This document shows positions 1 through 64,000 of a stretch of DNA of 64,000 nt, one piece after another; position 1 is the first letter of the stretch; each line of letters opens with the position of its first letter. The DNA is from Cetobacterium sp. 8H. Its GTDB lineage: Bacteria; Fusobacteriota; Fusobacteriia; Fusobacteriales; Fusobacteriaceae. The translations under genes were made by a program, and so were the position numbers. Under the pieces are notes generated by a model, which did not search any database, had not been told where the DNA came from, and saw only the letters and a list, made by a program, of their open reading frames with translations. The DNA is taken from the NCBI RefSeq assembly GCF_014250675.1, contig NZ_JACHTG010000004.1, forward strand, positions 248,001 through 312,000, given 5' to 3'.

Positions 1-260
1 ATTACTCTATCCATTCCTGCTCTTTGTACAACAGATTCTGCCACTCCAAGACCATTTATTCTTCTATCTAAAACTTCAATTAGTCTATTCATAGCATCGT
101 CATCAAGTTCAATTCCTTCTTCAGGTTGAGCTTGTAAAACTACATAAACTCCTCCTTTTAAGTCAAGTCCTAATTTTGTTGGCTTTACTATTGCTAACCA
201 CCAAGAACAAACTAGTACAACTAATACTAAAAGTAATTTTGCCATCCCCTTAAAATTCAT
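1..260 (-). CDS. secD: Protein translocase subunit SecD, N-terminal fragment
   Basis: SecD is the inner-membrane partner of SecF that uses the proton gradient to help pull secreted proteins through SecYEG. Only the first 86 codons are present; the gene runs off the left edge. The translation shows one hydrophobic segment (about residues 7-23, with a WWLA end), then KLGLDLKGGVYVVLQAQ and DRRINGLGVAESVVQRAG, both hallmark SecD N-terminal periplasmic motifs. The ATG at 260 sits 5 nt after a GGAGG. It starts 16 bp after the ruvX stop codon, so the two are probably in one operon. Identity is clear although the protein is incomplete. Confidence 0.9.
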   Translation of the reverse strand, partial: MNFKGMAKLLLVLVVLVCSWWLAIVKPTKLGLDLKGGVYVVLQAQPEEGIELDDDAMNRLIEVLDRRINGLGVAESVVQRAGMDRV

Positions 261-276
261 GTTAGCCTCCACTAAA

Positions 277-696
277 TTATTTTTTCATGTCTAAAAAAGT
301 TTGAAGTATTATAGCTGCTGCTACCTTATCTACTACCTTCCTCTTCTCTTTAGCTCCCCTTAAATTTGTTTCGTTTAACATTCTATCTGCTGAAACAGTA
401 GAAAGTCTTTCATCTACTTCAAATATTTCTAATCCATCAATAGATTTTTTTAGTTTTTCTATAAATTCTCTTACTTTTTCTGCTTGACGCTTTTCTGTTC
501 CATCTAAACTTTTAGGTATTCCAACAACTATTGAAAGTGTATTTTCCTCTCTGCAAAGTTCAGCTACTCTTTTTACAGCTTTTGTTTTTCTTCTATCAAT
601 TACTTCTAGTGGAGCGGCAACCATCCCCATAAGGTCTGATTTAGCCACTCCTATTCTTACATCTCCTACATCTAAAGAAAGATATCTTTTTAACAT
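277..696 (-). CDS. ruvX: RuvX/YqgF-family Holliday-junction resolvase / pre-16S rRNA nuclease
   Basis: A 139-aa RNase H-fold nuclease of the YqgF family, which matures the 5' end of 16S rRNA in E. coli and has been proposed as a Holliday-junction resolvase. The N-terminal LSLDVGDVRIGVAKSD strand carries the first catalytic Asp. VVGIPKSLDG and FEVDERLSTVSA follow, and the C-terminal KVVDKVAAAIILQTFLD helix has the last acidic residue, so the acidic active site is intact. The start chosen is the ATG at 696, 8 nt downstream of GGAGG; a longer reading from a TTG at 711 would begin upstream of that ribosome-binding site. It lies 15 bp downstream of alaS, a common pairing. Confidence 0.9.
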   Translation of the reverse strand: MLKRYLSLDVGDVRIGVAKSDLMGMVAAPLEVIDRRKTKAVKRVAELCREENTLSIVVGIPKSLDGTEKRQAEKVREFIEKLKKSIDGLEIFEVDERLSTVSADRMLNETNLRGAKEKRKVVDKVAAAIILQTFLDMKK

Positions 697-711
697 ATTA
701 TCTTCCTCCAA

Positions 712-3318
712 TTATAATGTATTTATTAAAATTTCCTTTAATGTTGCTAAAGCTTCTTCAACTTTTGCTCCATTTTTTCCTCCAGCTTGTGCGAAGTCTG
801 GTCTTCCTCCACCATTACCTTCAGCTATTTTAGCAGCTTCTCTAACTAAATCTCCAGCTTTAACTTTAGATATTAAATCTTTTGTCACTCCAACTGCAAA
901 TACAGCTTTATCATTATCTGATCCAAGAGCTATTACACAGCTTCCTAGCTTATCTTTGGCTTTATCTACAATCTCTCTTAAAGAATCTGCCTCTTTATCT
1001 TTGAATGCTTTAACTAAAACTTTAACTCCATTTATCTCTTGAACTTCATCAAATAGTGAGTTTGCTTCAAATGATGCTACTTTAGCTTTTAAAGCTTCTG
1101 TTTCTTTTGATAAATCTCTCACTTCTTCAACTATTTTTTCAGATCTCTCTTCAATTTTATTTAAATCAGTTTTTAGATTTTTAGCTACTCTTTTCATTGT
1201 TTTTTCCATTTCAACTACTGCTAAGTATGCTTTGTAACTTGTTTGTGCTTCTATTCTTCTAACTCCTGCTGCTACTCCTGCTTCAGAAACTATTTTGAAT
1301 AGACCGATCTTACCTATATTGTTTATATGTGTTCCACCACAAAGCTCCATAGAATAATCTCCTATTGATATCACTCTTACTTCACTTCCGTATTTATCTC
1401 CAAATAAAGCTGTTGCTCCTTTTGATTTAGCTTGATCCATTGACATAAGTTCTGAATTTACAGATGTACCCATAAATATTCTTTCATTTACAATCTTTTC
1501 TACTCTCTCTAGTTCTTCTGATGTTAAAGCTTCATAATGATTAAAGTCAAATCTTAATCTATCTGCTCCACAAGCTGATCCTGCTTGTTGTACATGAGAA
1601 CCTAAAACATCTTTTAATGCTTGATGTAGTAAGTGAGTAGCTGTATGGTTTTTACCAATCTCTTCTCTTCTAACTGGGTCAACAGTTAAACTTAATGTTG
1701 CTCCTTCTACAAGCTCTTCTAAACCTGATTCAATCTCAACAATATGAGTATATATCTCTTTTTGCTTTTGAACATCTAAAACTTTAGCTACTAATTTTTC
1801 ACCTTCAATTATTCCATGATCTGCTTCTTGTCCTCCAGATTCAGCATAGAATGATGTTCTATCAAATATTAATGCATATCTATTGTTTTCAAGTTCTCTA
1901 ACGCTTAAAAGTTTTCCACTTGTCATCAGTTCATTGTATCCAACAAATTCTGTTGTTCCGTATTTATCATATAGCTCTTCTATAACACTATCTTGACCTT
2001 TTTCCATAACAACTGATCTTGCTGATCTTGCTTTTTCTCTCTGCTCTTCCATTTTCTCAACAAACTCTTCTTTTAAAACTTCTATTCCATTCTCTTCACA
2101 AATCTCTTCTGTTAATTCATAAGGGAATCCATAAGTATCATAAAGTTTAAATGTAACTTCTCCAGATAGTTTATCTTCTCCTCTTTCTTTTACAGCTTTA
2201 ATTTCATTAGTAACTAATTGAATTCCTTGATCTAATGTATTTGAGAATTTTTCTTCCTCTATTTTTACTACTTTTTTAATGTGCTCTATATTTTTTCTTA
2301 ACTCTGGATAAGCACCTTCCATAATATCTACAACTTTATCAACCATTTCAAACATGAATAGTTCTGTTCTTCCTAAAAGTCTTCCGTGTCTTACAGCTCT
2401 TCTTAAAATTCTTCTTAAAACATAACCTCTTCCTTCGTTTGAAGGGATAACTCCATCGTTAACTAAGAATGTTACAGCTCTTGAATGATCTGTTATAACT
2501 TTTAATGAGAAGTCTTTTTCTGGACTTTCTCCATAAGTTGTATTTGTTAATCTTCCTGCTTCTTCAACAATTGGGAATAATAAATCTGTTTCAAAGTTGT
2601 TTGATTTCCCTTGAACCATAGCTGCAACTCTTTCAAGTCCTGCTCCTGTATCTATGTTCTTTTTAGGTAATGGTTGTAAAGATCCATCTTCCATTCTATT
2701 CCACTCAGTGAATACTAGGTTCCAGATTTCAATAAATCTATTATCTGTTCCTTCATCTCCTAATTTAGAGTTTTCATCTCCACCATAAGCTGGTCCTAAA
2801 TCCACATGAATTTCAGAACAAGGTCCACAAGAACCAGTTGGTCCTGCTGCCCACCAGTTTTCAGACTCTCCCATTCTTACGATTCTTTCTTTAGGGAAAT
2901 TACATTTTTCTATCCAAATTCTTTCAGCTTCATCATCTGTTGTGAATACAGAAACCCATAATTTATCTTTTTCTAACTTTAAAACTTCTGTTATAAATTC
3001 CCAAGACCATATTATAGCTTCTTCTCTAAAATAATCACCAAAAGAGAAGTTTCCTAACATTTCAAAGAAAGTATGGTGTCTTGCTGTTCTTCCAACATTC
3101 TCTAAATCGTTTGTTCTTATACATTTTTGGTAAGTTGTAACTCTAGGTGTTGGAGCTTCTTTTTGCCCTAAGAAGTATGGTTTAAATGGAACCATTCCCG
3201 CTACTGTTAATAATAGAGTTGGATCATCTGGAATTAATGATGCACTCTCAAAGTGTTTATGGTTTTTTTCTTCAAAAAATTTTATAAATTTGCTTCTAAT
3301 TTCGTTACCTGTTAACAT
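712..3318 (-). CDS. alaS: Alanyl-tRNA synthetase
   Basis: Charges tRNA-Ala with alanine and proofreads Ser/Gly mischarging. At 868 aa it has the normal full length. The class II catalytic core holds RTARHHTFFEMLGNFSFGD near residue 80 and GRGYVLRRILRRAVRHGR near 300. The editing domain has the zinc-site motifs HTATHLLHQAL (about 560) and CGGTHINN (about 660). The C-Ala domain has GGGRPDFAQAGG at about 836. The ATG follows GGAGG by 9 nt. No T-box or other leader is possible in the 37 bp separating it from lptB, so it is probably transcribed with its neighbours. Confidence 0.97.
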   Translation of the reverse strand: MLTGNEIRSKFIKFFEEKNHKHFESASLIPDDPTLLLTVAGMVPFKPYFLGQKEAPTPRVTTYQKCIRTNDLENVGRTARHHTFFEMLGNFSFGDYFREEAIIWSWEFITEVLKLEKDKLWVSVFTTDDEAERIWIEKCNFPKERIVRMGESENWWAAGPTGSCGPCSEIHVDLGPAYGGDENSKLGDEGTDNRFIEIWNLVFTEWNRMEDGSLQPLPKKNIDTGAGLERVAAMVQGKSNNFETDLLFPIVEEAGRLTNTTYGESPEKDFSLKVITDHSRAVTFLVNDGVIPSNEGRGYVLRRILRRAVRHGRLLGRTELFMFEMVDKVVDIMEGAYPELRKNIEHIKKVVKIEEEKFSNTLDQGIQLVTNEIKAVKERGEDKLSGEVTFKLYDTYGFPYELTEEICEENGIEVLKEEFVEKMEEQREKARSARSVVMEKGQDSVIEELYDKYGTTEFVGYNELMTSGKLLSVRELENNRYALIFDRTSFYAESGGQEADHGIIEGEKLVAKVLDVQKQKEIYTHIVEIESGLEELVEGATLSLTVDPVRREEIGKNHTATHLLHQALKDVLGSHVQQAGSACGADRLRFDFNHYEALTSEELERVEKIVNERIFMGTSVNSELMSMDQAKSKGATALFGDKYGSEVRVISIGDYSMELCGGTHINNIGKIGLFKIVSEAGVAAGVRRIEAQTSYKAYLAVVEMEKTMKRVAKNLKTDLNKIEERSEKIVEEVRDLSKETEALKAKVASFEANSLFDEVQEINGVKVLVKAFKDKEADSLREIVDKAKDKLGSCVIALGSDNDKAVFAVGVTKDLISKVKAGDLVREAAKIAEGNGGGRPDFAQAGGKNGAKVEEALATLKEILINTL

Positions 3319-3355
3319 TCTTTTGTTTCCTCCACATATTTTTTAAATTTTTTAT

Positions 3356-4081
3356 TTAATCTAATTTAAAGTTTTCTCCTAAGTAAACTTTTTTAGCCAT
3401 TGGACTAGCTGCAATCTCTTCAGGTGTTCCACTTATTAATACTTCTCCATTAGCCATAATATACGCTTTTTCTGTTATGGATAAAGTTTCTCTCACGGAA
3501 TGGTCTGTAATCAATATTCCTAGTCCTCTTTGTTTTAAATACCTTATTATTTGCTGAATATCCTCTACAGCTATTGGGTCAACTCCCGCAAAAGGCTCAT
3601 CTAATAGAATAAAATCTGGATCATTAGCTATAGTCCTTGCAATCTCTACTCTTCTTCTCTCTCCTCCAGAAAGTGAAAAACCCATAGATTTAGCTACATG
3701 AGTAAGTTTAAACTCTTCTAAAAGATCATTCATTTTTTTATGTTGTTCTTCTTTTGAAAGCCCTTTCATCTCAAGTATAGCTAATATATTATCCTCTACT
3801 GATAGATTTCTAAATATCGATGGTTCTTGTGCTAGATACCCTATTCCCATATCTGCTCTTTTATACATAGGATACTCCGTTATGTCTACTTCATTTATAA
3901 AGACTTGCCCTTTTTCTGGCTTAACTATTCCTGTTATCATATAAAACGTGGTTGTTTTACCTGCTCCATTTGGTCCTAAAAGTCCAACAATCTCTCCTTT
4001 TTTAACCTCTAAACTTACATCTTTTACAACTTGTCTTTTTTTATAACTCTTACATAAGCCTTGAGCGACTATACTTCTCAT
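3356..4081 (-). CDS. lptB: LPS export ABC transporter ATPase LptB
   Basis: Cytoplasmic ATPase that powers extraction of lipopolysaccharide from the inner membrane through LptFG. It is 241 aa, the usual LptB size. Walker A is [12 protein letters not shown] (about 36-47), the signature [13 protein letters not shown] (about 137-149), Walker [13 protein letters not shown] (about 158-169), and the H-loop is TDHSV. The [13 protein letters not shown] region and [12 protein letters not shown] are characteristic of LptB rather than generic ABC ATPases. It is directly followed (9 bp away on the 5' side) by the 918-aa LptC/LptA-like gene, which supports the role. LptF and LptG are not in the window. Confidence 0.95.
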
Positions 4082-4090
4082 AGTTTCTCC

Positions 4091-6847
4091 TTATTTTTTC
4101 ATAATTTTATTATATCCTGATTTCATTTGGTTGTTACTTCCAACACTTTTCTTCTCATTGCTTTTATAATCTACAAATACATTTCCTCTTGCTTTTACTT
4201 TATTTGTCTTTGTATTGTAATCGGCTTCATCAGCAGAAATTGTTGATTCACTATCATCTACAAATACATCCCCTCTTAATTCAATAAGATTTTCTTTATT
4301 TTTAATCTTTCCTTTTTGAGAAGTTGTAACCAATGTTTTTTCTTTATCTTTTCTAGTTATAACAACTTTTCCAACTAAATCAATAACTTCTGTATTCAAG
4401 TTTCCGTTCATCATATTTGCAGTTACTGTAGTGATAATTCCATCTTTATCTTTTAAAACAGCTTTCGTTTTATCTTTTCCAAATACCAATTTTTTTTGTG
4501 GCTGTATTTCTAAATAATTTGAATATAAAGTTGTTCCCTCTTTTTTTATAATTGCATTTTCCCTAATTTCTACTCTTTGAATTTCATTTTTCCCCTGAGC
4601 ATTCTTTTTGAAATATGCTCTTACAAAATCTCCACTAAAAGTTACAGGAACTCCATCTTGATATATTTTTCCAGATACATTTCCAATAAAATCTAAATTC
4701 ATATTGTTCATTGTTCCTTCAACTACATCTCCTCTAAACTCTTCATTCTGTTTAGACTTTATATTCACATCTTTCGCTTTTAAATAGCTTGTATTTAAGT
4801 TGATATCTCCACTTTTACCAGCTATATCATACTCTCCATACTTTACAGTAAATGATTTTGGAGATTTAGCTATCTCTGTATTTTGGTTATATTGAAGTTG
4901 ATTTCCTTTTAAAGTCATCTGCTCATCTTTTATCTGTGCATTTTCTTCTAAAACAAATTCTCCTTCAGAAACATAGTACTTTATTATATCACTTTTTAGA
5001 TCATTCTTCATATCTTTTCCAGTAAAATTTTTACCTATAAACACTTTTTTATCTGTTTCATATATCCCATCATACATCTTTCCTGATGCATTTTTAACTT
5101 TATCTTCAAATATAATCTCTCCTGGAATATATATCTTTTGAGCTTGTATTTTATACTCACCCGAATTTGCATTAGCAACTACATCTCCACTAGTTAAAAT
5201 TAACTTATCATCTAGTTTTACAAATTCATTTTCTTTAAATATTCCACTCGTTGAAACAATCTTAGTTTTACCTTGTTTATCAACTGCAACTATATCTTTT
5301 TCTACAGTTCCAATACCAGTCTTTTGATTAAATTCTAAATTTGTTCCCTCTATTATATTTTTTTCGCTTGTATATTTAAATGCTCCAAAAGATTTAAATA
5401 CTTCTGTCGTTAAATTATATTCACCCTTTAAACCTTCAAACATGTCCTTTTCATTTTTTCTTTTCAGAACATACTTTTCGTTTAAATAAACATAACCTTT
5501 TTGACCTAAATAATCTATTTTTTGACTTTCAAAAATATATCTATTATCTTCAAAATAAGCATCACCATCAACTAAATAACTTTCTTCAGTTCTGTCAAAA
5601 TCAACTCTTTTTCCTGATGCAAATTGATTATCAACAATATTTTTTACACTTCCGTCAATTACATATCCTTTTCCTGTAACTTTATTATAGAAAAATTGTT
5701 GTCCTTTACTATCGTACTTATCACCTTTATATGTATATCCATCTTTTAAATAAAGTTCTCCTGTTTGAGTTAAATAAACTAAATTTTTTGTTAAAATTTT
5801 ACTTGTAGGATTTGTATAAACTACATTTTTATCACTCATTAACTCCAATACTTTTTTATCTGTGGAGTATATAGCCAAATCTGCTTCAAGATTAGCACCA
5901 TCTTTATCTGATCCAGCAACATCACCTTTCAACACAAATTTTTTAGTAATCTTATTATATACTCCATCATTTCCTGAAAAAGTATATATTCCATTACTAC
6001 CTTTTATCTTTCCATTGAATAGTATGTTATCTCCACCATCAGAAGTTATACTATCCATATCTATCTTATATCCATCAGCTAAAACATACACATTTTTGCT
6101 TATTTTAAAAGATTCTGTTTTATCATTTAAAATCAAATCATCTCCATGTAGTTTTATTCCATCATAATCTATTACAAAAGAGTTTGTCGTTGTTAAATAG
6201 TTAGTTTTTGTATTGTATTTTAACCCCTTAAAGTTTCCACTCAATATTCCCGCTTCTGTTCCCACGATAGTTCCCGATAAAATTGCATCACCTTCAATAT
6301 CCACAATTTTATCATTGTCGTTATATTTTGCATTTTCAGCAGATAATGTTATATTTTTAGTCTTAAATTTTACATCTCCGGATAAAACAACATCTTCCAT
6401 TTTTGTATCACTTCTAAAGTTTTTACCAGAAATTTCTATCCCCTCAACTTTATTTATTGCTGTTACACCTACTGTCGATTGAACTTCTCCTTTAGACTTA
6501 TCATATTGAGCTTCTTGAGTTTCGAACTCCCACCCATTTAAAGATTTACCTAAAATATTATTTTTCAATAGCAGATTTTTTCCTGCATCTAAAATTGCAT
6601 TATCTCCAGTCAAAACCATTCCTTCTAAAAGTGCTTTGGCTTTTTCAAAACTTGTTTCATCTTTTTGTAAAAAATCCTTTTGTTTTTCAGCCTCTATATG
6701 ATAACCATCTGTATCATATACCGCTCCTATAGTTTCCACTATCTCCTCTTTTTTTTCAATCTTCTTCTCATCAGCAAAGTAGTTGAAATAACCTAAAACC
6801 AACACCGTCACTATCACAACTCTATAGGCTAACTTTTTCTTATCCAT
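4091..6847 (-). CDS. Giant LptC/LptA (OstA)-like LPS-bridge protein
   Basis: A 918-aa protein with one N-terminal membrane anchor (about residues 8-24) followed by a long run of imperfect beta-strand repeats. These are Gly/Asp/Asn/Lys-rich, with recurrent patterns such as LSGDVKF, LKGDVAG, IEGDAIL, LTSGDVVANA and ARGNVFVD. The G-D/N-x-hydrophobic pattern is characteristic of the OstA/LptA/LptC beta-jellyroll family that shields the acyl chains of LPS across the periplasm. The anchor plus a first domain resembles LptC; the remainder resembles many LptA units in tandem. Ordinary LptC and LptA are each about 190 aa, so this one chain could span the periplasm without LptA oligomers. It sits 9 bp downstream of mutS and just upstream of lptB. 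The family assignment rests on repeat pattern and neighbourhood. Confidence 0.75.
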   Translation of the reverse strand: MDKKKLAYRVVIVTVLVLGYFNYFADEKKIEKKEEIVETIGAVYDTDGYHIEAEKQKDFLQKDETSFEKAKALLEGMVLTGDNAILDAGKNLLLKNNILGKSLNGWEFETQEAQYDKSKGEVQSTVGVTAINKVEGIEISGKNFRSDTKMEDVVLSGDVKFKTKNITLSAENAKYNDNDKIVDIEGDAILSGTIVGTEAGILSGNFKGLKYNTKTNYLTTTNSFVIDYDGIKLHGDDLILNDKTESFKISKNVYVLADGYKIDMDSITSDGGDNILFNGKIKGSNGIYTFSGNDGVYNKITKKFVLKGDVAGSDKDGANLEADLAIYSTDKKVLELMSDKNVVYTNPTSKILTKNLVYLTQTGELYLKDGYTYKGDKYDSKGQQFFYNKVTGKGYVIDGSVKNIVDNQFASGKRVDFDRTEESYLVDGDAYFEDNRYIFESQKIDYLGQKGYVYLNEKYVLKRKNEKDMFEGLKGEYNLTTEVFKSFGAFKYTSEKNIIEGTNLEFNQKTGIGTVEKDIVAVDKQGKTKIVSTSGIFKENEFVKLDDKLILTSGDVVANANSGEYKIQAQKIYIPGEIIFEDKVKNASGKMYDGIYETDKKVFIGKNFTGKDMKNDLKSDIIKYYVSEGEFVLEENAQIKDEQMTLKGNQLQYNQNTEIAKSPKSFTVKYGEYDIAGKSGDINLNTSYLKAKDVNIKSKQNEEFRGDVVEGTMNNMNLDFIGNVSGKIYQDGVPVTFSGDFVRAYFKKNAQGKNEIQRVEIRENAIIKKEGTTLYSNYLEIQPQKKLVFGKDKTKAVLKDKDGIITTVTANMMNGNLNTEVIDLVGKVVITRKDKEKTLVTTSQKGKIKNKENLIELRGDVFVDDSESTISADEADYNTKTNKVKARGNVFVDYKSNEKKSVGSNNQMKSGYNKIMKK

Positions 6848-6856
6848 ATTGCCCTC

Positions 6857-9481
6857 CTAGTTTAAGATACGTTTTAATTCATTAAGCTTTAAAAAAGCGT
6901 CTAAAGGGGTCATCTTATCAAGCTCCACCTCTTTTAATAACCGAATTGCTATTTTTTCCTCATTTTCTAACTCTTTTATCTCTTCTTTAGGCTCTGATAT
7001 TTTTTGCTCCTGGATATTTTCTTCAAAGCTACCAAACAGTATTAATTGTTCTTTTTTTACCTTTTTTTCAATAATCATCTTTCTTTCTTCTAAAACTTTT
7101 AACATCTCTTTTGCTCTATCTAAGATCTCTTTTGGAAGACCGGCTAATCTTGCCACTTCTATTCCATAAGATTTATCTGCTCCACCTTTTACAATTTCTC
7201 TTAAAAAAGTTATTTCCTTTTCATCTTCTTTAACTTCTATTCTAAAATTAGTAGCTTTTCTTAGTTTTGATTCTAATTGTGTCAGTTCATGATAATGTGT
7301 TGCAAAAATTGTTTTGGCCTCAATATTATCATGAATGTATTCTGTTATTGCTGTTGCTATTGATATTCCATCAAAAGTGGATGTTCCTCTTCCAATTTCA
7401 TCTAAAATAATAAATGAATTTTTAGTTGAACTATTAACTATATTAGCAACTTCACTCATCTCTAACATAAATGTAGATTGACCTGTTACCAAATCATCAC
7501 TGGCACCTATTCTAGTAAAAATTTTATCAACTATTCCTATTCTAGCATATTCTGCTGGAACATAACACCCCATATGAGCCATAATTAAAATTAATGCTAT
7601 CTGTTTCATATAAGTTGATTTTCCTGACATATTTGGTCCTGTTAAAATTATAAGATTTTTTTCTTCATTTAAAACAACACTGTTTTTTACAAAGTTTTCT
7701 CTTCCGACCAATTGTTCTACGATTGGATGTCTTCCACCTATAATTTCTAGTTCACCCGTCTCAAGAATTTCGGGTTTTATATATCCATTCTTTGTAGAGA
7801 TATGTGCAAAGTTTGAAATAACATCCAAATATGCTAGTTTATATGCTAAGTCATGCAATTCACTTTTAAATTCTTTCACTGTTAAAGATAGCTCTTTAAA
7901 TAAATGATATTCTAAATTTTCTATTTTATCTTTAGCATTTAAAACCTTCTCTTCATAAACTTTCAAATCATCTACTATGTATCTTTCTGCATTTGCTAAT
8001 GTCTGTTTTCTTATATAATCTTCTGGAACTAAATGTATGTTTGCTTTTGTGATTTCAATAAAATAACCAAAAACTTTATTATATTTTATTTTTAGTCCTT
8101 TTATACCTGTTCTTTCTCTCTCTCTATTTTCAATCTCTAAAATTGTATCTTTACCATTTTTAGAGATATTTTGAAGCTCATCTAACTCATTATTATATCC
8201 ATCTCTTATGATTCCACCCTCTCTTACAGAAAACGGAGCATCATCTTTTATAGCAACTTCTATTAAGTTATACACTTCTACAAGTTTATCTATTGATATT
8301 TCAAAAATTGGATTACCTTTAAGAAGCTTATAAATTTCTAATCCATTTAAAATCGATGTTTTTAAAGCTACAAGATCTCTTCCATTTTCATTTCCTAAAA
8401 TCAATTTACCTATGATTCTTTCAATATCATAAATATCTTTTAATTTTCCTCTTAATTCTTCTCTTAAAAGAACATTATCATAGAATAACCCTATATTTTC
8501 TTGTCTTTTTAAAATCAATTCTTTTGAAGTTATTGGATTTTTTAAAAAATGTTTTAATAATCTACTTCCCATCGAACTTTTACAACTGTCTAAAACCCAT
8601 TGTAATGTACCTAAAACCCCATTCTCTTTATTTGATGATACTATATCAAGATTCCTTTGAGTAGTTAAATTTAACTCCATCACATTCTCACTACCTGAAT
8701 AAATTAGCTTATCTACTGGTATTTCATTTCCTTTTTGTAATTCTAATACATAGTCTAAAATCATCGCAGCAGATTCGATAGCTCCATCTTTACCATTTAA
8801 ATTGAAACTATCAAGAGATATCACGTTAAAATACTTTTTTAAATACTCATCACTTTTTCTTACTTTTAATCCTGCATTTACATTTATTCTGTTTGATTGA
8901 GCAAATTGTTTTAATTCTTGCTCTAGCAAAACATATGAATTTTCATCAATAATTAACTCTCTTGGTGAAATTTTGTTTATTTCACCCAAAATTCTATATA
9001 CATAGTCCTCTGTTCTTTTCTTTTCAGTTGTTATAAACTCTCCAGTAGTTATATCTATATATGAAATCCCTATTATATCTTTTTTTAAAACAATTCCCAT
9101 TAAATAATTATTACTCTTTTCATCTAGATATTCTGTATCAATTATAGTTCCAGGAGTTATTACTCTTACTACTTCTCTTTTTACAATTCCTTTTGCCATT
9201 TTTGGATCTTCTACTTGTTCGCAAATAGCAACTTTATATCCTTTCGATACAAGTTTCCCGATATATGCAGAAGATGAATGATAAGGTATTCCTGCTAATG
9301 GAACATCTATATCTTTTTCTTTATTCCTACTTGTCAGTGTTAATCCTAACTCTTTAGAAGCAGTCACCGCATCTTCAAAAAACATCTCATAAAAATCACC
9401 TAGCCTAAAGAATAATATGCTATCTTGATTTTGTTTTTTTATCTCTTTATATTGTGCCATTAACGGCGTATCTCCTGCCAA
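6857..9481 (-). CDS. mutS: DNA mismatch repair protein MutS
   Basis: Mismatch-recognition ATPase. At 874 aa it is full length. FFRLGDFYEMFFEDA (about 23-37) contains the Phe-x-Glu mismatch-reading motif, and the C-terminal ATPase carries GPNMSGKSTYMKQ and DEIGRGTSTFDG. The start is the TTG at 9481: the resulting N-terminus MAGDTPLMAQY matches the usual Gram-positive-type MutS beginning (MAGxTPMxQQY), and AAGGAG lies upstream. An ATG seven codons further in is the alternative. No mutL is visible downstream; the next gene is the LPS-bridge protein, 9 bp away. Confidence 0.95.
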   Translation of the reverse strand: MAGDTPLMAQYKEIKKQNQDSILFFRLGDFYEMFFEDAVTASKELGLTLTSRNKEKDIDVPLAGIPYHSSSAYIGKLVSKGYKVAICEQVEDPKMAKGIVKREVVRVITPGTIIDTEYLDEKSNNYLMGIVLKKDIIGISYIDITTGEFITTEKKRTEDYVYRILGEINKISPRELIIDENSYVLLEQELKQFAQSNRINVNAGLKVRKSDEYLKKYFNVISLDSFNLNGKDGAIESAAMILDYVLELQKGNEIPVDKLIYSGSENVMELNLTTQRNLDIVSSNKENGVLGTLQWVLDSCKSSMGSRLLKHFLKNPITSKELILKRQENIGLFYDNVLLREELRGKLKDIYDIERIIGKLILGNENGRDLVALKTSILNGLEIYKLLKGNPIFEISIDKLVEVYNLIEVAIKDDAPFSVREGGIIRDGYNNELDELQNISKNGKDTILEIENRERERTGIKGLKIKYNKVFGYFIEITKANIHLVPEDYIRKQTLANAERYIVDDLKVYEEKVLNAKDKIENLEYHLFKELSLTVKEFKSELHDLAYKLAYLDVISNFAHISTKNGYIKPEILETGELEIIGGRHPIVEQLVGRENFVKNSVVLNEEKNLIILTGPNMSGKSTYMKQIALILIMAHMGCYVPAEYARIGIVDKIFTRIGASDDLVTGQSTFMLEMSEVANIVNSSTKNSFIILDEIGRGTSTFDGISIATAITEYIHDNIEAKTIFATHYHELTQLESKLRKATNFRIEVKEDEKEITFLREIVKGGADKSYGIEVARLAGLPKEILDRAKEMLKVLEERKMIIEKKVKKEQLILFGSFEENIQEQKISEPKEEIKELENEEKIAIRLLKEVELDKMTPLDAFLKLNELKRILN

Positions 9482-9499
9482 AAAATCACTTCTCCTTAA

Positions 9500-10435
9500 C
9501 TATAAATTATCTTTTGCCCTCTCCAATAGTGCTACTAATTCATCATAGTTATCAATCTGATTTATTGCACTTTTTAAAGCTGCTCCATTTCTCATACCTT
9601 TTAAATACCAACATAGATGTTTACGAAGTTCAAAAAGGAAAACTTTATTAGGGTTATCCAACTTCGCTTGAAGTGTATGTTTTATTGCCATATCTAGTCT
9701 ATCTGAAGGAGTAACTTCTGTTTTTACTTCACCAAATTCAAATCTCTCTTTTATTTGTTGAACTAACCAAGGATTACCACAGATACCTCTTGCTAGCATT
9801 ATTCCATCTACACCTGATTGCTTAACTTTCTCATATGCATCCTCAGCTGTAAATATATCTCCGTTACCTATAACTTCTATATTAACACTTTCCTTCACTT
9901 CTTTTATTAAATCCCAATCTGCTTTTCCACTATACATCTGCTCTCTTGTTCTTCCGTGGATTGTAATATGCTTGCATCCAGCTTCTTCTGCTATTTTTCC
10001 TACTAATTTATGTTGTTTTAATCCTTTGTAACCAACTCTTGTTTTTAAAGAAAGGTCCACATCATCAGCTATGTTTTCTCTTATTTCACATAGAATTCTT
10101 TTTATCTGCTCTGGATCTTCTAAAAGAGCGGCTCCATAACCGTTTTTTATTATTTTATTTACAGGGCACCCTGCATTTACATCTATGTGCTTAACCCCTA
10201 ACTTTTCTGTTATGTATTTTGCACTGTGAACCATTTTTTCTATGTCTTTTCCAAATATTTGAACTGCTTCTCCATCTCTTATTCTCAATATTTGATTTAA
10301 AGTTTTTTCATTTTCCATCTCTAGAGCATTTATACTAACCATTTCTGTAAACATTAGATCTGGTTTATATTCATCTAAAACACCTCTAAATGTATAGTCT
10401 GTAACTCCTGCTAAAGGAGCAATATATATCTTCAT
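9500..10435 (-). CDS. tRNA-dihydrouridine synthase (Dus family)
   Basis: FMN-dependent enzyme that reduces specific uridines in tRNA D-loops to dihydrouridine. The 311-aa TIM barrel begins APLAGVTDYTFR (FMN-site loop). It contains the catalytic-cysteine motif DVNAGCPVNKIIKNGYGAAL (about 89-108), LKTRVGYKG, the HGRTREQMYSGKADW loop, and IGNGDIFTAEDA with GIMLARGICGNPW for the phosphate site. The C-terminal helical domain is present. The sequence looks DusB-like, but the subfamily (and hence target uridine) is not certain. It is 18 bp upstream of the mutS start and probably co-transcribed with it. Confidence 0.9.
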   Translation of the reverse strand: MKIYIAPLAGVTDYTFRGVLDEYKPDLMFTEMVSINALEMENEKTLNQILRIRDGEAVQIFGKDIEKMVHSAKYITEKLGVKHIDVNAGCPVNKIIKNGYGAALLEDPEQIKRILCEIRENIADDVDLSLKTRVGYKGLKQHKLVGKIAEEAGCKHITIHGRTREQMYSGKADWDLIKEVKESVNIEVIGNGDIFTAEDAYEKVKQSGVDGIMLARGICGNPWLVQQIKERFEFGEVKTEVTPSDRLDMAIKHTLQAKLDNPNKVFLFELRKHLCWYLKGMRNGAALKSAINQIDNYDELVALLERAKDNL

Positions 10436-10498
10436 TTTACCTCCAAATTACACATTCCTATCAAAAAATTTTACCATATTTTCAATAGTTTTTCAATG

Positions 10499-10522
10499 TA
10501 AAATAGCTGGTATAACCAGCTA
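10499..10522 (-). terminator. Terminator of the ArsC-fold gene
   Basis: An 8-bp perfect stem (TAGCTGGT/ACCAGCTA, arms 10504-10511 and 10515-10522) with a 3-nt loop is followed on the minus strand by TATTTTA. The stop codon of the upstream gene (10520-10522) lies inside the stem. The T-run is short, so termination strength is uncertain. Confidence 0.6.
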
Positions 10523-10858
10523 CTTAATCTCCCAATTCTTCCAAATTTCTGGTTGATTTCCTAAAGTTACTTCACTTTTAAATCTCACAATAGGTGTCTT
10601 GTAAAGAATTGGATGTTCACACAACAACTCCTTCACATCGTAGACCATATATTTCAGATTTCTTTTTTTGTATTCATTCCCATCTATATCTAACAACATT
10701 TCTAAATCAAATTCTTTTGTTATCACTTTTAGTTCGCCTTCTGAAATGCCTTTTTCTAAAAGATTTATAAACTGAGTTTTTATTCCACGCTCTTTAAAAT
10801 ATCTCTGAGCTTTTTTAGTATCATTACAACTTTTTTTTCCAAATATCTGGATTATCAT
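10520..10858 (-). CDS. ArsC/Spx-type thioredoxin-fold protein
   Basis: A 112-aa single-domain protein of the ArsC/Spx/YffB family: IIQIFGKKSCNDTKKAQRYFKERGIKTQFINL is cut here into its two parts, the Cys-loop (GKKSCNDTKKA, Cys at 10) and the following helix-strand. There is one N-terminal cysteine, not the CxxC of Spx, and the region near 93 reads KTPIVRF, the typical cis-Pro/Arg loop of ArsC relatives. The family includes arsenate reductases, but no ars genes are nearby, so arsenate reduction should not be assumed. It has its own promoter and terminator and is monocistronic. Confidence 0.7.
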   Translation of the reverse strand: MIIQIFGKKSCNDTKKAQRYFKERGIKTQFINLLEKGISEGELKVITKEFDLEMLLDIDGNEYKKRNLKYMVYDVKELLCEHPILYKTPIVRFKSEVTLGNQPEIWKNWEIK

Positions 10859-10887
10859 AAATACACCTCATAATTCTTTATGCTTAA

Positions 10888-10916
10888 ATTATACCATAAA
10901 ATTTAAAATACCCCAA
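10888..10916 (-). promoter_or_regulatory. Sigma-70-type promoter of the ArsC-fold gene
   Basis: Reading on the minus strand, TTGGGG (10911-10916), a 17-nt spacer and TATAAT (10888-10893). The -35 element lies within the tsaD terminator stem. The coding start at 10858 is about 23 nt downstream of the expected transcription start. Confidence 0.6.
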
Positions 10917-10932
10917 AATTTTGGGGTATTTT
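10905..10932 (-). terminator. tsaD rho-independent terminator
   Basis: A perfect 28-bp palindrome (arms AAAATACCCCAAAA and its complement) begins immediately after the tsaD stop codon at 10933-10935. The stem has four G-C pairs and an A/T-rich base that supplies the U-tract on either strand. Confidence 0.8.
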
Positions 10933-11943
10933 TTAATCTTTTGTTATATCAAGTGTTGCTTTCCCATTTAGTGTTAAATCGGCAAATTTTTCACCTTTAC
11001 CGTACTTCAATTTATAGTATGCTGCTTCCGCAATCATTGCAGCATTATCCGTACAATAAGACATTGAAGGGAACGCTACTTTGACACCTATTTTTTCAGC
11101 TCTTTTTGTAAGTTCACTTCTTAATAGAGAATTTGCTGCAACTCCTCCAGCTATTACAATTTGTTTTACCTCTTTATCTTGGACTGCTTTCAAAGTTTTT
11201 TTACAAAGAATATCTACAACTTTACTTTGGAAAGATGCCGATAAATCTTCTGGTCTAAACTCTTCACCCTTCATTCTAGCTTTGTTAACTGCATTTATAA
11301 CCGATGTTTTAATTCCAGAGAAACTGAAGTCATAACCATCAACTTTTGGCTCAGGTATTTTTAGCGCATCTTTATTACCCTTGTAGTAAAGTTTATCTAC
11401 AATAGGTCCTCCTGGATACCCTATCCCCATAACTCTTGCCACTTTATCATAACTTTCACCAACAGCATCATCTAAAGTAGCACCTAAATTTATAAAATTA
11501 TGTTCTTTATCTATATATACGATGTTTGTATGTCCACCAGATACAACTAAAGCTATGCAAGGCAATTCTATATCGTGTTCTATAAAGTTCCCATAAATAT
11601 GAGCTTTTATATGGTGAACTGGAATTAAAGGTATATCATGCCCATATGATAGTCCTTTAGCAAAAGAGATGCCAACCAATAGTGCTCCTATAAGACCTGG
11701 TGCATAAGTAACTGCTATATAATCTACATCTTTCATTGTAATTTTAGCTTCAGCTAAACTTTCCTCTAAAATTGTAGCTATATTTTTTATGTGATGCCTT
11801 GAAGCTATTTCTGGAACTACGCCTCCATACTCTTTATGAATATCTATTTGTGAAGAGATATTATTTGATAAAACCTCTTTCCCATCTTTTAAAACAGCGA
11901 TTGATGTTTCGTCACAAGACGTTTCTATTCCTAATATTATCAT
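10933..11943 (-). CDS. tsaD: tRNA N6-adenosine threonylcarbamoyltransferase TsaD
   Basis: Transfers the threonylcarbamoyl group from threonylcarbamoyl-AMP to A37 of ANN-decoding tRNAs (t6A), working with TsaB and TsaE. It is 336 aa, normal length. The ASKHA-fold nucleotide motif GIETSCDETSIAVL is at 4-17. The metal-binding HxxxH is HHIKAHIYG (about 107-115), and VSGGHTN, FSGIKTSV and IAGGVAANSLLR follow. TsaB and TsaE are not in the window. The related t6A-cyclising enzyme TcdA is encoded about 39 kb away in this window. The gene has its own extended -10 promoter and a strong terminator. Confidence 0.96.
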   Translation of the reverse strand: MIILGIETSCDETSIAVLKDGKEVLSNNISSQIDIHKEYGGVVPEIASRHHIKNIATILEESLAEAKITMKDVDYIAVTYAPGLIGALLVGISFAKGLSYGHDIPLIPVHHIKAHIYGNFIEHDIELPCIALVVSGGHTNIVYIDKEHNFINLGATLDDAVGESYDKVARVMGIGYPGGPIVDKLYYKGNKDALKIPEPKVDGYDFSFSGIKTSVINAVNKARMKGEEFRPEDLSASFQSKVVDILCKKTLKAVQDKEVKQIVIAGGVAANSLLRSELTKRAEKIGVKVAFPSMSYCTDNAAMIAEAAYYKLKYGKGEKFADLTLNGKATLDITKD

Positions 11944-11971
11944 AGTCGCTCTCCTTTTTGTTTTTATTTAA

Positions 11972-11980
11972 ATTATAACA
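11972..11980 (-). promoter_or_regulatory. Extended -10 promoter of tsaD
   Basis: The minus strand reads TGTTATAAT, an extended -10 element, 28 nt before the tsaD ATG. No convincing -35 hexamer is seen 16-18 nt upstream. Confidence 0.5.
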
Positions 11981-12001
11981 TATTTTTTGTATAAAAAATA
12001 T

Positions 12002-12043
12002 AAAAAAACTACCTTGAAATCATGTCGATTCTAAGGTAGTTTT
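12002..12043 (-). terminator. pflA rho-independent terminator
   Basis: Eleven-bp stem (AAAACTACCTT arms at 12005-12015 and 12033-12043) with a 17-nt loop, followed on the minus strand by a seven-T tract. It lies 8 bp after the pflA stop. Confidence 0.8.
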
Positions 12044-12051
12044 AACTTTAT

Positions 12052-12777
12052 TTATTTAACTGATAGTCCTCTACTTTTAAATATGTTTCTTGCGTTTTCA
12101 AGTCTTTCTGCTGAAAGTTGTGGTACTCCTTTTAAAGGATACTCCATCGCCATCTTTTGCCATTTATACTCTCCTAAAGAGTGATATGGTAAAACTTCGA
12201 CTTTCTCTAAATTATCAAATTGTTTTAAATAATCTGCTAATTTTTCTAACAATTCATCATTATCAGTGATTCCAGGAACAACAACGTGTCTTACCCACAT
12301 TGGTTTTCCAATCTCTTTCAAATACTCTGCAAATTTAAGTGTTGGGTCTAAATCTACACCAGTTAATTCTTTGTATTGCTCAGGGTCTATAGACTTTATA
12401 TCTAATAAAACAAGATCTGCATACTCTAAGGCTTCTTTAACTTTATCATTAAATAAATACCCCGACGTATCTATAGCCGTATGTATCCCGTCCTTTTTAC
12501 AAAGTTTTAATAACTCTTTCACATACTCAGGCTGAGTTAACGGATCACCACCGGTGATCGTTACTCCGCCTTTTTTTATAAAGTTTTTATATTTACAGAT
12601 TTCTAAGAATGTTTTTTCAGGAGTCTCAACAAATTTTGCATCCTCTCTCTTCCAAGTATCACAATTATGGCAATATTTACATCTTAAAGGACAACCTTGA
12701 GTAAACACTACATATCTTATACCAGGTCCATCAACGGTTCCAAAACTTTCGTGTGAGTGTATAAATCCTTTTATCAT
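12052..12777 (-). CDS. pflA: Pyruvate formate-lyase activating enzyme
   Basis: Radical SAM enzyme that installs the glycyl radical on PflB. It is 241 aa. The cluster motif CPLRCKYCH (CxxxCxxC) lies at about 29-37, followed by the GGDPL SAM-binding loop (TITGGDPLTQPEY, about 73-85). The N-terminal HSHESFGTVDGPGIRYVVF is the classic activase start. It lies 23 bp downstream of pflB with AAGGA before its ATG and no separate promoter, so the pair is one transcript from the pflB promoter. Confidence 0.96.
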   Translation of the reverse strand: MIKGFIHSHESFGTVDGPGIRYVVFTQGCPLRCKYCHNCDTWKREDAKFVETPEKTFLEICKYKNFIKKGGVTITGGDPLTQPEYVKELLKLCKKDGIHTAIDTSGYLFNDKVKEALEYADLVLLDIKSIDPEQYKELTGVDLDPTLKFAEYLKEIGKPMWVRHVVVPGITDNDELLEKLADYLKQFDNLEKVEVLPYHSLGEYKWQKMAMEYPLKGVPQLSAERLENARNIFKSRGLSVK

Positions 12778-12800
12778 TTCTTAGCACATCCTTTTTTTAA

Positions 12801-15041
12801 TTACATATTTCCGTTGATTGTTCTAGAGATAACGTCTAATTGTTGCTCTTTAGTTAATCTTACGAAGTTTACTGCGTATCCAGATACTCTGATTGTTAAT
12901 TGAGGGTACTTCTCAGGGTTTGCCATAGCATCCTCTAATAAAGCTTTATCGAATACGTTTACGTTTAAGTGTTGTCCTCCATCCATTGTGAAGTATCCAT
13001 CCATTAATCCTACTAAGTTTTCTACTCTGTCTTCTCTAGTTTTTCCTAAAGCTCCTGGAGTTATAGCAAATGTATAAGATATTCCATCTTCTGCGTGGTG
13101 GAACGGTAATTTAGCTACTGATGCAAGTGCTGCTACAGCTCCTCTTGTATCTCTTCCGTTCATTGGGTTAGCTCCTGGTGAGAATGGAGTTCCTGCTGGT
13201 CTTCCACATGGAGTTGTTCCTGTTTTCTTTCCATAAACAACGTTTGAAGTTATTGTTAGGATAGATTGAGTTGCTTTTGAGTTTCTGTAAGTCTCATGAG
13301 TTCTGATGTAGTTCATGAATTTTTCCATAATCTCTACTGCTAATTTATCTGTATTATCATCGTTGTTTCCGAATGCTACGTACTCTCCTTCTCTGATGAA
13401 GTCTACTGCGATTCCTCTTTCATCTCTGATAACTTTTACTTTAGCATCTCTGATAGCTGCTAAAGAGTCAGCAACGATTGATAATCCAGCGATTCCTGAT
13501 GCTTGAGTTCTTAAAACTTCTACATCATGAAGTGACATTTCAAATGCCTCATAAGAGTATTTATCGTGCATGTAGTGGATAACTTTAAGAGCATTGATAT
13601 ATACTCCTGCTAACCATTTTAACATTGTATCGTATTTAGCCATTACTTCATCAAAGTCTAAGTACTCAGAAGTGATTCCTTCGAATTTAGGTGCAACTTG
13701 TGCTCCTGACTTCTCATCTCTTCCACCGTTTATTGTATAAAGTAAAGCTTTTGGTAAGTTTACTCTAGCTCCGAAGAATTGCATTTGCTTTCCTATTTTC
13801 ATTGGAGATACGCAACAAGCGATTCCATAATCGTCACCTAAATCAGGTCTCATTAAATCGTCGTTTTCGTATTGAATTGCTGATGTATCGATTGATACTT
13901 TAGCACAGAAGTTCTTCCAAGGTGCTGGAGATTTTTGTGACCATAAAACTGTTAAGTTTGGCTCTGGAGCTGGTCCTAAGTTATAAAGAGTATTTAAGTA
14001 TCTGAATGATGTTCTTGTAACAAGAGTTCTTCCATCTACTCCTTCTCCTCCTAAAGCTTCAGTTACCCATGTAGGATCTCCTGAGAATAACTCATTGTAC
14101 TCTGGAGTTCTTAAGAATCTGATTATTCTTAATTTTATGATAAATTGGTCGATTAAATCTTGAGCTTCAGACTCAGTGATTAATCCTTTTGCTAAATCTC
14201 TTTCAATGAAGATGTCTAAGAATGTAGCAGTTCTTCCAACTGACATTGCAGCTCCATCTTGATCTTTTGTAGCTGCTAAGTATGCAAAGTATACCCACTG
14301 TACAGCTTCTTTAGCATTCTTTGCTGGCTTAGTTACGTCAAATCCGTAAGAAGCACACATTTTTACAAATGCTTTTAATGCACTGATATGCTCAGAAATC
14401 TCTTCTCTTTTTCTGATGATTTCTTCTGTTAATTCTGGAGACTCAGCTTTCTTTAATTCAAACTTTCTGTCTTCGATTAATCTATCTACTCCGTATAGAG
14501 CTACTCTTCTGTAGTCTCCTATTATTCTTCCTCTTCCGTAAGCATCTGGTAATCCTGTTACGATTCCTGATTTTCTTACCGCTTTCATATCGTCAGTATA
14601 AGCTGAGAATACTCCTTCGTTATGAGTTTTTCTATATCTGCTGAAAATTTCTCTTGTTATTGGATCAATTTCATATCCATAAGCAGTAAGAGAGTTTTCT
14701 ACCATTCTTAATCCACCTTTTGGATAGATTCCTCTTTTTAATGGTGCATCAGTTTGAAGTCCTACTATTGACTCGTTTTCTTTTGATATATATCCAGGTC
14801 CATAAGTATCGATTGCTTGTGGGTATCTTGTTTCTGCATCATAAACACCTTTTTCAATTTCAACTTTGAACATTTCTGTTAATTTAGACCAAACAGCTTT
14901 TGTATTTTCTGTAGCTCCTGCTAAGAATTCTTCATCACCTGTATATGGTGTGTAGTTGTTTTGAATGAAATCTCTAACGTTGATCTCTTTCTGCCATAAG
15001 TTTCCTTTAAATTCTGACCAGTAAGATTGTAAGTTTTCCAT
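12801..15041 (-). CDS. pflB: Formate C-acetyltransferase (pyruvate formate-lyase)
   Basis: Glycyl-radical enzyme that converts pyruvate and CoA to acetyl-CoA and formate under anaerobiosis. It is 746 aa, close to the E. coli 760. The paired catalytic cysteines are C409-C410 in IACCVSPM. The radical glycine is G721 in [12 protein letters not shown] near the C-terminus, preceded by the [12 protein letters not shown] region. All key residues are intact. The ATG follows AGGAGGAG. The 5' leader of about 85 nt contains an imperfect dyad next to the Shine-Dalgarno. Together with nifJ, the cell has two routes from pruvate to acetyl-CoA, feeding pta-ackA. Confidence 0.97.
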
Positions 15042-15055
15042 CTTTTCTCCTCCTG

Positions 15056-15084
15056 ATTGGATTATACATCATATATATTCCAAT
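15056..15084 (-). repeat. Inverted repeat in the pflB 5' leader
   Basis: Two 11-bp arms (ATTGGATTATA at 15056-15066 and TATATTCCAAT at 15074-15084) pair with one mismatch around a 7-nt centre. It lies between the promoter and the ribosome-binding site and ends about 5 nt before AGGAGG. It may be an operator or an mRNA 5' hairpin. Confidence 0.5.
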
Positions 15085-15132
15085 TATATTTTTAGTATAA
15101 GCTGTGTTAAGCTCACCTTAATTTTCAAGGAG

Positions 15133-15161
15133 ATTATAGCATAAATAATAACTAGTGTCAA
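15133..15161 (-). promoter_or_regulatory. pflB promoter, near consensus
   Basis: The minus strand has a perfect TTGACA (15156-15161), a 17-nt spacer and a perfect TATAAT (15133-15138). The expected transcription start is about 85 nt upstream of pflB. Confidence 0.85.
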
Positions 15162-15213
15162 ACTTTTCCCAAGTTTTTAACGATTAATTTTATACTAAAT
15201 TAGTGGTTATTTT

Positions 15214-15951
15214 TTAATTCTTTTTCACAACCTTCTCTACTACAATCATTTCTCGAACATATTCATTTAATTTTTTGTCATCTTTCATATCTATTTTTTT
15301 CATATCTATCGGTTTTCCTACAGTCAATATTACTTTTTTATTCGAATTTATTTTTATATTATTTCTATTTTGAACAAAAAATGTTCCATCTATTGTTAAC
15401 GGAAGTATTATCCCGCCTGTTTCTGTGGCTAATTTAAAACTTCCTTTTTTAAAAGTACCAACTTTTCCATCAATGCTTCTTTCTCCTTCTGGAAAAATAA
15501 CCGTTGGATATCCTTGTTTAACTATATCAACCGCTTTTCTAATACTCTTTATCCCTTCTCTAGGATTTGATCTATCTAAAAATATACATTTACTTAACTT
15601 CATCCACATAGAGTAAAACGGCCAACTCTCCATCTCTTTTTTAGCAACAAATCCCACTGGAATATCTAGTGCTGAAACAATCACAGGAATATCTAAATTA
15701 CTTTCATGATTAGCTACTATAACAACCCCTTCTTCTAACTTTATTTTTCTATATGCTTTCTCATCTAGATATATTACTTCTAAATCTATTCTTGCAGCTT
15801 TTACAATCTTTTCTGAAAGTTTTCTCAACAATCTTCTTGCTTCTAATGCTGCTTTTTCATCTGATAATTTTTTTACTCCCCTAGTTTTGAAAAGCGTAAT
15901 ATAAATAAAACCAAATAATGCTGTAAAAGAAACTTTTATTAGTGTTAACAT
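15214..15951 (-). CDS. plsC: 1-acyl-sn-glycerol-3-phosphate acyltransferase family (PlsC-like)
   Basis: Membrane-associated acyltransferase, probably adding the second acyl chain to lysophosphatidate. It is 245 aa. An N-terminal hydrophobic segment (about 5-20) precedes the HX4D catalytic motif VANHESNLD (about 80-88), then FLDRSNPREG and the substrate motif FPEGERS (about 153-159), and a final ILTVGKPI block. It overlaps the end of recX by 7 bp, so it is the last gene of the LPS/recA transcript. Other PlsC-fold acyltransferases look similar, so the exact acceptor is inferred. Confidence 0.85.
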   Translation of the reverse strand: MLTLIKVSFTALFGFIYITLFKTRGVKKLSDEKAALEARRLLRKLSEKIVKAARIDLEVIYLDEKAYRKIKLEEGVVIVANHESNLDIPVIVSALDIPVGFVAKKEMESWPFYSMWMKLSKCIFLDRSNPREGIKSIRKAVDIVKQGYPTVIFPEGERSIDGKVGTFKKGSFKLATETGGIILPLTIDGTFFVQNRNNIKINSNKKVILTVGKPIDMKKIDMKDDKKLNEYVREMIVVEKVVKKN

Positions 15952-16532
15952 TCTTCCTCCTGTTTTTCTACAAGTATTTTTTTTATGTCTCCGTAAGAAT
16001 ATCCTTTCCTCATCAATGAGGCTATTTTTTTTTGTTCATCCCTACTTCCTAATTTATCCCAAGCTTTTCTAAGCTCTGAAAGTTCATCTTCGTTTTCATA
16101 ACTTTCTAAAGCTTCTTTTAAAACTGAACTACTAATGCCCTTTAGTCTTAAGTCATATTCGATTTTTTTTCGTCCACCTTTTTTATTCTTAACATAATTC
16201 TTAGCAAACTCTAAATCATCTAATAGTCCTTTTGCTTCTAAAATTAAAATAACTTTTTGCACTGGAATTTTTTCCCAATATTTTTGTAACAACTTATTAT
16301 AAATCTCTTTCTTTGAATAGTCTCTCTTAGCTAAATAAAAATATGAAGTAGAGAGAGCAGCTAACTCTAATACTCTTAAGTATTCTTCTTGAGATAGCTC
16401 CTCTCTCCTTTTCAAATCATATTCACTTATTATTTCATTGCTAAGTCCTATGTTGAGACCATTTTCAAAGAGATATTTATTCTTCAATAATCTCTTCAGT
16501 TTCAATCTCAGCGTCATCTCCCTCATTAGCAT
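15945..16532 (-). CDS. recX: RecX-family regulator of RecA
   Basis: Small helical protein that binds RecA filaments and limits their extension. About 195 aa in the longest reading. RecX-type three-helix repeats are visible ([21 protein letters not shown], then [24 protein letters not shown], then [19 protein letters not shown]). The position immediately after recA is the canonical one. The longest reading overlaps recA by 56 bp; the ATG starts near 16532-16523 have no well-spaced Shine-Dalgarno, so a start a few codons further in (for example a TTG near 16490) is possible. Its 3' end overlaps plsC by 7 bp, suggesting translational coupling. Confidence 0.85.
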
Positions 16533-17553
16533 GTAAAACTATCGATTTTTTTTCTAAAAGTTGATTTACCTTTTGTTCTATTACTTCTAATAATTCAGGC
16601 TCATTTTCAAGTCTTAATTTAACATTTTCTTTTCCTTGGCCAAGTCTTATATCACCAAAACTGAACCAAGCACCTGACTTAGCAACTATATCATTGTCTA
16701 AAGCCATATCCATGATCTCTCCAACTCTTGAGATTCCCTTACCATACATTATCTGGAATTTAGCTTCTTTAAACGGAGGAGCAACTTTATTCTTAGTTAC
16801 TTTTACAACAGTTTCATTTCCTATCATATCTTCACCTTGTTTTACGCTTCCAACTCTTTTTACTTCAAGTCTAACTGACGAATAAAACTTTAGTGCTTTT
16901 CCTCCTGTTGTTGTTGTTTGAGGTCCAAAACTGAAACCTCCTATTTTATCTCTAACTTGGTTTATAAATATCATTGTTGTTTTTGATTTATTAATTGAAG
17001 CTGTTAATTTTCTTAATGCTTTTGACATAAGTCTAGCTTGAAGTCCCATTTGTTGATCTGACATCTCACCATCTATCTCTGCTTTCGGTACAAGAGCTGC
17101 TACCGAGTCAACTACTATAACATCTATAGCTCCTGATCTAACTAACATATCAGCAATCTCTAGAGCTTGCTCTCCAAAATCTGGTTGTGATATCAATAAT
17201 TCGTCTACATCTACACCTAACGCTTTTGCATAAACTGGATCTAATGCATGTTCGGCATCTATAAATGCTGCAACTCCTCCCATCTTTTGTGCTTCTGCAA
17301 CAATGTGTAGAGCAATTGTTGTCTTACCAGAACTTTCAGCACCATACACCTCTAGAATTCTTCCTCTTGGAACTCCACCTATTCCTAATGCTAAATTTAA
17401 ATTTATACTTCCTGTTGGAATTACTTCAATATTCATTCCTTGATTTTCACCAAGTTTCATTATTGATCCATCTCCAAAATCTTTTCTTATTTGCTTTAGT
17501 GCTGTTTCTAAAGCTTTTGATTTATCCGTTGTTTCTGACACTTTTTTAGCCAT
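16477..17553 (-). CDS. recA: Recombinase RecA
   Basis: Strand-exchange ATPase and SOS co-protease. It is 358 aa from the ATG at 17553. Walker A is [13 protein letters not shown], followed by [25 protein letters not shown] and [10 protein letters not shown], all canonical. The C-terminus is acidic ([15 protein letters not shown]). The start was chosen because GGGAGGT lies 6 nt upstream; an upstream in-frame start at 17577 would place that Shine-Dalgarno inside the gene. The stop codon of the preceding glycosyltransferase overlaps this ribosome-binding site (4 nt between stop and ATG), so recA is the distal part of an LPS-core operon. No SOS box was recognised immediately upstream. Confidence 0.97.
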
Positions 17554-17557
17554 TTTG

Positions 17558-18556
17558 TTACCTCCCATTTTTTTCAATAATCCCCATTACTCTTTCAGCG
17601 GTAAGATTTTTCATACAATTGAAATGCTTCTGTGGGCACTCTGCATCTCCATGTAAACTACAAGGAGAGCATTTTTCTTTAGTATAGATCAATATATTGT
17701 CTTTATCATATTCAAACATCTCTGGGCTTGTTGGTCCAAAAATAACAAAGGTTGGACATTTTACACCCCTAGCTATATGAAACGGTCCTGAATCATTTGT
17801 TACTAAAAATTTCGCCTCTGATAATAAAGCTCCACTCTCTTTTAAACTTAGCTTTCCTGCTAAATTTATAGCTAAATCTCCACTTAACTCCCTTATTCTT
17901 TCACACATCTCGTTTTCAGAAGATGAACCGATTATAATTGGTCTCTTCCCATATTTATTATAAAGTAGTTTTGCTAATTGTGCAAATCCTTCTTGTGTCC
18001 ATTTTTTTGTCTCTTTAGATGCTCCGGGAGCAATGATAGGTACATCTTTAAACTCTACACCTAAACTTTCAACTTTGTTTAAATTTTGCTCTGTAAAGGA
18101 AAAAGTTAAATCTTCTCCTTTATATTCTATTCCTAAAACTTTAAATGCTCCAAAATAGTTTTTTACTATTGTATCATCCACCTGGTATTTAATAGCTTTT
18201 GTCTTTACCAAAATAGTTTTTAATAAACTTCTTTTTTTATAAGTATATATTTTCCCACCAATAGAATTGCTTATTATTTTTGATCTTACTTTTGAATGTA
18301 AATCAAAAATATAATCATAATTATTCTTTTTCAACTCTTTCCCAAAAGCTACCATATTCTTAAATCCATCATTTTTCTTTTTATTAAAAACAATTAAATT
18401 ATCTACATATGGACAACCGAAAATAGAGTCTTTGAAACTATCCATAACTAAGAAATCTATTATTATATCTGGATATTTCTTTTTTAACTCTTTAAGTACA
18501 GGAGTTGTTAAAATAACATCACCTATAGAACTAAGTCTTATAACTAAAATTCTCAA
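17558..18556 (-). CDS. Glycosyltransferase family 9 (heptosyltransferase-like), LPS core
   Basis: A 332-aa GT-B enzyme of the ADP-heptose:LPS heptosyltransferase family. The N-terminal [19 protein letters not shown] is the diagnostic GT9 acceptor-side motif. The C-terminal half has [20 protein letters not shown], then [15 protein letters not shown] and [12 protein letters not shown] for ADP-heptose binding. A cysteine cluster near the end ([20 protein letters not shown]) occurs in many Fusobacteria/Clostridia-type GT9 enzymes, and the paralogue at 19229 shares it. It probably adds a heptose to the inner core. It abuts the kinase gene (1 bp apart) and recA. Confidence 0.85.
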
Positions 18557-18557
18557 T

Positions 18558-19229
18558 TTATCTATCCTTTCTTCGTATTTTTTTCTTAACCCTTCCCAAC
18601 CAATGAAGATATAAATTTAAACTTTTAGCTATTTTATAACTCCAATTAGTTTTGTCATATACATCTATGTCTTGATGACAACTTTCTTCTAAATATATAA
18701 ATTCATATTCCTCTCCAGGTTTTAAATATATATTTTTCAACAATTTAACATCAATTAGATATACCTTCGAGTTCTTTATCATAAAATTTGAAAGCTGTGA
18801 ATCTCCATGTAAGTACCCTTTTCTATGAATTTTTCTTAGTTCTGATGCAACTAAATCTAAATCTGATAACCTTGCTACTTCTCCATCTAAATATTCCATC
18901 ACTAAAAAAGAATCTAGAGTTATACCATATTTTTTATATTCACAATAAAGAAGTGGCTTTGGTCCTCTAAATCCTACTTCTAATATTTTTATATAATTTT
19001 TATATTCTCGTTTACTTTCACTTCCTCTAAATATAGAAAGAATCCGTTGCCAAACTTTTGTATTTTTCTCTATTGGAGTTTTATAAACTAACTTCTGACC
19101 ATCTATTTCTATTAAAAGTACTTTACTTCTATTATCATCCTTCAATATTTTCAATAATTTGAAAGAGTTATTTTTTATCCTATCATATATTATTTTATTT
19201 TTTTCATTCTGATAATATACTTTTTCCAC
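18558..19229 (-). CDS. LPS-core kinase, WaaP/WaaY-like
   Basis: A 223-aa protein-kinase-fold enzyme. The visible catalytic elements are an N-lobe Lys in KLVYKTPI (about residue 52), the catalytic loop YLHGDSQLSNFMI (about 139-151, HGDxxxxN) and LIDVKLL in place of the DFG strand. This matches small LPS heptose/Kdo kinases rather than Ser/Thr kinases. The start is GTG at 19229, overlapping the TAG of the upstream GT9 gene by one base (TAGTG), so translation is coupled. Placement between two heptosyltransferases supports phosphorylation of a core heptose; the exact site is unknown. Confidence 0.75.
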   Translation of the reverse strand: MEKVYYQNEKNKIIYDRIKNNSFKLLKILKDDNRSKVLLIEIDGQKLVYKTPIEKNTKVWQRILSIFRGSESKREYKNYIKILEVGFRGPKPLLYCEYKKYGITLDSFLVMEYLDGEVARLSDLDLVASELRKIHRKGYLHGDSQLSNFMIKNSKVYLIDVKLLKNIYLKPGEEYEFIYLEESCHQDIDVYDKTNWSYKIAKSLNLYLHWLGRVKKKIRRKDR

Positions 19230-20242
19230 TAAGCCTCCTTCAAAGATTGTACAACTTTTTTATAAACCTCTTCTGGAGTTATACTAAGCATACATTTAAA
19301 ATGTCCTTTTGGACACTTATCTCCACCATGAATTGCACATGGTCTACATTCTAATTCCTTATCTTCTAAAACTTCACTATTTAGACTCCATGGAAAAAAT
19401 CCAAACTTTTCCACAGTTGGTCCAAATATTGCAACTATATGAGTATCTTTAAAAGCGGATGCTATATGTATTGGAGAAGAGTCATTTGTTATGACAACTT
19501 TTGATCTTTTTAAAACTTCAGCCAATTCTAAAAGAGTTGTTTTTCCTCTTAAATCTATAACTTTATCAGCTTGTTCTATATTTAAAAGCATCTCATCTCT
19601 ACCACCAATAACAACTATTTTTTTATTATCTTTCAATAATAGATCAATGACTTTATTAAAATATTCTAATGGCCATTTTTTAGTAAACCATTTACTTCCT
19701 GGAGCTATCACTATTATCTCTTTGTCATTTAGATTATTTTCATTCCAAATTTCATCTATTTTTTTAATATCTTTTTGACTTGGATACAGTTCTATTGGAT
19801 ATTTTTCTCTAGGATATTCTGGAACTTCCCCTAAAAATGACAATAATTTTTCAACTTCATGCTTTGATTTATCATACTTAATTTTTTTATTAAAAAAGAT
19901 TGCTCCACTTGCTATGTCATAGCCAACTCTTTGGGGTGATCTTGTCAACCAAGACAAAAAAGAACTTCTTAGATATCTATGTGGTGTTAAAACCAAATTA
20001 AAATTTTCATATCTCAGTCTTCTTCCAAGCTCCAATATACCTTTTAACCCTGAATGATGACCTCTTTTATCATACTCAATTATTTCTGTAATATTTGGAT
20101 TGTTCCTTAACAAGCTAGCTCCCACAGGAGTAGTTACATAAGTTATTTTTGCTTCAGGATATACCTCTTTTACTCTTTTTAGAAGAGGTGTTGATAGAGC
20201 TATATCTCCTATAAAAGCTGTATGTATTATTAAAACCTTCAT
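19229..20242 (-). CDS. Glycosyltransferase family 9, WaaF-like heptosyltransferase
   Basis: A 337-aa GT9 enzyme. It starts MKVLIIHTAFIGDIALSTPLL. The ADP-heptose half has VIAPGSKWFTKKWPLEYF, VVITNDSSPIHIAS and VAIFGPTVEKFGFFPW. The C-terminal region has the same cysteine cluster as the 17558 paralogue (ECRPCAIHGGDKCPKGHFKCM). The KKWPxExF and FGPT..FGFFPW signatures favour WaaF (heptosyltransferase II) over WaaC. It is flanked without gaps by another GT9 gene and the kinase, in one operon. Confidence 0.85.
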   Translation of the reverse strand: MKVLIIHTAFIGDIALSTPLLKRVKEVYPEAKITYVTTPVGASLLRNNPNITEIIEYDKRGHHSGLKGILELGRRLRYENFNLVLTPHRYLRSSFLSWLTRSPQRVGYDIASGAIFFNKKIKYDKSKHEVEKLLSFLGEVPEYPREKYPIELYPSQKDIKKIDEIWNENNLNDKEIIVIAPGSKWFTKKWPLEYFNKVIDLLLKDNKKIVVIGGRDEMLLNIEQADKVIDLRGKTTLLELAEVLKRSKVVITNDSSPIHIASAFKDTHIVAIFGPTVEKFGFFPWSLNSEVLEDKELECRPCAIHGGDKCPKGHFKCMLSITPEEVYKKVVQSLKEA

Positions 20243-21274
20243 TTACCTCTCCAATCTTTTTACTATTTCATCAACTATTAAATTCTCTATTTCTTCATTA
20301 TAATTATCAAAATTCTTATGTTTATAATTTTCTTTTTTCTTACTGTCTTTATCTGGAATTATATATGTTACATCCTCATTACCAAAAACTCCCCATCTTG
20401 TTGGGCTCTGTGTCGGTTTATTTGGATATAATGCAACTATACTCTTTTGAAGGGACCCAGCTATATGTGTAGGACCTGTTGATCCCCCAAAATAAACTTT
20501 TGCCTTATCTATAATTGCACCTATGTTTAAAAGTTCTCCTCCATTAGCATAAAGATGAACTCTTTCTTGTCCTGACTCTTTCACTAAATTCAATCCTCTT
20601 TCCTCATCGGAAATATGTGCTGTAATTATTATATCTACATCACTTACTTTTCTTTTTACTTTCTTCAATATTTCTGCATACTGTGAATCTGTTATATTTT
20701 TTGCTGATCCACCCATAAAAGGATTTACTACTAAAACTTTACTTCCAATATTATTATCTTTAAAATATTTATCTGCAGCCTCTATGTTTGATTTATCTAA
20801 AAATATCTCTGTATTGATTTCAAAAACTTCTTCAAATTTTTTCTTATCTAACTTTTTTATCAAGTCTAAATTATATTCTGCTTCATGCTTTATCGATTTT
20901 GACCTTTTTTGAAAAACACCCTTATTGAATGTAAAAAAAGATTTTAATTTTGATAGTGGTCCTATCTTTATTTTTGCTTTACTTGCTTTAGCTAGTTGCA
21001 TAACAAATTTATCCACATACAAAGCTATAAAAACATCAGCTTTAAAATATTGAATTTTTTCTAAAAGTTCCTTTTGTCTATATTCATCTATTTGAACTAC
21101 CCTGCTTACATATGGTAGATTTTTTACAATATTATAATTATAATTTCTTACAAGTAAAATTATTTCGGATTCTGGAAACATCTTTTTTATCATAAAAAAA
21201 CTTGGAATTGAAAGAATTAGATCTCCTATTTTATCAGTTCTTGAAACTATTATTCTTTTGAATGTACGATCCAT
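20243..21274 (-). CDS. Glycosyltransferase family 9, third paralogue
   Basis: A 343-aa GT9 enzyme, more divergent than its two neighbours. The N-terminal FKRIIVSRTDKIGDLILSIPSFFMI is recognisable, as are VNPFMGGSAKNITDSQYAEIL and KVYFGGSTGPTHIAGSLQKSIVALYP; it lacks the C-terminal cysteine cluster. It may act as WaaC/WaaQ-like or on another core sugar. The start overlaps the GT2 gene upstream by 41 bp; the ATG at 21274 has GGGAG 11 nt upstream, so the overlap looks real. It abuts the WaaF-like gene directly. Confidence 0.8.
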   Translation of the reverse strand: MDRTFKRIIVSRTDKIGDLILSIPSFFMIKKMFPESEIILLVRNYNYNIVKNLPYVSRVVQIDEYRQKELLEKIQYFKADVFIALYVDKFVMQLAKASKAKIKIGPLSKLKSFFTFNKGVFQKRSKSIKHEAEYNLDLIKKLDKKKFEEVFEINTEIFLDKSNIEAADKYFKDNNIGSKVLVVNPFMGGSAKNITDSQYAEILKKVKRKVSDVDIIITAHISDEERGLNLVKESGQERVHLYANGGELLNIGAIIDKAKVYFGGSTGPTHIAGSLQKSIVALYPNKPTQSPTRWGVFGNEDVTYIIPDKDSKKKENYKHKNFDNYNEEIENLIVDEIVKRLER

Positions 21275-22019
21275 TTCTATACATCTCCCTCAATTTAAAA
21301 TATTTTATCATAGAATATAGTGAACTTGTTGAAGCTATTACAAAACCTTCTATTCCGTCTAAAAATCCTAATCTTATTATATACATTTTTATAAATTTAT
21401 AAAAAGGATTTAATGTTATATCAAATAGTGATACTTTTTTTCCTTTTTTATAGTAATCCTTTGCTCCTTCAGTTGTATACCTATTAAATCTTATAAAATA
21501 ATCCTCCATAGTTAAATAACTATGATGAAAAATATCCTCTTTTATTTTAAAAATTTCCTTTTGTGTTTCAAAAGCTTCATGTACAGTATTATCATTAAAT
21601 CTTCCAGCTTCTTTTTTAAAAAGTCTTATCGCATAAGAAGTTCCCCAACCACCATGTTTCAATTCTTTTCCAAAACAAACTGAAAGTCTATTTATTTTAA
21701 AAACTTCTCTTTTTTCTTGAGAATTTGTAGTTATCTCTTTAATCTTTTTAGCTAACTCTTCCGAGATTTCTTCATCTGCATCTATATTTAAAATCCATTC
21801 ACCTTGGCATTTATCAATGGCTGAATTTCTTTGTGGCCCATAACCTTTCCAAGATTCTACAAAATATTTTGCTCCAAACTCTTTTGCTATCTCTTCTGTT
21901 TTGTCTGTAGATCCACTGTCTACAATAACTATTTCATCCACTAATCCCTTAACTGATTCTAAAGTTTTTCTCAATATTTTCTCTTCATTAAAGGTTATCA
22001 TAGCAACGGATATCTTCAT
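21234..22019 (-). CDS. Family 2 glycosyltransferase, WaaE/KdtX-like
   Basis: A 261-aa GT-A enzyme. VAMITFNEEKILRKTLESV, VDEIVIVDSGSTDKTEEIA and LNIDADEEIS (DxD motif near 88) are the nucleotide-sugar and metal sites. The pattern YGPQRNSAI and NDNTVHEAF is typical of the WaaE/KdtX group that adds glucose to the first core heptose of LPS. It is the first gene of the operon, with a promoter just upstream. Substrate is inferred from family and neighbours. Confidence 0.8.
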   Translation of the reverse strand: MKISVAMITFNEEKILRKTLESVKGLVDEIVIVDSGSTDKTEEIAKEFGAKYFVESWKGYGPQRNSAIDKCQGEWILNIDADEEISEELAKKIKEITTNSQEKREVFKINRLSVCFGKELKHGGWGTSYAIRLFKKEAGRFNDNTVHEAFETQKEIFKIKEDIFHHSYLTMEDYFIRFNRYTTEGAKDYYKKGKKVSLFDITLNPFYKFIKMYIIRLGFLDGIEGFVIASTSSLYSMIKYFKLREMYRNGSYIQKNNSFKN

Positions 22020-22054
22020 TCTTTCACCCTTTCTTTTTATCTTTTCTACTTTTA

Positions 22055-22083
22055 ATTATACCAAATATTATAGATTTTTACAA
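22055..22083 (-). promoter_or_regulatory. Promoter of the LPS-core/recA operon
   Basis: The minus strand has TTGTAA (22078-22083), a 17-nt spacer and TATAAT (22055-22060), about 35 nt upstream of the GT2 start. It is the only clear promoter seen before recA. Confidence 0.65.
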
Positions 22084-22099
22084 AAAAGTTTTTAATATA

Positions 22100-22129
22100 A
22101 AAAGAGATAAGGTATTTCTACCTTATCTC
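22100..22129 (-). terminator. nifJ rho-independent terminator
   Basis: Eleven-bp perfect stem (GAGATAAGGTA arms at 22104-22114 and 22119-22129) with a 4-nt loop, followed on the minus strand by TTTTTATATT. It lies 15 nt after the nifJ stop. Confidence 0.85.
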
Positions 22130-22143
22130 ACTTTTTCAAAGAA

Positions 22144-25100
22144 TTACTTAGCTTCTGCTGTGAAGTCTAATGATGCAAGTCTTTGGTATTGTCTCCATCT
22201 TCTTTGAGACTCAGATTTATTCTTCTCGAATAATACTTTTGAATGCTCAGGGTGAGATTTAGCAAGAGTTGCGTATCTTACTTCTCCCATTAAGTAATCG
22301 TTGTATTTATCCCAGTTAGGTTCTTTACAATCTATTTGAAGAGGGTTCTTTCCTTCTTGCTCTAATAGAGGGTTGTATCTAAATGTTGGCCAGTATCCAC
22401 ACTCAGTAGCTAACTTCATTTCAAGTTGGCTGTTACCCATTCCTCTCTTAAGTCCATGACTGATACATGGTGCATAAGCGATTATTAATGATGGTCCTGG
22501 ATACGCCTCAGCTTCTGCTATTGCCTTTAAGTATTGAGCTTGGTTTGCTCCCATTGAAACTTGTGCAACATAGATATGTCCATAAGACATTGCGATTGCA
22601 GCAAGATCTTTCTTCTTGTTAGGTTTTCCAGCAGCAGCAAATTTAGCTACAGCTCCAGTTTGAGTTGATTTTGATGCTTGTCCTCCAGTGTTAGAGTAGA
22701 TCTCAGTATCCATAACTAATACGTTTACATCATCAGATGAAGCTAGAACGTGGTCTAATCCTCCATAACCGATGTCATAAGCCCATCCGTCTCCTCCGAA
22801 TATCCATTGAGATTTTTTAACTAAATATTGCTTTAACTCAAGAATTTCAGCTGCAATTTCACAGTTACAAGCTTCTAAAGCTGGAACTAATTTGTTTCTG
22901 ATTTCTTTTGTTTTTGCTCCATTTCCTCTGTTTTCAATCCACTCAGCAAACATAGCAGCTACTTCAGCAGTTACTTTATCCATATTTACTTCCATGATTG
23001 TTTGAATTCTATCTCTCATAGCTTCAACAGCTGTTGCCATTCCGTATCCAAACTCTGCGTTATCCTCAAATAATGAGTTAGCCCATGATGGACCTTCTCC
23101 ACATGCATTAGTTGTATATGGAGTTGAAGGAGCAGATCCTCCATATATTGAAGAACATCCTGTAGCGTTAGCTATCATCATTCTGTCTCCAAATAATTGA
23201 GTTATTGCTTTAATATAAGGAGTCTCTCCACATCCTCCACAAGCTCCGTGGAACTCGAATAATGGTTGTGCAAATTGAGATCCTTTTACTGATGTTTTTG
23301 GCATAAGCTCATCTTTATATGTAACTTTGTTGAATAGGTAGTCAGCATTTTCTTGCTCTCCTTTTTCAACTTCTTGTCCGATTGGCACCATTACTAATGC
23401 TTTTTCTTTAGCTGGACAAACGTTTGCACATAGTCCACATCCTGTACAATCTAAAGGTGAAACTTGAATTTTGTACTCTAATCCTTCTAAACCTTTTCCG
23501 ATTGGAGTTTTAGTTGCTAATTCGTTTGGTGCTGCTGCTTTTTCCTCAGCTGTCATTAAGAATGGTCTTATAACTGCGTGTGGACAAACAAACGAACACT
23601 GGTTACATTGGATACAGTTTTCAACTTTCCACTCAGGAACGTTTACTGCAACTCCTCTCTTTTCGAAAGCTGTTGTTCCGTTTTCAAATGTTCCATCTTC
23701 ATATCCTAAGAATGTTGAAACTGGTAACTCCTCACCTTTTAAAGCGTTGATTGGCTTAGCAATCTTCTCAACGAATTTCTCTAAGTTAGACTTAGAAGAT
23801 CCGCAGTCACATCCTGTGCAAGAACATGCTTCTTTAACCTCTTCAGTTGGTAAGTTAGCCCAAGTTGGATCTACATCTATCTTAACTAACTCTCCAGCTC
23901 CTTTATCAATAGCTTCGTAGTTCATTTTTACGATAGCGTCACCTTTTTTAGAGTATGATTTTTCAGCATACTGCTTCATGTAAGATTGAGCCTCTTCAAA
24001 TGGAATTACATCTGCTAATTTAAAGAATGCTGATTGCATTATTGTATTAGTTCTTCCTCCTAATCCAATTTCTGTAGCTAATTTATTAGCATCAATGATG
24101 TAGAAGTTTGCATCTTTCTCAGCTAATGCTTTCTTATAAGAGTTTGGTAAGTGAGCTAAAATCTCTTCTTTGTTCCAAACGCAGTTTAATAAGAATGTTC
24201 CACCTTTCTTCAATCCACCTATCATATCGTATTGAGTTAAGTACGCAGGTACAGAACACGCTACGAAGTTAGGAGCTGAAACTAGGTAAGTTGATTTTAT
24301 AGGATTCTTACCAAATCTTAAGTGAGATCTAGTTGATCCTCCTGACTTTTTAGAGTCATATGCGAAGTATCCTTGAGCATATAAATCAGTTTTATCTCCA
24401 ATGATTTTGATAGAGTTTTTGTTAGCTCCAACTGTTCCATCAGATCCAAGACCGAAGAATAAACACTCTCTTACTCCTTCAGCAACTGTATCTATATGAG
24501 GTCCTACTTCTAATGATTTGAATGTAACATCGTCAACGATTCCTACAACAAATCCATTTTTAGGCTCTGCTTGGTTTAAATTATCAAATACAGCTTTCAT
24601 TTGTGCTGGTGTTGTATCTTTAGAAGATAATCCATATCTTCCACCAACGATCAATGGAGCATTTTCCATTCCGTAGAATAGACCTCTGATATCCATGTAT
24701 AATGGCTCTCCTAATGATCCTGGCTCTTTTGTTCTATCTAATACAGCAATTTTCTTAACTGTCTTAGGGAATACATTAAAGAAGTACTCAGATGAGAATG
24801 GTCTGTATAGGTGAACGTTGATAAGTCCAACTTTCTCTCCTTTTGCTACTAAATAATCAACTGTTTCGATTAATGTTTCACAAACTGATCCCATAGCGAT
24901 TACTATGTTCTCTGCATCTGGTGCTCCATGATAATTAAATGGCTTATAATCTCTTCCTGTTACTTTTGAAATTTCTTCCATGTAATCAGCTACAATAGCA
25001 GGTACTGCATCGTAGTATTTATTTTGCACTTCTCTAGTTTGGAAGTAGATATCATCGTTTTGTGCTGTTCCTTTTGTAACTGGGTGCTCAGGGTTAAGCG

Positions 25101-25719
25101 CTCTTTCTCTGAAAGCTTTAATAGCATCCATATCAACTAAGTTTTTGAATACTTCATAATCCATTACTTCAACTTTTTGAATTTCGTGTGAAGTTCTGAA
25201 TCCATCAAAGATATTCATGAATGGAACTCTAGATTTAATAGCTGCTAAGTGAGCTACTCCAGATAAATCCATTACTTCTTGAACTGAACTCTCAAATAAC
25301 ATTGCGAATCCTGTTTGTCTTGCTGCATAAACGTCTTGGTGATCTCCGAAGATTGATAACGCTTGTGCTGCAAGTGCTCTTGCTGATACGTGGATAACTG
25401 ATGGTAATAGTTCTCCAGCTATTTTATACATGTTTGGAACTTTTAATAATAATCCTTGAGAAGCTGTATATGTTGTAGTTAAAGCTCCTGCTTGTAAAGA
25501 TCCGTGAACTGTTCCTGCTGCTCCTGCTTCTGATTGCATTTCAACAACTTTTACTGGAACTCCAAACATATTCTTCATTCCTCTTGCTGCCCACTCGTCT
25601 GTATATTCAGCCATTGGCGATGATGGTGTAATTGGATAAATTCCTGCTACTTCTGTAAAAGCATATGATGCGTAAGCTGCTGCTTGGTTTCCGTCCATTG
25701 TTTGCATTTTTTTAGCCAT
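22144..25719 (-). CDS. nifJ: Pyruvate:ferredoxin/flavodoxin oxidoreductase
   Basis: Single-chain TPP/iron-sulfur enzyme that oxidises pruvate to acetyl-CoA and CO2 and reduces ferredoxin or flavodoxin. It is 1191 aa, standard for the homodimeric form. Domain I has ITPSSPMAEYTDEWA. Two 4Fe-4S motifs follow (CIQCNQCSFVCPHAVIRP and CTGCGLCANVCPA), then ACGGCGETPYIK and the TPP site (GDGWAYDIGYGGLDHVLAS). An unusual extra Cys-rich stretch, CSCTGCDCGSSK, lies near residues 630-641, just before the usual KPINALKGEELPVS segment. It has its own strong promoter and terminator. A flavodoxin gene at 50171 is a likely partner. Confidence 0.96.
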   Translation of the reverse strand: MAKKMQTMDGNQAAAYASYAFTEVAGIYPITPSSPMAEYTDEWAARGMKNMFGVPVKVVEMQSEAGAAGTVHGSLQAGALTTTYTASQGLLLKVPNMYKIAGELLPSVIHVSARALAAQALSIFGDHQDVYAARQTGFAMLFESSVQEVMDLSGVAHLAAIKSRVPFMNIFDGFRTSHEIQKVEVMDYEVFKNLVDMDAIKAFRERALNPEHPVTKGTAQNDDIYFQTREVQNKYYDAVPAIVADYMEEISKVTGRDYKPFNYHGAPDAENIVIAMGSVCETLIETVDYLVAKGEKVGLINVHLYRPFSSEYFFNVFPKTVKKIAVLDRTKEPGSLGEPLYMDIRGLFYGMENAPLIVGGRYGLSSKDTTPAQMKAVFDNLNQAEPKNGFVVGIVDDVTFKSLEVGPHIDTVAEGVRECLFFGLGSDGTVGANKNSIKIIGDKTDLYAQGYFAYDSKKSGGSTRSHLRFGKNPIKSTYLVSAPNFVACSVPAYLTQYDMIGGLKKGGTFLLNCVWNKEEILAHLPNSYKKALAEKDANFYIIDANKLATEIGLGGRTNTIMQSAFFKLADVIPFEEAQSYMKQYAEKSYSKKGDAIVKMNYEAIDKGAGELVKIDVDPTWANLPTEEVKEACSCTGCDCGSSKSNLEKFVEKIAKPINALKGEELPVSTFLGYEDGTFENGTTAFEKRGVAVNVPEWKVENCIQCNQCSFVCPHAVIRPFLMTAEEKAAAPNELATKTPIGKGLEGLEYKIQVSPLDCTGCGLCANVCPAKEKALVMVPIGQEVEKGEQENADYLFNKVTYKDELMPKTSVKGSQFAQPLFEFHGACGGCGETPYIKAITQLFGDRMMIANATGCSSIYGGSAPSTPYTTNACGEGPSWANSLFEDNAEFGYGMATAVEAMRDRIQTIMEVNMDKVTAEVAAMFAEWIENRGNGAKTKEIRNKLVPALEACNCEIAAEILELKQYLVKKSQWIFGGDGWAYDIGYGGLDHVLASSDDVNVLVMDTEIYSNTGGQASKSTQTGAVAKFAAAGKPNKKKDLAAIAMSYGHIYVAQVSMGANQAQYLKAIAEAEAYPGPSLIIAYAPCISHGLKRGMGNSQLEMKLATECGYWPTFRYNPLLEQEGKNPLQIDCKEPNWDKYNDYLMGEVRYATLAKSHPEHSKVLFEKNKSESQRRWRQYQRLASLDFTAEAK

Positions 25720-25765
25720 TTGAATTGTCCTCCCTATTTTTAATCAACGTCATATTGTTATCTCT

Positions 25766-25794
25766 ATTGTACGGATAAAGATAAAAATTGTCAA
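25766..25794 (-). promoter_or_regulatory. nifJ promoter
   Basis: The minus strand has a perfect TTGACA (25789-25794), a 17-nt spacer and TACAAT (25766-25771), about 46 nt before the nifJ ATG. Confidence 0.8.
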
Positions 25795-25890
25795 TTAAAG
25801 TTCTGATTTTTTTTAAAAAATTTTAAACTAATTCAACCAAATATAATTTACTACTGACTAATGCGTTCTCTTTCGAGACACTTTTAAAGA

Positions 25891-27096
25891 TTATTTTGTT
25901 TCGTTAACAATTTCGAAAGTATCTCTAGCAATTACTAATTCTTCGTTTGTAGGTATCTTAAATACTTTTACTTTTGAAGTTTCTTTCGTTAATAAAACAT
26001 TTCCTTTTTGTCTCTTAGAGTTTAATTCTTTATTTAATTCTACACCTAAGAACTCTAATCCTTTTAATACTTCTTCTCTAGCTTTTCCAGAGTTCTCTCC
26101 GATTCCACCAGTGAAACAAATAGCGTCTACTCCACCCATTTGAGCTGCGTAGTTTCCTACATATCCTCTAATTTTGTAAGCAAACATGTTTTCTGCTAAT
26201 ATAGCTCTTTCGTTTCCTGCTGCTGCTGCCATTTCCATATCTCTACAGTCTGAAGACTCTCCAAATACTCCTAAGATTCCAGATTGCTTGTTCATTCTGT
26301 CATCCATTTCTTTATCTGATAATCCTCTTTTGTTCTTTATGAATAAAACTGCTGCTGGATCGATATCTCCGCATCTAGTTCCCATCATAATTCCTTGTAA
26401 TGGAGTTAATCCCATTGTTGTATCAATACATTTTCCATCTTTTACAGCAGAGATTGATCCTCCGTTTCCTAAGTGACAAACGATTATTTTAGAAGACTCT
26501 GGGTTTCCTAATAACTCATTTGCTATTCCTGAAACGAATTTGTGAGATGTTCCGTGGAATCCATATTTTCTAACTTTTAATTCTTGGTAATCTGCGTATG
26601 GTAAAGCATACATGTATGCTTCTTTTGGCATAGTTTGGTGGAATGATGTATCGAACACACCTACATTTGGTTTTCCTGGCATTAACTCTTGCATTGTTTT
26701 AATTCCTAAAATGTTTGCAGGGTTATGTAATGGAGCTAACTCAGAGCACTCTTCCATTGCATCCATAACTTCTGGAGTTACTAGAACTGATGAAGCAAAC
26801 TTCTCTCCACCATGAACAACTCTGTGTCCGATAGCGTCGATTTCTTCTACTGATTTGATTACTCCGTACTCTGGGCTAGTTATAGCTTTTATTACTAAGT
26901 TTAATGCCTCTTTGTGAGTTGGCATATCTTCATTTATTGTTATTTCGAAATCGTTTGCTGGAGTTTCATATTCCATTTTCGATCCTTCGATTCCTATTCT
27001 TTCGCAAAGTCCAATTGCAAATACATCTCCTGATTCAGGATTTAGTAATTGGTACTTTAGAGATGAACTACCACAGTTAATAACTAAAACTTTCAT
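25891..27096 (-). CDS. ackA: Acetate kinase
   Basis: Converts acetyl phosphate and ADP to acetate and ATP, the energy-yielding end of the fermentation. It is 401 aa, normal. Visible are VLVINCGSSSLKYQL (3-17), GHRVVHGGEKF, FDTSFHQTMP with the catalytic Asp, CHLGNGGSI and FTGGIGENS, all ASKHA acetokinase motifs. It lies 77 bp downstream of pta in the usual order; AAGGTGG precedes its ATG. A hairpin sits in the gap. No clear U-tract terminator was found after its stop. Confidence 0.97.
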   Translation of the reverse strand: MKVLVINCGSSSLKYQLLNPESGDVFAIGLCERIGIEGSKMEYETPANDFEITINEDMPTHKEALNLVIKAITSPEYGVIKSVEEIDAIGHRVVHGGEKFASSVLVTPEVMDAMEECSELAPLHNPANILGIKTMQELMPGKPNVGVFDTSFHQTMPKEAYMYALPYADYQELKVRKYGFHGTSHKFVSGIANELLGNPESSKIIVCHLGNGGSISAVKDGKCIDTTMGLTPLQGIMMGTRCGDIDPAAVLFIKNKRGLSDKEMDDRMNKQSGILGVFGESSDCRDMEMAAAAGNERAILAENMFAYKIRGYVGNYAAQMGGVDAICFTGGIGENSGKAREEVLKGLEFLGVELNKELNSKRQKGNVLLTKETSKVKVFKIPTNEELVIARDTFEIVNETK

Positions 27097-27125
27097 TAAT
27101 TTACCACCTTAATTTTTTATTTTTT

Positions 27126-27168
27126 TATTTTTATCAGCGAGAAGCCTAAGCCTCTCACCGCTTTATAA
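27126..27168 (-). other. Intergenic hairpin between pta and ackA
   Basis: The minus-strand RNA can form GAGAGGC-UUAG-GCUUCUC, extended by AGCG/CGCU across a two-base bulge. No U-run follows (the next bases are GATAAAAA), so it is not a convincing terminator; it may be a processing or stability element, or a weak attenuator between the two genes. Confidence 0.4.
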
Positions 27169-27173
27169 CTTAA

Positions 27174-28172
27174 TTACTTTCCAGCTTGTGCAGACGTTAT
27201 AGCAGTTAAATCTATAATATCTTTAACTGAACATCCTCTTGATAAGTCATTGATTGGAGCTGCTAATCCTTGGATTAATGGCCCATAAGCCTCAGCATCT
27301 GCTAATCTTTGAACTAATTTATAACCAATGTTTCCTGCTGCTAAGTTAGGGAATATTAATACGTTTGCTTTCCCTGCAACTGTTGAGTTAGGTGCTTTTT
27401 TAGCTCCTACTGATGCTACTAATGCAGCATCTGCTTGTAACTCTTCTTCAAATGCAAACTCTGCATTTCTTTCTCTTAAGATTTCTCCAGCTCTTTTTAC
27501 AACATCAACTGATTCATGTTTAGCTGATCCTTTTGTTGAGAATGACATTAAAGCAACTTTTGGCTCTAATCCTGCAACTGTTGCAGCTGTAACAGCAGCC
27601 TCAGAAGCGATATCTGCTAATTGCTCAGATGTTGGCTCAGGAATTACTGCACAATCTCCAAATACTAAGATTTCTCCATAAGTTTCTACGTTATGCTTTA
27701 ACTCCATTAAGAATACAGAAGATACTGTTTTTAATCCTGGTTTAGTTCCAACAACTTGTAATCCAGCTCTTAAAACATTTGCTGTAGGTGAATCTGATCC
27801 AGAAACCATTCCAGCTACATCTCCCATTTTTACCATCATTGCACCAAAGAAGTTAACATCTGATGTTAATACTTTTTCTGCATCTTCAGGTGTCATACCT
27901 TTTTTAGCTCTTAATTCACATAATTTTGCTACATATGAAGCTAATTTTTCAGATGTTTTTGGATCGATAACTTCAACACCTTCTAAAGATACTCCTAACT
28001 CTTCTGCGAATTTATTTATTGTTTCCACATTTCCAATTAATACTGGAATCGCTACTTTCTCTGCTACTATTCCTGCTGCGGCTCTGATTACTCTCTCATC
28101 AGTTGCCTCAGGAAGAACTATTTTGTTTCCTAAAGTTTTTGCTTTTTCTTTAATTTGAACTATGATACTCAC
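27174..28172 (-). CDS. pta: Phosphate acetyltransferase
   Basis: Interconverts acetyl-CoA and acetyl phosphate. At 332 aa it is the short, single-domain Pta. Visible are VLPEATDERVIRAA, GMVSGSDSPTANVLRAGLQ, FLMELKH, FGDCAVIPEP and MLSFSTKGSAKH-type (here LMSFSTKGSAKHE), and a FPNLAAGNIGYKLVQRLA block near the end, all diagnostic. First gene of pta-ackA. Its products link PflB and NifJ to ATP synthesis. A TATAAT on the minus strand lies about 45 nt upstream but without a recognisable -35. Confidence 0.97.
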   Translation of the reverse strand: MSIIVQIKEKAKTLGNKIVLPEATDERVIRAAAGIVAEKVAIPVLIGNVETINKFAEELGVSLEGVEVIDPKTSEKLASYVAKLCELRAKKGMTPEDAEKVLTSDVNFFGAMMVKMGDVAGMVSGSDSPTANVLRAGLQVVGTKPGLKTVSSVFLMELKHNVETYGEILVFGDCAVIPEPTSEQLADIASEAAVTAATVAGLEPKVALMSFSTKGSAKHESVDVVKRAGEILRERNAEFAFEEELQADAALVASVGAKKAPNSTVAGKANVLIFPNLAAGNIGYKLVQRLADAEAYGPLIQGLAAPINDLSRGCSVKDIIDLTAITSAQAGK

Positions 28173-28310
28173 TCTATATCCTCCTTGATTTTTATTAAAT
28201 CTCTTACATTATATTTTAACTCATACTGTAATAGTACTTCTAATTTTCAAATATATATTAACAAATTTTATATATATTTACAACATAAAATCTATTTTTT
28301 TTAAGTTTAA

Positions 28311-29465
28311 TTAATCAAAAATTGCCTGAATATACTCTTTACTATTAAATTCTCTTAAATCCTCGATCCCTTCTCCAACTCCGATATATTTTATAGGTTT
28401 TTTTAATTCTTCTGAAATACTAAATAAAATTCCTCCTTTAGCTGTTCCATCAAGTTTTGTCACGATGAATCCTGTTAGATTTGTAACTTCATTAAATACT
28501 CTAGCTTGAATAAGCCCGTTTTGTCCAGTTGTCCCATCAATAACTAGTATTGATTCATAAGGTTGATCTCCAATTTTCTTTTTAATAATATTGTTTATTT
28601 TCTCTAACTCTTTCATTAAGTTATTTTTATTGTGTAATCTTCCAGCAGTATCAATTATAACAACATCTGCTTTTTTATCTTCACCTGCTTGAAGTGTATC
28701 AAAAACAACTGCTCCTGGATCTGCTCCTTGTGGATGTTTAACAATTTCAGCTCCAGCTCTTTTTGTCCACTCCTCTAGTTGCTCAACTGCTGCTGCTCTA
28801 AATGTATCTGCTGCTCCTACTACAACCTTTTTACCATCTTTAACATACTTAGACGCAATTTTCCCAATTGTAGTTGTTTTTCCAACTCCGTTTACACCTA
28901 CAACTAAAATTACATTCATTCTTCCAGGTTGAATATCTAAAGATGTATTTTCATTTATAAGATATCCTTCTAAAACATCTTTTAATACAGGATAAACATC
29001 TTCAGGAGTCTTTACTCCTCTAGACTTTACTTCAGCTTTTAAATCTTTTACAATTTTCAAAGTCATCTCAATACCGATATCAGATTGAACTAAAGTATCC
29101 TCTAACTCCTCATACATCTCTCCATCAACTATTGATTTTCCTGTAAAAATATTTTTTAAAGTTCCAAACAGACCCTCTCTAGATTTAAATAATTTATCTT
29201 TTAAAGAACTAAAGAAGCTTCTTTTTTCAACTTTTGGTTTCTCAACAAACATAACTTCGTTTTGAATTTCTTCTTCTATCTCTTTTTCTTCTTCTATTAC
29301 TTTATCTACGATTTCATCAATTTTGATTTCTTCTTCAAATTCTTGTTCTTTTTGAGAATGAATATGTTCTTGCTCTTCTTCAATAGACTCCTGTTCTATC
29401 TTTTCTAACTCAGACTCTATTTTCTCATCCTTTTTTTTACCAAAAAATCTATTAAAAAATCCCAT
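28311..29465 (-). CDS. ftsY: Signal recognition particle receptor FtsY
   Basis: GTPase that docks SRP-ribosome complexes at the membrane. It is 384 aa. The first ~80 residues are a highly acidic A-domain (Glu-rich), followed by the NG domain. GTPase motifs are GVNGVGKTTTIGK (G1), DTFRAAAVEQL, DTAGRLHNK (G3) and TKLDGTAKGG (G4), with IKYIGVGEGIEDL at the end. The start is ATG 29465. It lies 13 bp downstream of the FAD-dehydrogenase gene, probably in the same transcript. Confidence 0.96.
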   Translation of the reverse strand: MGFFNRFFGKKKDEKIESELEKIEQESIEEEQEHIHSQKEQEFEEEIKIDEIVDKVIEEEKEIEEEIQNEVMFVEKPKVEKRSFFSSLKDKLFKSREGLFGTLKNIFTGKSIVDGEMYEELEDTLVQSDIGIEMTLKIVKDLKAEVKSRGVKTPEDVYPVLKDVLEGYLINENTSLDIQPGRMNVILVVGVNGVGKTTTIGKIASKYVKDGKKVVVGAADTFRAAAVEQLEEWTKRAGAEIVKHPQGADPGAVVFDTLQAGEDKKADVVIIDTAGRLHNKNNLMKELEKINNIIKKKIGDQPYESILVIDGTTGQNGLIQARVFNEVTNLTGFIVTKLDGTAKGGILFSISEELKKPIKYIGVGEGIEDLREFNSKEYIQAIFD

Positions 29466-29478
29466 TGTATCCTCCAGT

Positions 29479-30873
29479 TTATTTCGATATTATATGTCTT
29501 ACAGCCAGGATTCCCATTACTGCAGCTATATTTAATCCACTTCCATATCCTGAACTATCTCCCGCAGCATATAATCCTTTAATGTTTGTTTCCATGTTTG
29601 CATCTATTGTTATTCTTGTACTTCTAAACTTTATTTCTGGGAAATAAAGTAGTAAGTCACTTGATGCAAATCCAGGAGTTATTTTATCGTGAACCTCTAT
29701 GAATTCAATAATATTATCTAGTATTCTTTTTGGACAAGCTAACGATATATCTCCTGCTACATAATCTTCTGTTGTTGGTATTATATTTAATCTTGCGATT
29801 GTTTCGTCTGTCGATCTTCTACCAACTTTTAAATCTCCATAAGATTGAACTAAAATTTTTCCTCCAGTTAACATTGAAGACATTTTAGCTATTGCAGTTG
29901 CATATTCAAATGGTTGTTTAAATGGTTGTGTAAATGTTTTTGTACATAGTAAAGCTAAATTCGTATTCTCAGATTTTTTATCTTTATATGCATGACCATT
30001 TGCTAAAACTACATCATCACTATGCTTTTCTGCTGCTATAAACCCACTTGGATTTGAGCAGAATGTTCTCATTTTATCTCTGTATTTTGTTGTGTGGTAA
30101 ATCATCTTAGCTTCATAGAAGTTTTCGTTTATATCCTTCATTACTAAATCAGGAATCTCAACTCTTACACCTAAGTCTACAGCTCCTGTTTCATAAGTAA
30201 CCCCTGAAGTTTCACACATCTCCATTAACTTCTTAGCTCCACTTCTACCAAGACCAATCACAACACTTTTAGCAAAATAAGTTTCTAGTTCCCCTTTTTT
30301 ATTAGTTACTGTTACACCTTTAATTTCAGAATTTTCTATAACTAATCCTTCTGCTGATCTCTCTGTTATAAACTCTACTCCTGCTTCTAAAAGATAATTA
30401 ACTAATTTTGTATAAAGTTCTCTCGATCCATCTGTTCCTAAGTGCATTGTTGGAGTATCAACTAATTGAACATTGTTCTCTATACATCTCTTTTTAATAT
30501 CTAACATAACCTGATTGTACTCTAATCCAGAAGGCTTTTCATCAAATCCAAAATCTTTATAAATATCAGCAACATATTGAATTGTTTCATTTACAATAGC
30601 TTTTCCAGTTAAAACATGAACATCTCCACCTACTCTATAATCCATGTTAAATTTTGAATCTGAAAATGCTCCTGCTCCAGAAACACCATAAATAATGGCA
30701 CAAGTCGGACATTTTACACATGTTCCTAATTTTTCTTTAGGACAAACTCTTTGTGTTAACATTCTTCCTTTGTCTAAAACTAAAACTTTTAAATTTTTAT
30801 CTTTTTGAATAGCTTCATAAGCACCAAATACTCCTGCTTGTCCTCCACCTAAGAAAATTATATCATACATCAT
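29479..30873 (-). CDS. Uncharacterised FAD-dependent dehydrogenase
   Basis: A 464-aa flavoprotein of the conserved but unassigned FAD-dehydrogenase group (COG2509 type). The N-terminal Rossmann motif is IIFLGGGQAGVFGAYEA; the C-terminal FAD motif is GLYAAGDSSGYGSGLNIAAVMG. A cysteine cluster, CPKEKLGTCVKCPTCAI (about residues 44-60), follows the first strand, and GAFSDSKFN is typical of the group. The cysteines could bind an iron-sulfur cluster or be redox-active, which is inference. The ATG at 30873 follows GGAGGAG by 6 nt; an upstream in-frame ATG lies inside that ribosome-binding site. The substrate is unknown. Confidence 0.75.
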   Translation of the reverse strand: MMYDIIFLGGGQAGVFGAYEAIQKDKNLKVLVLDKGRMLTQRVCPKEKLGTCVKCPTCAIIYGVSGAGAFSDSKFNMDYRVGGDVHVLTGKAIVNETIQYVADIYKDFGFDEKPSGLEYNQVMLDIKKRCIENNVQLVDTPTMHLGTDGSRELYTKLVNYLLEAGVEFITERSAEGLVIENSEIKGVTVTNKKGELETYFAKSVVIGLGRSGAKKLMEMCETSGVTYETGAVDLGVRVEIPDLVMKDINENFYEAKMIYHTTKYRDKMRTFCSNPSGFIAAEKHSDDVVLANGHAYKDKKSENTNLALLCTKTFTQPFKQPFEYATAIAKMSSMLTGGKILVQSYGDLKVGRRSTDETIARLNIIPTTEDYVAGDISLACPKRILDNIIEFIEVHDKITPGFASSDLLLYFPEIKFRSTRITIDANMETNIKGLYAAGDSSGYGSGLNIAAVMGILAVRHIISK

Positions 30874-30888
30874 ACTATACTCCTCCAT

Positions 30889-31365
30889 CTATTGTTTGTT
30901 CCAATTAACTTTTTCTATATATATATCCTCAGGAAGATTTGGGTGTATCTCTCCTGTTTTTTGTGAATAATTGTAATTCCACCCACCATTAAAATTTACA
31001 TTTTTAAAATCTTGAACATCATAAACATCGTTTGAAGCTATTATTTGGTTATTACCATAAGTTTTTGCTAAACTTTTTCGCCCATATATTTCTGCAAACG
31101 ATATTCTCTTTCCATTCTTATCTATATAATCTAGAATATGTAAATCTATATTAGCTCCAGGTTTAGTTAACTCTGGATAATTGCCTGCTAATTGATAATA
31201 TTTCTCTAAAGCAATTCTCAATTCTTTTGTGTTTCTAACTGTTTCATCAATCTTATATGTCCCTGTTAAATCATCAATTCCTCTCATTGCTAGATAAATA
31301 AAAAGAACTGTTACAGCTACATTTATAATCCCATTCAAAATAGCTATTTTGCTCTCTTTTGTCAT
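30889..31365 (-). CDS. Membrane-anchored pseudopilin-like protein
   Basis: A 158-aa protein of unknown function. One membrane helix (about 10-27) is followed by RNTKELRIALEKYYQLAGNYPEL (quoted in parts: LRIALEKYYQLAG and NYPEL), which resembles the start of the globular domain of type II secretion pseudopilins (GspG). The C-terminus has GGWNYNYSQKTGEIHPNLP, like the GspG C-terminal strand. There is no prepilin-peptidase site: the N-terminus is MTKESKIAILNGIINVAVTV, without GFTLxE. It lies 9 bp downstream of yqeH and adjacent to the FAD-dehydrogenase gene, in an operon with no secretion genes. Function not recognised. Confidence 0.6.
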   Translation of the reverse strand: MTKESKIAILNGIINVAVTVLFIYLAMRGIDDLTGTYKIDETVRNTKELRIALEKYYQLAGNYPELTKPGANIDLHILDYIDKNGKRISFAEIYGRKSLAKTYGNNQIIASNDVYDVQDFKNVNFNGGWNYNYSQKTGEIHPNLPEDIYIEKVNWNKQ

Positions 31366-31374
31366 AATTCCCTC

Positions 31375-32484
31375 TTATCTCTTCGGTTTTATGAATGCGT
31401 CTCTTATTATAATGTCTCCATCTTTTGGAGCTAATATTTCAACTTTTAATGGACCTCTTTTCACTGAAAGCCATCCAAGCCCTTTGAAAACTAACTCTTC
31501 TCCTGTTTCAACAGTATACTCAACTCTAGATTTTTCAAACTTATCGAACTCTTCCTTACATTTACTACAAGGTGGTGTTATAAAATCTGCTTTCTCTAAT
31601 AACTCTTTTGCTTTCTCTATATTTGTTTCATGGAATGTTACATCTTTTGAAGCATACAGTGCAAATATTGGTTTTAGATCATCATCATTTAAAATTCTCA
31701 TTTGAATCATTCCACCTATTAAAATAACTCTATCTTTTTGAACTTTATATGTTTTTCTAGATATTTCATTTGCCGGAATTAAAGTCTGGTTACATTCTTG
31801 GCATACGAAATCAGAGAATCTTCCTTCTGGAATTAATCCTGGTGTATCAATAAGAGTTATTTTTGAGAATGGTATCTCTGTTTTTACACTCTTTAATGTT
31901 GTACCTGGGAATTTAGAAACTGTAACTCTTTTAGCTCCTATAAGCTTGTTTATAATACTTGATTTTCCAACATTTGTTACTCCTAAAACTAAAGCAGTTG
32001 CTCCTTCTGGATAAAAATGTTTTATCTTTTTAAAGATACCATTAATTCCATATCCGTTTTTTGAACTAACAATAGCTATATCTAAAGGTGCTACCCCTTC
32101 TTCAGCTAATCTTCTTTTTACCCAATCTGCAACTTCAGATGGGTGCTTTTGATCTGGTATTAAATCTAGTTTATTTATAACTACTATTGAATCCATCTCT
32201 CTTAGAACATCTAATATCTCATCATTAAAAGAACCTTCAAAATCTATAATATCAAAAACTGGAATTGCCACATCCGCTTCTTTAAGGCTCTTTCTAACTT
32301 CATTTCTATAATCTTCTTTTGACATTTTTATAGGAATATACTGTCCGTAATTTTTTATTTTAAAACATCTTTGACATAATAAATCCTTGCTTGGACCCGC
32401 TAGAACCGATGTTGGTAAATATCCATTAGCACTAGGATTTTCTCCTTGAAGTTCTATTCCACAACCTATACATTTTTTACTCAT
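31375..32484 (-). CDS. yqeH: Ribosome-biogenesis GTPase YqeH
   Basis: Circularly permuted GTPase needed for 30S assembly. It is 369 aa. An N-terminal zinc finger (CIGCGIELQG, then LCQRCFKIK) precedes the permuted motifs: G4 VINKLDLI, G5 IVSSKNGYG, G1 GVTNVGKSSIINKL and G3 IDTPG. The C-terminal half has another Cys pair (CxxC in PPCSKCKEEF). The start is the ATG at 32484, which follows AAGGAG; a GTG two codons upstream overlaps the Shine-Dalgarno. It is followed by the pseudopilin-like gene after 9 bp. Confidence 0.93.
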   Translation of the reverse strand: MSKKCIGCGIELQGENPSANGYLPTSVLAGPSKDLLCQRCFKIKNYGQYIPIKMSKEDYRNEVRKSLKEADVAIPVFDIIDFEGSFNDEILDVLREMDSIVVINKLDLIPDQKHPSEVADWVKRRLAEEGVAPLDIAIVSSKNGYGINGIFKKIKHFYPEGATALVLGVTNVGKSSIINKLIGAKRVTVSKFPGTTLKSVKTEIPFSKITLIDTPGLIPEGRFSDFVCQECNQTLIPANEISRKTYKVQKDRVILIGGMIQMRILNDDDLKPIFALYASKDVTFHETNIEKAKELLEKADFITPPCSKCKEEFDKFEKSRVEYTVETGEELVFKGLGWLSVKRGPLKVEILAPKDGDIIIRDAFIKPKR

Positions 32485-32537
32485 AAACACTCCTTTTTAA
32501 TATAAATCTATATATCAATAATTTATAACCTTATTAA

Positions 32538-33425
32538 TTAAACAAAAATTTCTTTTTTTCTCTTCTTATCTAAAGCTTCAATATAAACCTTTGTAGAATC
32601 TAAACTACTGTGACCTAATAATTTTTGTAATTGTGTCACTTTCATACCATGTTCTAACATATGAACTGCAAAAGTATGTCTGAAACTATGAGGACTTATC
32701 TCTTTTTCTATTCCTGCTTTTAATGCATATCTATCTATTAATCTTCTAAGAGATCTATCTGTTAACCTAGTTCCCGCACCATTTACAAAAAGTATATCAC
32801 TTTTATATTTTGACTTTAATCTTTCTCTTTTAGCGGCTACATATCTTTTAAAAAACTCTCTTGTACGCTCACTAAAATAAACTATCCTTGATTTTTTAAA
32901 ACTTGTTACTACAACTTCTCTCTCCTCTAAATTGAAAACCTCTTCTCCTAACCCTAAGAGTTCTTGAGATGTTATTCCACTAGAGTAAAGCAGCTCTATT
33001 ATTAGCCTATCTCTCAAACTATGATAATTTTTTAGCTCTATTGCATCTCTTAACACTTCAATATCTTCTAAACTTAAAACATCTGGAATTCCTTTATCAT
33101 AACTTGGAGCTACAATAAGTTGTGTCGGGTCTTTTTTTATTTTCCCTACCTCTTTTAGATATTTAAAAAATGATCTTAGAGATGATATCTTTCTATTAAG
33201 TGATCTTTTTCCTATATTTTCTTTTTGTAATTCAACCAAAAACTCTCTAAAACTAAAGTTATCAATATCTGATATTTTACTTAAATTTTTAGTTTTCATT
33301 ATATACTCATTAAATCTAAATAGATCTATTTTCAAAGATTTTATTGTGTTTAAGCTTTTACTTTCAGCAAATTCACAATGATAAAGAAATTCTTTTATAT
33401 CAATCATCAAATTAAGACCGTCCAT
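32538..33425 (-). CDS. XerC/CodV-like tyrosine recombinase with altered catalytic arginine
   Basis: A 295-aa tyrosine recombinase in the position occupied by codV/xerC in Firmicutes (dprA-topA-trmFO-xerC order), so chromosome-dimer resolution is the expected role. The SAM-like N-terminal domain spans about 8-95 and the catalytic domain 115-295. H246 and R249 (SPHSFRHTFA), H272 (LLGHSS) and the nucleophile Y281 (TKVYIEAL) are present. The first catalytic Arg, normally in G-(L/I)-R-x-S/x-E-L, is replaced by Thr152 (SSGITSQELLGL, codon ACA). The beta-hairpin Lys region is one residue shorter than usual. It starts at an ATG 7 nt after AAGGAG, 14 bp after trmFO. It may be impaired or use another residue; a sequencing error is possible. 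Confidence 0.8.
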   Translation of the reverse strand: MDGLNLMIDIKEFLYHCEFAESKSLNTIKSLKIDLFRFNEYIMKTKNLSKISDIDNFSFREFLVELQKENIGKRSLNRKISSLRSFFKYLKEVGKIKKDPTQLIVAPSYDKGIPDVLSLEDIEVLRDAIELKNYHSLRDRLIIELLYSSGITSQELLGLGEEVFNLEEREVVVTSFKKSRIVYFSERTREFFKRYVAAKRERLKSKYKSDILFVNGAGTRLTDRSLRRLIDRYALKAGIEKEISPHSFRHTFAVHMLEHGMKVTQLQKLLGHSSLDSTKVYIEALDKKRKKEIFV

Positions 33426-33439
33426 CTTTATGCTCCTTT

Positions 33440-34750
33440 TTATTTCTCTTGATTTAATTTTTCTTCAAGATAATCTAAAGCTATTTTTGATATTTTATTG
33501 TACTTCTCTTTTTTATCTCTAATTCTTTCATCCAATGATTTTATTATTCCAAAATTTGGTCCCATCGGTTGGAAATTCTTCTTTTCTTCTGTTATATACT
33601 TTATGATTGCCCCTATTGAACTTCTATCATCTAAAACTATAGGCTCTTTCCCATCAAATTTTCTAATTATATTAGTTGCTGCCATAAGACCCGTAGCTAT
33701 TGCACACACATAACCTTCTCCTCCAGTTATTTGTCCTGCAAAGTAAATATTATCATTACTTTTTAAGTTTAAAGCTGGTGTTAATAATTTTGTTGAGTCT
33801 ATGAATGTATTTCTATGCATAACTCCATATCTTATAAATTCTGCATTCTCAAGTCCTGGAATCATAGAAAATACTCTTTTTTGCTCTCCCCATTTTAGGT
33901 TTGTTTGGAATCCAACAAGATTATATAACTTTCCATCCTTGTCATCTTGTCTTAACTGAACAACAGCATAGTCCCATCTATCTGTTTTAGGATTTGTTAA
34001 TCCTTTTGGCTTTAATGGCCCAAATAAAAGAGTTTTTATTCCTCTTTGAGCTATTCTTTCAACTGGCATACATCCTTCAAATAGTTTCTCTTCTTCAAAT
34101 TTTTTCATAGGAGCTCTCTCAGCAGTTATTAATGCTTCATAGAATGCTTCATACTCCTCTTTTGTCATAGGACAATTTATATATTCTCCATCCCCTTTTC
34201 CATATCTAGATTGGAAATATACTTTATCTTTATCTATTGACTCAAGAGTTACAATAGGTGCTGCTGCATCATAAAAATATAGGTATTCTTGATCTAGCAT
34301 TTCTGCTATATTTTTAGATAAAGCTTCTGATGTTAATGGACCACTAGCTACTAATACTACTGTATCTTTAGGTATCTCTTTTAACTCTTCATTTATTATC
34401 TCTATATTTTCCATAGAGTGTAATCTATCCGTTATTATTTGAGAAAACCCCTCTCTATCAACTGCTAGTGCTTGTCCTGCTGGAACCTTAGTTTGATCTG
34501 CTATTTCTATAAGTAATGACCCCATTCTTCTTAGCTCTTCTTTCATTAGCCCAGAAGCATTTCCTAAATGATCTCCACCTAATGAGTTACTGCAAACTAA
34601 TTCTGCAAATTTATCACTTTTGTGAGCCTCTGTGCTCACTTTAGGTCTCATTTCATAAAGCTTTACTTTTATACCATTTTTTGCCAATTGATAAGCTGCT
34701 TCAGCTCCAGCCAAACCAGCACCTATTACTACTACTTCTCTATTTATCAT
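33440..34750 (-). CDS. trmFO: Methylenetetrahydrofolate-tRNA-(uracil-5-)-methyltransferase TrmFO
   Basis: Folate- and FAD-dependent enzyme that makes ribothymidine at U54 of tRNA. It is 436 aa from the ATG at 34750, chosen because AAAAGGAG lies 6 nt upstream. The GxGxxG FAD motif is VVVIGAGLAGAEAA, followed by LYEMRP and ELVCSNSLGGD, the TrmFO-specific block with a catalytic Cys. FAGQITGGEGYV closes the second FAD region. A longer reading would extend into the topA terminator hairpin region and is unlikely. Confidence 0.96.
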   Translation of the reverse strand: MINREVVVIGAGLAGAEAAYQLAKNGIKVKLYEMRPKVSTEAHKSDKFAELVCSNSLGGDHLGNASGLMKEELRRMGSLLIEIADQTKVPAGQALAVDREGFSQIITDRLHSMENIEIINEELKEIPKDTVVLVASGPLTSEALSKNIAEMLDQEYLYFYDAAAPIVTLESIDKDKVYFQSRYGKGDGEYINCPMTKEEYEAFYEALITAERAPMKKFEEEKLFEGCMPVERIAQRGIKTLLFGPLKPKGLTNPKTDRWDYAVVQLRQDDKDGKLYNLVGFQTNLKWGEQKRVFSMIPGLENAEFIRYGVMHRNTFIDSTKLLTPALNLKSNDNIYFAGQITGGEGYVCAIATGLMAATNIIRKFDGKEPIVLDDRSSIGAIIKYITEEKKNFQPMGPNFGIIKSLDERIRDKKEKYNKISKIALDYLEEKLNQEK

Positions 34751-34779
34751 TAATAACTCCTTTTTAATTACACACAAAA

Positions 34780-34804
34780 GCCTCGCCCGAAAAGGCGAGT
34801 CCTT
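34780..34804 (-). terminator. Hairpin after topA
   Basis: CTCGCC/GGCGAG arms at 34782-34787 and 34794-34799, extendable with AAAAG/CTTTT, start immediately after the topA stop. The U-tract is only four bases, so read-through into trmFO is likely. Confidence 0.55.
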
Positions 34805-37057
34805 TTAGTCTTTTTTATCTAATTTTTTTATATTTTTGCATTCTGGATATCCTGTACATGCTAAAAATTTCCCCCATCTTCCTCTTCCAATTTTAAATGG
34901 TCTTCCACATTTTTCACAGTTTCCAGCATTTTTTAAAATTTCATCTTCTTCTTTTTGAATCTTATCCATTATCCATTTTAACTGAACTATTCCATCTTTT
35001 TCTTCTATTGATCCACTTATTAGAAGTTTCTTAACTTCTCCTGGTAAAGATACCCTTTCATTATCCTCTTTAAAATTTTCGCTTTCTAAATAACTTCCGA
35101 ATCTACCTAATTTTAAAAGAAGTTTCGTTCCATTTGGTAAAACTACATCTGTCATTTTTCCTTGCTTAACTCTAATTTGCTCTTCTAAAAGATCTTTAAC
35201 TTTTATTTCACCTTTTTTTATATCTTCTAATGGAATAATCAAGCCCTTTAAAGAATATTTCTCTTTACACTCTTCATCTGTACAACATAAGTATCTTCCA
35301 AATCTACCATTTTTCATTATCATAAAACCTTTCCCACATGGACAAGGCATATCTGATGTAATTATTCTATTTGATTCTTCCTCTACTTTTGTTTTATACA
35401 ACTCTAAGTCTTTTGAAAGTTTTGAATAGAAATTTTCTAAAATCTCCACCCAATTCTTCTCTCCCTCTTCAACAGAATCTAATCCATCCTCTAGAGAAGC
35501 AGTAAACTTTACATCCATAATATCCTTAAAATTTTTCTCAAGAATAGTTTTAACTTCATATCCTAGCTCAGTAGGAACAAAACTTTTTCCCTCTAAAGTA
35601 ACATATTCTCTCTTTTTTAAAGTTTCAATAATTGCTGCGTATGTTGAAGGTCTTCCAATTCCATCAGCTTCTAATTTTTTTACTAAAGATGACTCTGTTA
35701 GTCTTGCTGGAGCTTTAGTCCAGTCTTCTTTAATATTTAATTTTTTTAATTTAAGTAAGTCTCCCTCATTTATATTTGGAAATTCTCCTAAAGGCAACTC
35801 CTCTTCATCTTTAAATACTTTGTAATATCCATCAAATATTATTTTATTTAAAGTTCCTCTAAACTGATAGTCACCATTTTCAACAACTATTTCAAATTGT
35901 TCATATTGCATTGGTGCCAATTGAGAAATCATAAATCTTTCCCAAATAAGTTTATATAACTTGTATTGATCAGGAGTTAAATCTTTTTTTATTTTATCAG
36001 GAGTCAAATAGATATCTGTAGGTCTTACAGCTTCGTGGGCATCTTGAATTTTCTCTTCCTTCTTCTTCTTTACAACTTCTTTTCCTAAATAATCTTTTCC
36101 AAAAGTTTCAACTATATAACTTTGAGCCATCCCTTTAGCCTCATCTGATATTCTTGTTGAGTCAGTTCTCATGTAAGTGATTAATCCCTTTTGATTTCCA
36201 TCAATGCTCATTCCTTCATAAAGCCCTTGAGCTACAGACATCGTTTTTGAAGCCGAAAATCCTAAATATGACGATGATAATTGCTGTAATGTACTTGTTT
36301 TTAATGGTAATGGTGGGTTTTTTGTTTTCTTTGTAACTTTTGAGCTAATTACACTATACTCTGATTTTAAAGTTAATTTAACATCATTAACTATATCTTC
36401 GTCTACAACTCTTTCAAATCTTTTCCCTTTAATTTTATAAAGAGCCAAGTTCATCTTATTTTCAAACTCACCTTTAATATCCCAGAACTTTTCAGGAATA
36501 AACTTTTTTATCTTATCCTCTAAATCACATATAAGTTTTAATGCAACCGACTGAACTCTTCCTGCACTTGTATTTGATGAAATTGTTTTCCATAGAAGTG
36601 GACTTATTTCATAACCTACAAGTCTGTCTAATATTCTTCTTGCCTGTTGAGCATTAACTCTATTTATATCTACTTTTCTTGGATTTTTTATAGCTTCACG
36701 TATAGCACCATTTGTTATCTCATTAAACTCTATTCTATTAGATTCATTTTCATCTAATTTTAATGTCTGAGCTATATGCCAAGCTATAGCTTCCCCCTCT
36801 CTATCCGGATCTGATGCTAGATAAACTTTATCTGATTTTTTTGCCAAATCCTTAAGCGTTTTTATTACATCCCCTTTTCCCCTAATTGTAGAATAGCTAG
36901 GCTTAAAACTATCCTCTATATCTACACCTATCTTACTTTTAGGTAAATCTCTTACATGTCCAAAAGATGCTGTAACATGAAAATTCTTACCTAAAATTTT
37001 CTCAATTGTTTTTGCTTTTGCAGGAGATTCCACTATAACTAAATTTTTTTTTGCCAC
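34805..37057 (-). CDS. topA: DNA topoisomerase I
   Basis: Type IA topoisomerase relaxing negative supercoils. It is 750 aa from the GTG at 37057, which has AGGGGTG 6 nt upstream and gives the usual MAKKNLVIVESPAKAK N-terminus; the longer reading from 37090 lacks such a site. TOPRIM motif DPDREGEAIAWH, active-site tyrosine in GLITYMRTDSTRIS, and at the C-terminus two four-Cys zinc ribbons (CPCGKGFM...CCTDEEC, and CEKCGRPF...CTGYPEC). A promoter lies about 45 nt upstream. Second gene of the conserved dprA-topA-trmFO-xerC block. Confidence 0.96.
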   Translation of the reverse strand: MAKKNLVIVESPAKAKTIEKILGKNFHVTASFGHVRDLPKSKIGVDIEDSFKPSYSTIRGKGDVIKTLKDLAKKSDKVYLASDPDREGEAIAWHIAQTLKLDENESNRIEFNEITNGAIREAIKNPRKVDINRVNAQQARRILDRLVGYEISPLLWKTISSNTSAGRVQSVALKLICDLEDKIKKFIPEKFWDIKGEFENKMNLALYKIKGKRFERVVDEDIVNDVKLTLKSEYSVISSKVTKKTKNPPLPLKTSTLQQLSSSYLGFSASKTMSVAQGLYEGMSIDGNQKGLITYMRTDSTRISDEAKGMAQSYIVETFGKDYLGKEVVKKKKEEKIQDAHEAVRPTDIYLTPDKIKKDLTPDQYKLYKLIWERFMISQLAPMQYEQFEIVVENGDYQFRGTLNKIIFDGYYKVFKDEEELPLGEFPNINEGDLLKLKKLNIKEDWTKAPARLTESSLVKKLEADGIGRPSTYAAIIETLKKREYVTLEGKSFVPTELGYEVKTILEKNFKDIMDVKFTASLEDGLDSVEEGEKNWVEILENFYSKLSKDLELYKTKVEEESNRIITSDMPCPCGKGFMIMKNGRFGRYLCCTDEECKEKYSLKGLIIPLEDIKKGEIKVKDLLEEQIRVKQGKMTDVVLPNGTKLLLKLGRFGSYLESENFKEDNERVSLPGEVKKLLISGSIEEKDGIVQLKWIMDKIQKEEDEILKNAGNCEKCGRPFKIGRGRWGKFLACTGYPECKNIKKLDKKD

Positions 37058-37102
37058 TATTTTCACCCCTAAAATTTTCTCTATATACATTATTCGCTCT
37101 TA

Positions 37103-37131
37103 ATTATATTAGAAAATGGTAAAAAAATCAA
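37103..37131 (-). promoter_or_regulatory. topA promoter
   Basis: The minus strand has TTGATT (37126-37131), a 17-nt spacer and TATAAT (37103-37108), between dprA and topA. Confidence 0.65.
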
Positions 37132-37153
37132 CTAACGGACTAAAGTTTCCATT

Positions 37154-38221
37154 TTAAATGTGTCTTCTGTAATATCCTGCAGGTAAACTTTGTACATATC
37201 CTTCCATTTCTAATTCCATTAAATAGCCCAGCAATTCTCCAGTTGTAATGGTACTCAGCTCTTTTATTTCTTCTAAATGCATCTTCGTTTTTAAAATATT
37301 ATATATTTTTAATTTTTTTCCAATAAGTTTATTTAAACTTTCGCCAAGCTCTGTTTTTTTCATCCAATTGTATTCTTTTAAAATATCCTCACCTGAAACA
37401 ATCAATTTAGCTAATGAATCTCTTATTAAAGAATTGCAACCTTTAGAAAATGGTGCATTTATATCTCCTGGGACTGCAAATACATCCCGTCCTTCTTCTA
37501 GAGCTAACATTGCAGTTATTAAGCTCCCACCCTTTAAAGCGCTCTCTATTAAGAGCACACCTGTTGATAAACCAGATATTATTCTATTTCTAATTGGAAA
37601 GTTTTGAGGTGAAGGATTTGTCCCTAAAGAAAACTCTGAAATCACAAGTCCATATTTTTCAATTTTTTTTCTTAGAATAACATTCCCTTTTGGATATAAA
37701 TTATCTATCCCACAGCCTAGAACAGCAATCGTTTTTCCTTTTAAATAAAGTGTTTCCTCATGGACAATCGTATCTATTCCCAGTGCTAAACCACTAACTA
37801 TTGTTACATCCGCTTCTATTAAATCTTTTAAAATTTGCTTTACACAACCTTCTCCATATTTAGTGGCTCTTCTTGTCCCAACTATCGATATTATCCGTTC
37901 TTTTCTTAAAAGAGTAATATCCCCTTTAAAAAAAAGAAATATGGGAGGTTTAGATATATTTTTTAAAGCTTCTGGATATCTATAGTCATTTAAATCTATG
38001 AGTCCTATCTGATTTTTTTCTAAGTAATCCATTATTTCTAAATACTTTTCACACTCCACAGAGCTTTTAATTATTTTAATATCCTCTTCATCAAAATTAA
38101 ATCTCTCTTTAAAATTTTCTGTATTTTCAATAAGCAATTCTTTATATCTTTGATAATTTGCCATTAAAACTCTTATCTTACTACTTTTAAGTCCATTTAA
38201 TTTTAGACGATACCACCCCAT
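37154..38221 (-). CDS. dprA: DNA-processing protein DprA (Smf)
   Basis: Binds single-stranded DNA and loads RecA during natural transformation. It is 355 aa from the ATG at 38221, 7 nt after AAAGGAG. The Rossmann-like core is evident: ISIVGTRRATKYGEG, IVSGLALGIDTIVHE, TIAVLGCGIDNLYP, FPIRNRIISGLS and GSLITAMLALEEGRDVFAVPG. A C-terminal winged-helix (about 285-350) follows. Presence of dprA does not show that the organism is transformable. It abuts the TPR-protein gene. Confidence 0.94.
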   Translation of the reverse strand: MGWYRLKLNGLKSSKIRVLMANYQRYKELLIENTENFKERFNFDEEDIKIIKSSVECEKYLEIMDYLEKNQIGLIDLNDYRYPEALKNISKPPIFLFFKGDITLLRKERIISIVGTRRATKYGEGCVKQILKDLIEADVTIVSGLALGIDTIVHEETLYLKGKTIAVLGCGIDNLYPKGNVILRKKIEKYGLVISEFSLGTNPSPQNFPIRNRIISGLSTGVLLIESALKGGSLITAMLALEEGRDVFAVPGDINAPFSKGCNSLIRDSLAKLIVSGEDILKEYNWMKKTELGESLNKLIGKKLKIYNILKTKMHLEEIKELSTITTGELLGYLMELEMEGYVQSLPAGYYRRHI

Positions 38222-38233
38222 AATCACACTCCT

Positions 38234-38854
38234 TTATCTAGAATATGTTGATGTTAACATGTCACTAATCTCTCTTGATTGTGGAAATAACCTTCTTCCT
38301 TCTTGAAGAACTTCTCTAGCCATATCTATCTTTTTTTCTGCTAAATAGATATCACCCAGAGCTAAGAATCCTTCTACAGATGGTGTATAATTCATATACA
38401 TTTGAATGTCATCGATAGCTTTATTGTATCTCCCTAAATTTCTGTATGCCAATCCTCTTCCTAAATAGGCCTCTTTCATACTTGGTTCTAAACTTATTGC
38501 AACACTGTAAAAATCTACTGCCTTATTATAATTCCCAGTAAATCTATAAGATGTTGCTGCTCCAAAAAGATTTCTTGAACTGTCAATGTTACTACTAAAA
38601 ATTTGAGCTGCTCTTTCATATTTTCTATTTCTAAAATACTGATCTCCTAAATAAAATACTTCACTTTCATTTCCACTTATTGAATTTAAATAACTCTTAA
38701 AATACTTTTCATACTCTTTTATTATGACAGCTGCCTTATCTCTGTCATCTTCTCTTGCAATTTGATTTTCTAATGTTTGAATATATGGTGGCCTCTGGTC
38801 CGCTACTATACATAAATTTAAAATTATAAATAATACTCCTATTAACTTTTTCAT
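38234..38854 (-). CDS. Exported TPR-repeat protein
   Basis: A 206-aa protein with an N-terminal signal sequence (about residues 1-18, hydrophobic GVLFIILNLCIVA) and no clear lipobox. The mature part contains at least three tetratricopeptide-like units (YLGDQYFRNRKYERAAQIF, AYLGRGLAYRNLGRYNKAI, and LALGDIYLAEKKIDMAREVL). Probably a periplasmic scaffold protein; partners are unknown. Its start overlaps the xseA stop by 4 bp, so translation is coupled, and dprA follows 12 bp later. Confidence 0.7.
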   Translation of the reverse strand: MKKLIGVLFIILNLCIVADQRPPYIQTLENQIAREDDRDKAAVIIKEYEKYFKSYLNSISGNESEVFYLGDQYFRNRKYERAAQIFSSNIDSSRNLFGAATSYRFTGNYNKAVDFYSVAISLEPSMKEAYLGRGLAYRNLGRYNKAIDDIQMYMNYTPSVEGFLALGDIYLAEKKIDMAREVLQEGRRLFPQSREISDMLTSTYSR

Positions 38855-40053
38855 TCTATAATCTCCTCTATTAAACTTGTTACTTTCCCTTTATCTAAAA
38901 TAGTTTCTATTTTCTGACCAATTTTTAATTCTAAACTATTTTTAACTATTCTTCCATCTAGTTTCGTTATACTATATCCTCTTTTTAGTGTAGCTATTGG
39001 ATTCAATACTACTACTCTTTCAATCCTTATATCTAAATCATGCTTCTTATTTTTTATAATTTTTTCTAAGGCTCTTTCTAATCGTTCTTCTTTCAAAATT
39101 AAATTTTGATTTTTTTCGGATACAATCTTTTGAAAATTTTTCAATACATAACTTTTTCTTAAATTTTGAATGTTTTCCTTTTTACGCTCAAATAAACTTC
39201 TCATATAATTACTCAATATTCTCTGTTTATCCAAAAGTTTTTTTTCAATATCTTCCTTCACAGGAATTGCTATCTCAATGGCTTGAGTTGGTGTTGCTGC
39301 TCTTACATCTGCTACTAAATCACTCAACAAGTAATCTATTTCATGTCCTACAGCAGAAATTATTGGCTTTTCACTTCTATAAAAAGCCCTTGCAACTTCT
39401 TCTTCATTAAAAGCCCATAGATCTTCTACACTTCCTCCACCACGTCCAGCTATAATCAGATCTATTTCAGGAATTTTATTTAAAGTTTCTATCCCTTTTA
39501 CAATCTCCTCTTTAGCTCCGATACCTTGAACTTTTGCTGAGTATATGTATATATCTATATTTTTAAATCTTTTTCTTGTAGTGTTTACTATATCATGAAA
39601 TGCCGCTCCAGTATATGCTGTCACAATCCCTATAGCACTTGGATATTTTGGTAGTGGTTTCTTGAATAGTGGTGAAAATAGTCCTTCTTTTTCTAAATCA
39701 TTTTTCAATTTTTCAAGTTTAGCAAACATCTCTCCAAGTTTATCCTCTTTTTGAATATGTCTAACTAAAACCTGAAAATCTCCTCTAGTTTCATAGAAAC
39801 CAACATCTCCAAATATTTTTACAGAATCTCCTTCTTTTAAATCATCTGGAATTCTTTTGTATTTGTAGTTAAATGCTGCACATTTAATTTGGCTTTGTTT
39901 ATCTTTTAATGTGAAATACAAGTGTCCACTTTTATAGTATGTGACACCTGAAAGCTCCCCACTTAAAAAGAATTCTTGAAAATTCGGATTTTCATCTAAG
40001 TATAACTTTACCAGTTTATTAAACTCTGTCACCGTATAAATTTTTTCTTCCAT
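38851..40053 (-). CDS. xseA: Exodeoxyribonuclease VII large subunit
   Basis: Catalytic subunit of the nuclease that degrades single-stranded DNA. It is 400 aa. An N-terminal OB fold (YTVTEFNKLVKLYLDENP, LSGVTYYKSGHLYFTLKD) precedes the catalytic domain, which has PSAIGIVTAYTGAAFHDI, IIAGRGGGSVEDLWAFNEEEVA and PIISAVGHEIDYLLSDLVAD. A long coiled-coil follows and the C-terminus has the NPIATLKRGYSI motif. The small subunit xseB, often next to it, is not adjacent here. It is 9 bp downstream of uvrB. Confidence 0.95.
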   Translation of the reverse strand: MEEKIYTVTEFNKLVKLYLDENPNFQEFFLSGELSGVTYYKSGHLYFTLKDKQSQIKCAAFNYKYKRIPDDLKEGDSVKIFGDVGFYETRGDFQVLVRHIQKEDKLGEMFAKLEKLKNDLEKEGLFSPLFKKPLPKYPSAIGIVTAYTGAAFHDIVNTTRKRFKNIDIYIYSAKVQGIGAKEEIVKGIETLNKIPEIDLIIAGRGGGSVEDLWAFNEEEVARAFYRSEKPIISAVGHEIDYLLSDLVADVRAATPTQAIEIAIPVKEDIEKKLLDKQRILSNYMRSLFERKKENIQNLRKSYVLKNFQKIVSEKNQNLILKEERLERALEKIIKNKKHDLDIRIERVVVLNPIATLKRGYSITKLDGRIVKNSLELKIGQKIETILDKGKVTSLIEEIIE

Positions 40054-40062
40054 AGTTATCTC

Positions 40063-42033
40063 CTACAACTCTAACAGCATCATTTTTAATTTATTCATCT
40101 CATCACGTTTTTCAATTGCTTTTTCAAAATCTAGCTCTTCAGAAAGAATTTTAATCTCTATTAAAAGCTTAGATATTTCCTTTTCAATATCTTGTTTGCT
40201 TGTGAAATGTTTTGCTTCAATTATTTTTTCTTCCTCATTTGCCCAAACAAAAACTGATTCTGAAACTTCTCTATAAATAGTCTTTGGCTCTATTCCATGA
40301 AGCAAATTATATTCATGTTGCTTTTTCCTTCTTCTGTTGGTTTCATCTATCGCATAACGCATAGATTCAGTCATAACATCTCCATATAAAATAACTCTTC
40401 CTTCTGTATTTCTTGCTGCTCTTCCAATCGTTTGAACAAGTGATCTTTTGCTTCTTAAAAAACCTTCTTTGTCAGCTTCTAAAATTGCTACAAGAGATAC
40501 TTCAGGGATATCAAGTCCCTCTCTCAATAAATTTATTCCTACAAGAACATCAAATTCACCTTTTCTTAGTCCTTTTATAATCTCTATTCTCTCTAATGTA
40601 TCGATATCTGAATGCATATATTTCACTCTAACTCCAAGTGTCAAATAGAATTCAGTTAACTCTTCTGCCATTTTTTTAGTTAGTGTTGTTATTAAAACTC
40701 TTTCTTTTTTTTCTACATTTTTTCTTATTTCTTCGAGTAAATTATCGACTTGATTTTTGGTTTCTCTGACCTCTATTTTAGGGTCCAAGATTCCTGTCGG
40801 TCTTATTAGCTGCTCAGCTATATGCCCTGATGATTTTTCAATTTCAAACTCTCCGGGAGTAGCTGAAATAAAAACTGTCTGACCACAATTTTCTCTAAAT
40901 TCATCAAATGTTAACGGTCTATTGTCCAGTGCTGATTTCAATCTAAATCCATTCTCAACAAGTGATGTTTTTCTTGCTCTATCACCATTATACATTCCTC
41001 TTATCTGAGGTATCCCAATATGTGATTCATCTATGTACACTATAAAATCTTTTGGAAAATAATCCATCAACGTATCTGGCTTTTCACCGGGATATTTTTT
41101 TGTTAGATATCTTGAATAATTTTCTATCCCTTTACAGTATCCCACTTGCTGAATCATCTCTAAATCATACTCTGTTCTTTGTTTCAATCTTTGGGCCTCT
41201 AAAAGCTTTCCTGACTTTTCAAATGCTTCAACTTCTATTTCAAGATCTTTTTTTATAGCTTCAATTATTCTTTCTTGCTCGCCTTCTTCTGTAACATAAT
41301 GAGTTGCAGGTGAAATTGCTATTCTCTCTATATTCTTTTTTATCTTCTGACCTGTCAAAGTATTTATTTCGGAAATCTCTTCTATGTCATCTCCCCAAAA
41401 CTCAATTCTATAACCACTTTCCATATATGATGGATATATATCTATCACATCACCTTTCACTCTAAATTTTCCTCTTTCAAATGCAATGTCATTTCTTTCA
41501 TATCTTAGTTCAATAAGTTTAGAAATTAATTTTTTCCTATTGTATCCTGTTTTTCTATCTATCGCTATTGTTAGGTTTTTATAGGTCTCAGGTGAACCTA
41601 ATCCATATATTGCTGAAACTGAAGCCACAATTATAACATCATTTCTATTTATTAAGGCTGCAGTAGCAGCATTTCTAAGTTTATCTATCTCATCATTTAT
41701 AGAGGAATCTTTTTCTATATATGTATCTGTCGACGCTATATAAGCTTCAGGCTGATAGTAATCATAGTAAGATACAAAATATTCCACCGCATTTTCTGGA
41801 AAAAAGCTTTTATATTCTGAATAAAGCTGTGCAGCTAGAGTTTTATTTGGTGCCAAAACCAATGCTGCTCGACCTGTTTCTTTTATTATATTTGCTATTG
41901 TGAATGTTTTACCTGACCCAGTTACTCCTAATAGTGTCTGATCTTTCACTCCCTCATTCAAATTTTTCATAAGTGATTTTATTGCTTCGGGTTGATCTCC
42001 TGTTGGGCTATATTTAGAACTTAACTTAAACAT
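40063..42033 (-). CDS. uvrB: UvrABC excision nuclease subunit B
   Basis: Damage-verifying helicase of nucleotide excision repair. It is 656 aa from the ATG at 42033, 4 nt after GGAGGT. Walker A LLGVTGSGKTFTIAN, the beta-hairpin region YYDYYQPEAYI, DESHIGIPQIRGM, the UvrB helicase block VLVGINLLREGLDIPEVSLV and QTIGRAARN, and a C-terminal UVR domain (about 615-655) are all present. uvrA and uvrC are not in the window. It is followed by xseA and preceded by a strong terminator that insulates it. Confidence 0.97.
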   Translation of the reverse strand: MFKLSSKYSPTGDQPEAIKSLMKNLNEGVKDQTLLGVTGSGKTFTIANIIKETGRAALVLAPNKTLAAQLYSEYKSFFPENAVEYFVSYYDYYQPEAYIASTDTYIEKDSSINDEIDKLRNAATAALINRNDVIIVASVSAIYGLGSPETYKNLTIAIDRKTGYNRKKLISKLIELRYERNDIAFERGKFRVKGDVIDIYPSYMESGYRIEFWGDDIEEISEINTLTGQKIKKNIERIAISPATHYVTEEGEQERIIEAIKKDLEIEVEAFEKSGKLLEAQRLKQRTEYDLEMIQQVGYCKGIENYSRYLTKKYPGEKPDTLMDYFPKDFIVYIDESHIGIPQIRGMYNGDRARKTSLVENGFRLKSALDNRPLTFDEFRENCGQTVFISATPGEFEIEKSSGHIAEQLIRPTGILDPKIEVRETKNQVDNLLEEIRKNVEKKERVLITTLTKKMAEELTEFYLTLGVRVKYMHSDIDTLERIEIIKGLRKGEFDVLVGINLLREGLDIPEVSLVAILEADKEGFLRSKRSLVQTIGRAARNTEGRVILYGDVMTESMRYAIDETNRRRKKQHEYNLLHGIEPKTIYREVSESVFVWANEEEKIIEAKHFTSKQDIEKEISKLLIEIKILSEELDFEKAIEKRDEMNKLKMMLLEL

Positions 42034-42045
42034 AACAACCTCCAT

Positions 42046-42075
42046 TAAAAATAGGGAGAGGCTACCCCTCTCCCT
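42046..42075 (-). terminator. Terminator of the methyltransferase gene
   Basis: Nine-bp GC-rich stem (AGGGAGAGG arms at 42053-42061 and 42067-42075) with a 5-nt loop, followed by ATTTTTAA on the minus strand, immediately before the uvrB Shine-Dalgarno. Confidence 0.85.
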
Positions 42076-42083
42076 TCGTATCT

Positions 42084-42758
42084 CTAGTTATCGTTCAAAA
42101 AAATTGGAGTTTCTATTTTCAATATATTTTTTCTCCCTTTACTAGCTTCTATAAGAACTATACTTGAATCCTTATCTTTAGAATAGTGAACAAATCTTAC
42201 TCTTTTTACTGAAAATCCACTCTTACTAAGTTCTTCTGAAATTTCTAAAAATCTATAACTTTTATGAACCATAAAAAGTTCTCCTCTTGGTTTTAAAAGT
42301 CTTTTAGCATTTAGAACAAACTCTTTTAAATTAAGTTTTATTTCATGTCGAGCAATACTTTTTATATCTTTGTCATTTATTTCTTTTCCATCTAAAACCA
42401 TGTAAGGTGGGTTTGAAATAATATAATCGTAACTATTACCTTCTTGAATATTTTTTATATCCTCATTAACTACCTCAATTATATCCTCTAATCCATTTCT
42501 TATTACATTTCTTTTAGCTAATTCAGCTATTTCTGACTGTATTTCTATTGCTTTTATTTTAGTAATTTTATCTTTAGCTGCAAGTAAAATCGGTATTATT
42601 CCATTTCCTGTCCCTATTTCTAAAACTTTAGCATTTTTCTTTCCGTTAAAGAAATTAGATAATAGAACTGCATCCGTTCCAAATCTAAAACCATCTTTTT
42701 TTTGAATCAATGTATATCCTTCACAGATGTTTGCTATATCCTCATTTTCTAAAACCAT
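42084..42758 (-). CDS. TrmN6-like tRNA1(Val) adenine-37 N6-methyltransferase
   Basis: A 224-aa Rossmann-fold SAM methyltransferase. KVLEIGTGNGIIPILLA (about 44-60) is the SAM motif and ISNPPYM (about 113-119) the N6-adenine NPPY catalytic motif. The start GYTLIQKKDGFRFGTDAVLLSNF is characteristic of the YfiC/TrmN6 family. Similar NPPY proteins methylate other targets, so the substrate is inferred. It lies 10 bp downstream of the RicT gene, the frequent neighbour of this methyltransferase in Firmicutes. Confidence 0.85.
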   Translation of the reverse strand: MVLENEDIANICEGYTLIQKKDGFRFGTDAVLLSNFFNGKKNAKVLEIGTGNGIIPILLAAKDKITKIKAIEIQSEIAELAKRNVIRNGLEDIIEVVNEDIKNIQEGNSYDYIISNPPYMVLDGKEINDKDIKSIARHEIKLNLKEFVLNAKRLLKPRGELFMVHKSYRFLEISEELSKSGFSVKRVRFVHYSKDKDSSIVLIEASKGRKNILKIETPIFLNDN

Positions 42759-42768
42759 TATAATTTTA

Positions 42769-43731
42769 TTACTCCTTTTCTAAAACTTTATGCTGTAACT
42801 CTTCTGTCGAAAGTACATTCTGAAGTTTTTTAGCTTCTTTTTTATTAAACTTAATCTCATCTATAGTAACCTTCATAATTCCTTTAGATTCAATATCAAT
42901 ATATAAGAATCCATTTAATGGACTTATACTCATTACTTTTCCATCACCTTTTTGAGTTTTTACTATTTGATTTACAGCCGGATAAACTTTTAATGCCTCT
43001 TCATACTGTTTATACTCATAATTTATACAGCAAAGTAATCTCCCACAAACACCTGATATTTTTGTTGGATTTATTACAAGACCCTGATCTCTTGCCATTT
43101 TTATTGAAACTGAATCAAACTTATTAATGAAAGTTCTACAGCAAAGCTCTTTTCCACAAATTCCAATATTTCCTAATATTCTAGCTTCATCTCTAACTCC
43201 AATTTGTCTTAACTCGATTCTCAATTTAAATATATTTGCTAGATCTTTTACTAAATCTCTAAAATCTATTCTTCCTTCAGCTGTAAAATAGAATATTAGT
43301 TTTGTTTTATCAAATGTATACTCAGTTTCAATTAACTTCATTGGAAGTTTATGATGTTGAATTCTTTCTTTACAAGTTCTATAAGCTATTTTTGCTTCTT
43401 CTCTAAGTGATTCATATTTTTTAATCTCTTCTTCACTAGCCTTCTTAATAACAGGCTTAAGAGGTAAAACTAATACTCTTTCCTCTAACTTCATTGGTCC
43501 GCCATAAACAATACCAATCTCTTTTCCTCTTATTGTATCAACAATTACTTTGTCACCTTTTTTATACTGGGTATCATCAATAATTTCAAAACTGTATCTC
43601 TTTTTTGTCGTTTCAAACATAACACCTAAAATATTATAAAGTTTATTTGGATCAGAAACCACTTCTTCTTGAATTTTTATTTCAGCAGTTTCATCTATAT
43701 TTTTATCTATTTCTAAATTTCCTTGTGTCAT
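42769..43731 (-). CDS. ricT: PSP1-domain protein RicT (YaaT-like)
   Basis: Member of the PSP1/YaaT family, which in Bacillus forms the RicA-F-T complex affecting RNase Y-dependent mRNA maturation. About 320 aa. The conserved Cys-rich block is present: GNIGICGKELCCRTFINKF followed by NPTKISGVCGRLLCCINYEY (about 190-240), which can ligate an Fe-S cluster. Three starts (43743 GTG, 43734 and 43731 ATG) cluster at the GGGAGG; 43731 has the most workable spacing. The neighbouring TrmN6-like gene is the usual partner. Confidence 0.88.
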   Translation of the reverse strand: MTQGNLEIDKNIDETAEIKIQEEVVSDPNKLYNILGVMFETTKKRYSFEIIDDTQYKKGDKVIVDTIRGKEIGIVYGGPMKLEERVLVLPLKPVIKKASEEEIKKYESLREEAKIAYRTCKERIQHHKLPMKLIETEYTFDKTKLIFYFTAEGRIDFRDLVKDLANIFKLRIELRQIGVRDEARILGNIGICGKELCCRTFINKFDSVSIKMARDQGLVINPTKISGVCGRLLCCINYEYKQYEEALKVYPAVNQIVKTQKGDGKVMSISPLNGFLYIDIESKGIMKVTIDEIKFNKKEAKKLQNVLSTEELQHKVLEKE

Positions 43732-43768
43732 CATTCCTCCCACGAAAATCTTAACTTCTATATTTTAA

Positions 43769-43777
43769 AGTATATCA
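43769..43777 (-). promoter_or_regulatory. Extended -10 promoter of ricT
   Basis: The minus strand reads TGATATACT (TGnTATACT), 38 nt before ricT; a weak TTCTTA lies 17 nt further upstream. Confidence 0.45.
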
Positions 43778-43822
43778 TATTTTTGTTTTTTTAAGAACTA
43801 AAACCCTTTAGTTTTATAAAGT

Positions 43823-44773
43823 TTATTTCAAATAACTCATCTGTTCAGCTACTACTTCTTCTAAATGATTTAAAGATTTAAAGTTAAGTTCAAACGTTAT
43901 ATGTTTTAAACTTGGCAATGCTTCTACTATTTTTTTTAAATCTCCCATATAGACAAGATGCGGATCTACATTTTTCATATGTTCCCACTCGATCATAAAC
44001 TTATCTCTTCTGTCACCTTGTTCCCACTCTGAAATATTTTTTGAAAAATTTCTCTCTAAATATTTTTCAAATTTTATTCCATTCACATGAATTCCATATA
44101 TTTCATTTTTCAACTCTTTTAATCCATCCAAACTATTTAAGATAAATTTGTCTGCACTCTGAAAACTGTCCACTGTTTTTTCTGTGCATATTATATGTGA
44201 GAGATCTAGTAATAAGCCTTTATTTTTATAATCCACTCCATCCAAAAACATTTTAGTTTCTTCATAATTTTTTAAAGTTAATCCTGGCCAAGGTAAATTT
44301 TCAAATAAAAGAAGTGGTCCATCTCCTTTAAACACTTCATTCAATATAACTAGGCACTCTTTTAAAACCTCTTCTGAATTATAATCAAATTCCATAGTAA
44401 ATATATCTTTAGGTCGAACATGTGAGACATGAAAAACCATATATTTCACATTTAATTTTTTTGCTTGTTCAAATTGATTTTTAAAAGTTTCAATTAATAT
44501 ATTTTTATCAAAAGATCTATAATATGTAAGTATCCCTTCATCATTATAAAAATCTTCTCTCACTTTTTCTTTTTCCCCTCTCCAAAACTCTAACCAAGTT
44601 GGGTAATATAAAAGATGAACCCCTTCTATAGGGTAATCTTCATATTCTTCTAATGGAAGATGATCTCCAACTATAGTTTCTATCCCTGAAATCCCTACTT
44701 TTTTTAACCTTTTAAAACTTTCAAAAAAAATATTTTTCTCTCCCTCTTTAGGAACAAAACTAAAACTTATCAT
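43823..44773 (-). CDS. TIM-barrel (xylose isomerase/AP endonuclease 2-like) protein, candidate cobamide-remodelling CbiR
   Basis: A 316-aa TIM barrel of the xylose-isomerase-like/AP endonuclease 2 superfamily. Likely metal ligands can be seen at strand ends: E32 (GIETIVGD), H115/H118 (VFHVSHVRP), E158 (LLFENLPWPG), D190 and H193 (LLLDLSHI), H229 (GIHVNG) and E295 (ITFELNF). The start overlaps the stop of the BtuF-like gene by 4 bp, tying it to corrinoid uptake. CbiR, a cobamide amide hydrolase characterised in Akkermansia, belongs to this superfamily and lets cells replace the lower ligand of imported cobamides. That function is inferred here from fold plus locus; a sugar isomerase or endonuclease role cannot be excluded. 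Confidence 0.55.
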   Translation of the reverse strand: MISFSFVPKEGEKNIFFESFKRLKKVGISGIETIVGDHLPLEEYEDYPIEGVHLLYYPTWLEFWRGEKEKVREDFYNDEGILTYYRSFDKNILIETFKNQFEQAKKLNVKYMVFHVSHVRPKDIFTMEFDYNSEEVLKECLVILNEVFKGDGPLLLFENLPWPGLTLKNYEETKMFLDGVDYKNKGLLLDLSHIICTEKTVDSFQSADKFILNSLDGLKELKNEIYGIHVNGIKFEKYLERNFSKNISEWEQGDRRDKFMIEWEHMKNVDPHLVYMGDLKKIVEALPSLKHITFELNFKSLNHLEEVVAEQMSYLK

Positions 44774-45630
44774 CTCTCCTCCAATAATTTTTGCATTTGT
44801 TCTAAGGCTATTAATACTCTAGTTGATGGTCTATTAATTCCCTCATCTATCACATATATTCTATTATTTTTTACTGCATCTATATCTTGCCACTCCACTC
44901 TTGTTTTTATGTCTTCAACCAATTCTTTTTTATCTTCTCCAATAAATATTACCTCTGGATTCTTTTCTATTAATTTTTCTAAAGATGGTGTTATCCACCC
45001 TACCTCTTCAGAAAAAATATTTTTTCCACCTGCAACTTCTATCATACTGTTTATAAATGTTTTTCCACCTGTTGTATATATTGGTTCTGGCATTATTTCA
45101 AAATATACTCTTTTTCTATTTTGAATTTTTGAAGTCATACTTTTTATTAAATTTAACTTTTCAGTATATCTTTTTTTTAAAACTGCTGCTTTTTCTGGCT
45201 CATTTAATAACTTTCCCATCTGGTCTATCGAATTATTAACATCCTCTAAATTTATAGATGTACTTACTACAAAAATAGGTACTTCTAACTCTTCAAATAT
45301 TTTTAAACTGTCCGCTCCTTTAGATAGATTATGAGAAGATGTAATCACTAAATCTGGAGCTAATTCAATTATTTTTTCTTCATTTAAAGTATTTGTATTT
45401 AAAACTCCTAAACCTTTTAATTCTTTTGATATCTTCTCTGAGTAGATATCTACCCCTACTATTTTATTAATCAGACCCATATCTATTATCAACTCTGTAT
45501 TTGATGGGACTGTAGATACTATTCTTTCTACTTTTAATGGAATTTCTACTTCTCTTCCTAAGCCATCAAGCACAGTTTGTGAAAAAACTAAACTGAATAA
45601 ACAAAAAAATAAACTTAATATTTTATACAC
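44770..45630 (-). CDS. btuF: Cobalamin-type ABC transporter substrate-binding protein, BtuF-like
   Basis: Periplasmic binding protein of the BtuF/FepB class, 286 aa. A signal peptide (MYKILSLFFCLFSLVFSQ) is followed by VLDGLGREVEIPLKVERIVSTVPSNTELI, quoted here in outline: the D-x-x-G-R-E and R-I-V-S-x-x-P-S-x-T-E motifs of cobalamin/siderophore binders. LAPDLVITSS and INRPSTRVLIALEQM also fit. The start is taken as GTG at 45630 because GGGGGT lies 5 nt upstream and the signal peptide then begins correctly; an ATG four codons upstream has no Shine-Dalgarno. B12 as ligand is inferred from the neighbouring riboswitch-controlled receptor. No permease or ATPase gene is nearby. Confidence 0.8.
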   Translation of the reverse strand: MYKILSLFFCLFSLVFSQTVLDGLGREVEIPLKVERIVSTVPSNTELIIDMGLINKIVGVDIYSEKISKELKGLGVLNTNTLNEEKIIELAPDLVITSSHNLSKGADSLKIFEELEVPIFVVSTSINLEDVNNSIDQMGKLLNEPEKAAVLKKRYTEKLNLIKSMTSKIQNRKRVYFEIMPEPIYTTGGKTFINSMIEVAGGKNIFSEEVGWITPSLEKLIEKNPEVIFIGEDKKELVEDIKTRVEWQDIDAVKNNRIYVIDEGINRPSTRVLIALEQMQKLLEER

Positions 45631-45662
45631 TTTAACCCCCATTTTTTTAAACTTTTTATATT

Positions 45663-45671
45663 ATTATAACA
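45663..45671 (-). promoter_or_regulatory. Extended -10 promoter of the btuF-cbiR-like pair
   Basis: The minus strand reads TGTTATAAT (TGnTATAAT), about 32 nt before the btuF start and downstream of the btuB terminator. No good -35 is seen. Confidence 0.5.
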
Positions 45672-45699
45672 TAATATGCCAAAAATATATCTGTACAAA

Positions 45700-45734
45700 A
45701 ATAAAGAAGAGGATATCAATTTTCTGATATCCTC
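45700..45734 (-). terminator. btuB rho-independent terminator
   Basis: Ten-bp stem (GAGGATATCA arms at 45709-45718 and 45725-45734), 6-nt loop, then TTCTTTATTTTT on the minus strand. It separates the receptor gene from btuF. Confidence 0.8.
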
Positions 45735-45747
45735 CTAATTTTTTTAA

Positions 45748-47619
45748 TTAAAAATTATATTTAAATCCTGCATAGTAATTTCTCTCTGCAGCTGGATAAT
45801 AACTATTTCCTTTTACTCCATATCCAACATATTCATAATATTTTTCATTAAATAGATTATTAATTCCACCGTTTATTACTAATCCATTTCCAAAATTATA
45901 GTTTAAAGATATTCCACTTAAAATATAATCATCAACTTTTTCACCTTTATTTTCCTCATCACTGTTAGCATACATTTTACCATAATATTCCCAAGAGTTA
46001 TTGAATGTCAATTTATCTGTCATTCTATAGTTCAAGTTTAATACCGCTTTAACTTTAGGCACTCCCGGAATCTCTTTCCCCTCTTTAAATTCTGTTTCCA
46101 TATATGTTAATGATTCAGAAATTGTCAGCTTATCAAAATAATGCTCTAAAGATATTTCAGCACCTTTTCTTTTAGTTGTCCCATCATAATTTCTATTTTT
46201 CTTGTCTCCTGAATCAGTTAATCCGTAGAAAATTTCATTCTCTGTTTCTATATAAAAAATTGACCCCGATGCATATGTATTTCCTATAAAATCTTTTATA
46301 CCTAATTCATAAGTTTCTGAAGTTTGTGATTTAAAATCATTGTTTGAATCCCAAAAAGCTAACTCATCTGTATTTGGAGTTCTAAATCCTTTAGTGTAAC
46401 TTAGATATGTTGATCCACTCTCAGAGTATAGATAACTTGCTGTTAATTCTAATGCATCCTCTTTAAATTTTTTATTTCCACCAATTTTACTATCTTTGTA
46501 TTCTACATTTTGTCTTCTATATCCTTGAGTTAATTTCAAATTATCTTTTTTGTAACTATTTATTAAGTATCCACCCAATGAGTTTTTATCTAATTTACTT
46601 CCTTTTCTTATTTCTGTTTCACCGTCGTAATAATCTGTTCCTAAAACTAGATAGCTTTCATCTGTATATTTATACTTCATCTGAGGTTTTACATAACCTA
46701 TCTTTGTTTTATAATCTCTAGTTTTTGAATAATAATTTTCATCTGTATATGTACCTAGCAGTTTGAACTCTAAGTCTGAATTTATATTATAAACATAATC
46801 TCCCGAAAAATTATTCTTTTCAGTTCTTCCATCAACTCTCCATACCGTTGAGTTAGATTGCTCTCTATCTTGATTTACTTCCTCTTTAGTTAAAGCTCCT
46901 GCAGATCTAAAATCTGTTTTTGAATAGTTATATTTTAAACCTAAATATCCTTTTTCTAAGTTGTATTTTGTTCTAAGACCAAAACTTTCTAAATTATCCT
47001 TTTGATAGTCTCTATAGGCATCTTTTTTTCTATCTAAATAATCAATTTCAACTAAAAGTTTTTCACCTATTTTAGTTCCATATCCTATCTCTTTTTTAAA
47101 CATTCCATAAGATCCTACTTCTAATCCTACATTTCCATAATTAGCCTTATTCAGTGGTGCTTTTGTTACTATATTTATAGTTCCACCTATTGCTCCATCA
47201 CCATATAAAACTGAACCTCCAGACGGAATCACCTCTATTCTTTCTATTGTATCCACTGGTATTTGGCTCGTCTTATATCCTGACATATCTATTGAATTTA
47301 ATGGTGCTCCATCCAGTAAAACAATTACATTTGATTTAGATGTCGCTCCTTGCCCTCTTATGTCAAACTGGGCATCTGCTCCACCCATATCTCTTACTGT
47401 AACGCTAGAAACTAACTTCAGTGCTTCAGCTACCGTTTGAGCTCCTCTTTGAACGATCTCTTCTCCTGTTAGAACTGTTATGTTTTTAGGAATATCCGCT
47501 ATTGTTGCCTCTGAATTCTCACTTGTTACAACACTTTCCTCTAATCTTATTACTTTTTCTTCTGCTGATGCAATAGTAGCTGCTAAAAATAGCCCCACCA
47601 TTAAAAATCTTTTGTTCAT
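45748..47619 (-). CDS. btuB: TonB-dependent outer-membrane receptor, BtuB-like
   Basis: Outer-membrane gated channel for corrinoids, 623 aa. Signal peptide MNKRFLMVGLFLAATIASA, then a plug domain (DIPKNITVLTGEEIVQRGAQ, LKLVSSVTVRDMGG, VIVLLDGAPLNS, IERIEVIPSGGSVLYGDGAIGG, quoted in pieces) and a long 22-strand-type barrel ending in aromatic residues (YYAGFKYNF). BtuB is the assignment because the gene sits directly under a cobalamin riboswitch; the barrel itself does not distinguish the ligand. The start is the ATG at 47619, 6 nt after GGGAGG; an upstream ATG lies in the Shine-Dalgarno. Confidence 0.88.
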   Translation of the reverse strand: MNKRFLMVGLFLAATIASAEEKVIRLEESVVTSENSEATIADIPKNITVLTGEEIVQRGAQTVAEALKLVSSVTVRDMGGADAQFDIRGQGATSKSNVIVLLDGAPLNSIDMSGYKTSQIPVDTIERIEVIPSGGSVLYGDGAIGGTINIVTKAPLNKANYGNVGLEVGSYGMFKKEIGYGTKIGEKLLVEIDYLDRKKDAYRDYQKDNLESFGLRTKYNLEKGYLGLKYNYSKTDFRSAGALTKEEVNQDREQSNSTVWRVDGRTEKNNFSGDYVYNINSDLEFKLLGTYTDENYYSKTRDYKTKIGYVKPQMKYKYTDESYLVLGTDYYDGETEIRKGSKLDKNSLGGYLINSYKKDNLKLTQGYRRQNVEYKDSKIGGNKKFKEDALELTASYLYSESGSTYLSYTKGFRTPNTDELAFWDSNNDFKSQTSETYELGIKDFIGNTYASGSIFYIETENEIFYGLTDSGDKKNRNYDGTTKRKGAEISLEHYFDKLTISESLTYMETEFKEGKEIPGVPKVKAVLNLNYRMTDKLTFNNSWEYYGKMYANSDEENKGEKVDDYILSGISLNYNFGNGLVINGGINNLFNEKYYEYVGYGVKGNSYYPAAERNYYAGFKYNF

Positions 47620-47654
47620 TAATCCTCCCATTTCTGTCTCTCGCAGTTTTGTTT

Positions 47655-47802
47655 TTATGGCAGGTATCCTGACTCAACTTCATCCTCTAATATCCCTTCC
47701 CAAGTTTCCTCAGTGGTTTTGATATTATCGTCCATTTTACAGTGGCGTGACCGTTTAAGATTTTCACTTAATTCCCTTTTTATTGAAATTTCCAAACCAT
47801 AA
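47655..47802 (-). ncRNA. Cobalamin riboswitch
   Basis: Minus-strand leader of btuB. It contains the B12 box AGTCAGGATACCTGCC (47659-47674) and the GGTCACGCCACTG segment (ending at 47740), preceded by AAGGGAATTAAGTGAAAATC, all in the order of the conserved adenosylcobalamin element. TTATGG (47797-47802) pairs with CCATAA (47655-47660) to close the P1 helix. The downstream 36 nt up to the btuB Shine-Dalgarno are short and lack a strong terminator, so control of translation start is more likely than transcription termination. Confidence 0.93.
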
Positions 47803-47808
47803 CGACTA

Positions 47809-47814
47809 ATTATA
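47809..47814 (-). promoter_or_regulatory. Likely -10 element of btuB
   Basis: TATAAT on the minus strand, 7 nt upstream of the riboswitch P1 helix; the -35 region (TTTTAA at 17 nt) is weak. Confidence 0.5.
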
Positions 47815-47877
47815 CTACAAAACATACTTTTTTAAAAGTTATATATAGCTAGTTAGTATATTTTATTTTAATTAATA

Positions 47878-47906
47878 TTGTTATTATGATTTTTATAAAG
47901 TATAAT
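47878..47906 (+). promoter_or_regulatory. ogt promoter
   Basis: TTGTTA (47878-47883), a 17-nt spacer and TATAAT (47901-47906), about 31 nt before the ogt ATG, which has AAGGAGATG as Shine-Dalgarno. Confidence 0.65.
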
Positions 47907-47937
47907 AAAATCATTCTTAAATCTAAAAGGAGATGTT

Positions 47938-48402
47938 ATGGGAAACTATTTTTATGTTTTTGAAACTAGGTTTGGTCTGTTAAAAATTGAAAGTAATGAT
48001 GAATATGTTACGGCTATTGAATTTAATAATCCAATATCAAATAATCAATATCAACTGAATGATACTATAAAATCTGCTTTTCTTGAATTGAATGAATTCT
48101 TTGAAGGCAAAAGAAAATCTTTCTCATTTCCTATAAAATTAAACGGTACAGAGTTTCAAAAAAGTGTATGGAATGAGCTTATGAAAATTCCTTATGGCGA
48201 AACTAGAACTTACAAAGAAATAGCTATAAGCATTGGAAATCCAAAAGCTTGTAGAGCTGTTGGCTTAGCAAATAATAAAAATCCACTTCCTATAGTTGTT
48301 CCTTGCCATAGAGTTATAGGTTCTAAAGGAGCTCTTACAGGCTACGCTTATGGTTTAAATATGAAAGAAACTCTTTTAAAATTAGAAAAAGGTATGAAAT
48401 AA
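47938..48402 (+). CDS. ogt: Methylated-DNA-protein-cysteine S-methyltransferase
   Basis: Suicide repair protein that takes the methyl group from O6-methylguanine onto its own cysteine. It is 154 aa. The active site IVVPCHRVIG carries C123, the helix-turn-helix region FQKSVWNELMKIPYGETRTYKEIA precedes it (quoted in part: WNELMKIPYGETRTYKEIA), and RAVGLANNKNPLP completes the family signature. It is monocistronic on the plus strand, divergent from btuB, and its stop codon lies in a bidirectional terminator. Confidence 0.95.
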   Translation: MGNYFYVFETRFGLLKIESNDEYVTAIEFNNPISNNQYQLNDTIKSAFLELNEFFEGKRKSFSFPIKLNGTEFQKSVWNELMKIPYGETRTYKEIAISIGNPKACRAVGLANNKNPLPIVVPCHRVIGSKGALTGYAYGLNMKETLLKLEKGMK

Positions 48403-48415
48403 ATCATACCTTTTT
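48386..48415. terminator. Bidirectional terminator between ogt and putP
   Basis: Twelve-bp stem (AAAAAGGTATGA arms at 48386-48397 and 48404-48415) with a 6-nt loop. It has a U-tract on both strands. The ogt stop codon is in the loop. Confidence 0.85.
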
Positions 48416-48419
48416 CTAA

Positions 48420-49853
48420 TTATGCTTCCATGAATTTTTTTACTAATATTTTATCCATCACATATGACGTTGTTAAATTTGCAATAAAGCCTGGTAACAA
48501 TTCATACATATATGCATCTAACCCTAATATTTTCCAGAATAAAAACACCAATGTCCCCACTACTATTCCTGATAAAATACTTTTTGCTTGAATATTTTTT
48601 ACATATAAAACCAATATTATTGCTGGACCAAATATTGTTCCAAAACCACCCCACGCATAGGCTACTAATGAAAGTATTTTTGAATTTTGATTTAAAGCAA
48701 ACAGAAGTGCTAAAAATGCTATTACTATAATACAAGCTCTTCCTACCCACATAATCTCTTTGTCGGTAGCATCCTTTTTTATATATCTATAAAAATCCTC
48801 TGTTAAAGTTGTTGATGAAACCAGAAGCTGAGAATCTATTGTTGACATAATTGCCGATAAAATAGCCGCTAACATAATCCCAACGATCCATGGATTGAAT
48901 AATCTTTTAATCATGAATATAAATATTTTTTCTGCATCTCCCCCTAGAGATGAAATATTGCTAAATATTGGGATTCCTAAAAGCCCTATTGAAATAGCTC
49001 CTATCAGAGAAATAATTACCCAAACCATAGCAATTCTTCTAGATTTTTTAAGCTCTTTCACATCTTTTATACTCATAAATCTAACTAAAATATGTGGTTG
49101 CCCAAAATATCCAAGTCCCCAAGCTAGAGATGATAAAATACTTAAAATTCCTATTTTTTCATTTCCTGATTTAAAGATACTCAATGAAATCTCCTTTAAC
49201 TCTATAGCATTTCTCACATTTTCAACACTTCCAATTTCTAAAAAAGCCATTACTGGAACCGCTATTATCGCTACAAACATTAATGCTCCTTGAAAAAAGT
49301 CTGTCCAACAAGAAGCTAAATAACCACCTAAAAAAGTATATACAACAATTGTTAGAGCGCCAATAATCACTGCAACTTTATATTCTATTCCTAAAATTGT
49401 TTCAAAAAGTTTTCCTGCTGCAACAAGACCTGAAGATGAATAAATTGTGAAGAAAAATAGTGTTCCAAAAGCTAAAAAGTTTCTAATTAGTCCACTTTTA
49501 TCATTTAATTTTTTTTCTAAAAATGTTGGTAATGTAAGTGCATCCTCAACCTCTGTCTCCACTCTCAATTTTGGAGCTATATATTTCCAATTTAAATACG
49601 TCCCTGTAGTTAAACCAATCACTACCCAAATCTGGCTAAACCCTGATAAATAGACAGCTCCAGGTAATCCCATCAATAGCCACCCACTCATGTCACTAGC
49701 TTGAGCTGAAAGTGCTGTAACCCAGCTTCCCACACCCCTTCCACCTATCAAATACTCTTCCGAATTAGTTGTTTTTCCATAAAAATAAACCCCTACACCT
49801 ATTAAAAATACCAAATAAGCTCCAAAAGTTATAAAAGTTTCTAATCCTATCAT
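48420..49853 (-). CDS. putP: Sodium/proline symporter
   Basis: Sodium:solute symporter family (SSS) protein of 477 aa with about 12-13 membrane helices. The N-terminal stretch SAQASDMSGWLLMGLPGAVY and GTYLNWKYIAPKLRVETE is characteristic of PutP, and GGYLASCWTDFFQG and AAILSAIMSTIDSQLLVSS are the SSS signature and Na-site regions. Proline as substrate is supported independently by proline codons in the leader peptide upstream. It starts at ATG 49853 after GGGAGGAG, just beyond a strong terminator in its leader. Confidence 0.9.
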   Translation of the reverse strand: MIGLETFITFGAYLVFLIGVGVYFYGKTTNSEEYLIGGRGVGSWVTALSAQASDMSGWLLMGLPGAVYLSGFSQIWVVIGLTTGTYLNWKYIAPKLRVETEVEDALTLPTFLEKKLNDKSGLIRNFLAFGTLFFFTIYSSSGLVAAGKLFETILGIEYKVAVIIGALTIVVYTFLGGYLASCWTDFFQGALMFVAIIAVPVMAFLEIGSVENVRNAIELKEISLSIFKSGNEKIGILSILSSLAWGLGYFGQPHILVRFMSIKDVKELKKSRRIAMVWVIISLIGAISIGLLGIPIFSNISSLGGDAEKIFIFMIKRLFNPWIVGIMLAAILSAIMSTIDSQLLVSSTTLTEDFYRYIKKDATDKEIMWVGRACIIVIAFLALLFALNQNSKILSLVAYAWGGFGTIFGPAIILVLYVKNIQAKSILSGIVVGTLVFLFWKILGLDAYMYELLPGFIANLTTSYVMDKILVKKFMEA

Positions 49854-49880
49854 TTTCGACTCCTCCCTTTTTTTATTAAA

Positions 49881-49920
49881 TAAAAAAGACCACCTAAGTA
49901 CAATTGTACCTAGGTGGTCT
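49881..49920 (-). terminator. Leader terminator upstream of putP
   Basis: Fifteen-bp stem with one G-U pair (arms 49887-49901 and 49906-49920, starting AGACCACCT), loop AAUU, followed on the minus strand by TTTTTTATTT. It lies 27 bp before the putP start, between its promoter and its coding region, as in attenuators. Confidence 0.88.
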
Positions 49921-49954
49921 CATTTAAAAGAATTCTATATAAAATTTCTTTCAA
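49910..49954 (-). CDS. Possible second leader ORF, 14 codons
   Basis: TTG start at 49954 with AAGGGAG 5 nt upstream; the predicted peptide is MKEILYRILLNETT. Its stop codon falls inside the 5' arm of the terminator, so a translating ribosome would block terminator formation. No homology is recognised and the start is a rare codon, so it may be chance. Confidence 0.3.
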   Translation of the reverse strand: MKEILYRILLNETT

Positions 49955-49965
49955 ATTATCTCCCT

Positions 49966-50009
49966 TAGATACAGATCCAAATTTGTAACACAAAATGGAT
50001 CTGTACCTA
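49966..50009 (-). other. Long leader hairpin upstream of putP
   Basis: Fourteen-bp stem with one G-U pair (UAGGUACAGAUCCA with UGGAUCUGUAUCUA) topped by a further UUUGU/ACAAA helix. The 3' arm has an alternative partner in the terminator 5' arm, so this hairpin and the antiterminator are mutually exclusive. Confidence 0.65.
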
Positions 50010-50039
50010 AACATTTACTAATGTTTAAAACACAAATCC

Positions 50040-50099
50040 CTATCTAGGGGGGATGGGTTGTCTATTTACATTATTTGAAATAACTTGATCTTTTTTCAT
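50040..50099 (-). CDS. Proline-containing leader peptide of putP
   Basis: A 19-codon ORF, MKKDQVISNNVNRQPIPPR, starting at an ATG 6 nt after AGGAG and about 22 nt downstream of a good promoter. Three of its last five residues are proline (codons CCC, CCC, CCT), placed right before the first of the leader's competing RNA stems and upstream of a proline symporter gene. Known amino-acid leader peptides (trp, his, and the proline codons of mgtL) work this way. Expression is not proven. Confidence 0.7.
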   Translation of the reverse strand: MKKDQVISNNVNRQPIPPR

Positions 50100-50128
50100 A
50101 GAACTCTCCTTTATTTTTTATTTCTGTT

Positions 50129-50157
50129 ATAATAACATACTAATGTTTCAAAGTCAA
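50129..50157 (-). promoter_or_regulatory. putP leader promoter
   Basis: The minus strand has TTGACT (50152-50157), a 17-nt spacer and TATTAT (50129-50134) preceded by TGT. It lies just after the flavodoxin stop codon. Confidence 0.75.
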
Positions 50158-50170
50158 TTTTAAATAATTT

Positions 50171-50674
50171 TTAATTGAATAGTGGTTTTACAACTTCTAT
50201 CCAAGCTTTTATTCTATCTGGTGTTTCATTGTCTTGATTGCTTTCATCTAAAGCTAATCCTACAAATTTATCATCAATTACAGATTCAGTCTCTTCATAC
50301 TTATATCCTTCAGTTGAAGTAAATCCTACTACTTTAGCTCCTCTTTCTGTCACTGCATCATATAACTTTCTCATAGCACCAACATATGATTCACCGAAAG
50401 CAAATTGGTTACCAACACCTACTATTCCAACTACTTTACCAGTAAAATCTAGTCCTTTAAATTCATCAAATACATTTTCCCAATCTTTTTGTAATTCTCC
50501 TACACCATAAGTTGGAGAAACTAGAATCAGATTTTCTAAATCTTTCATTTCAGATATACCTTCCGCTACATCGTATACTTGACTATCTTCTCCTCTTAAA
50601 TAAAACTCTATTTCATCAACGATTCCCGCTGTTATTCCTGACGTTGTTCCGTAAAATATTCCTATTTTTTTCAT
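50171..50674 (-). CDS. fldA: Flavodoxin
   Basis: FMN electron carrier, 167 aa, of the long-chain type. The phosphate-binding loop is IFYGTTSGITAGIVDEI (6-22). SPTYGVGELQKDW (about 53-65) and VGIVGVGNQFAFGESYVGAM (about 83-102) hold the isoalloxazine-binding loops. It probably accepts electrons from the NifJ-type pyruvate oxidoreductase in this window. It lies 2 bp downstream of tcdA and is followed by the putP leader promoter. Confidence 0.93.
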   Translation of the reverse strand: MKKIGIFYGTTSGITAGIVDEIEFYLRGEDSQVYDVAEGISEMKDLENLILVSPTYGVGELQKDWENVFDEFKGLDFTGKVVGIVGVGNQFAFGESYVGAMRKLYDAVTERGAKVVGFTSTEGYKYEETESVIDDKFVGLALDESNQDNETPDRIKAWIEVVKPLFN

Positions 50675-50676
50675 AA

Positions 50677-51402
50677 TTAATTTCCGCCTCCATTTTTTAA
50701 ATCACATATATCCTTAATAACTTCACTAGCTATTATTAGTCCTGCAACTGAAGGAACAAAAGATATACTTCCTACATTATTCTGTTTCTCTCTATTATTT
50801 TCTGATTTTTTTGGTTTAATAGGTAACTCTCTTGAATAAATAACTTTCAATTTATTTATTCTTCTTTTTTTCAACTCTTGTCTCATTACCTTAGCTAAAG
50901 GACAAACCGATGTTTTAGTTATATCCGCTATTTCTAGCATTGCAGGATTTATTTTATTTCCTGTTCCCATCGATGAAATTATTGGTATTTTTAACTCTTT
51001 GGCTATTGAAATTAAATCCAACTTAGCCGTGACTATATCTATTGCGTCCACTATATAATCATACTTTTTCTCTAAAGAGAAAAACATCTCTTTTTTATCT
51101 AGGAAAAATTTTTCCTTATATGCATTTATTTTTAAATTAGGATTTATTGATAAAGCTCTTTCTTTAATAACTTCAACTTTATCCTTTCCTATAGTGTTTT
51201 GAGTAGCAATTATTTGTCTATTCAAATTAGTTATATCTACAGTGTCAAAATCTACAACTGTCAACTCCCCAACTCCTGCTCTTACTAAAGCTTCTACTGC
51301 AAATCCGCCCACTCCACCTACTCCAAATACTATTACATGAGACTTCTTCAACTTTATTAAGTTTTCCTCTCCAATTAATAGTTCTGTTCTTTGAAAAATC
51401 AT
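50677..51402 (-). CDS. tcdA: tRNA threonylcarbamoyladenosine dehydratase TcdA (YgdL/CsdL-like)
   Basis: E1-like enzyme that uses ATP to cyclise t6A37 to ct6A in tRNA. It is 241 aa. The adenylation motif VFGVGGVGGFAVEALVRAG and VDFDTVDITNLNRQI are typical of the ThiF/MoeB fold, and SMGTGNKINPAMLEIADI with TSVCPLAKVMRQELKK fits TcdA rather than ThiF. It is upstream of the flavodoxin gene by 2 bp, with its own promoter. Confidence 0.88.
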   Translation of the reverse strand: MIFQRTELLIGEENLIKLKKSHVIVFGVGGVGGFAVEALVRAGVGELTVVDFDTVDITNLNRQIIATQNTIGKDKVEVIKERALSINPNLKINAYKEKFFLDKKEMFFSLEKKYDYIVDAIDIVTAKLDLISIAKELKIPIISSMGTGNKINPAMLEIADITKTSVCPLAKVMRQELKKRRINKLKVIYSRELPIKPKKSENNREKQNNVGSISFVPSVAGLIIASEVIKDICDLKNGGGN

Positions 51403-51441
51403 TATATCAACCTCATTATATTCTTTACTAACTACATAAAG

Positions 51442-51470
51442 ATTATATACTAATAAACTATAAATTACAA
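51442..51470 (-). promoter_or_regulatory. tcdA-fldA promoter
   Basis: The minus strand has TTGTAA (51465-51470), a 17-nt spacer and TATAAT (51442-51447), about 40 nt before tcdA. Confidence 0.65.
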
Positions 51471-51503
51471 GTTTTTTTAACTCTTTCTACCTCTTCTTTT
51501 AAT

Positions 51504-51539
51504 AAAAAAAGCAACTAGAATCTTTTAAATTCTAGTTGC
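51504..51539 (-). terminator. fbp terminator overlapping the coding end
   Basis: Eleven-bp stem (GCAACTAGAAT arms at 51511-51521 and 51529-51539), 7-nt loop, followed on the minus strand by a seven-T run. The fbp stop codon (51532-51534) is inside the first arm. Confidence 0.85.
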
Positions 51540-53478
51540 TTTTTATCATACCTTTTTTATAACATTCTAAAAGTTTTTTTAACTCTTTAACTTGGCTTTC
51601 TAACTCTTTGCCAATGTCTGTATCTCTAACTTTTAATTTGATCTCTCTATAATCAACTATTTCATTTGTTGATTTTATATCTAAGCATTTTTCAATAGTA
51701 TTCTTTAAGTTTTCAAATGGCTCATGACAAACCAATCTTTTTCCACGAGAGTTAAAAATCAGAGTGTATCCTGCGATTCCTGTTGTATCTTGATATGCTC
51801 TAGAGAATCCTCCATCTATTAAAAGAAGTTTCCCCTCTCCTTTTATTGGACTTTCACCTTTTTTTACCTTTACAGGTACATGACCATTAATTATATGTGC
51901 ATATCTATCTTTTATTCCAAATTCATTTAAAATTCTATTAGCTGCCTCTTTAGTATTTGAGAAATTATAATAGTAATCATATTTTTCCTCGTGAGTTTTT
52001 TTATCCTCTAAAAAATATCTCTCAAAGGTTTTCATTTTATCTTTTCCAAATAGAGAAGAATCTTTTCCACACCACAAATACCATATGAAATCTCTAGCTT
52101 GGATATTTTTATCATCGTAATATCCCTCTCTGCATAACTGATCACACTTTTCTAACAACCTTTTACCTGAATATTTTTTCCCAAAAATATCGACTTCTCT
52201 AAATCCACCTTTTTCATCTAATGGAATGCATCCATGAAATAATAAGTTTGAATTTCTTTTTAAATATACACTTCCTTTTTCTAAAAGAAACTTTATATGT
52301 TCTTGAAGCTTTTCACTGTTTCTAAAACTTCTCACGAGTCCATCTAAAATCTCTTTTTCTTTAAAAGTTAGTTCATATGGCTCTTCTTCTGATACTGTCG
52401 GAAAATAATTATCTAATAATGGATAATTTTCACCTTTTAACTCCACTCTATTATTTTTTAAGTCTAGTTTATTTAAAATTAATCTATCATCCATTTTAAA
52501 CGTTGGATTTCTTTTTATAATCTCTCCCTCTAATTTAAACTGTATTATAGATATCGTTTTATGCATTTTAGAAACAAGTTCTAAATCTTTTTCATCAATT
52601 TTATTTTTAAGTTTTGGTTTAAATCTTTTACACTCATCTTGTCCGTATAGTTCCATAGCTAACGTTGCCAAAGGTAAAAGGTTTATTCCATAACCATCTT
52701 CCAAAATTTCTTTATTAGAATATCTCAAGCATATTCTAATAGCATTTGCTATACAAGCCTTTTGTCCACATGCGGCTCCTACCCATAGAATGTCATGATT
52801 CCCCCACTGAATATCAACATTATGATACCCCATCAATCTATCCATTATTTTATGAGGGTAAGGACCCCTATCATATATATCTCCTACAATATGTAGATTA
52901 TCTATAACTAATCTCTGTATTAAGTTAGAAACGTTTATTATAAACTCTTTTCCTCTATTAATTTCAATTATTGTATTAATAATTCCTTCAACATAATCTT
53001 TTTTATTTTTCTCTTCTCCTCTTTCATATAAAAGCTCTTGAATAATGTATGAAAAATCCTTTGTCATAGCTTTTAAAACTTTAGATCTTGTATACTTAGA
53101 AGATACTAATTGTAAAACTTTTAAGATTCTGTTTATTGTTTTCTTATACCACAGCTCCATATTTTCTTCTAAAGTTTCAATTATTTCAATCTTTTCTTTA
53201 GGATAGTATATAACTGTTGCCAATTGATTCTTTTCTTTTTCGAGTAAACTCTCTCCAAAAATAATCTCAATTTTTTCCTTTATCACTCCTGAACAATTTT
53301 TTAAAACATGATTAAAAGCTTCATACTCCCCATGAATGTCACTAATAAAATGTTCAGTTCCTTTAGGTAGTGATAAAATTGCCTCTAAATTTATTATCTC
53401 TGTTGCAGTTTCACCTATGCTTGGAAAATTTTTAGAAAGAAGTTTTAAATATTTTAAATCTTCTTCTTTAATATTCAT
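51532..53478 (-). CDS. fbp: Fructose-1,6-bisphosphatase class III
   Basis: Gluconeogenic phosphatase of the Firmicutes-type class III, 648 aa. The metallophosphatase motifs are HFISDIHGEYEAFNHVL (about 41-57), HIVGDIYDRGPYPHKIMD and QWGNHDILW, and GHVPVKVKKGESPIKGEGK closes the active site. It abuts ppdK with no gap, so the two are co-transcribed. Both enzymes run in the gluconeogenic direction, which fits the CcpN-like regulator at the head of the operon. Confidence 0.94.
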   Translation of the reverse strand: MNIKEEDLKYLKLLSKNFPSIGETATEIINLEAILSLPKGTEHFISDIHGEYEAFNHVLKNCSGVIKEKIEIIFGESLLEKEKNQLATVIYYPKEKIEIIETLEENMELWYKKTINRILKVLQLVSSKYTRSKVLKAMTKDFSYIIQELLYERGEEKNKKDYVEGIINTIIEINRGKEFIINVSNLIQRLVIDNLHIVGDIYDRGPYPHKIMDRLMGYHNVDIQWGNHDILWVGAACGQKACIANAIRICLRYSNKEILEDGYGINLLPLATLAMELYGQDECKRFKPKLKNKIDEKDLELVSKMHKTISIIQFKLEGEIIKRNPTFKMDDRLILNKLDLKNNRVELKGENYPLLDNYFPTVSEEEPYELTFKEKEILDGLVRSFRNSEKLQEHIKFLLEKGSVYLKRNSNLLFHGCIPLDEKGGFREVDIFGKKYSGKRLLEKCDQLCREGYYDDKNIQARDFIWYLWCGKDSSLFGKDKMKTFERYFLEDKKTHEEKYDYYYNFSNTKEAANRILNEFGIKDRYAHIINGHVPVKVKKGESPIKGEGKLLLIDGGFSRAYQDTTGIAGYTLIFNSRGKRLVCHEPFENLKNTIEKCLDIKSTNEIVDYREIKLKVRDTDIGKELESQVKELKKLLECYKKGMIKSN

Positions 53479-56052
53479 TTAGATTCCTCTCTTCTTTAGT
53501 ATTGCACTTTGTGCTGAAGCTACAATTGCTGTAGGCACTCTAAATGGTGAACAACTTACATAGTTAAATCCTAATTCATTGAAGTACTCTATACTCTTAG
53601 GGTCTCCACCGTGCTCTCCACAAACTCCTATTTTTATATTTGGTTTTACTGATTTTCCTAACTCTTTTGCTAAAACTATCAATTTCCCAACTCCACGAGT
53701 ATCAATTGAATGGAACGGATCTCTTTTCATTATATTCTTTGCTTTATAGTGATCAATAAACTTTATTGAGTCATCTCTTGAAATTCCATAAGTCGTTTGA
53801 GTCAAATCATTTGTTCCGAAAGAGAAGAAAGCACTTTCTTCAGCAATCTCATTAGCAATCAGACAAGCTCTCGGAAGCTCCATCATCGTTCCTAATTTAT
53901 ATTCTACACTATCATCATATCTATCAAAAACAGTTTGAATAGTCTCTAATATTTTTTCTTTTATATATTTAAACTCACTGATTCCACCAATAAAAGGAAT
54001 CATAATCTCTATTTCACACTCTATTCCTTCTTGTTTAGATTCAATTGCAGATTCAATTATTGCTCTTGCTTGCATCTCGTATATCTCTGGGAATGTTATT
54101 GCCAATCTACACCCTCTATGTCCTAGCATTGGGTTTTCTTCTTTTAGCTCTTTTATTCTATCTGATATCTCTTTAGGACATCTATTTAAAAGTGTAGCTA
54201 ATTTTTCTACATCCTTTTCTGTTTTAGGTAAAAACTCATGGAATGGAGGATCTAATAGTCTTATATTCATAGGAAGTCCACCCATTTTTAAAAGCATACT
54301 TTTAAAATCTATCTTTTGAAGCTCTAACAATTTCGTTAATGCTAAGTCTCTTTCCTCTTTTGTAGATGCTATTATCATTTCTCTTACATTCCAGATTTTT
54401 TCATCTTCAAAGAACATGTGCTCTGTTCTACAAAGACCTACACCTTCAGCTCCAAAATTTCTTCCTACTACCACATCTTTTGGAGTATCTGCATTCATTC
54501 TAACCTCTAGTGTTTTAAACTCCTTACACCACTCTAAGAACTCTTTTAAATCTCCATTTATTTCTCCAGATTTTAATTTTATTGCATCTTTATAAATTTC
54601 TCCATTATATCCATTGATAGAGATGATATCCCCTTCTTTTATAACTTCTCCATTTATTGTAAAGAACTCTTCACTTTTATCTATTTTTATCTCTTCACAA
54701 CCAGTTATACAACACTTACCCATACCTCTAGCTACTACTGCTCCGTGAGATGTTGCTCCTCCCTTAACAGTAACAATTCCTTTAGCTAAACTCATACCTT
54801 TGATATCTTCCGGCGAAGTCTCCACTCTTACTAAAATTACAGATTCTCCCTCTTTTATTTTTTCTGAGGAAAGAACTACTTTTCCTACTGCTACTCCCGC
54901 TGAACCTGGTAGTCCTTTCCCTAGTAACTTTTTTCCTGCAATATCACTCTCCTCAAATGTTCCATTAAAAATTTGAGGTAAAAGTTCTGTATCCACCATC
55001 AATATTGCATCTTCTTTTGAAATTAACCCTTCATTTACCATATCTATAGCTATCTTTACAGATGCATGAGGACTTCTTTTTCCATTTCTAGTTTGAAGTA
55101 TGAATAACTTTCCATCTTCTATTGTAAACTCTATATCTTGCATATCTCCATAGTGTTTTTCTAAAACATTTGCAATTCTTACAAATTCATCATATATATT
55201 AGGAAGTTGCTCTTTCATTGACATAAGAGGCTCAGGAGTTCTGATTCCTGCTACGATATCTTCTCCTTGAGCTTCTAATAAATATTCACCGAATATAATA
55301 TTTTCACCTGTAGATGGATTTCTTGTAAAGGCAACTCCAGTTCCTGAAAGTTCGTTGAAGTTTCCAAAAACCATCTCTTGTACAACTACTCCTGTTCCCA
55401 TCTCTTCACTTATTCCGTGTATCTGTCTATATATTTTTGCTCTTTCATTGTTCCATGATCTAAAAATTGACTCTATTGCCATAACAACTTGTTTTTCTGG
55501 ATCATTTGGAAAATCTTCTCCTGTTTCAATTTTATATAAATTTTTATAACATTCTATAATCTCTTTATAAGATCTATCTTTCATCTCATTTTTTAAAGAG
55601 TAAAACTTTTCTTTTTCTACTTCTTTTACAATTTCAGAAAACATCTCTATAAATCTAATATATATCTCATAAGCAAATTTTTCGTTACCAATCTTTTTTA
55701 TTAAATTTTCTACAGTTGCATCATTTAATCCAAGATTTAAAATTGTATCCATCATTCCTGGCATAGATACTGGGGCTCCTGACCTTACTGAAACCAATAA
55801 AGGATTTTCACCAGCAAAAGTTTTTCCAGTTTGATTTTCAAGATTTTTTATTCCTTCAGATATCTCTTTTAACATTTCATCAGTTAATATATTTTCATTT
55901 TTGAAATAATTTTTACAAGCTGTTGTTGTTGCTATAAGTCCATTTGGAATTGGCAATCCTATTCTTTGCATCTCAACAAGATTAGCACCTTTTCCTCCTA
56001 AAACCATTTTATTTAAACCATAACTTTCATTGAATAAATATACATTTTTCAT
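53479..56052 (-). CDS. ppdK: Pyruvate, phosphate dikinase
   Basis: Interconverts pyruvate, ATP and Pi with phosphoenolpyruvate, AMP and PPi. It is 857 aa, near the usual 875. The N-terminal ATP-grasp part has LGGKGANLVEMQRIGLPIP, the phosphohistidine domain has GGATSHGAVVARGMGKCCI, and the PEP-binding TIM barrel has GLCRTEHMFF, MLGHRGCRL and GVCGEHGGDP with the catalytic Cys. It lies between the CcpN-like gene (17 bp) and fbp (no gap). The usual PPDK regulatory protein (YqfL-type) is not in the window. Confidence 0.95.
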   Translation of the reverse strand: MKNVYLFNESYGLNKMVLGGKGANLVEMQRIGLPIPNGLIATTTACKNYFKNENILTDEMLKEISEGIKNLENQTGKTFAGENPLLVSVRSGAPVSMPGMMDTILNLGLNDATVENLIKKIGNEKFAYEIYIRFIEMFSEIVKEVEKEKFYSLKNEMKDRSYKEIIECYKNLYKIETGEDFPNDPEKQVVMAIESIFRSWNNERAKIYRQIHGISEEMGTGVVVQEMVFGNFNELSGTGVAFTRNPSTGENIIFGEYLLEAQGEDIVAGIRTPEPLMSMKEQLPNIYDEFVRIANVLEKHYGDMQDIEFTIEDGKLFILQTRNGKRSPHASVKIAIDMVNEGLISKEDAILMVDTELLPQIFNGTFEESDIAGKKLLGKGLPGSAGVAVGKVVLSSEKIKEGESVILVRVETSPEDIKGMSLAKGIVTVKGGATSHGAVVARGMGKCCITGCEEIKIDKSEEFFTINGEVIKEGDIISINGYNGEIYKDAIKLKSGEINGDLKEFLEWCKEFKTLEVRMNADTPKDVVVGRNFGAEGVGLCRTEHMFFEDEKIWNVREMIIASTKEERDLALTKLLELQKIDFKSMLLKMGGLPMNIRLLDPPFHEFLPKTEKDVEKLATLLNRCPKEISDRIKELKEENPMLGHRGCRLAITFPEIYEMQARAIIESAIESKQEGIECEIEIMIPFIGGISEFKYIKEKILETIQTVFDRYDDSVEYKLGTMMELPRACLIANEIAEESAFFSFGTNDLTQTTYGISRDDSIKFIDHYKAKNIMKRDPFHSIDTRGVGKLIVLAKELGKSVKPNIKIGVCGEHGGDPKSIEYFNELGFNYVSCSPFRVPTAIVASAQSAILKKRGI

Positions 56053-56069
56053 TTTTTACCCCTGCTTTC

Positions 56070-56705
56070 TTAATCTTTTTTATCTTTATTTTTATTCTCT
56101 AAAATTTCAAGTAGCAATTTACTAACGTTCGTCTTAGTAAATCTCCCAACTACTTTATTAACCTCTTTACCGTTTCTCTCCATAACTCTTACAACAGGAA
56201 CTGAATCTATTTCATGTTCAATAATCTTTTTAACACACTCTTCTATTGTTTCATCCTCTGTCGAAAAAACTATATTTGGCATTCTTGTCATTATTAAGTT
56301 TATCGGTATTTGTTCAATATCTCTTTTTCCGATCGCTATTCTAAGAAGATCTTTTCTAGAAACTATTCCTGATAGATTTCCATCTTTTGTTATAAAAATT
56401 GTTCCAATGTCTTTTTCAAACATAAGTAAAACTGTTTTATAAACTGAATAACTTTCATCTATTGTTATAGGTACCCCCATTATATGTTTAACCAACGTCT
56501 TATTAGTTGTTTCTACAAAAGCTTCATTATATGTGTATCCTACCTTTTGTTTTGATTTTATAAGAGACATCTTTTTTAATATAGAAAAATCTGTTCTTAG
56601 CGCTGATCTTGTTATATATATCATTTTTGCTATGTCATCACCTTTTATCGGTCCATGCTTTTTTATTATTTCAACTATTTCTTTCTGCCTATCTGTTAAT
56701 CTCAT
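56070..56705 (-). CDS. ccpN: CcpN-like HTH/CBS-domain transcription regulator
   Basis: A 211-aa regulator: an N-terminal winged-helix (about 1-60, RLTDRQKEIVEIIKKHGPI) and two CBS domains (about 78-135 and 140-200; GTIFITKDGNLSGIVSRKDLL and VPVVRVMERNG). The layout matches Bacillus CcpN, the repressor of gluconeogenic genes. Here the gene heads the operon with ppdK and fbp, so it probably represses that unit, and perhaps itself, when glycolytic carbon is available. The CBS ligand (in CcpN, ATP/ADP) is not deducible from this sequence. It has its own good promoter. Confidence 0.82.
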   Translation of the reverse strand: MRLTDRQKEIVEIIKKHGPIKGDDIAKMIYITRSALRTDFSILKKMSLIKSKQKVGYTYNEAFVETTNKTLVKHIMGVPITIDESYSVYKTVLLMFEKDIGTIFITKDGNLSGIVSRKDLLRIAIGKRDIEQIPINLIMTRMPNIVFSTEDETIEECVKKIIEHEIDSVPVVRVMERNGKEVNKVVGRFTKTNVSKLLLEILENKNKDKKD

Positions 56706-56719
56706 ATTAACTCCTTTTT

Positions 56720-56734
56720 AAGTGGTGTACACTT
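56720..56734. promoter_or_regulatory. Dyad near the ccpN start (operator candidate)
   Basis: AAGTG-GTGTA-CACTT forms a perfect 5-bp dyad with a 5-nt centre, and contains the 8-bp palindrome GTGTACAC (56725-56732). It lies 15 bp before the ccpN ATG, downstream of its promoter, a roadblock-like operator position. It could be an autoregulatory site; not proven. Confidence 0.4.
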
Positions 56735-56767
56735 TAAATATGTATTGCATTCATTTTTATTAAACAA

Positions 56768-56796
56768 ATAATAGCATCTAAGATATCAAATTGCAA
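56768..56796 (-). promoter_or_regulatory. ccpN-ppdK-fbp promoter
   Basis: The minus strand has TTGCAA (56791-56796), a 17-nt spacer and TATTAT (56768-56773) with an extended TGC immediately before it. Confidence 0.7.
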
Positions 56797-56807
56797 CAAT
56801 TATATAA

Positions 56808-56817
56808 AATGTACATT
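56808..56817. promoter_or_regulatory. AATGTACATT palindrome upstream of ccpN and bioF
   Basis: Perfect 10-bp palindrome in the divergent intergenic region, sharing the TGTACA core with the dyad at 56720-56734. Which regulator binds, if any, is unknown. Confidence 0.3.
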
Positions 56818-56889
56818 ATATTTTTTAAATAAGACTTTACACAAACAATGTTTAAATCCTTTGGTATGGCTTTTTTTTTACTTTTTATG

Positions 56890-56895
56890 TATAAT
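56890..56895 (+). promoter_or_regulatory. Likely -10 element of the bio operon
   Basis: TATAAT 19 bp before the bioF ATG, giving a very short leader with AGGTG as Shine-Dalgarno. The region 17 nt upstream (TGGCTT) is a weak -35. Confidence 0.5.
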
Positions 56896-56914
56896 ATTTC
56901 TTAGGTGATTAATT

Positions 56915-58036
56915 ATGTTAAAAGAAAAAATTATAAAAGAATTAAATAACTTTAAAAATGAAAATAGATTTAGAATTTTAAAAACCATCAACAGTAATTC
57001 AATCAATCTATCGTCTAACGATTATATTGGATTGGGTAATGATTCTGATCTTATTCAAGATTTCTATAAAAATTATACACATTTACCTCTTAGTTCTAGT
57101 TCTTCTAGACTTATAAGCGGGACTTACCCACTTATTGATAAATTAGAACGTAACCTTGAAAATATCTATAAAAAACCCGCTCTTTTTTTTAATAGCGGCT
57201 TTGACTGTAATTGCTGTGTCATTGAGACATTTTGTGATAGTAATACCCTTGTTATCAGTGATAAATTAAATCATGCTAGCATACATGATGGGATAATACA
57301 TAGTGGTGCTACCCTTTTAAGATATAGACATCTTGACTTAGAACACCTGCGTAAGATTTTAAAAAATAATTCAAACAAATATGAGACAATTTTAGTTATT
57401 TCTGAAACAATCTACAGTATGGATGGGGATTGTGTTGATTTAAAAAAACTTATCGATCTAAAAAAAGAATTTAATTTTTTACTTATGATTGATGAGGCAC
57501 ACTCTTTTGCGGTACATTCTTTTGGTATGTGCTATGAAATGGATTGTTTAGAGTTTGTGGATTTCCTTACTATTCCTCTTGGAAAAGGTGGTGGATCAAC
57601 AGGTTCTTACTTAATTTGTGATCAAATATATAAAGACTATATAATCAACAAAGGAAGAAAATTTATATATACGACAGCCTTACCACCTGTTAATATAGCT
57701 TGGAATCTTTTTATTCTTGAAAAAATGGAAAGTTTTTCTGATAAAAGGCTCAAACTTAAAGAACTTACTACTGTTTCTCATAAACTAATAAAAAAATATA
57801 ATATGGAAACTTTATCTACAACTCATATTATTTCTATAATAATTGGGAATAATTCTAAACTTGATCATATTGTAGAATATTTAAGTTCTAAAAATTATTT
57901 TATATATGGTGTTAAAGAACCTACTGTTCCTAAAGGAACGTCTCGAATACGAATCGGTCTTTCACCAAATCTTTCTGTTGAAAATATTACTACTTTTTTT
58001 GAGGAGTTAAACTATGCAATTAATAATGTTTTTTAA
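56915..58036 (+). CDS. bioF: 8-amino-7-oxononanoate synthase
   Basis: PLP enzyme that condenses pimeloyl-thioester with alanine to KAPA, the first ring-building step of biotin synthesis. It is 373 aa. LSSNDYIGLGND starts the fold, SSSSSRLISGTYPLIDKLE gives the acyl-site, FFNSGFDCN and SDKLNHASIHDGI the PLP-ring region, LLMIDEAHSFAV the Asp/His pair, and the PLP lysine is K224 in PLGKGGGSTGSYL. The last 23 bp overlap bioG, so translation is coupled. The gene uses very AT-rich codons. Confidence 0.92.
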   Translation: MLKEKIIKELNNFKNENRFRILKTINSNSINLSSNDYIGLGNDSDLIQDFYKNYTHLPLSSSSSRLISGTYPLIDKLERNLENIYKKPALFFNSGFDCNCCVIETFCDSNTLVISDKLNHASIHDGIIHSGATLLRYRHLDLEHLRKILKNNSNKYETILVISETIYSMDGDCVDLKKLIDLKKEFNFLLMIDEAHSFAVHSFGMCYEMDCLEFVDFLTIPLGKGGGSTGSYLICDQIYKDYIINKGRKFIYTTALPPVNIAWNLFILEKMESFSDKRLKLKELTTVSHKLIKKYNMETLSTTHIISIIIGNNSKLDHIVEYLSSKNYFIYGVKEPTVPKGTSRIRIGLSPNLSVENITTFFEELNYAINNVF

Positions 58037-58619
58037 TGGCTGGGGAATGGATGAAAATGCTATAAAGCACCTTATATTAGATGATGGGTATAAATTAGAA
58101 TGTATTAATTTCCCTTATCTTACAGATCATATCAATTTCTCAAACTTTAAAAAAATTTTTGTTGTTGGTTGGTCTTTTGGAGTTTTTTATGCTTCTAAAT
58201 TCATTTTAGAGAACCCTCATTTAAAGTGCTACTCTATCGCTATCAACGGAACTCCATATATTATTGGTCCTTTTGGGATATCTCCAAAAATGTTTAATCT
58301 TACATTAGAAACTATTTCTAACGAAAATATATTTAAATTTTATGATAACATGGGGGCTTCTAGGCAACTTTTAACGAAAACTCCAAATCTAAAGCAATTA
58401 CAAAATGAACTGATTTATATCCTTGAAAATCAACCTAGTAAACATGCTTCTTTTGATAAAGTTTTCTTGGGAAAGATGGATCGAATCATCCCTTATTCTA
58501 AACAATTAAAGTTTTATCAGAAAGATAGTTCAAATATTATTTCTTTGGAGTGTGAACACTATCCTTTTAAAGCTTTTACTAACTGGAGGAACATTATTAG
58601 TGAAACAAATGAATTTTAA
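58014..58619 (+). CDS. bioG: Pimeloyl-[ACP] methyl ester esterase BioG
   Basis: Alpha/beta hydrolase (DUF452) that frees pimeloyl-ACP from its methyl ester and so ends the BioC-BioH-type pathway. It is 201 aa. The N-terminal MFFNGWGMD is the BioG signature; the catalytic triad is S54 (VGWSFGVF), D156 (GKMDRIIP) and H182 (ECEHYPF). The ATG at 58014 has GAGGAG 7 nt upstream. It overlaps bioF by 23 bp and bioC by 20 bp, an order (bioF-bioG-bioC) matching known biotin operons that use BioG instead of BioH. Confidence 0.9.
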   Translation: MQLIMFFNGWGMDENAIKHLILDDGYKLECINFPYLTDHINFSNFKKIFVVGWSFGVFYASKFILENPHLKCYSIAINGTPYIIGPFGISPKMFNLTLETISNENIFKFYDNMGASRQLLTKTPNLKQLQNELIYILENQPSKHASFDKVFLGKMDRIIPYSKQLKFYQKDSSNIISLECEHYPFKAFTNWRNIISETNEF

Positions 58620-59265
58620 TAAACAATTTAAAAACTACGACCACAATGCTATCACACAAAAAAAAGTTGCTGAAAAACTTTTTAGTTTTATAGATTATAG
58701 TAAAAAATATGACTCTATCCTAGAATTAGGCTGCGGTACTGGAATTTTTACCAAAACATTTTATGATAAACTTAATTTTAATACTTTAAATTTGAATGAT
58801 ATTTTTGACACAACAAGCTATTTCACTGATATCTCTTACAATAATTTTTTTATTGAAGATATGGAAAATTTAGATTTAGAAAATTATTCATTGATTGTAT
58901 CTAGCTCAGCTTTCCAATGGGTTGATAGTCTAGAAACCTTAATTAAAAAGATATCCCAGAGTTCTTCAGAATTAGTTTTTTCTATTTATTCTAAAGGAAA
59001 TCTAATTGAAATTTTAAATCACTTTGGTGTTTCTCTTAATTATTTAAGTTGTGATGAAATTTTAGATATTTTAAATAGATATTATTCAGAAATAAAATTT
59101 GATACTGAAGAGTTTATTTTAGAATTTAATTCACCTATAGATGCTCTGAAGCATCTTAAAAAAACTGGAGTTACTGGTTTTAAAAAATCTTCTTACTCTT
59201 TAACAAAAAGTTTTAATTCGACTATATTAACATATCGAGTAAGTTATTTTTCTTGTAAAAAATAA
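58600..59265 (+). CDS. bioC: Malonyl-ACP O-methyltransferase BioC
   Basis: SAM-dependent enzyme that methylates malonyl-ACP so it can prime pimelate synthesis through the fatty-acid pathway. It is 221 aa from the GTG at 58600, chosen because GGAGG lies 10 nt upstream; the ATG at 58609 is too far from it. FNKQFKNYDHNAITQKKVAEKL is the usual BioC start (quoted in part: YDHNAITQKKVAEKL), SILELGCGTGIFTK is the SAM motif, and SLIVSSSAFQWVD is the characteristic post-motif. Overlap with bioG implies coupling. Confidence 0.88.
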   Translation: MKQMNFNKQFKNYDHNAITQKKVAEKLFSFIDYSKKYDSILELGCGTGIFTKTFYDKLNFNTLNLNDIFDTTSYFTDISYNNFFIEDMENLDLENYSLIVSSSAFQWVDSLETLIKKISQSSSELVFSIYSKGNLIEILNHFGVSLNYLSCDEILDILNRYYSEIKFDTEEFILEFNSPIDALKHLKKTGVTGFKKSSYSLTKSFNSTILTYRVSYFSCKK

Positions 59266-59285
59266 AACATCAAGGAGGAATTTTA

Positions 59286-60401
59286 ATGTTATTCTACAGA
59301 CCTAATTATTTAATGATGACAGCTGGTCCTACTACAGTTTCAGGAAATGTTCTTCATGCTAGAAGTAAAGTTTTTGGAAATCCTGATTTAGATTCTGATT
59401 TCCTATCTTATTACAGATTTGTTTGCCATAGACTTTCTAATTTTTTAGGAACTGAAAAGTCTAAAATTATTATAATGAATGGTGAAGGAATGCTAGGCCT
59501 TGATTCTGCTTGTGCTTCTTTAACTGAAAAAGATGACCGTGTTCTTGTGATTTCTAATGGGTTTTTTGGAGAAGGATTCAAAGAGCTTATTGAAGTTTAC
59601 GGAGGAGATGTTACTGTTTTTGAATCCAGCTGGAAAAAAAGTGTCGATTTAGAAGCTCTAACTACTTTTCTAGAAAAAGATTCTAACTTTAAGTATGCAA
59701 CACTTGTTCACTGCGATACTCCTAGCGGTCTTTTAAATAATATTGGCCCTATCTGTAAATTACTGAAATCAAAGGGTATTTTAACTGTTGTTGACACAGT
59801 TGCTGCTCTTGGTGGGGTAGATTTTAGAATGGATGAATGGGGTGTTGATATCGCTTTATCTGCATCTCAAAAGGTTTTCTCTGCTGCTCCAGGATTAACT
59901 CTTGTAGCTGTTAGTGATGCGGCTTGGAAAGCAATGGAAAATAGAGCTACTCCTATTCAATCTTTCTATTGTAATCTTTTACTTTGGAAAAATATTGAAG
60001 AGAAAAAAGTGTTTCCTTATACAATGCCTGCGAGTGATATAATAAGTTTTGGAACAGCTGTTGATAACCTTCTTTCTGAAACTTTATATAGAGTTTTTGA
60101 TAGACACGAAGAGATGAGAGACCTTTGTATTGAAAGATTAAAAAGTTTTGGTTGTTCTTTATATCTTGAATCAGATTTTTCTCCTACAGTTACAGCTTTT
60201 CTTCCACCAAAAGGAATAACTGCTGCAGAGCTTATAAATCATTTAAGAGAGAATTATAATATTTTACTTTCAGGTTCTTACGGTCCTTTAAGCGACACTG
60301 TTGTTAGAATTGGACATATGGGTGAAAATGCTCGTGAAGATAGAATTAGATTTACTTTAGACTGTTTAGAGAAAACAATCTTTGAATTAAAAAACAGATA
60401 A
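59286..60401 (+). CDS. Class V aminotransferase in the biotin operon
   Basis: PLP-dependent class V aminotransferase of the alanine-glyoxylate/serine-pyruvate group, 371 aa. AGPTTVSGNVLHAR at the start, GEGMLGLDSACAS for the PLP phosphate, VVDTVAALGGVDFRMDEWG with the PLP Asp, and the Schiff-base lysine K196 in SASQKVFSAAPGLT. The ATG has a strong AAGGAGG. It is the fourth gene of the operon (20 bp after bioC), with a terminator straight after it. Biotin synthesis needs a DAPA aminotransferase (BioA, a different class III enzyme), and no bioA is seen here, so this enzyme may serve that step or instead supply alanine. Function not established. Confidence 0.7.
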   Translation: MLFYRPNYLMMTAGPTTVSGNVLHARSKVFGNPDLDSDFLSYYRFVCHRLSNFLGTEKSKIIIMNGEGMLGLDSACASLTEKDDRVLVISNGFFGEGFKELIEVYGGDVTVFESSWKKSVDLEALTTFLEKDSNFKYATLVHCDTPSGLLNNIGPICKLLKSKGILTVVDTVAALGGVDFRMDEWGVDIALSASQKVFSAAPGLTLVAVSDAAWKAMENRATPIQSFYCNLLLWKNIEEKKVFPYTMPASDIISFGTAVDNLLSETLYRVFDRHEEMRDLCIERLKSFGCSLYLESDFSPTVTAFLPPKGITAAELINHLRENYNILLSGSYGPLSDTVVRIGHMGENAREDRIRFTLDCLEKTIFELKNR

Positions 60402-60430
60402 AAAAAAGTCGGATCTAATCCGACTTTTTT
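60402..60430. terminator. Bidirectional terminator between the bio operon and recR
   Basis: Stem AAAAAAGTCGGAT / ATCCGACTTTTTT (arms 60402-60414 and 60418-60430) with a 3-nt loop, giving a U-tract on both strands. It ends both converging transcripts. Confidence 0.88.
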
Positions 60431-60435
60431 ACTTT

Positions 60436-61029
60436 TTACATCTCTTGTCTTCCATCTAAGGCTCTTGATATTGTTGCTACATCAGCAAATTCAATATTTC
60501 CTCCCATTGGAATTCCACTAGCTATTTTTGTTATTTTTACATCAAAAGGTTTTAAAAGTTTTGTGAGATAAAGACCTGTTGTTTCCCCTTCTAAATCTGG
60601 ATTCAATGCAAGTATAACCTCTTTTATCTCCTCTTTTGCCACTCTCTCTAACAAGGGTTTTAAATTTAATTTATCTGGAGTCATCCCATTTAAAGGATCA
60701 ATTTTTCCATTTAAAACATGATATTTCCCTTTATATCTGTTAGTTTTTTCTAGAGGTATTATATCTCTACTGTCTTCTACAACACAGATTATATCCTTCT
60801 CTCTAAATTCATCTCTACAGATTTCACAGATATCTTCTTCACTGAAATTTCCACAAATAGAGCATCTTTTAACAGTTTCCTTAACTGATTTTAAAGCGTT
60901 TGCAAATCTTTCTACCTCTTGTTCTGACATTTCTAAAACATGAAAAGCTAGTCTTGCTGCACTTTTTCTTCCAATTCCAGGAAGTCTATTAAATTCATCT
61001 ATCAATATTTCTAGTGATTTAGTTGCCAT
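60436..61029 (-). CDS. recR: Recombination mediator RecR
   Basis: With RecFO, loads RecA on gapped DNA. It is 197 aa. N-terminal helix-hairpin-helix RLPGIGRKSAARLA, four-Cys zinc finger CSICGNFSEEDICEIC (about 57-72), TOPRIM segment (ICVVEDSRDIIPLE, ALNPDLEGETT) and the C-terminal ISRALDGRQEM. In many bacteria ybaB/ebfC lies directly upstream; here that slot is taken by an unrelated 107-aa coiled-coil gene. Confidence 0.96.
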   Translation of the reverse strand: MATKSLEILIDEFNRLPGIGRKSAARLAFHVLEMSEQEVERFANALKSVKETVKRCSICGNFSEEDICEICRDEFREKDIICVVEDSRDIIPLEKTNRYKGKYHVLNGKIDPLNGMTPDKLNLKPLLERVAKEEIKEVILALNPDLEGETTGLYLTKLLKPFDVKITKIASGIPMGGNIEFADVATISRALDGRQEM

Positions 61030-61041
61030 TCTTTCTCCTTT

Positions 61042-61365
61042 TTACTTCTTCTCAACTTGAACTGTTTTAGGAGCTAAATTTCTAGTAATCTCTTTTATAC
61101 TCTTTGAAATTTCTCTTCTTTCTTTTCCTAATTCAGCATTTTTTATGATATAGTCATCTACTCTATCCTCATAGTCACCTTTCATAGTTTCTATGATATC
61201 AAGAATCTCTTCATAGCTCATACCAGGTTTTAAGTACTCTTTTAAGTTAGTTAAAAGATCTACTCTTTTTCTATTATCTCTAATCTTTCTATCGTTATCT
61301 TCGATATCTCTTTTAATCTTATTCTTTCTTCTTTCTTTTCTAACAACATCTAAAACTGTAATCAT
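61042..61365 (-). CDS. Small charged coiled-coil protein of unknown function
   Basis: A 107-aa protein not recognised as any family. It is highly charged (Lys/Arg/Glu/Asp-rich), mostly helical in appearance (about 10-50 and 65-100, with heptad-like Leu/Ile spacing), with a short Gly-Met-Ser break near 48. There is no signal peptide or membrane segment. It is not YbaB-like. It sits 12 bp upstream of recR and 13 bp downstream of pfkA, with GTGAT near its start, so it is probably expressed with them. Confidence 0.55.
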
Positions 61366-61378
61366 TAATCACCAACTC

Positions 61379-62344
61379 CTATTTACAAAGTGTTAAAGCT
61401 AATTCATAATCTTTTTTAATATCGTATTTTCTAGTTCCTTCCCAAGCAAAAGAGATTGGATGAGTTATGATATCATTGCTTTCAATTCCTACCATTACTC
61501 CTCCCTCTCCTGCTTCTAGAAGCTCAACAGCTCTAGCTCCCATCTTAGTAGCTAGCACTCTATCAAAACCTGAAGGAGTTCCTCCTCTTTGAACATGGGC
61601 TAAAACAACACTTCTTACTTCTGTTGTCACTATTTCTTTTAGCTGTTTTTCTATTTCAAAAACGCTACCTGCTCCCTCTGCAACTAAAACTATATCGTGT
61701 AATTTACCTTGTCTTCTTCTCTCTTTTATTTGATATGCAAGCATCTCAATTGGTTCAGTTATCTCAGGAATAAGAATACCATCTCCTCCACCTGCTAGCG
61801 TTGCATGAAGAGCTAGATCTCCTGCATGTCTTCCCATAACTTCCATCAGGATTGTTCTTTCATGTGATGTAGCTGTATCTCTTAATTTAGACATAGCATC
61901 AAGGATTGTATTTAAACATGTATCAAAACCAATTGTATATTCTGTTCCTATGATATCGTTATCTATAGTCCCTGGTAATCCAACAACTTTAATTCCATGT
62001 TCTTTTGATAATAGGTCGGCTCCTCTATATGAACCATCTCCTCCTACTACAACTAATCCTTCAATTCCTCTTTTCTTTAAGTTTTCTGCTGCTATAGCTC
62101 TAAATTTAGGATCCTTGAACTCTAAACATCTTGCTGTTAAAAGAACTGTTCCACCTCTATCAATAATTCCAGATACATGACTTCCATTCATTTGGAATAT
62201 TTCATCATGAAGCATTCCTAAGTACCCTCTTTTTACTCCAAATACTTCCATTCCTTTTGACAATGCTACTTTTGTTACGGCTCTTACAGCGGCATTCATT
62301 CCTGGGGCGTCTCCACCACTTGTTAAAATTGCTATTCTTTTCAT
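61379..62344 (-). CDS. pfkA: 6-phosphofructokinase
   Basis: ATP-dependent phosphofructokinase, the commitment step of glycolysis, opposed by the class III FBPase at 51532. It is 321 aa from the ATG at 62344, where GGAGGTG lies 12 nt upstream. The ATP site is ILTSGGDAPGMNAAVRA, the phosphoryl-transfer site is GGDGSYRGA and PGTIDNDIIGTEYTIGFDT, and the regulatory-site Arg-rich GRHAGDLALHATL is present. The accD-accA-pfkA order is as in Bacillus. Confidence 0.95.
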   Translation of the reverse strand: MKRIAILTSGGDAPGMNAAVRAVTKVALSKGMEVFGVKRGYLGMLHDEIFQMNGSHVSGIIDRGGTVLLTARCLEFKDPKFRAIAAENLKKRGIEGLVVVGGDGSYRGADLLSKEHGIKVVGLPGTIDNDIIGTEYTIGFDTCLNTILDAMSKLRDTATSHERTILMEVMGRHAGDLALHATLAGGGDGILIPEITEPIEMLAYQIKERRRQGKLHDIVLVAEGAGSVFEIEKQLKEIVTTEVRSVVLAHVQRGGTPSGFDRVLATKMGARAVELLEAGEGGVMVGIESNDIITHPISFAWEGTRKYDIKKDYELALTLCK

Positions 62345-62391
62345 AACTATAATAAACACCTCCGACACTTTCTATTAAAAATATAGTTAGA

Positions 62392-63336
62392 TTATCTTTC
62401 TAAAAAACTTCCCATTTTCCTAAATTTATTATATCTATTTTTTAATAAAGTATCTACATCTAATTTAGATAACTCTAAAAGTGATGACAAAATAACACTT
62501 TTTAGATCATTTGCTGCACACTTATAATCTCTATGTGCTCCTCCTAAAGGTTCTTTTACAATTCCGTCAATTATACCTAAACTTTGTAAACTTTTAGCTG
62601 ATATTTTTAAATTATTTGCAGCCTCTGATGCCATAGAAGAATCTTTATATAAAATAGCTGCACACCCTTCTGGAGAAATAACAGAATAGACTGCATTTTC
62701 CATCATGTATACTTTATCTGCTACTCCTAATGCTAATGCTCCTCCAGATCCGCCTTCACCTATAACAACAGATATCACAGGAATTTTTAATCCTGCCATC
62801 TCCATAAGGTTTCTCGCTATTGCTTCTCCTTGACCATGTTTTTCAGCTTCTAACCCAGGATATGCTCCTGCTGTATCAATTAGATTTACTACTGGTATAG
62901 AGAACCTTTCAGCCATTTTAAATAGTCTTAAAGCTTTTCTATATCCTTCTGGGCTTGCCATTCCAAAATTTCTAAATATATTTTCTTCTATTGTTCTTCC
63001 TTTTTGATGTCCAACAATCATCACTTTCTGTCCATCAATTTTGCAAAGACCTCCAACTATTGCAGCATCATCCTTACATAATCTATCACCATGTAGCTCT
63101 ACAAAATCTTCTGTCATATTTTCTATATAATCCAATGTATATGGTCTTTCTGGATGACGAGCTATAGATACTCTATCCCAATCTGTCATCTCCGCATATG
63201 ATATCTTTAATAATTCATCTCTTTCTCTACTAAGTTTTTCTACTTCCGAGCTCAAATCGATTTTCTTTTCTTTAGAAAAATTTTTCAATTCCGATATCTT
63301 GTTCTCTAAATCTAAAATTTCATTACTAAACTTCAT
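62392..63336 (-). CDS. accA: Acetyl-CoA carboxylase carboxyltransferase subunit alpha
   Basis: Half of the carboxyltransferase that makes malonyl-CoA for fatty-acid synthesis. It is 314 aa. Visible are the N-terminal coiled-coil (about 5-40), WDRVSIARHPERPYTLDYI, GDRLCKDDAAIVGG, GHQKGRTIEENI, DTAGAYPGLEAEKHGQGEAIA and VIGEGGSGGALALGVAD, all AccA-specific. It lies 22 bp downstream of accD. Confidence 0.96.
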   Translation of the reverse strand: MKFSNEILDLENKISELKNFSKEKKIDLSSEVEKLSRERDELLKISYAEMTDWDRVSIARHPERPYTLDYIENMTEDFVELHGDRLCKDDAAIVGGLCKIDGQKVMIVGHQKGRTIEENIFRNFGMASPEGYRKALRLFKMAERFSIPVVNLIDTAGAYPGLEAEKHGQGEAIARNLMEMAGLKIPVISVVIGEGGSGGALALGVADKVYMMENAVYSVISPEGCAAILYKDSSMASEAANNLKISAKSLQSLGIIDGIVKEPLGGAHRDYKCAANDLKSVILSSLLELSKLDVDTLLKNRYNKFRKMGSFLER

Positions 63337-63358
63337 TTCACTCTCCTATCCTCAAGTT

Positions 63359-64000
63359 CTAAGCAATATTATCTAAAATTTTATGAAGCATTTCTTTCAT
63401 ATGTTCTCTTTTAGTTATAATATCTACCATCCCACACTCTTGTAAAAACTCACTTCTTTGAAATCCATGAGGAAGTTTCTGTTTTATTGTTTGCTCTATT
63501 ACTCTTTGACCTGCAAATCCGATCAAAGCATCAGGTTCTGTCATAATAATATCCCCTAGCATTGCAAAAGAAGCAGTAACTCCACCTGTTGTTGGGTTTA
63601 CTGGTATTGATATAAATATCTGTCCAGCTTCTCTTAATTTTTCTAAAGCTGCTGATGTTTTAGCCATTTGCATAAGAGATAATATCCCTTCGTGCATTCT
63701 AGCTCCTCCCGATGAAGCTACTATAATTACTGGTATTTTTAATTCGATTCCTCTTTCGATGGCTCTTGTTATTTTTTCTCCAACAACTGATCCCATACTT
63801 CCACCTAAAAAGTCAAAATCCATAACAGCTATACTTACTTTAATTCCAAAAATATTTCCTACTCCTGCTATTACCCCTTCAAGCATCCCTGTTTTTTCGA
63901 CAGCTTTATCATACTTTTCCTTATATCCTGGAAAATCTAATGGATTCTCCGAAACTAAATTCATATCCATCTCTTGGAAAGTTTCCTTGTCTATCAAAAG
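63359..64000 (-). CDS. accD: Acetyl-CoA carboxylase carboxyltransferase subunit beta, C-terminal part
   Basis: The carboxyltransferase beta subunit, seen from codons equivalent to about residue 70 onward; its N-terminal zinc-ribbon part runs off the right edge, and no start codon at 63997 should be assumed because the frame is open to the end. [67 protein letters not shown] and GRVTAS-type (here [13 protein letters not shown]) are canonical AccD motifs. It heads accD-accA-pfkA. Confidence 0.93.

Follow-up and report, generated by a model that had tools for sequence, protein, structure and literature searches.

A conserved proline-codon leader ahead of the proline symporter gene putP in Fusobacteriota and its probable role in ribosome-mediated transcription attenuation

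The stretch of DNA analysed here, referred to throughout as the window, comprises 64,000 nucleotides from Cetobacterium sp. 8H. Its minus strand carries putP, the gene for a sodium/proline symporter, preceded by a promoter-like site, a short open reading frame (ORF) with proline codons near its end, and an intrinsic terminator. In the order of transcription, the features of this region are as follows.

50129..50157, minus strand: sigma-70-like promoter, TTGACT-17-TATTAT, with TG ahead of the -10 box (-35 TTGACT at 50157-50152, 17-nt spacer, -10 TATTAT at 50134-50129); on its own not in excess over chance
50106..50110, minus strand: Shine-Dalgarno sequence AGGAG of the leader ORF, recognized by sequence; such a site precedes every homologous uORF
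50040..50099, minus strand: leader ORF MKKDQVISNNVNRQPIPPR*, with ATG at 50099; conserved across the 19 leaders compared
50046..50057, minus strand: predicted sensor codons CCC-ATC-CCC-CCT (Pro15, Ile16, Pro17, Pro18); the rare CCC comes first in 18/19 leaders
50030..50039, minus strand: segment A (GGATTTGTGT), directly 3' of the leader stop codon; A:B pairing seen in the alignment
49997..50009, minus strand: segment B (TAGGTACAGATCC), partner of A or of C
49989..49996, minus strand: conserved ATTTTGTG (UUUUGUG just after B), kept in alignments A1 and A3
49966..49978, minus strand: segment C (GGATCTGTATCTA), partner of B or of D
49905..49916, minus strand: segment D (CACCTAGGTACA), the 5' arm of the terminator, partner of C (antiterminator) or of E
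49886..49921, minus strand: intrinsic terminator hairpin (D:E) of 16 bp followed by a U-tract; a terminator was found in 22/22 leaders examined
48420..49853, minus strand: putP, sodium/proline symporter, with ATG at 49853 (NCBIfam TIGR02121, 610 bits against a cut-off of 515.5)

A sequence-only reading of this region had listed the promoter, a 19-codon ORF with AGGAG at the right spacing, and a terminator ahead of putP, and all of these are present on the minus strand. The three prolines that it had counted in the last five residues (CCC, CCC, CCT) are likewise there, as Pro15, Pro17 and Pro18 followed by Arg: the ORF has 19 sense codons, and its final codons, CCC ATC CCC CCT AGA TAG, end at 50040. 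Promoter-like sites number 3 against a chance expectation of 4.0, and the promoter match alone is weak evidence; in the upstream sequences of the relatives that were read, comparable promoters precede the uORFs. Terminators number 2 against 0.3 expected by chance, and the leader RNA is predicted to fold far more stably than its shuffles (z = -8.7). Since CCC accounts for only 8 of the 537 proline codons in the window (1.5%; 44 long ORFs), the presence of two CCC among the three proline codons of the leader is unusual; proline itself makes up 2.9% of the codons in the window, and the chance of finding at least three prolines within any 5-residue stretch of a 19-mer is about 3e-3. Proline auxotrophy was considered as a simple rationale for the leader and is unsupported: proC occurs in the window's genome (G000) and in most relatives, so the host is not plainly an auxotroph, and three genomes without proC (G036, G037, G015) carry the leader nonetheless. 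Elsewhere in the window, the sole Rfam match at the gathering threshold is a cobalamin riboswitch (104.5 bits; 47642-47816, minus strand) upstream of a TonB-dependent receptor-like gene (45748-47631).

Orthologues of putP were located in the relatives, and their upstream regions were then read. The element stands ahead of the gene in 22 of the 25 same-family genomes with a close putP, the carriers being every one of the 10 genomes from the window's genus that gave a close putP match, together with members of the genera g3, g5, g6, g11 and g13; the putP genes without it belong to g8 (2 genomes; L015, L016) and g9 (1 genome; L027). No element was found at the five putP loci examined in a second family, f4 (L028-L030, L032, L033), and no such leader at 14 of the loci L134-L201, read upstream of more distant putP genes (46-60% identical; Spirochaetia, Halanaerobium, Clostridium, Tepidibacter and others).

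The comparison of the uORFs covered 19 leaders, Fusobacterium vincentii included. A ribosome-binding site, a start codon and an in-frame ORF are present in all 19, as is the C-terminal peptide motif P-x-[V/P/M]-P, the N-terminal residues being unconserved. The motif is followed by a stop codon, by one residue and a stop, or by five to six further residues; three g5 leaders extend five or six residues beyond it, and their frame enters or crosses segment A. The first proline codon is CCC in 18 leaders and the synonymous CCG in F. vincentii, whose putP leader is nearly identical to that of G015, a genome of the same family. The distance from this codon to segment A is 17-18 nt in the loci tabulated, and the number of codons that precede it takes eight different values (8-14 and 16) over the 19 leaders, with the frame kept throughout. 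Overall, the alignment upstream of putP that the sequence-only reading had proposed as a check bears it out: the ORF, the proline codons and their spacing are kept across six genera, and the remaining peptide and its length drift. A fixed proline position combined with a drifting length is the pattern that selection for decoding at a set position would be expected to produce, and we regard this conservation as the decisive sequence evidence that the leader is real. Adjacent prolines are confined to two genera, that of the window and a sister genus (g1, g11), and are absent in 11 of the 19 leaders, the ending outside these two genera being P-x-V-P or P-I-M-P. Stalling at Pro-Pro, which had also been suggested, is therefore unsupported as a conserved feature; perhaps the spaced proline codons of most genera avoid a stalling of this kind, which would be independent of tRNA charging.

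Downstream of the leader ORF the RNA can be divided into five segments, A to E, in which A competes with C for B, B with D for C, and C with E for D. Two mutually exclusive folds result, A:B with C:D (antiterminator) versus B:C with D:E (terminator), and across the relatives segment A starts at or close to the end of the leader. Over 16 distinct sequences the proportion of paired cells is 100% for A:B, 91.4% for C:D, 98.5% for B:C and 94.9% for D:E, values that refer to hand-chosen segments, alignment A2 having been built from these hand-picked segments with N inserted for the C bulge in a few sequences and some terminator positions also entered as N. Pairs with changes on both sides number 2 in A:B, 3 in C:D, 4 in B:C and 7 in D:E. 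All four helices exceed every shuffle both in percent paired and in covariation score, with slid controls far lower, although the shuffle counts are not to be read as probabilities because the sequences are related. As an example of the coupling between segments, a single substitution is repeated in A, B and C of L021 (GGATTTGC / TGCAAATCC / GGTTTGCA), and genus g6 displays a coupled change in C and D (TATCG / CGATA). The conserved ATTTTGTG 3' of segment B, which is common to several amino-acid classes, is possibly an RNA polymerase pause site.

A covariance model built from the putP leaders only (R1) picked up leaders of other genes throughout the phylum, and a model that begins at A and contains no leader codons (R2) found further elements. 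Reading of these loci revealed leaders in which one amino acid is repeated in a run, lying ahead of a gene for the same amino acid. Leaders with His codons precede an amino-acid ABC transporter, hisZ and hisS; Tyr leaders precede tyrS and an AGCS symporter; Trp leaders the TrpX ABC transporter (trpX), trpS and NSS symporters; Met leaders metG, the homocysteine synthase gene (metY), homoserine dehydrogenase, aspartate kinase and MetN; an Asn leader precedes asnA, a Thr leader thrS, and an aromatic (Phe/Trp/Tyr) leader DAHP synthase. The gene assignments were confirmed with NCBIfam and Pfam where specific models exist; for the AGCS, NSS and amino-acid ABC transporters the substrate is putative, as read from the leader alone. 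Most of these sister classes have contiguous runs, whereas the putP leaders have only 2-3 proline codons, which are not contiguous, a point against attenuation at putP. In 11 leader-gene pairs chosen by us as representatives, one per gene type (Pro/putP and 10 other gene types), there are 51 cognate residues; 200,000 permutations averaged 13.8 and never exceeded 43. The window's genome alone has four elements: putP with Pro, an ABC transporter with His (L074), an AGCS symporter with Tyr (L085) and an NSS symporter with Trp (L312). At the level of sequence, sister elements whose codons match the amino acid of their own gene support attenuation at putP.

Some loci fit less well. An FWFMYYF leader lies before an iron-containing alcohol-dehydrogenase-like gene (L298), an FWFTYYF leader before a PTS EIIC gene (L316), and a leader with two Trp codons before a gene for an oligopeptide-binding protein (L289); leaders of the FWFMYYF or FWFTYYF kind, ahead of one or the other of the first two gene types, occur in the window's genus at L298, L304, L308, L310 and L316. 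Model matches inside genes or without a matching leader were dropped (L084, L099, L100, L221-L223, L227, L232, L233). In f4, leaders with Cys and Met codons (MCMC, MCMS, MCSHRC, MCHHR) precede a sulfite/nitrite reductase-like gene and ABC transporter genes, at L225 (G089), L292 (G084), L293 (G083) and L290 (G065), and are candidate Cys attenuators. In two phyla, at L228 (G009) and L332 (Clostridium ganghwense), NSS-family symporter genes are preceded by Leu-rich leaders (VLLLLADLL, KLLLANL), which are possible Leu attenuators.

The conserved proline uORF, the covarying alternative stems and the sister elements with matching codons all support the ribosome-mediated attenuation that had been suggested for putP. 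We consider it probable (roughly 0.85) that the putP leader is a ribosome-mediated, trp-type transcription attenuator, such that putP transcription would depend on translation of the leader proline codons; we infer charged tRNA-Pro to be the signal, and the stalling, the direction of the switch and its timing likewise. According to this model, the leader would be translated by a ribosome trailing the RNA polymerase. With Pro-tRNA scarce, the ribosome would halt at the first, rare proline codon (usually CCC), its front edge would not reach segment A, which lies 17-18 nt beyond that codon, and A would stay free; this geometry assumes a front edge about 12-13 nt past the A-site codon. Free A would pair with B, leaving C unpaired to capture D, the terminator 5' arm, and putP would be transcribed. 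With Pro-tRNA plentiful, the ribosome would reach the stop codon beside A, or pass through A, masking it; B:C would then pair, D would be left free for E, and transcription would terminate ahead of putP. In the three g5 leaders with an extended frame, translation into or through A would likewise open A. From the order of pairing, RNA without a ribosome would be expected to be read through if A is not sequestered. Folding indicates that A is able to pair with the proline-codon region in the window's genus, and such a pairing would restore termination there without a ribosome. Against the model, the CCN codon at +9 could also owe its conservation to base pairing with the GG in A.

Folding calculations bear on this model to different extents. 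With A masked, the terminator and B:C are predicted in 16/16 leaders. With A free and the RNA extended up to D, A:B is held in about half of the leaders, and the window's own leader favours B:C. Once E has been made, the terminator is the equilibrium state for all leaders, a free A included; because equilibrium always favours the terminator, antitermination must be kinetic, as is also the case for other attenuators. As a test of switching, equilibrium folding was discarded, since it fails to recover antitermination for the window's leader; it lends no support to the direction of the switch there.

The attenuators of the trp, his and thr type in Proteobacteria and Actinobacteria share with putP a leader peptide with cognate codons, alternative stems, and an intrinsic terminator before the structural gene. 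The features that characterize the trp/his type are found at putP, namely a leader ORF with a ribosome-binding site (and thus predicted translation), cognate codons, and mutually exclusive helices that include a terminator. The putP element differs in its proline specificity, in the symporter gene that it precedes, in its occurrence in Fusobacteriota, and in having a five-segment chain (A:B/B:C/C:D/D:E) where the trp/his/thr type has four segments. In ribosome-free RNA it would be expected to adopt the antiterminator fold (A:B with C:D), the opposite of trp, and the window's genus, unlike the trp/his/thr type, may sequester A through the proline-codon region. Attenuators outside Proteobacteria and Actinobacteria are represented by the His leaders before hisZ and hisS in bacilli described by Naville and Gautheret (PMC2965389); these concern only His, and the main text has neither putP nor Fusobacteria. 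T-boxes (RF00230), too, control amino-acid genes by antitermination according to tRNA charging, as the putP element presumably does, but they bind the tRNA directly without translation, whereas the putP element is proposed to need translation. T-boxes are rare across the phylum, and their covariance model gave no match in the window, in G000 or in the window's genus. The Salmonella mgtL and mgtP leaders (cf. PMC3641672) are also ORFs with proline codons that affect downstream transcription; unlike the putP leader they belong to Mg2+ transport and virulence genes, with a different RNA and no proline transporter.

The element is also related to the trpB motif of Rfam (RF04312). The B:C hairpin and terminator of the putP element match this family at 49878-50007 with 39.6 bits (E 2.8e-4), and in the cmscan alignment the architecture of the family is present: a P1 hairpin (B:C), then a terminator, with the antiterminator in the right shoulder of P1 (C:D). 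Of 98 Fusobacteriota genomes, 38 contain matches at E <=0.001, largely at these leaders; the gathering score of 59 is exceeded in none of the 98 (best 52.4), and since the score at putP falls below this threshold we do not class the element as a member of the trpB motif. Besides P1, terminator and antiterminator, the two share an association with amino-acid transporters and an occurrence in Fusobacteria and Firmicutes. In the part of PMC11109978 drawn on here, the trpB motif (SRC-39-1) is presented as a strong riboswitch candidate whose ligand is not named, a classic attenuator not being excluded by the authors, and the description contains neither a leader ORF nor a segment A, both of which are present at putP. 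Leaders likewise accompany matches to RF04312 or R2 in Clostridia: those with His codons stand ahead of hisZ and hisS, one with Tyr codons ahead of an ABC permease, and Phe-rich ones ahead of transporters. From these comparisons, the best reading is that the trpB motif (or a close relative) represents the 3' portion of attenuators mediated by the ribosome. We further lean, with some reserve, towards one homologous A-E switch, with the trpB motif as its 3' part and the putP leader as its proline form. Such a modular attenuator would have been disseminated among Fusobacteriota and some Clostridia, its codon cassette (Pro, His, Tyr, Trp, Met, Asn, Thr, aromatic, possibly Cys and Leu) being swapped to suit the gene, and would fill a role taken by T-boxes elsewhere among bacteria.

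These observations can also be read in other ways. The leader could encode an arrest peptide of the TnaC or SpeFL type, in which a chain ending P-x-V-P-stop would stall the ribosome on free proline and the stall would set the RNA fold. Outside g1 and g11 the endings P-x-V-P or P-I-M-P, several with proline immediately before the stop, would suit such a peptide, and in TnaC termination after proline is slow. On the other hand, TnaC-type arrest requires conserved tunnel residues, and beyond the C-terminal sensor none are found here, P-x-[V/P/M]-P alone being conserved: the N-terminal part varies in sequence and in length (8-16 codons before the first proline), the peptide of the window's genus ends PPR, and the three g5 leaders continue beyond the motif by five or six residues. 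The same RNA, moreover, serves runs of His, Tyr, Trp, Met, Asn or Thr, and we consider an arrest peptide improbable. Another reading is stalling at Pro-Pro independent of charging, which would depend on EF-P and report EF-P or general translation; the window's leader does have PP (codons 17-18) after PI, yet 11 of the 19 leaders have no adjacent prolines and the sister elements use other amino acids, which makes this reading very improbable, and rather more so than the first.

A metabolite-binding riboswitch, as suggested for the related trpB motif, would account for the conserved hairpin and terminator, and finds some encouragement in the sub-threshold match to a strong riboswitch candidate (PMC11109978). 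Conservation, however, lies mostly in the covarying helices, and not in an aptamer core left unpaired; directly upstream of A stands a uORF whose codons match the gene, and one fold occurs before genes for several amino acids, each with a different codon run. We judge a riboswitch to be quite improbable, its chances falling between those of the arrest peptide and of Pro-Pro stalling. That a short ORF stands by chance before a constitutive promoter and a leaky terminator agrees with promoter matches being no commoner than in shuffled sequence, but is contradicted by the conservation, the covariation and the match between codons and genes, and we give it hardly any credence.

Leader-peptide attenuation is itself classical. 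A search of openly licensed papers turned up no description of a putP leader of this kind or of amino-acid attenuators in Fusobacteriota. If the attenuator reading is correct, putP would be under a proline-specific leader-peptide attenuator acting on a proline symporter, a type for which that search gave no description, and Fusobacteriota, where T-boxes are scarce, would possess a broad set of amino-acid attenuators. The orphan trpB motif, with >900 published representatives, would acquire a testable role in ribosome-mediated attenuation with many amino-acid specificities, rather than as a ligand-binding aptamer. In fusobacteria and some clostridia, a ribosome on a tiny peptide appears to report the scarcity of one particular amino acid.

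Two further observations concern putP loci outside the window's genus. Between the terminator of the attenuator and putP, the g5 and g13 loci (L017-L024) have another short ORF containing a proline codon (for example MLKVPRIKGIVNIDTLSK, MIKVPRSNKIINFGLSK, MKLIKVPGSLQISR), which in L017 and L018 lies inside a CCC/GGG hairpin and is possibly a second layer of control. One g5 genome, G033, has putP with its leader twice on a single contig (C5:30427-30517, plus strand, and 174382-174472, minus strand).
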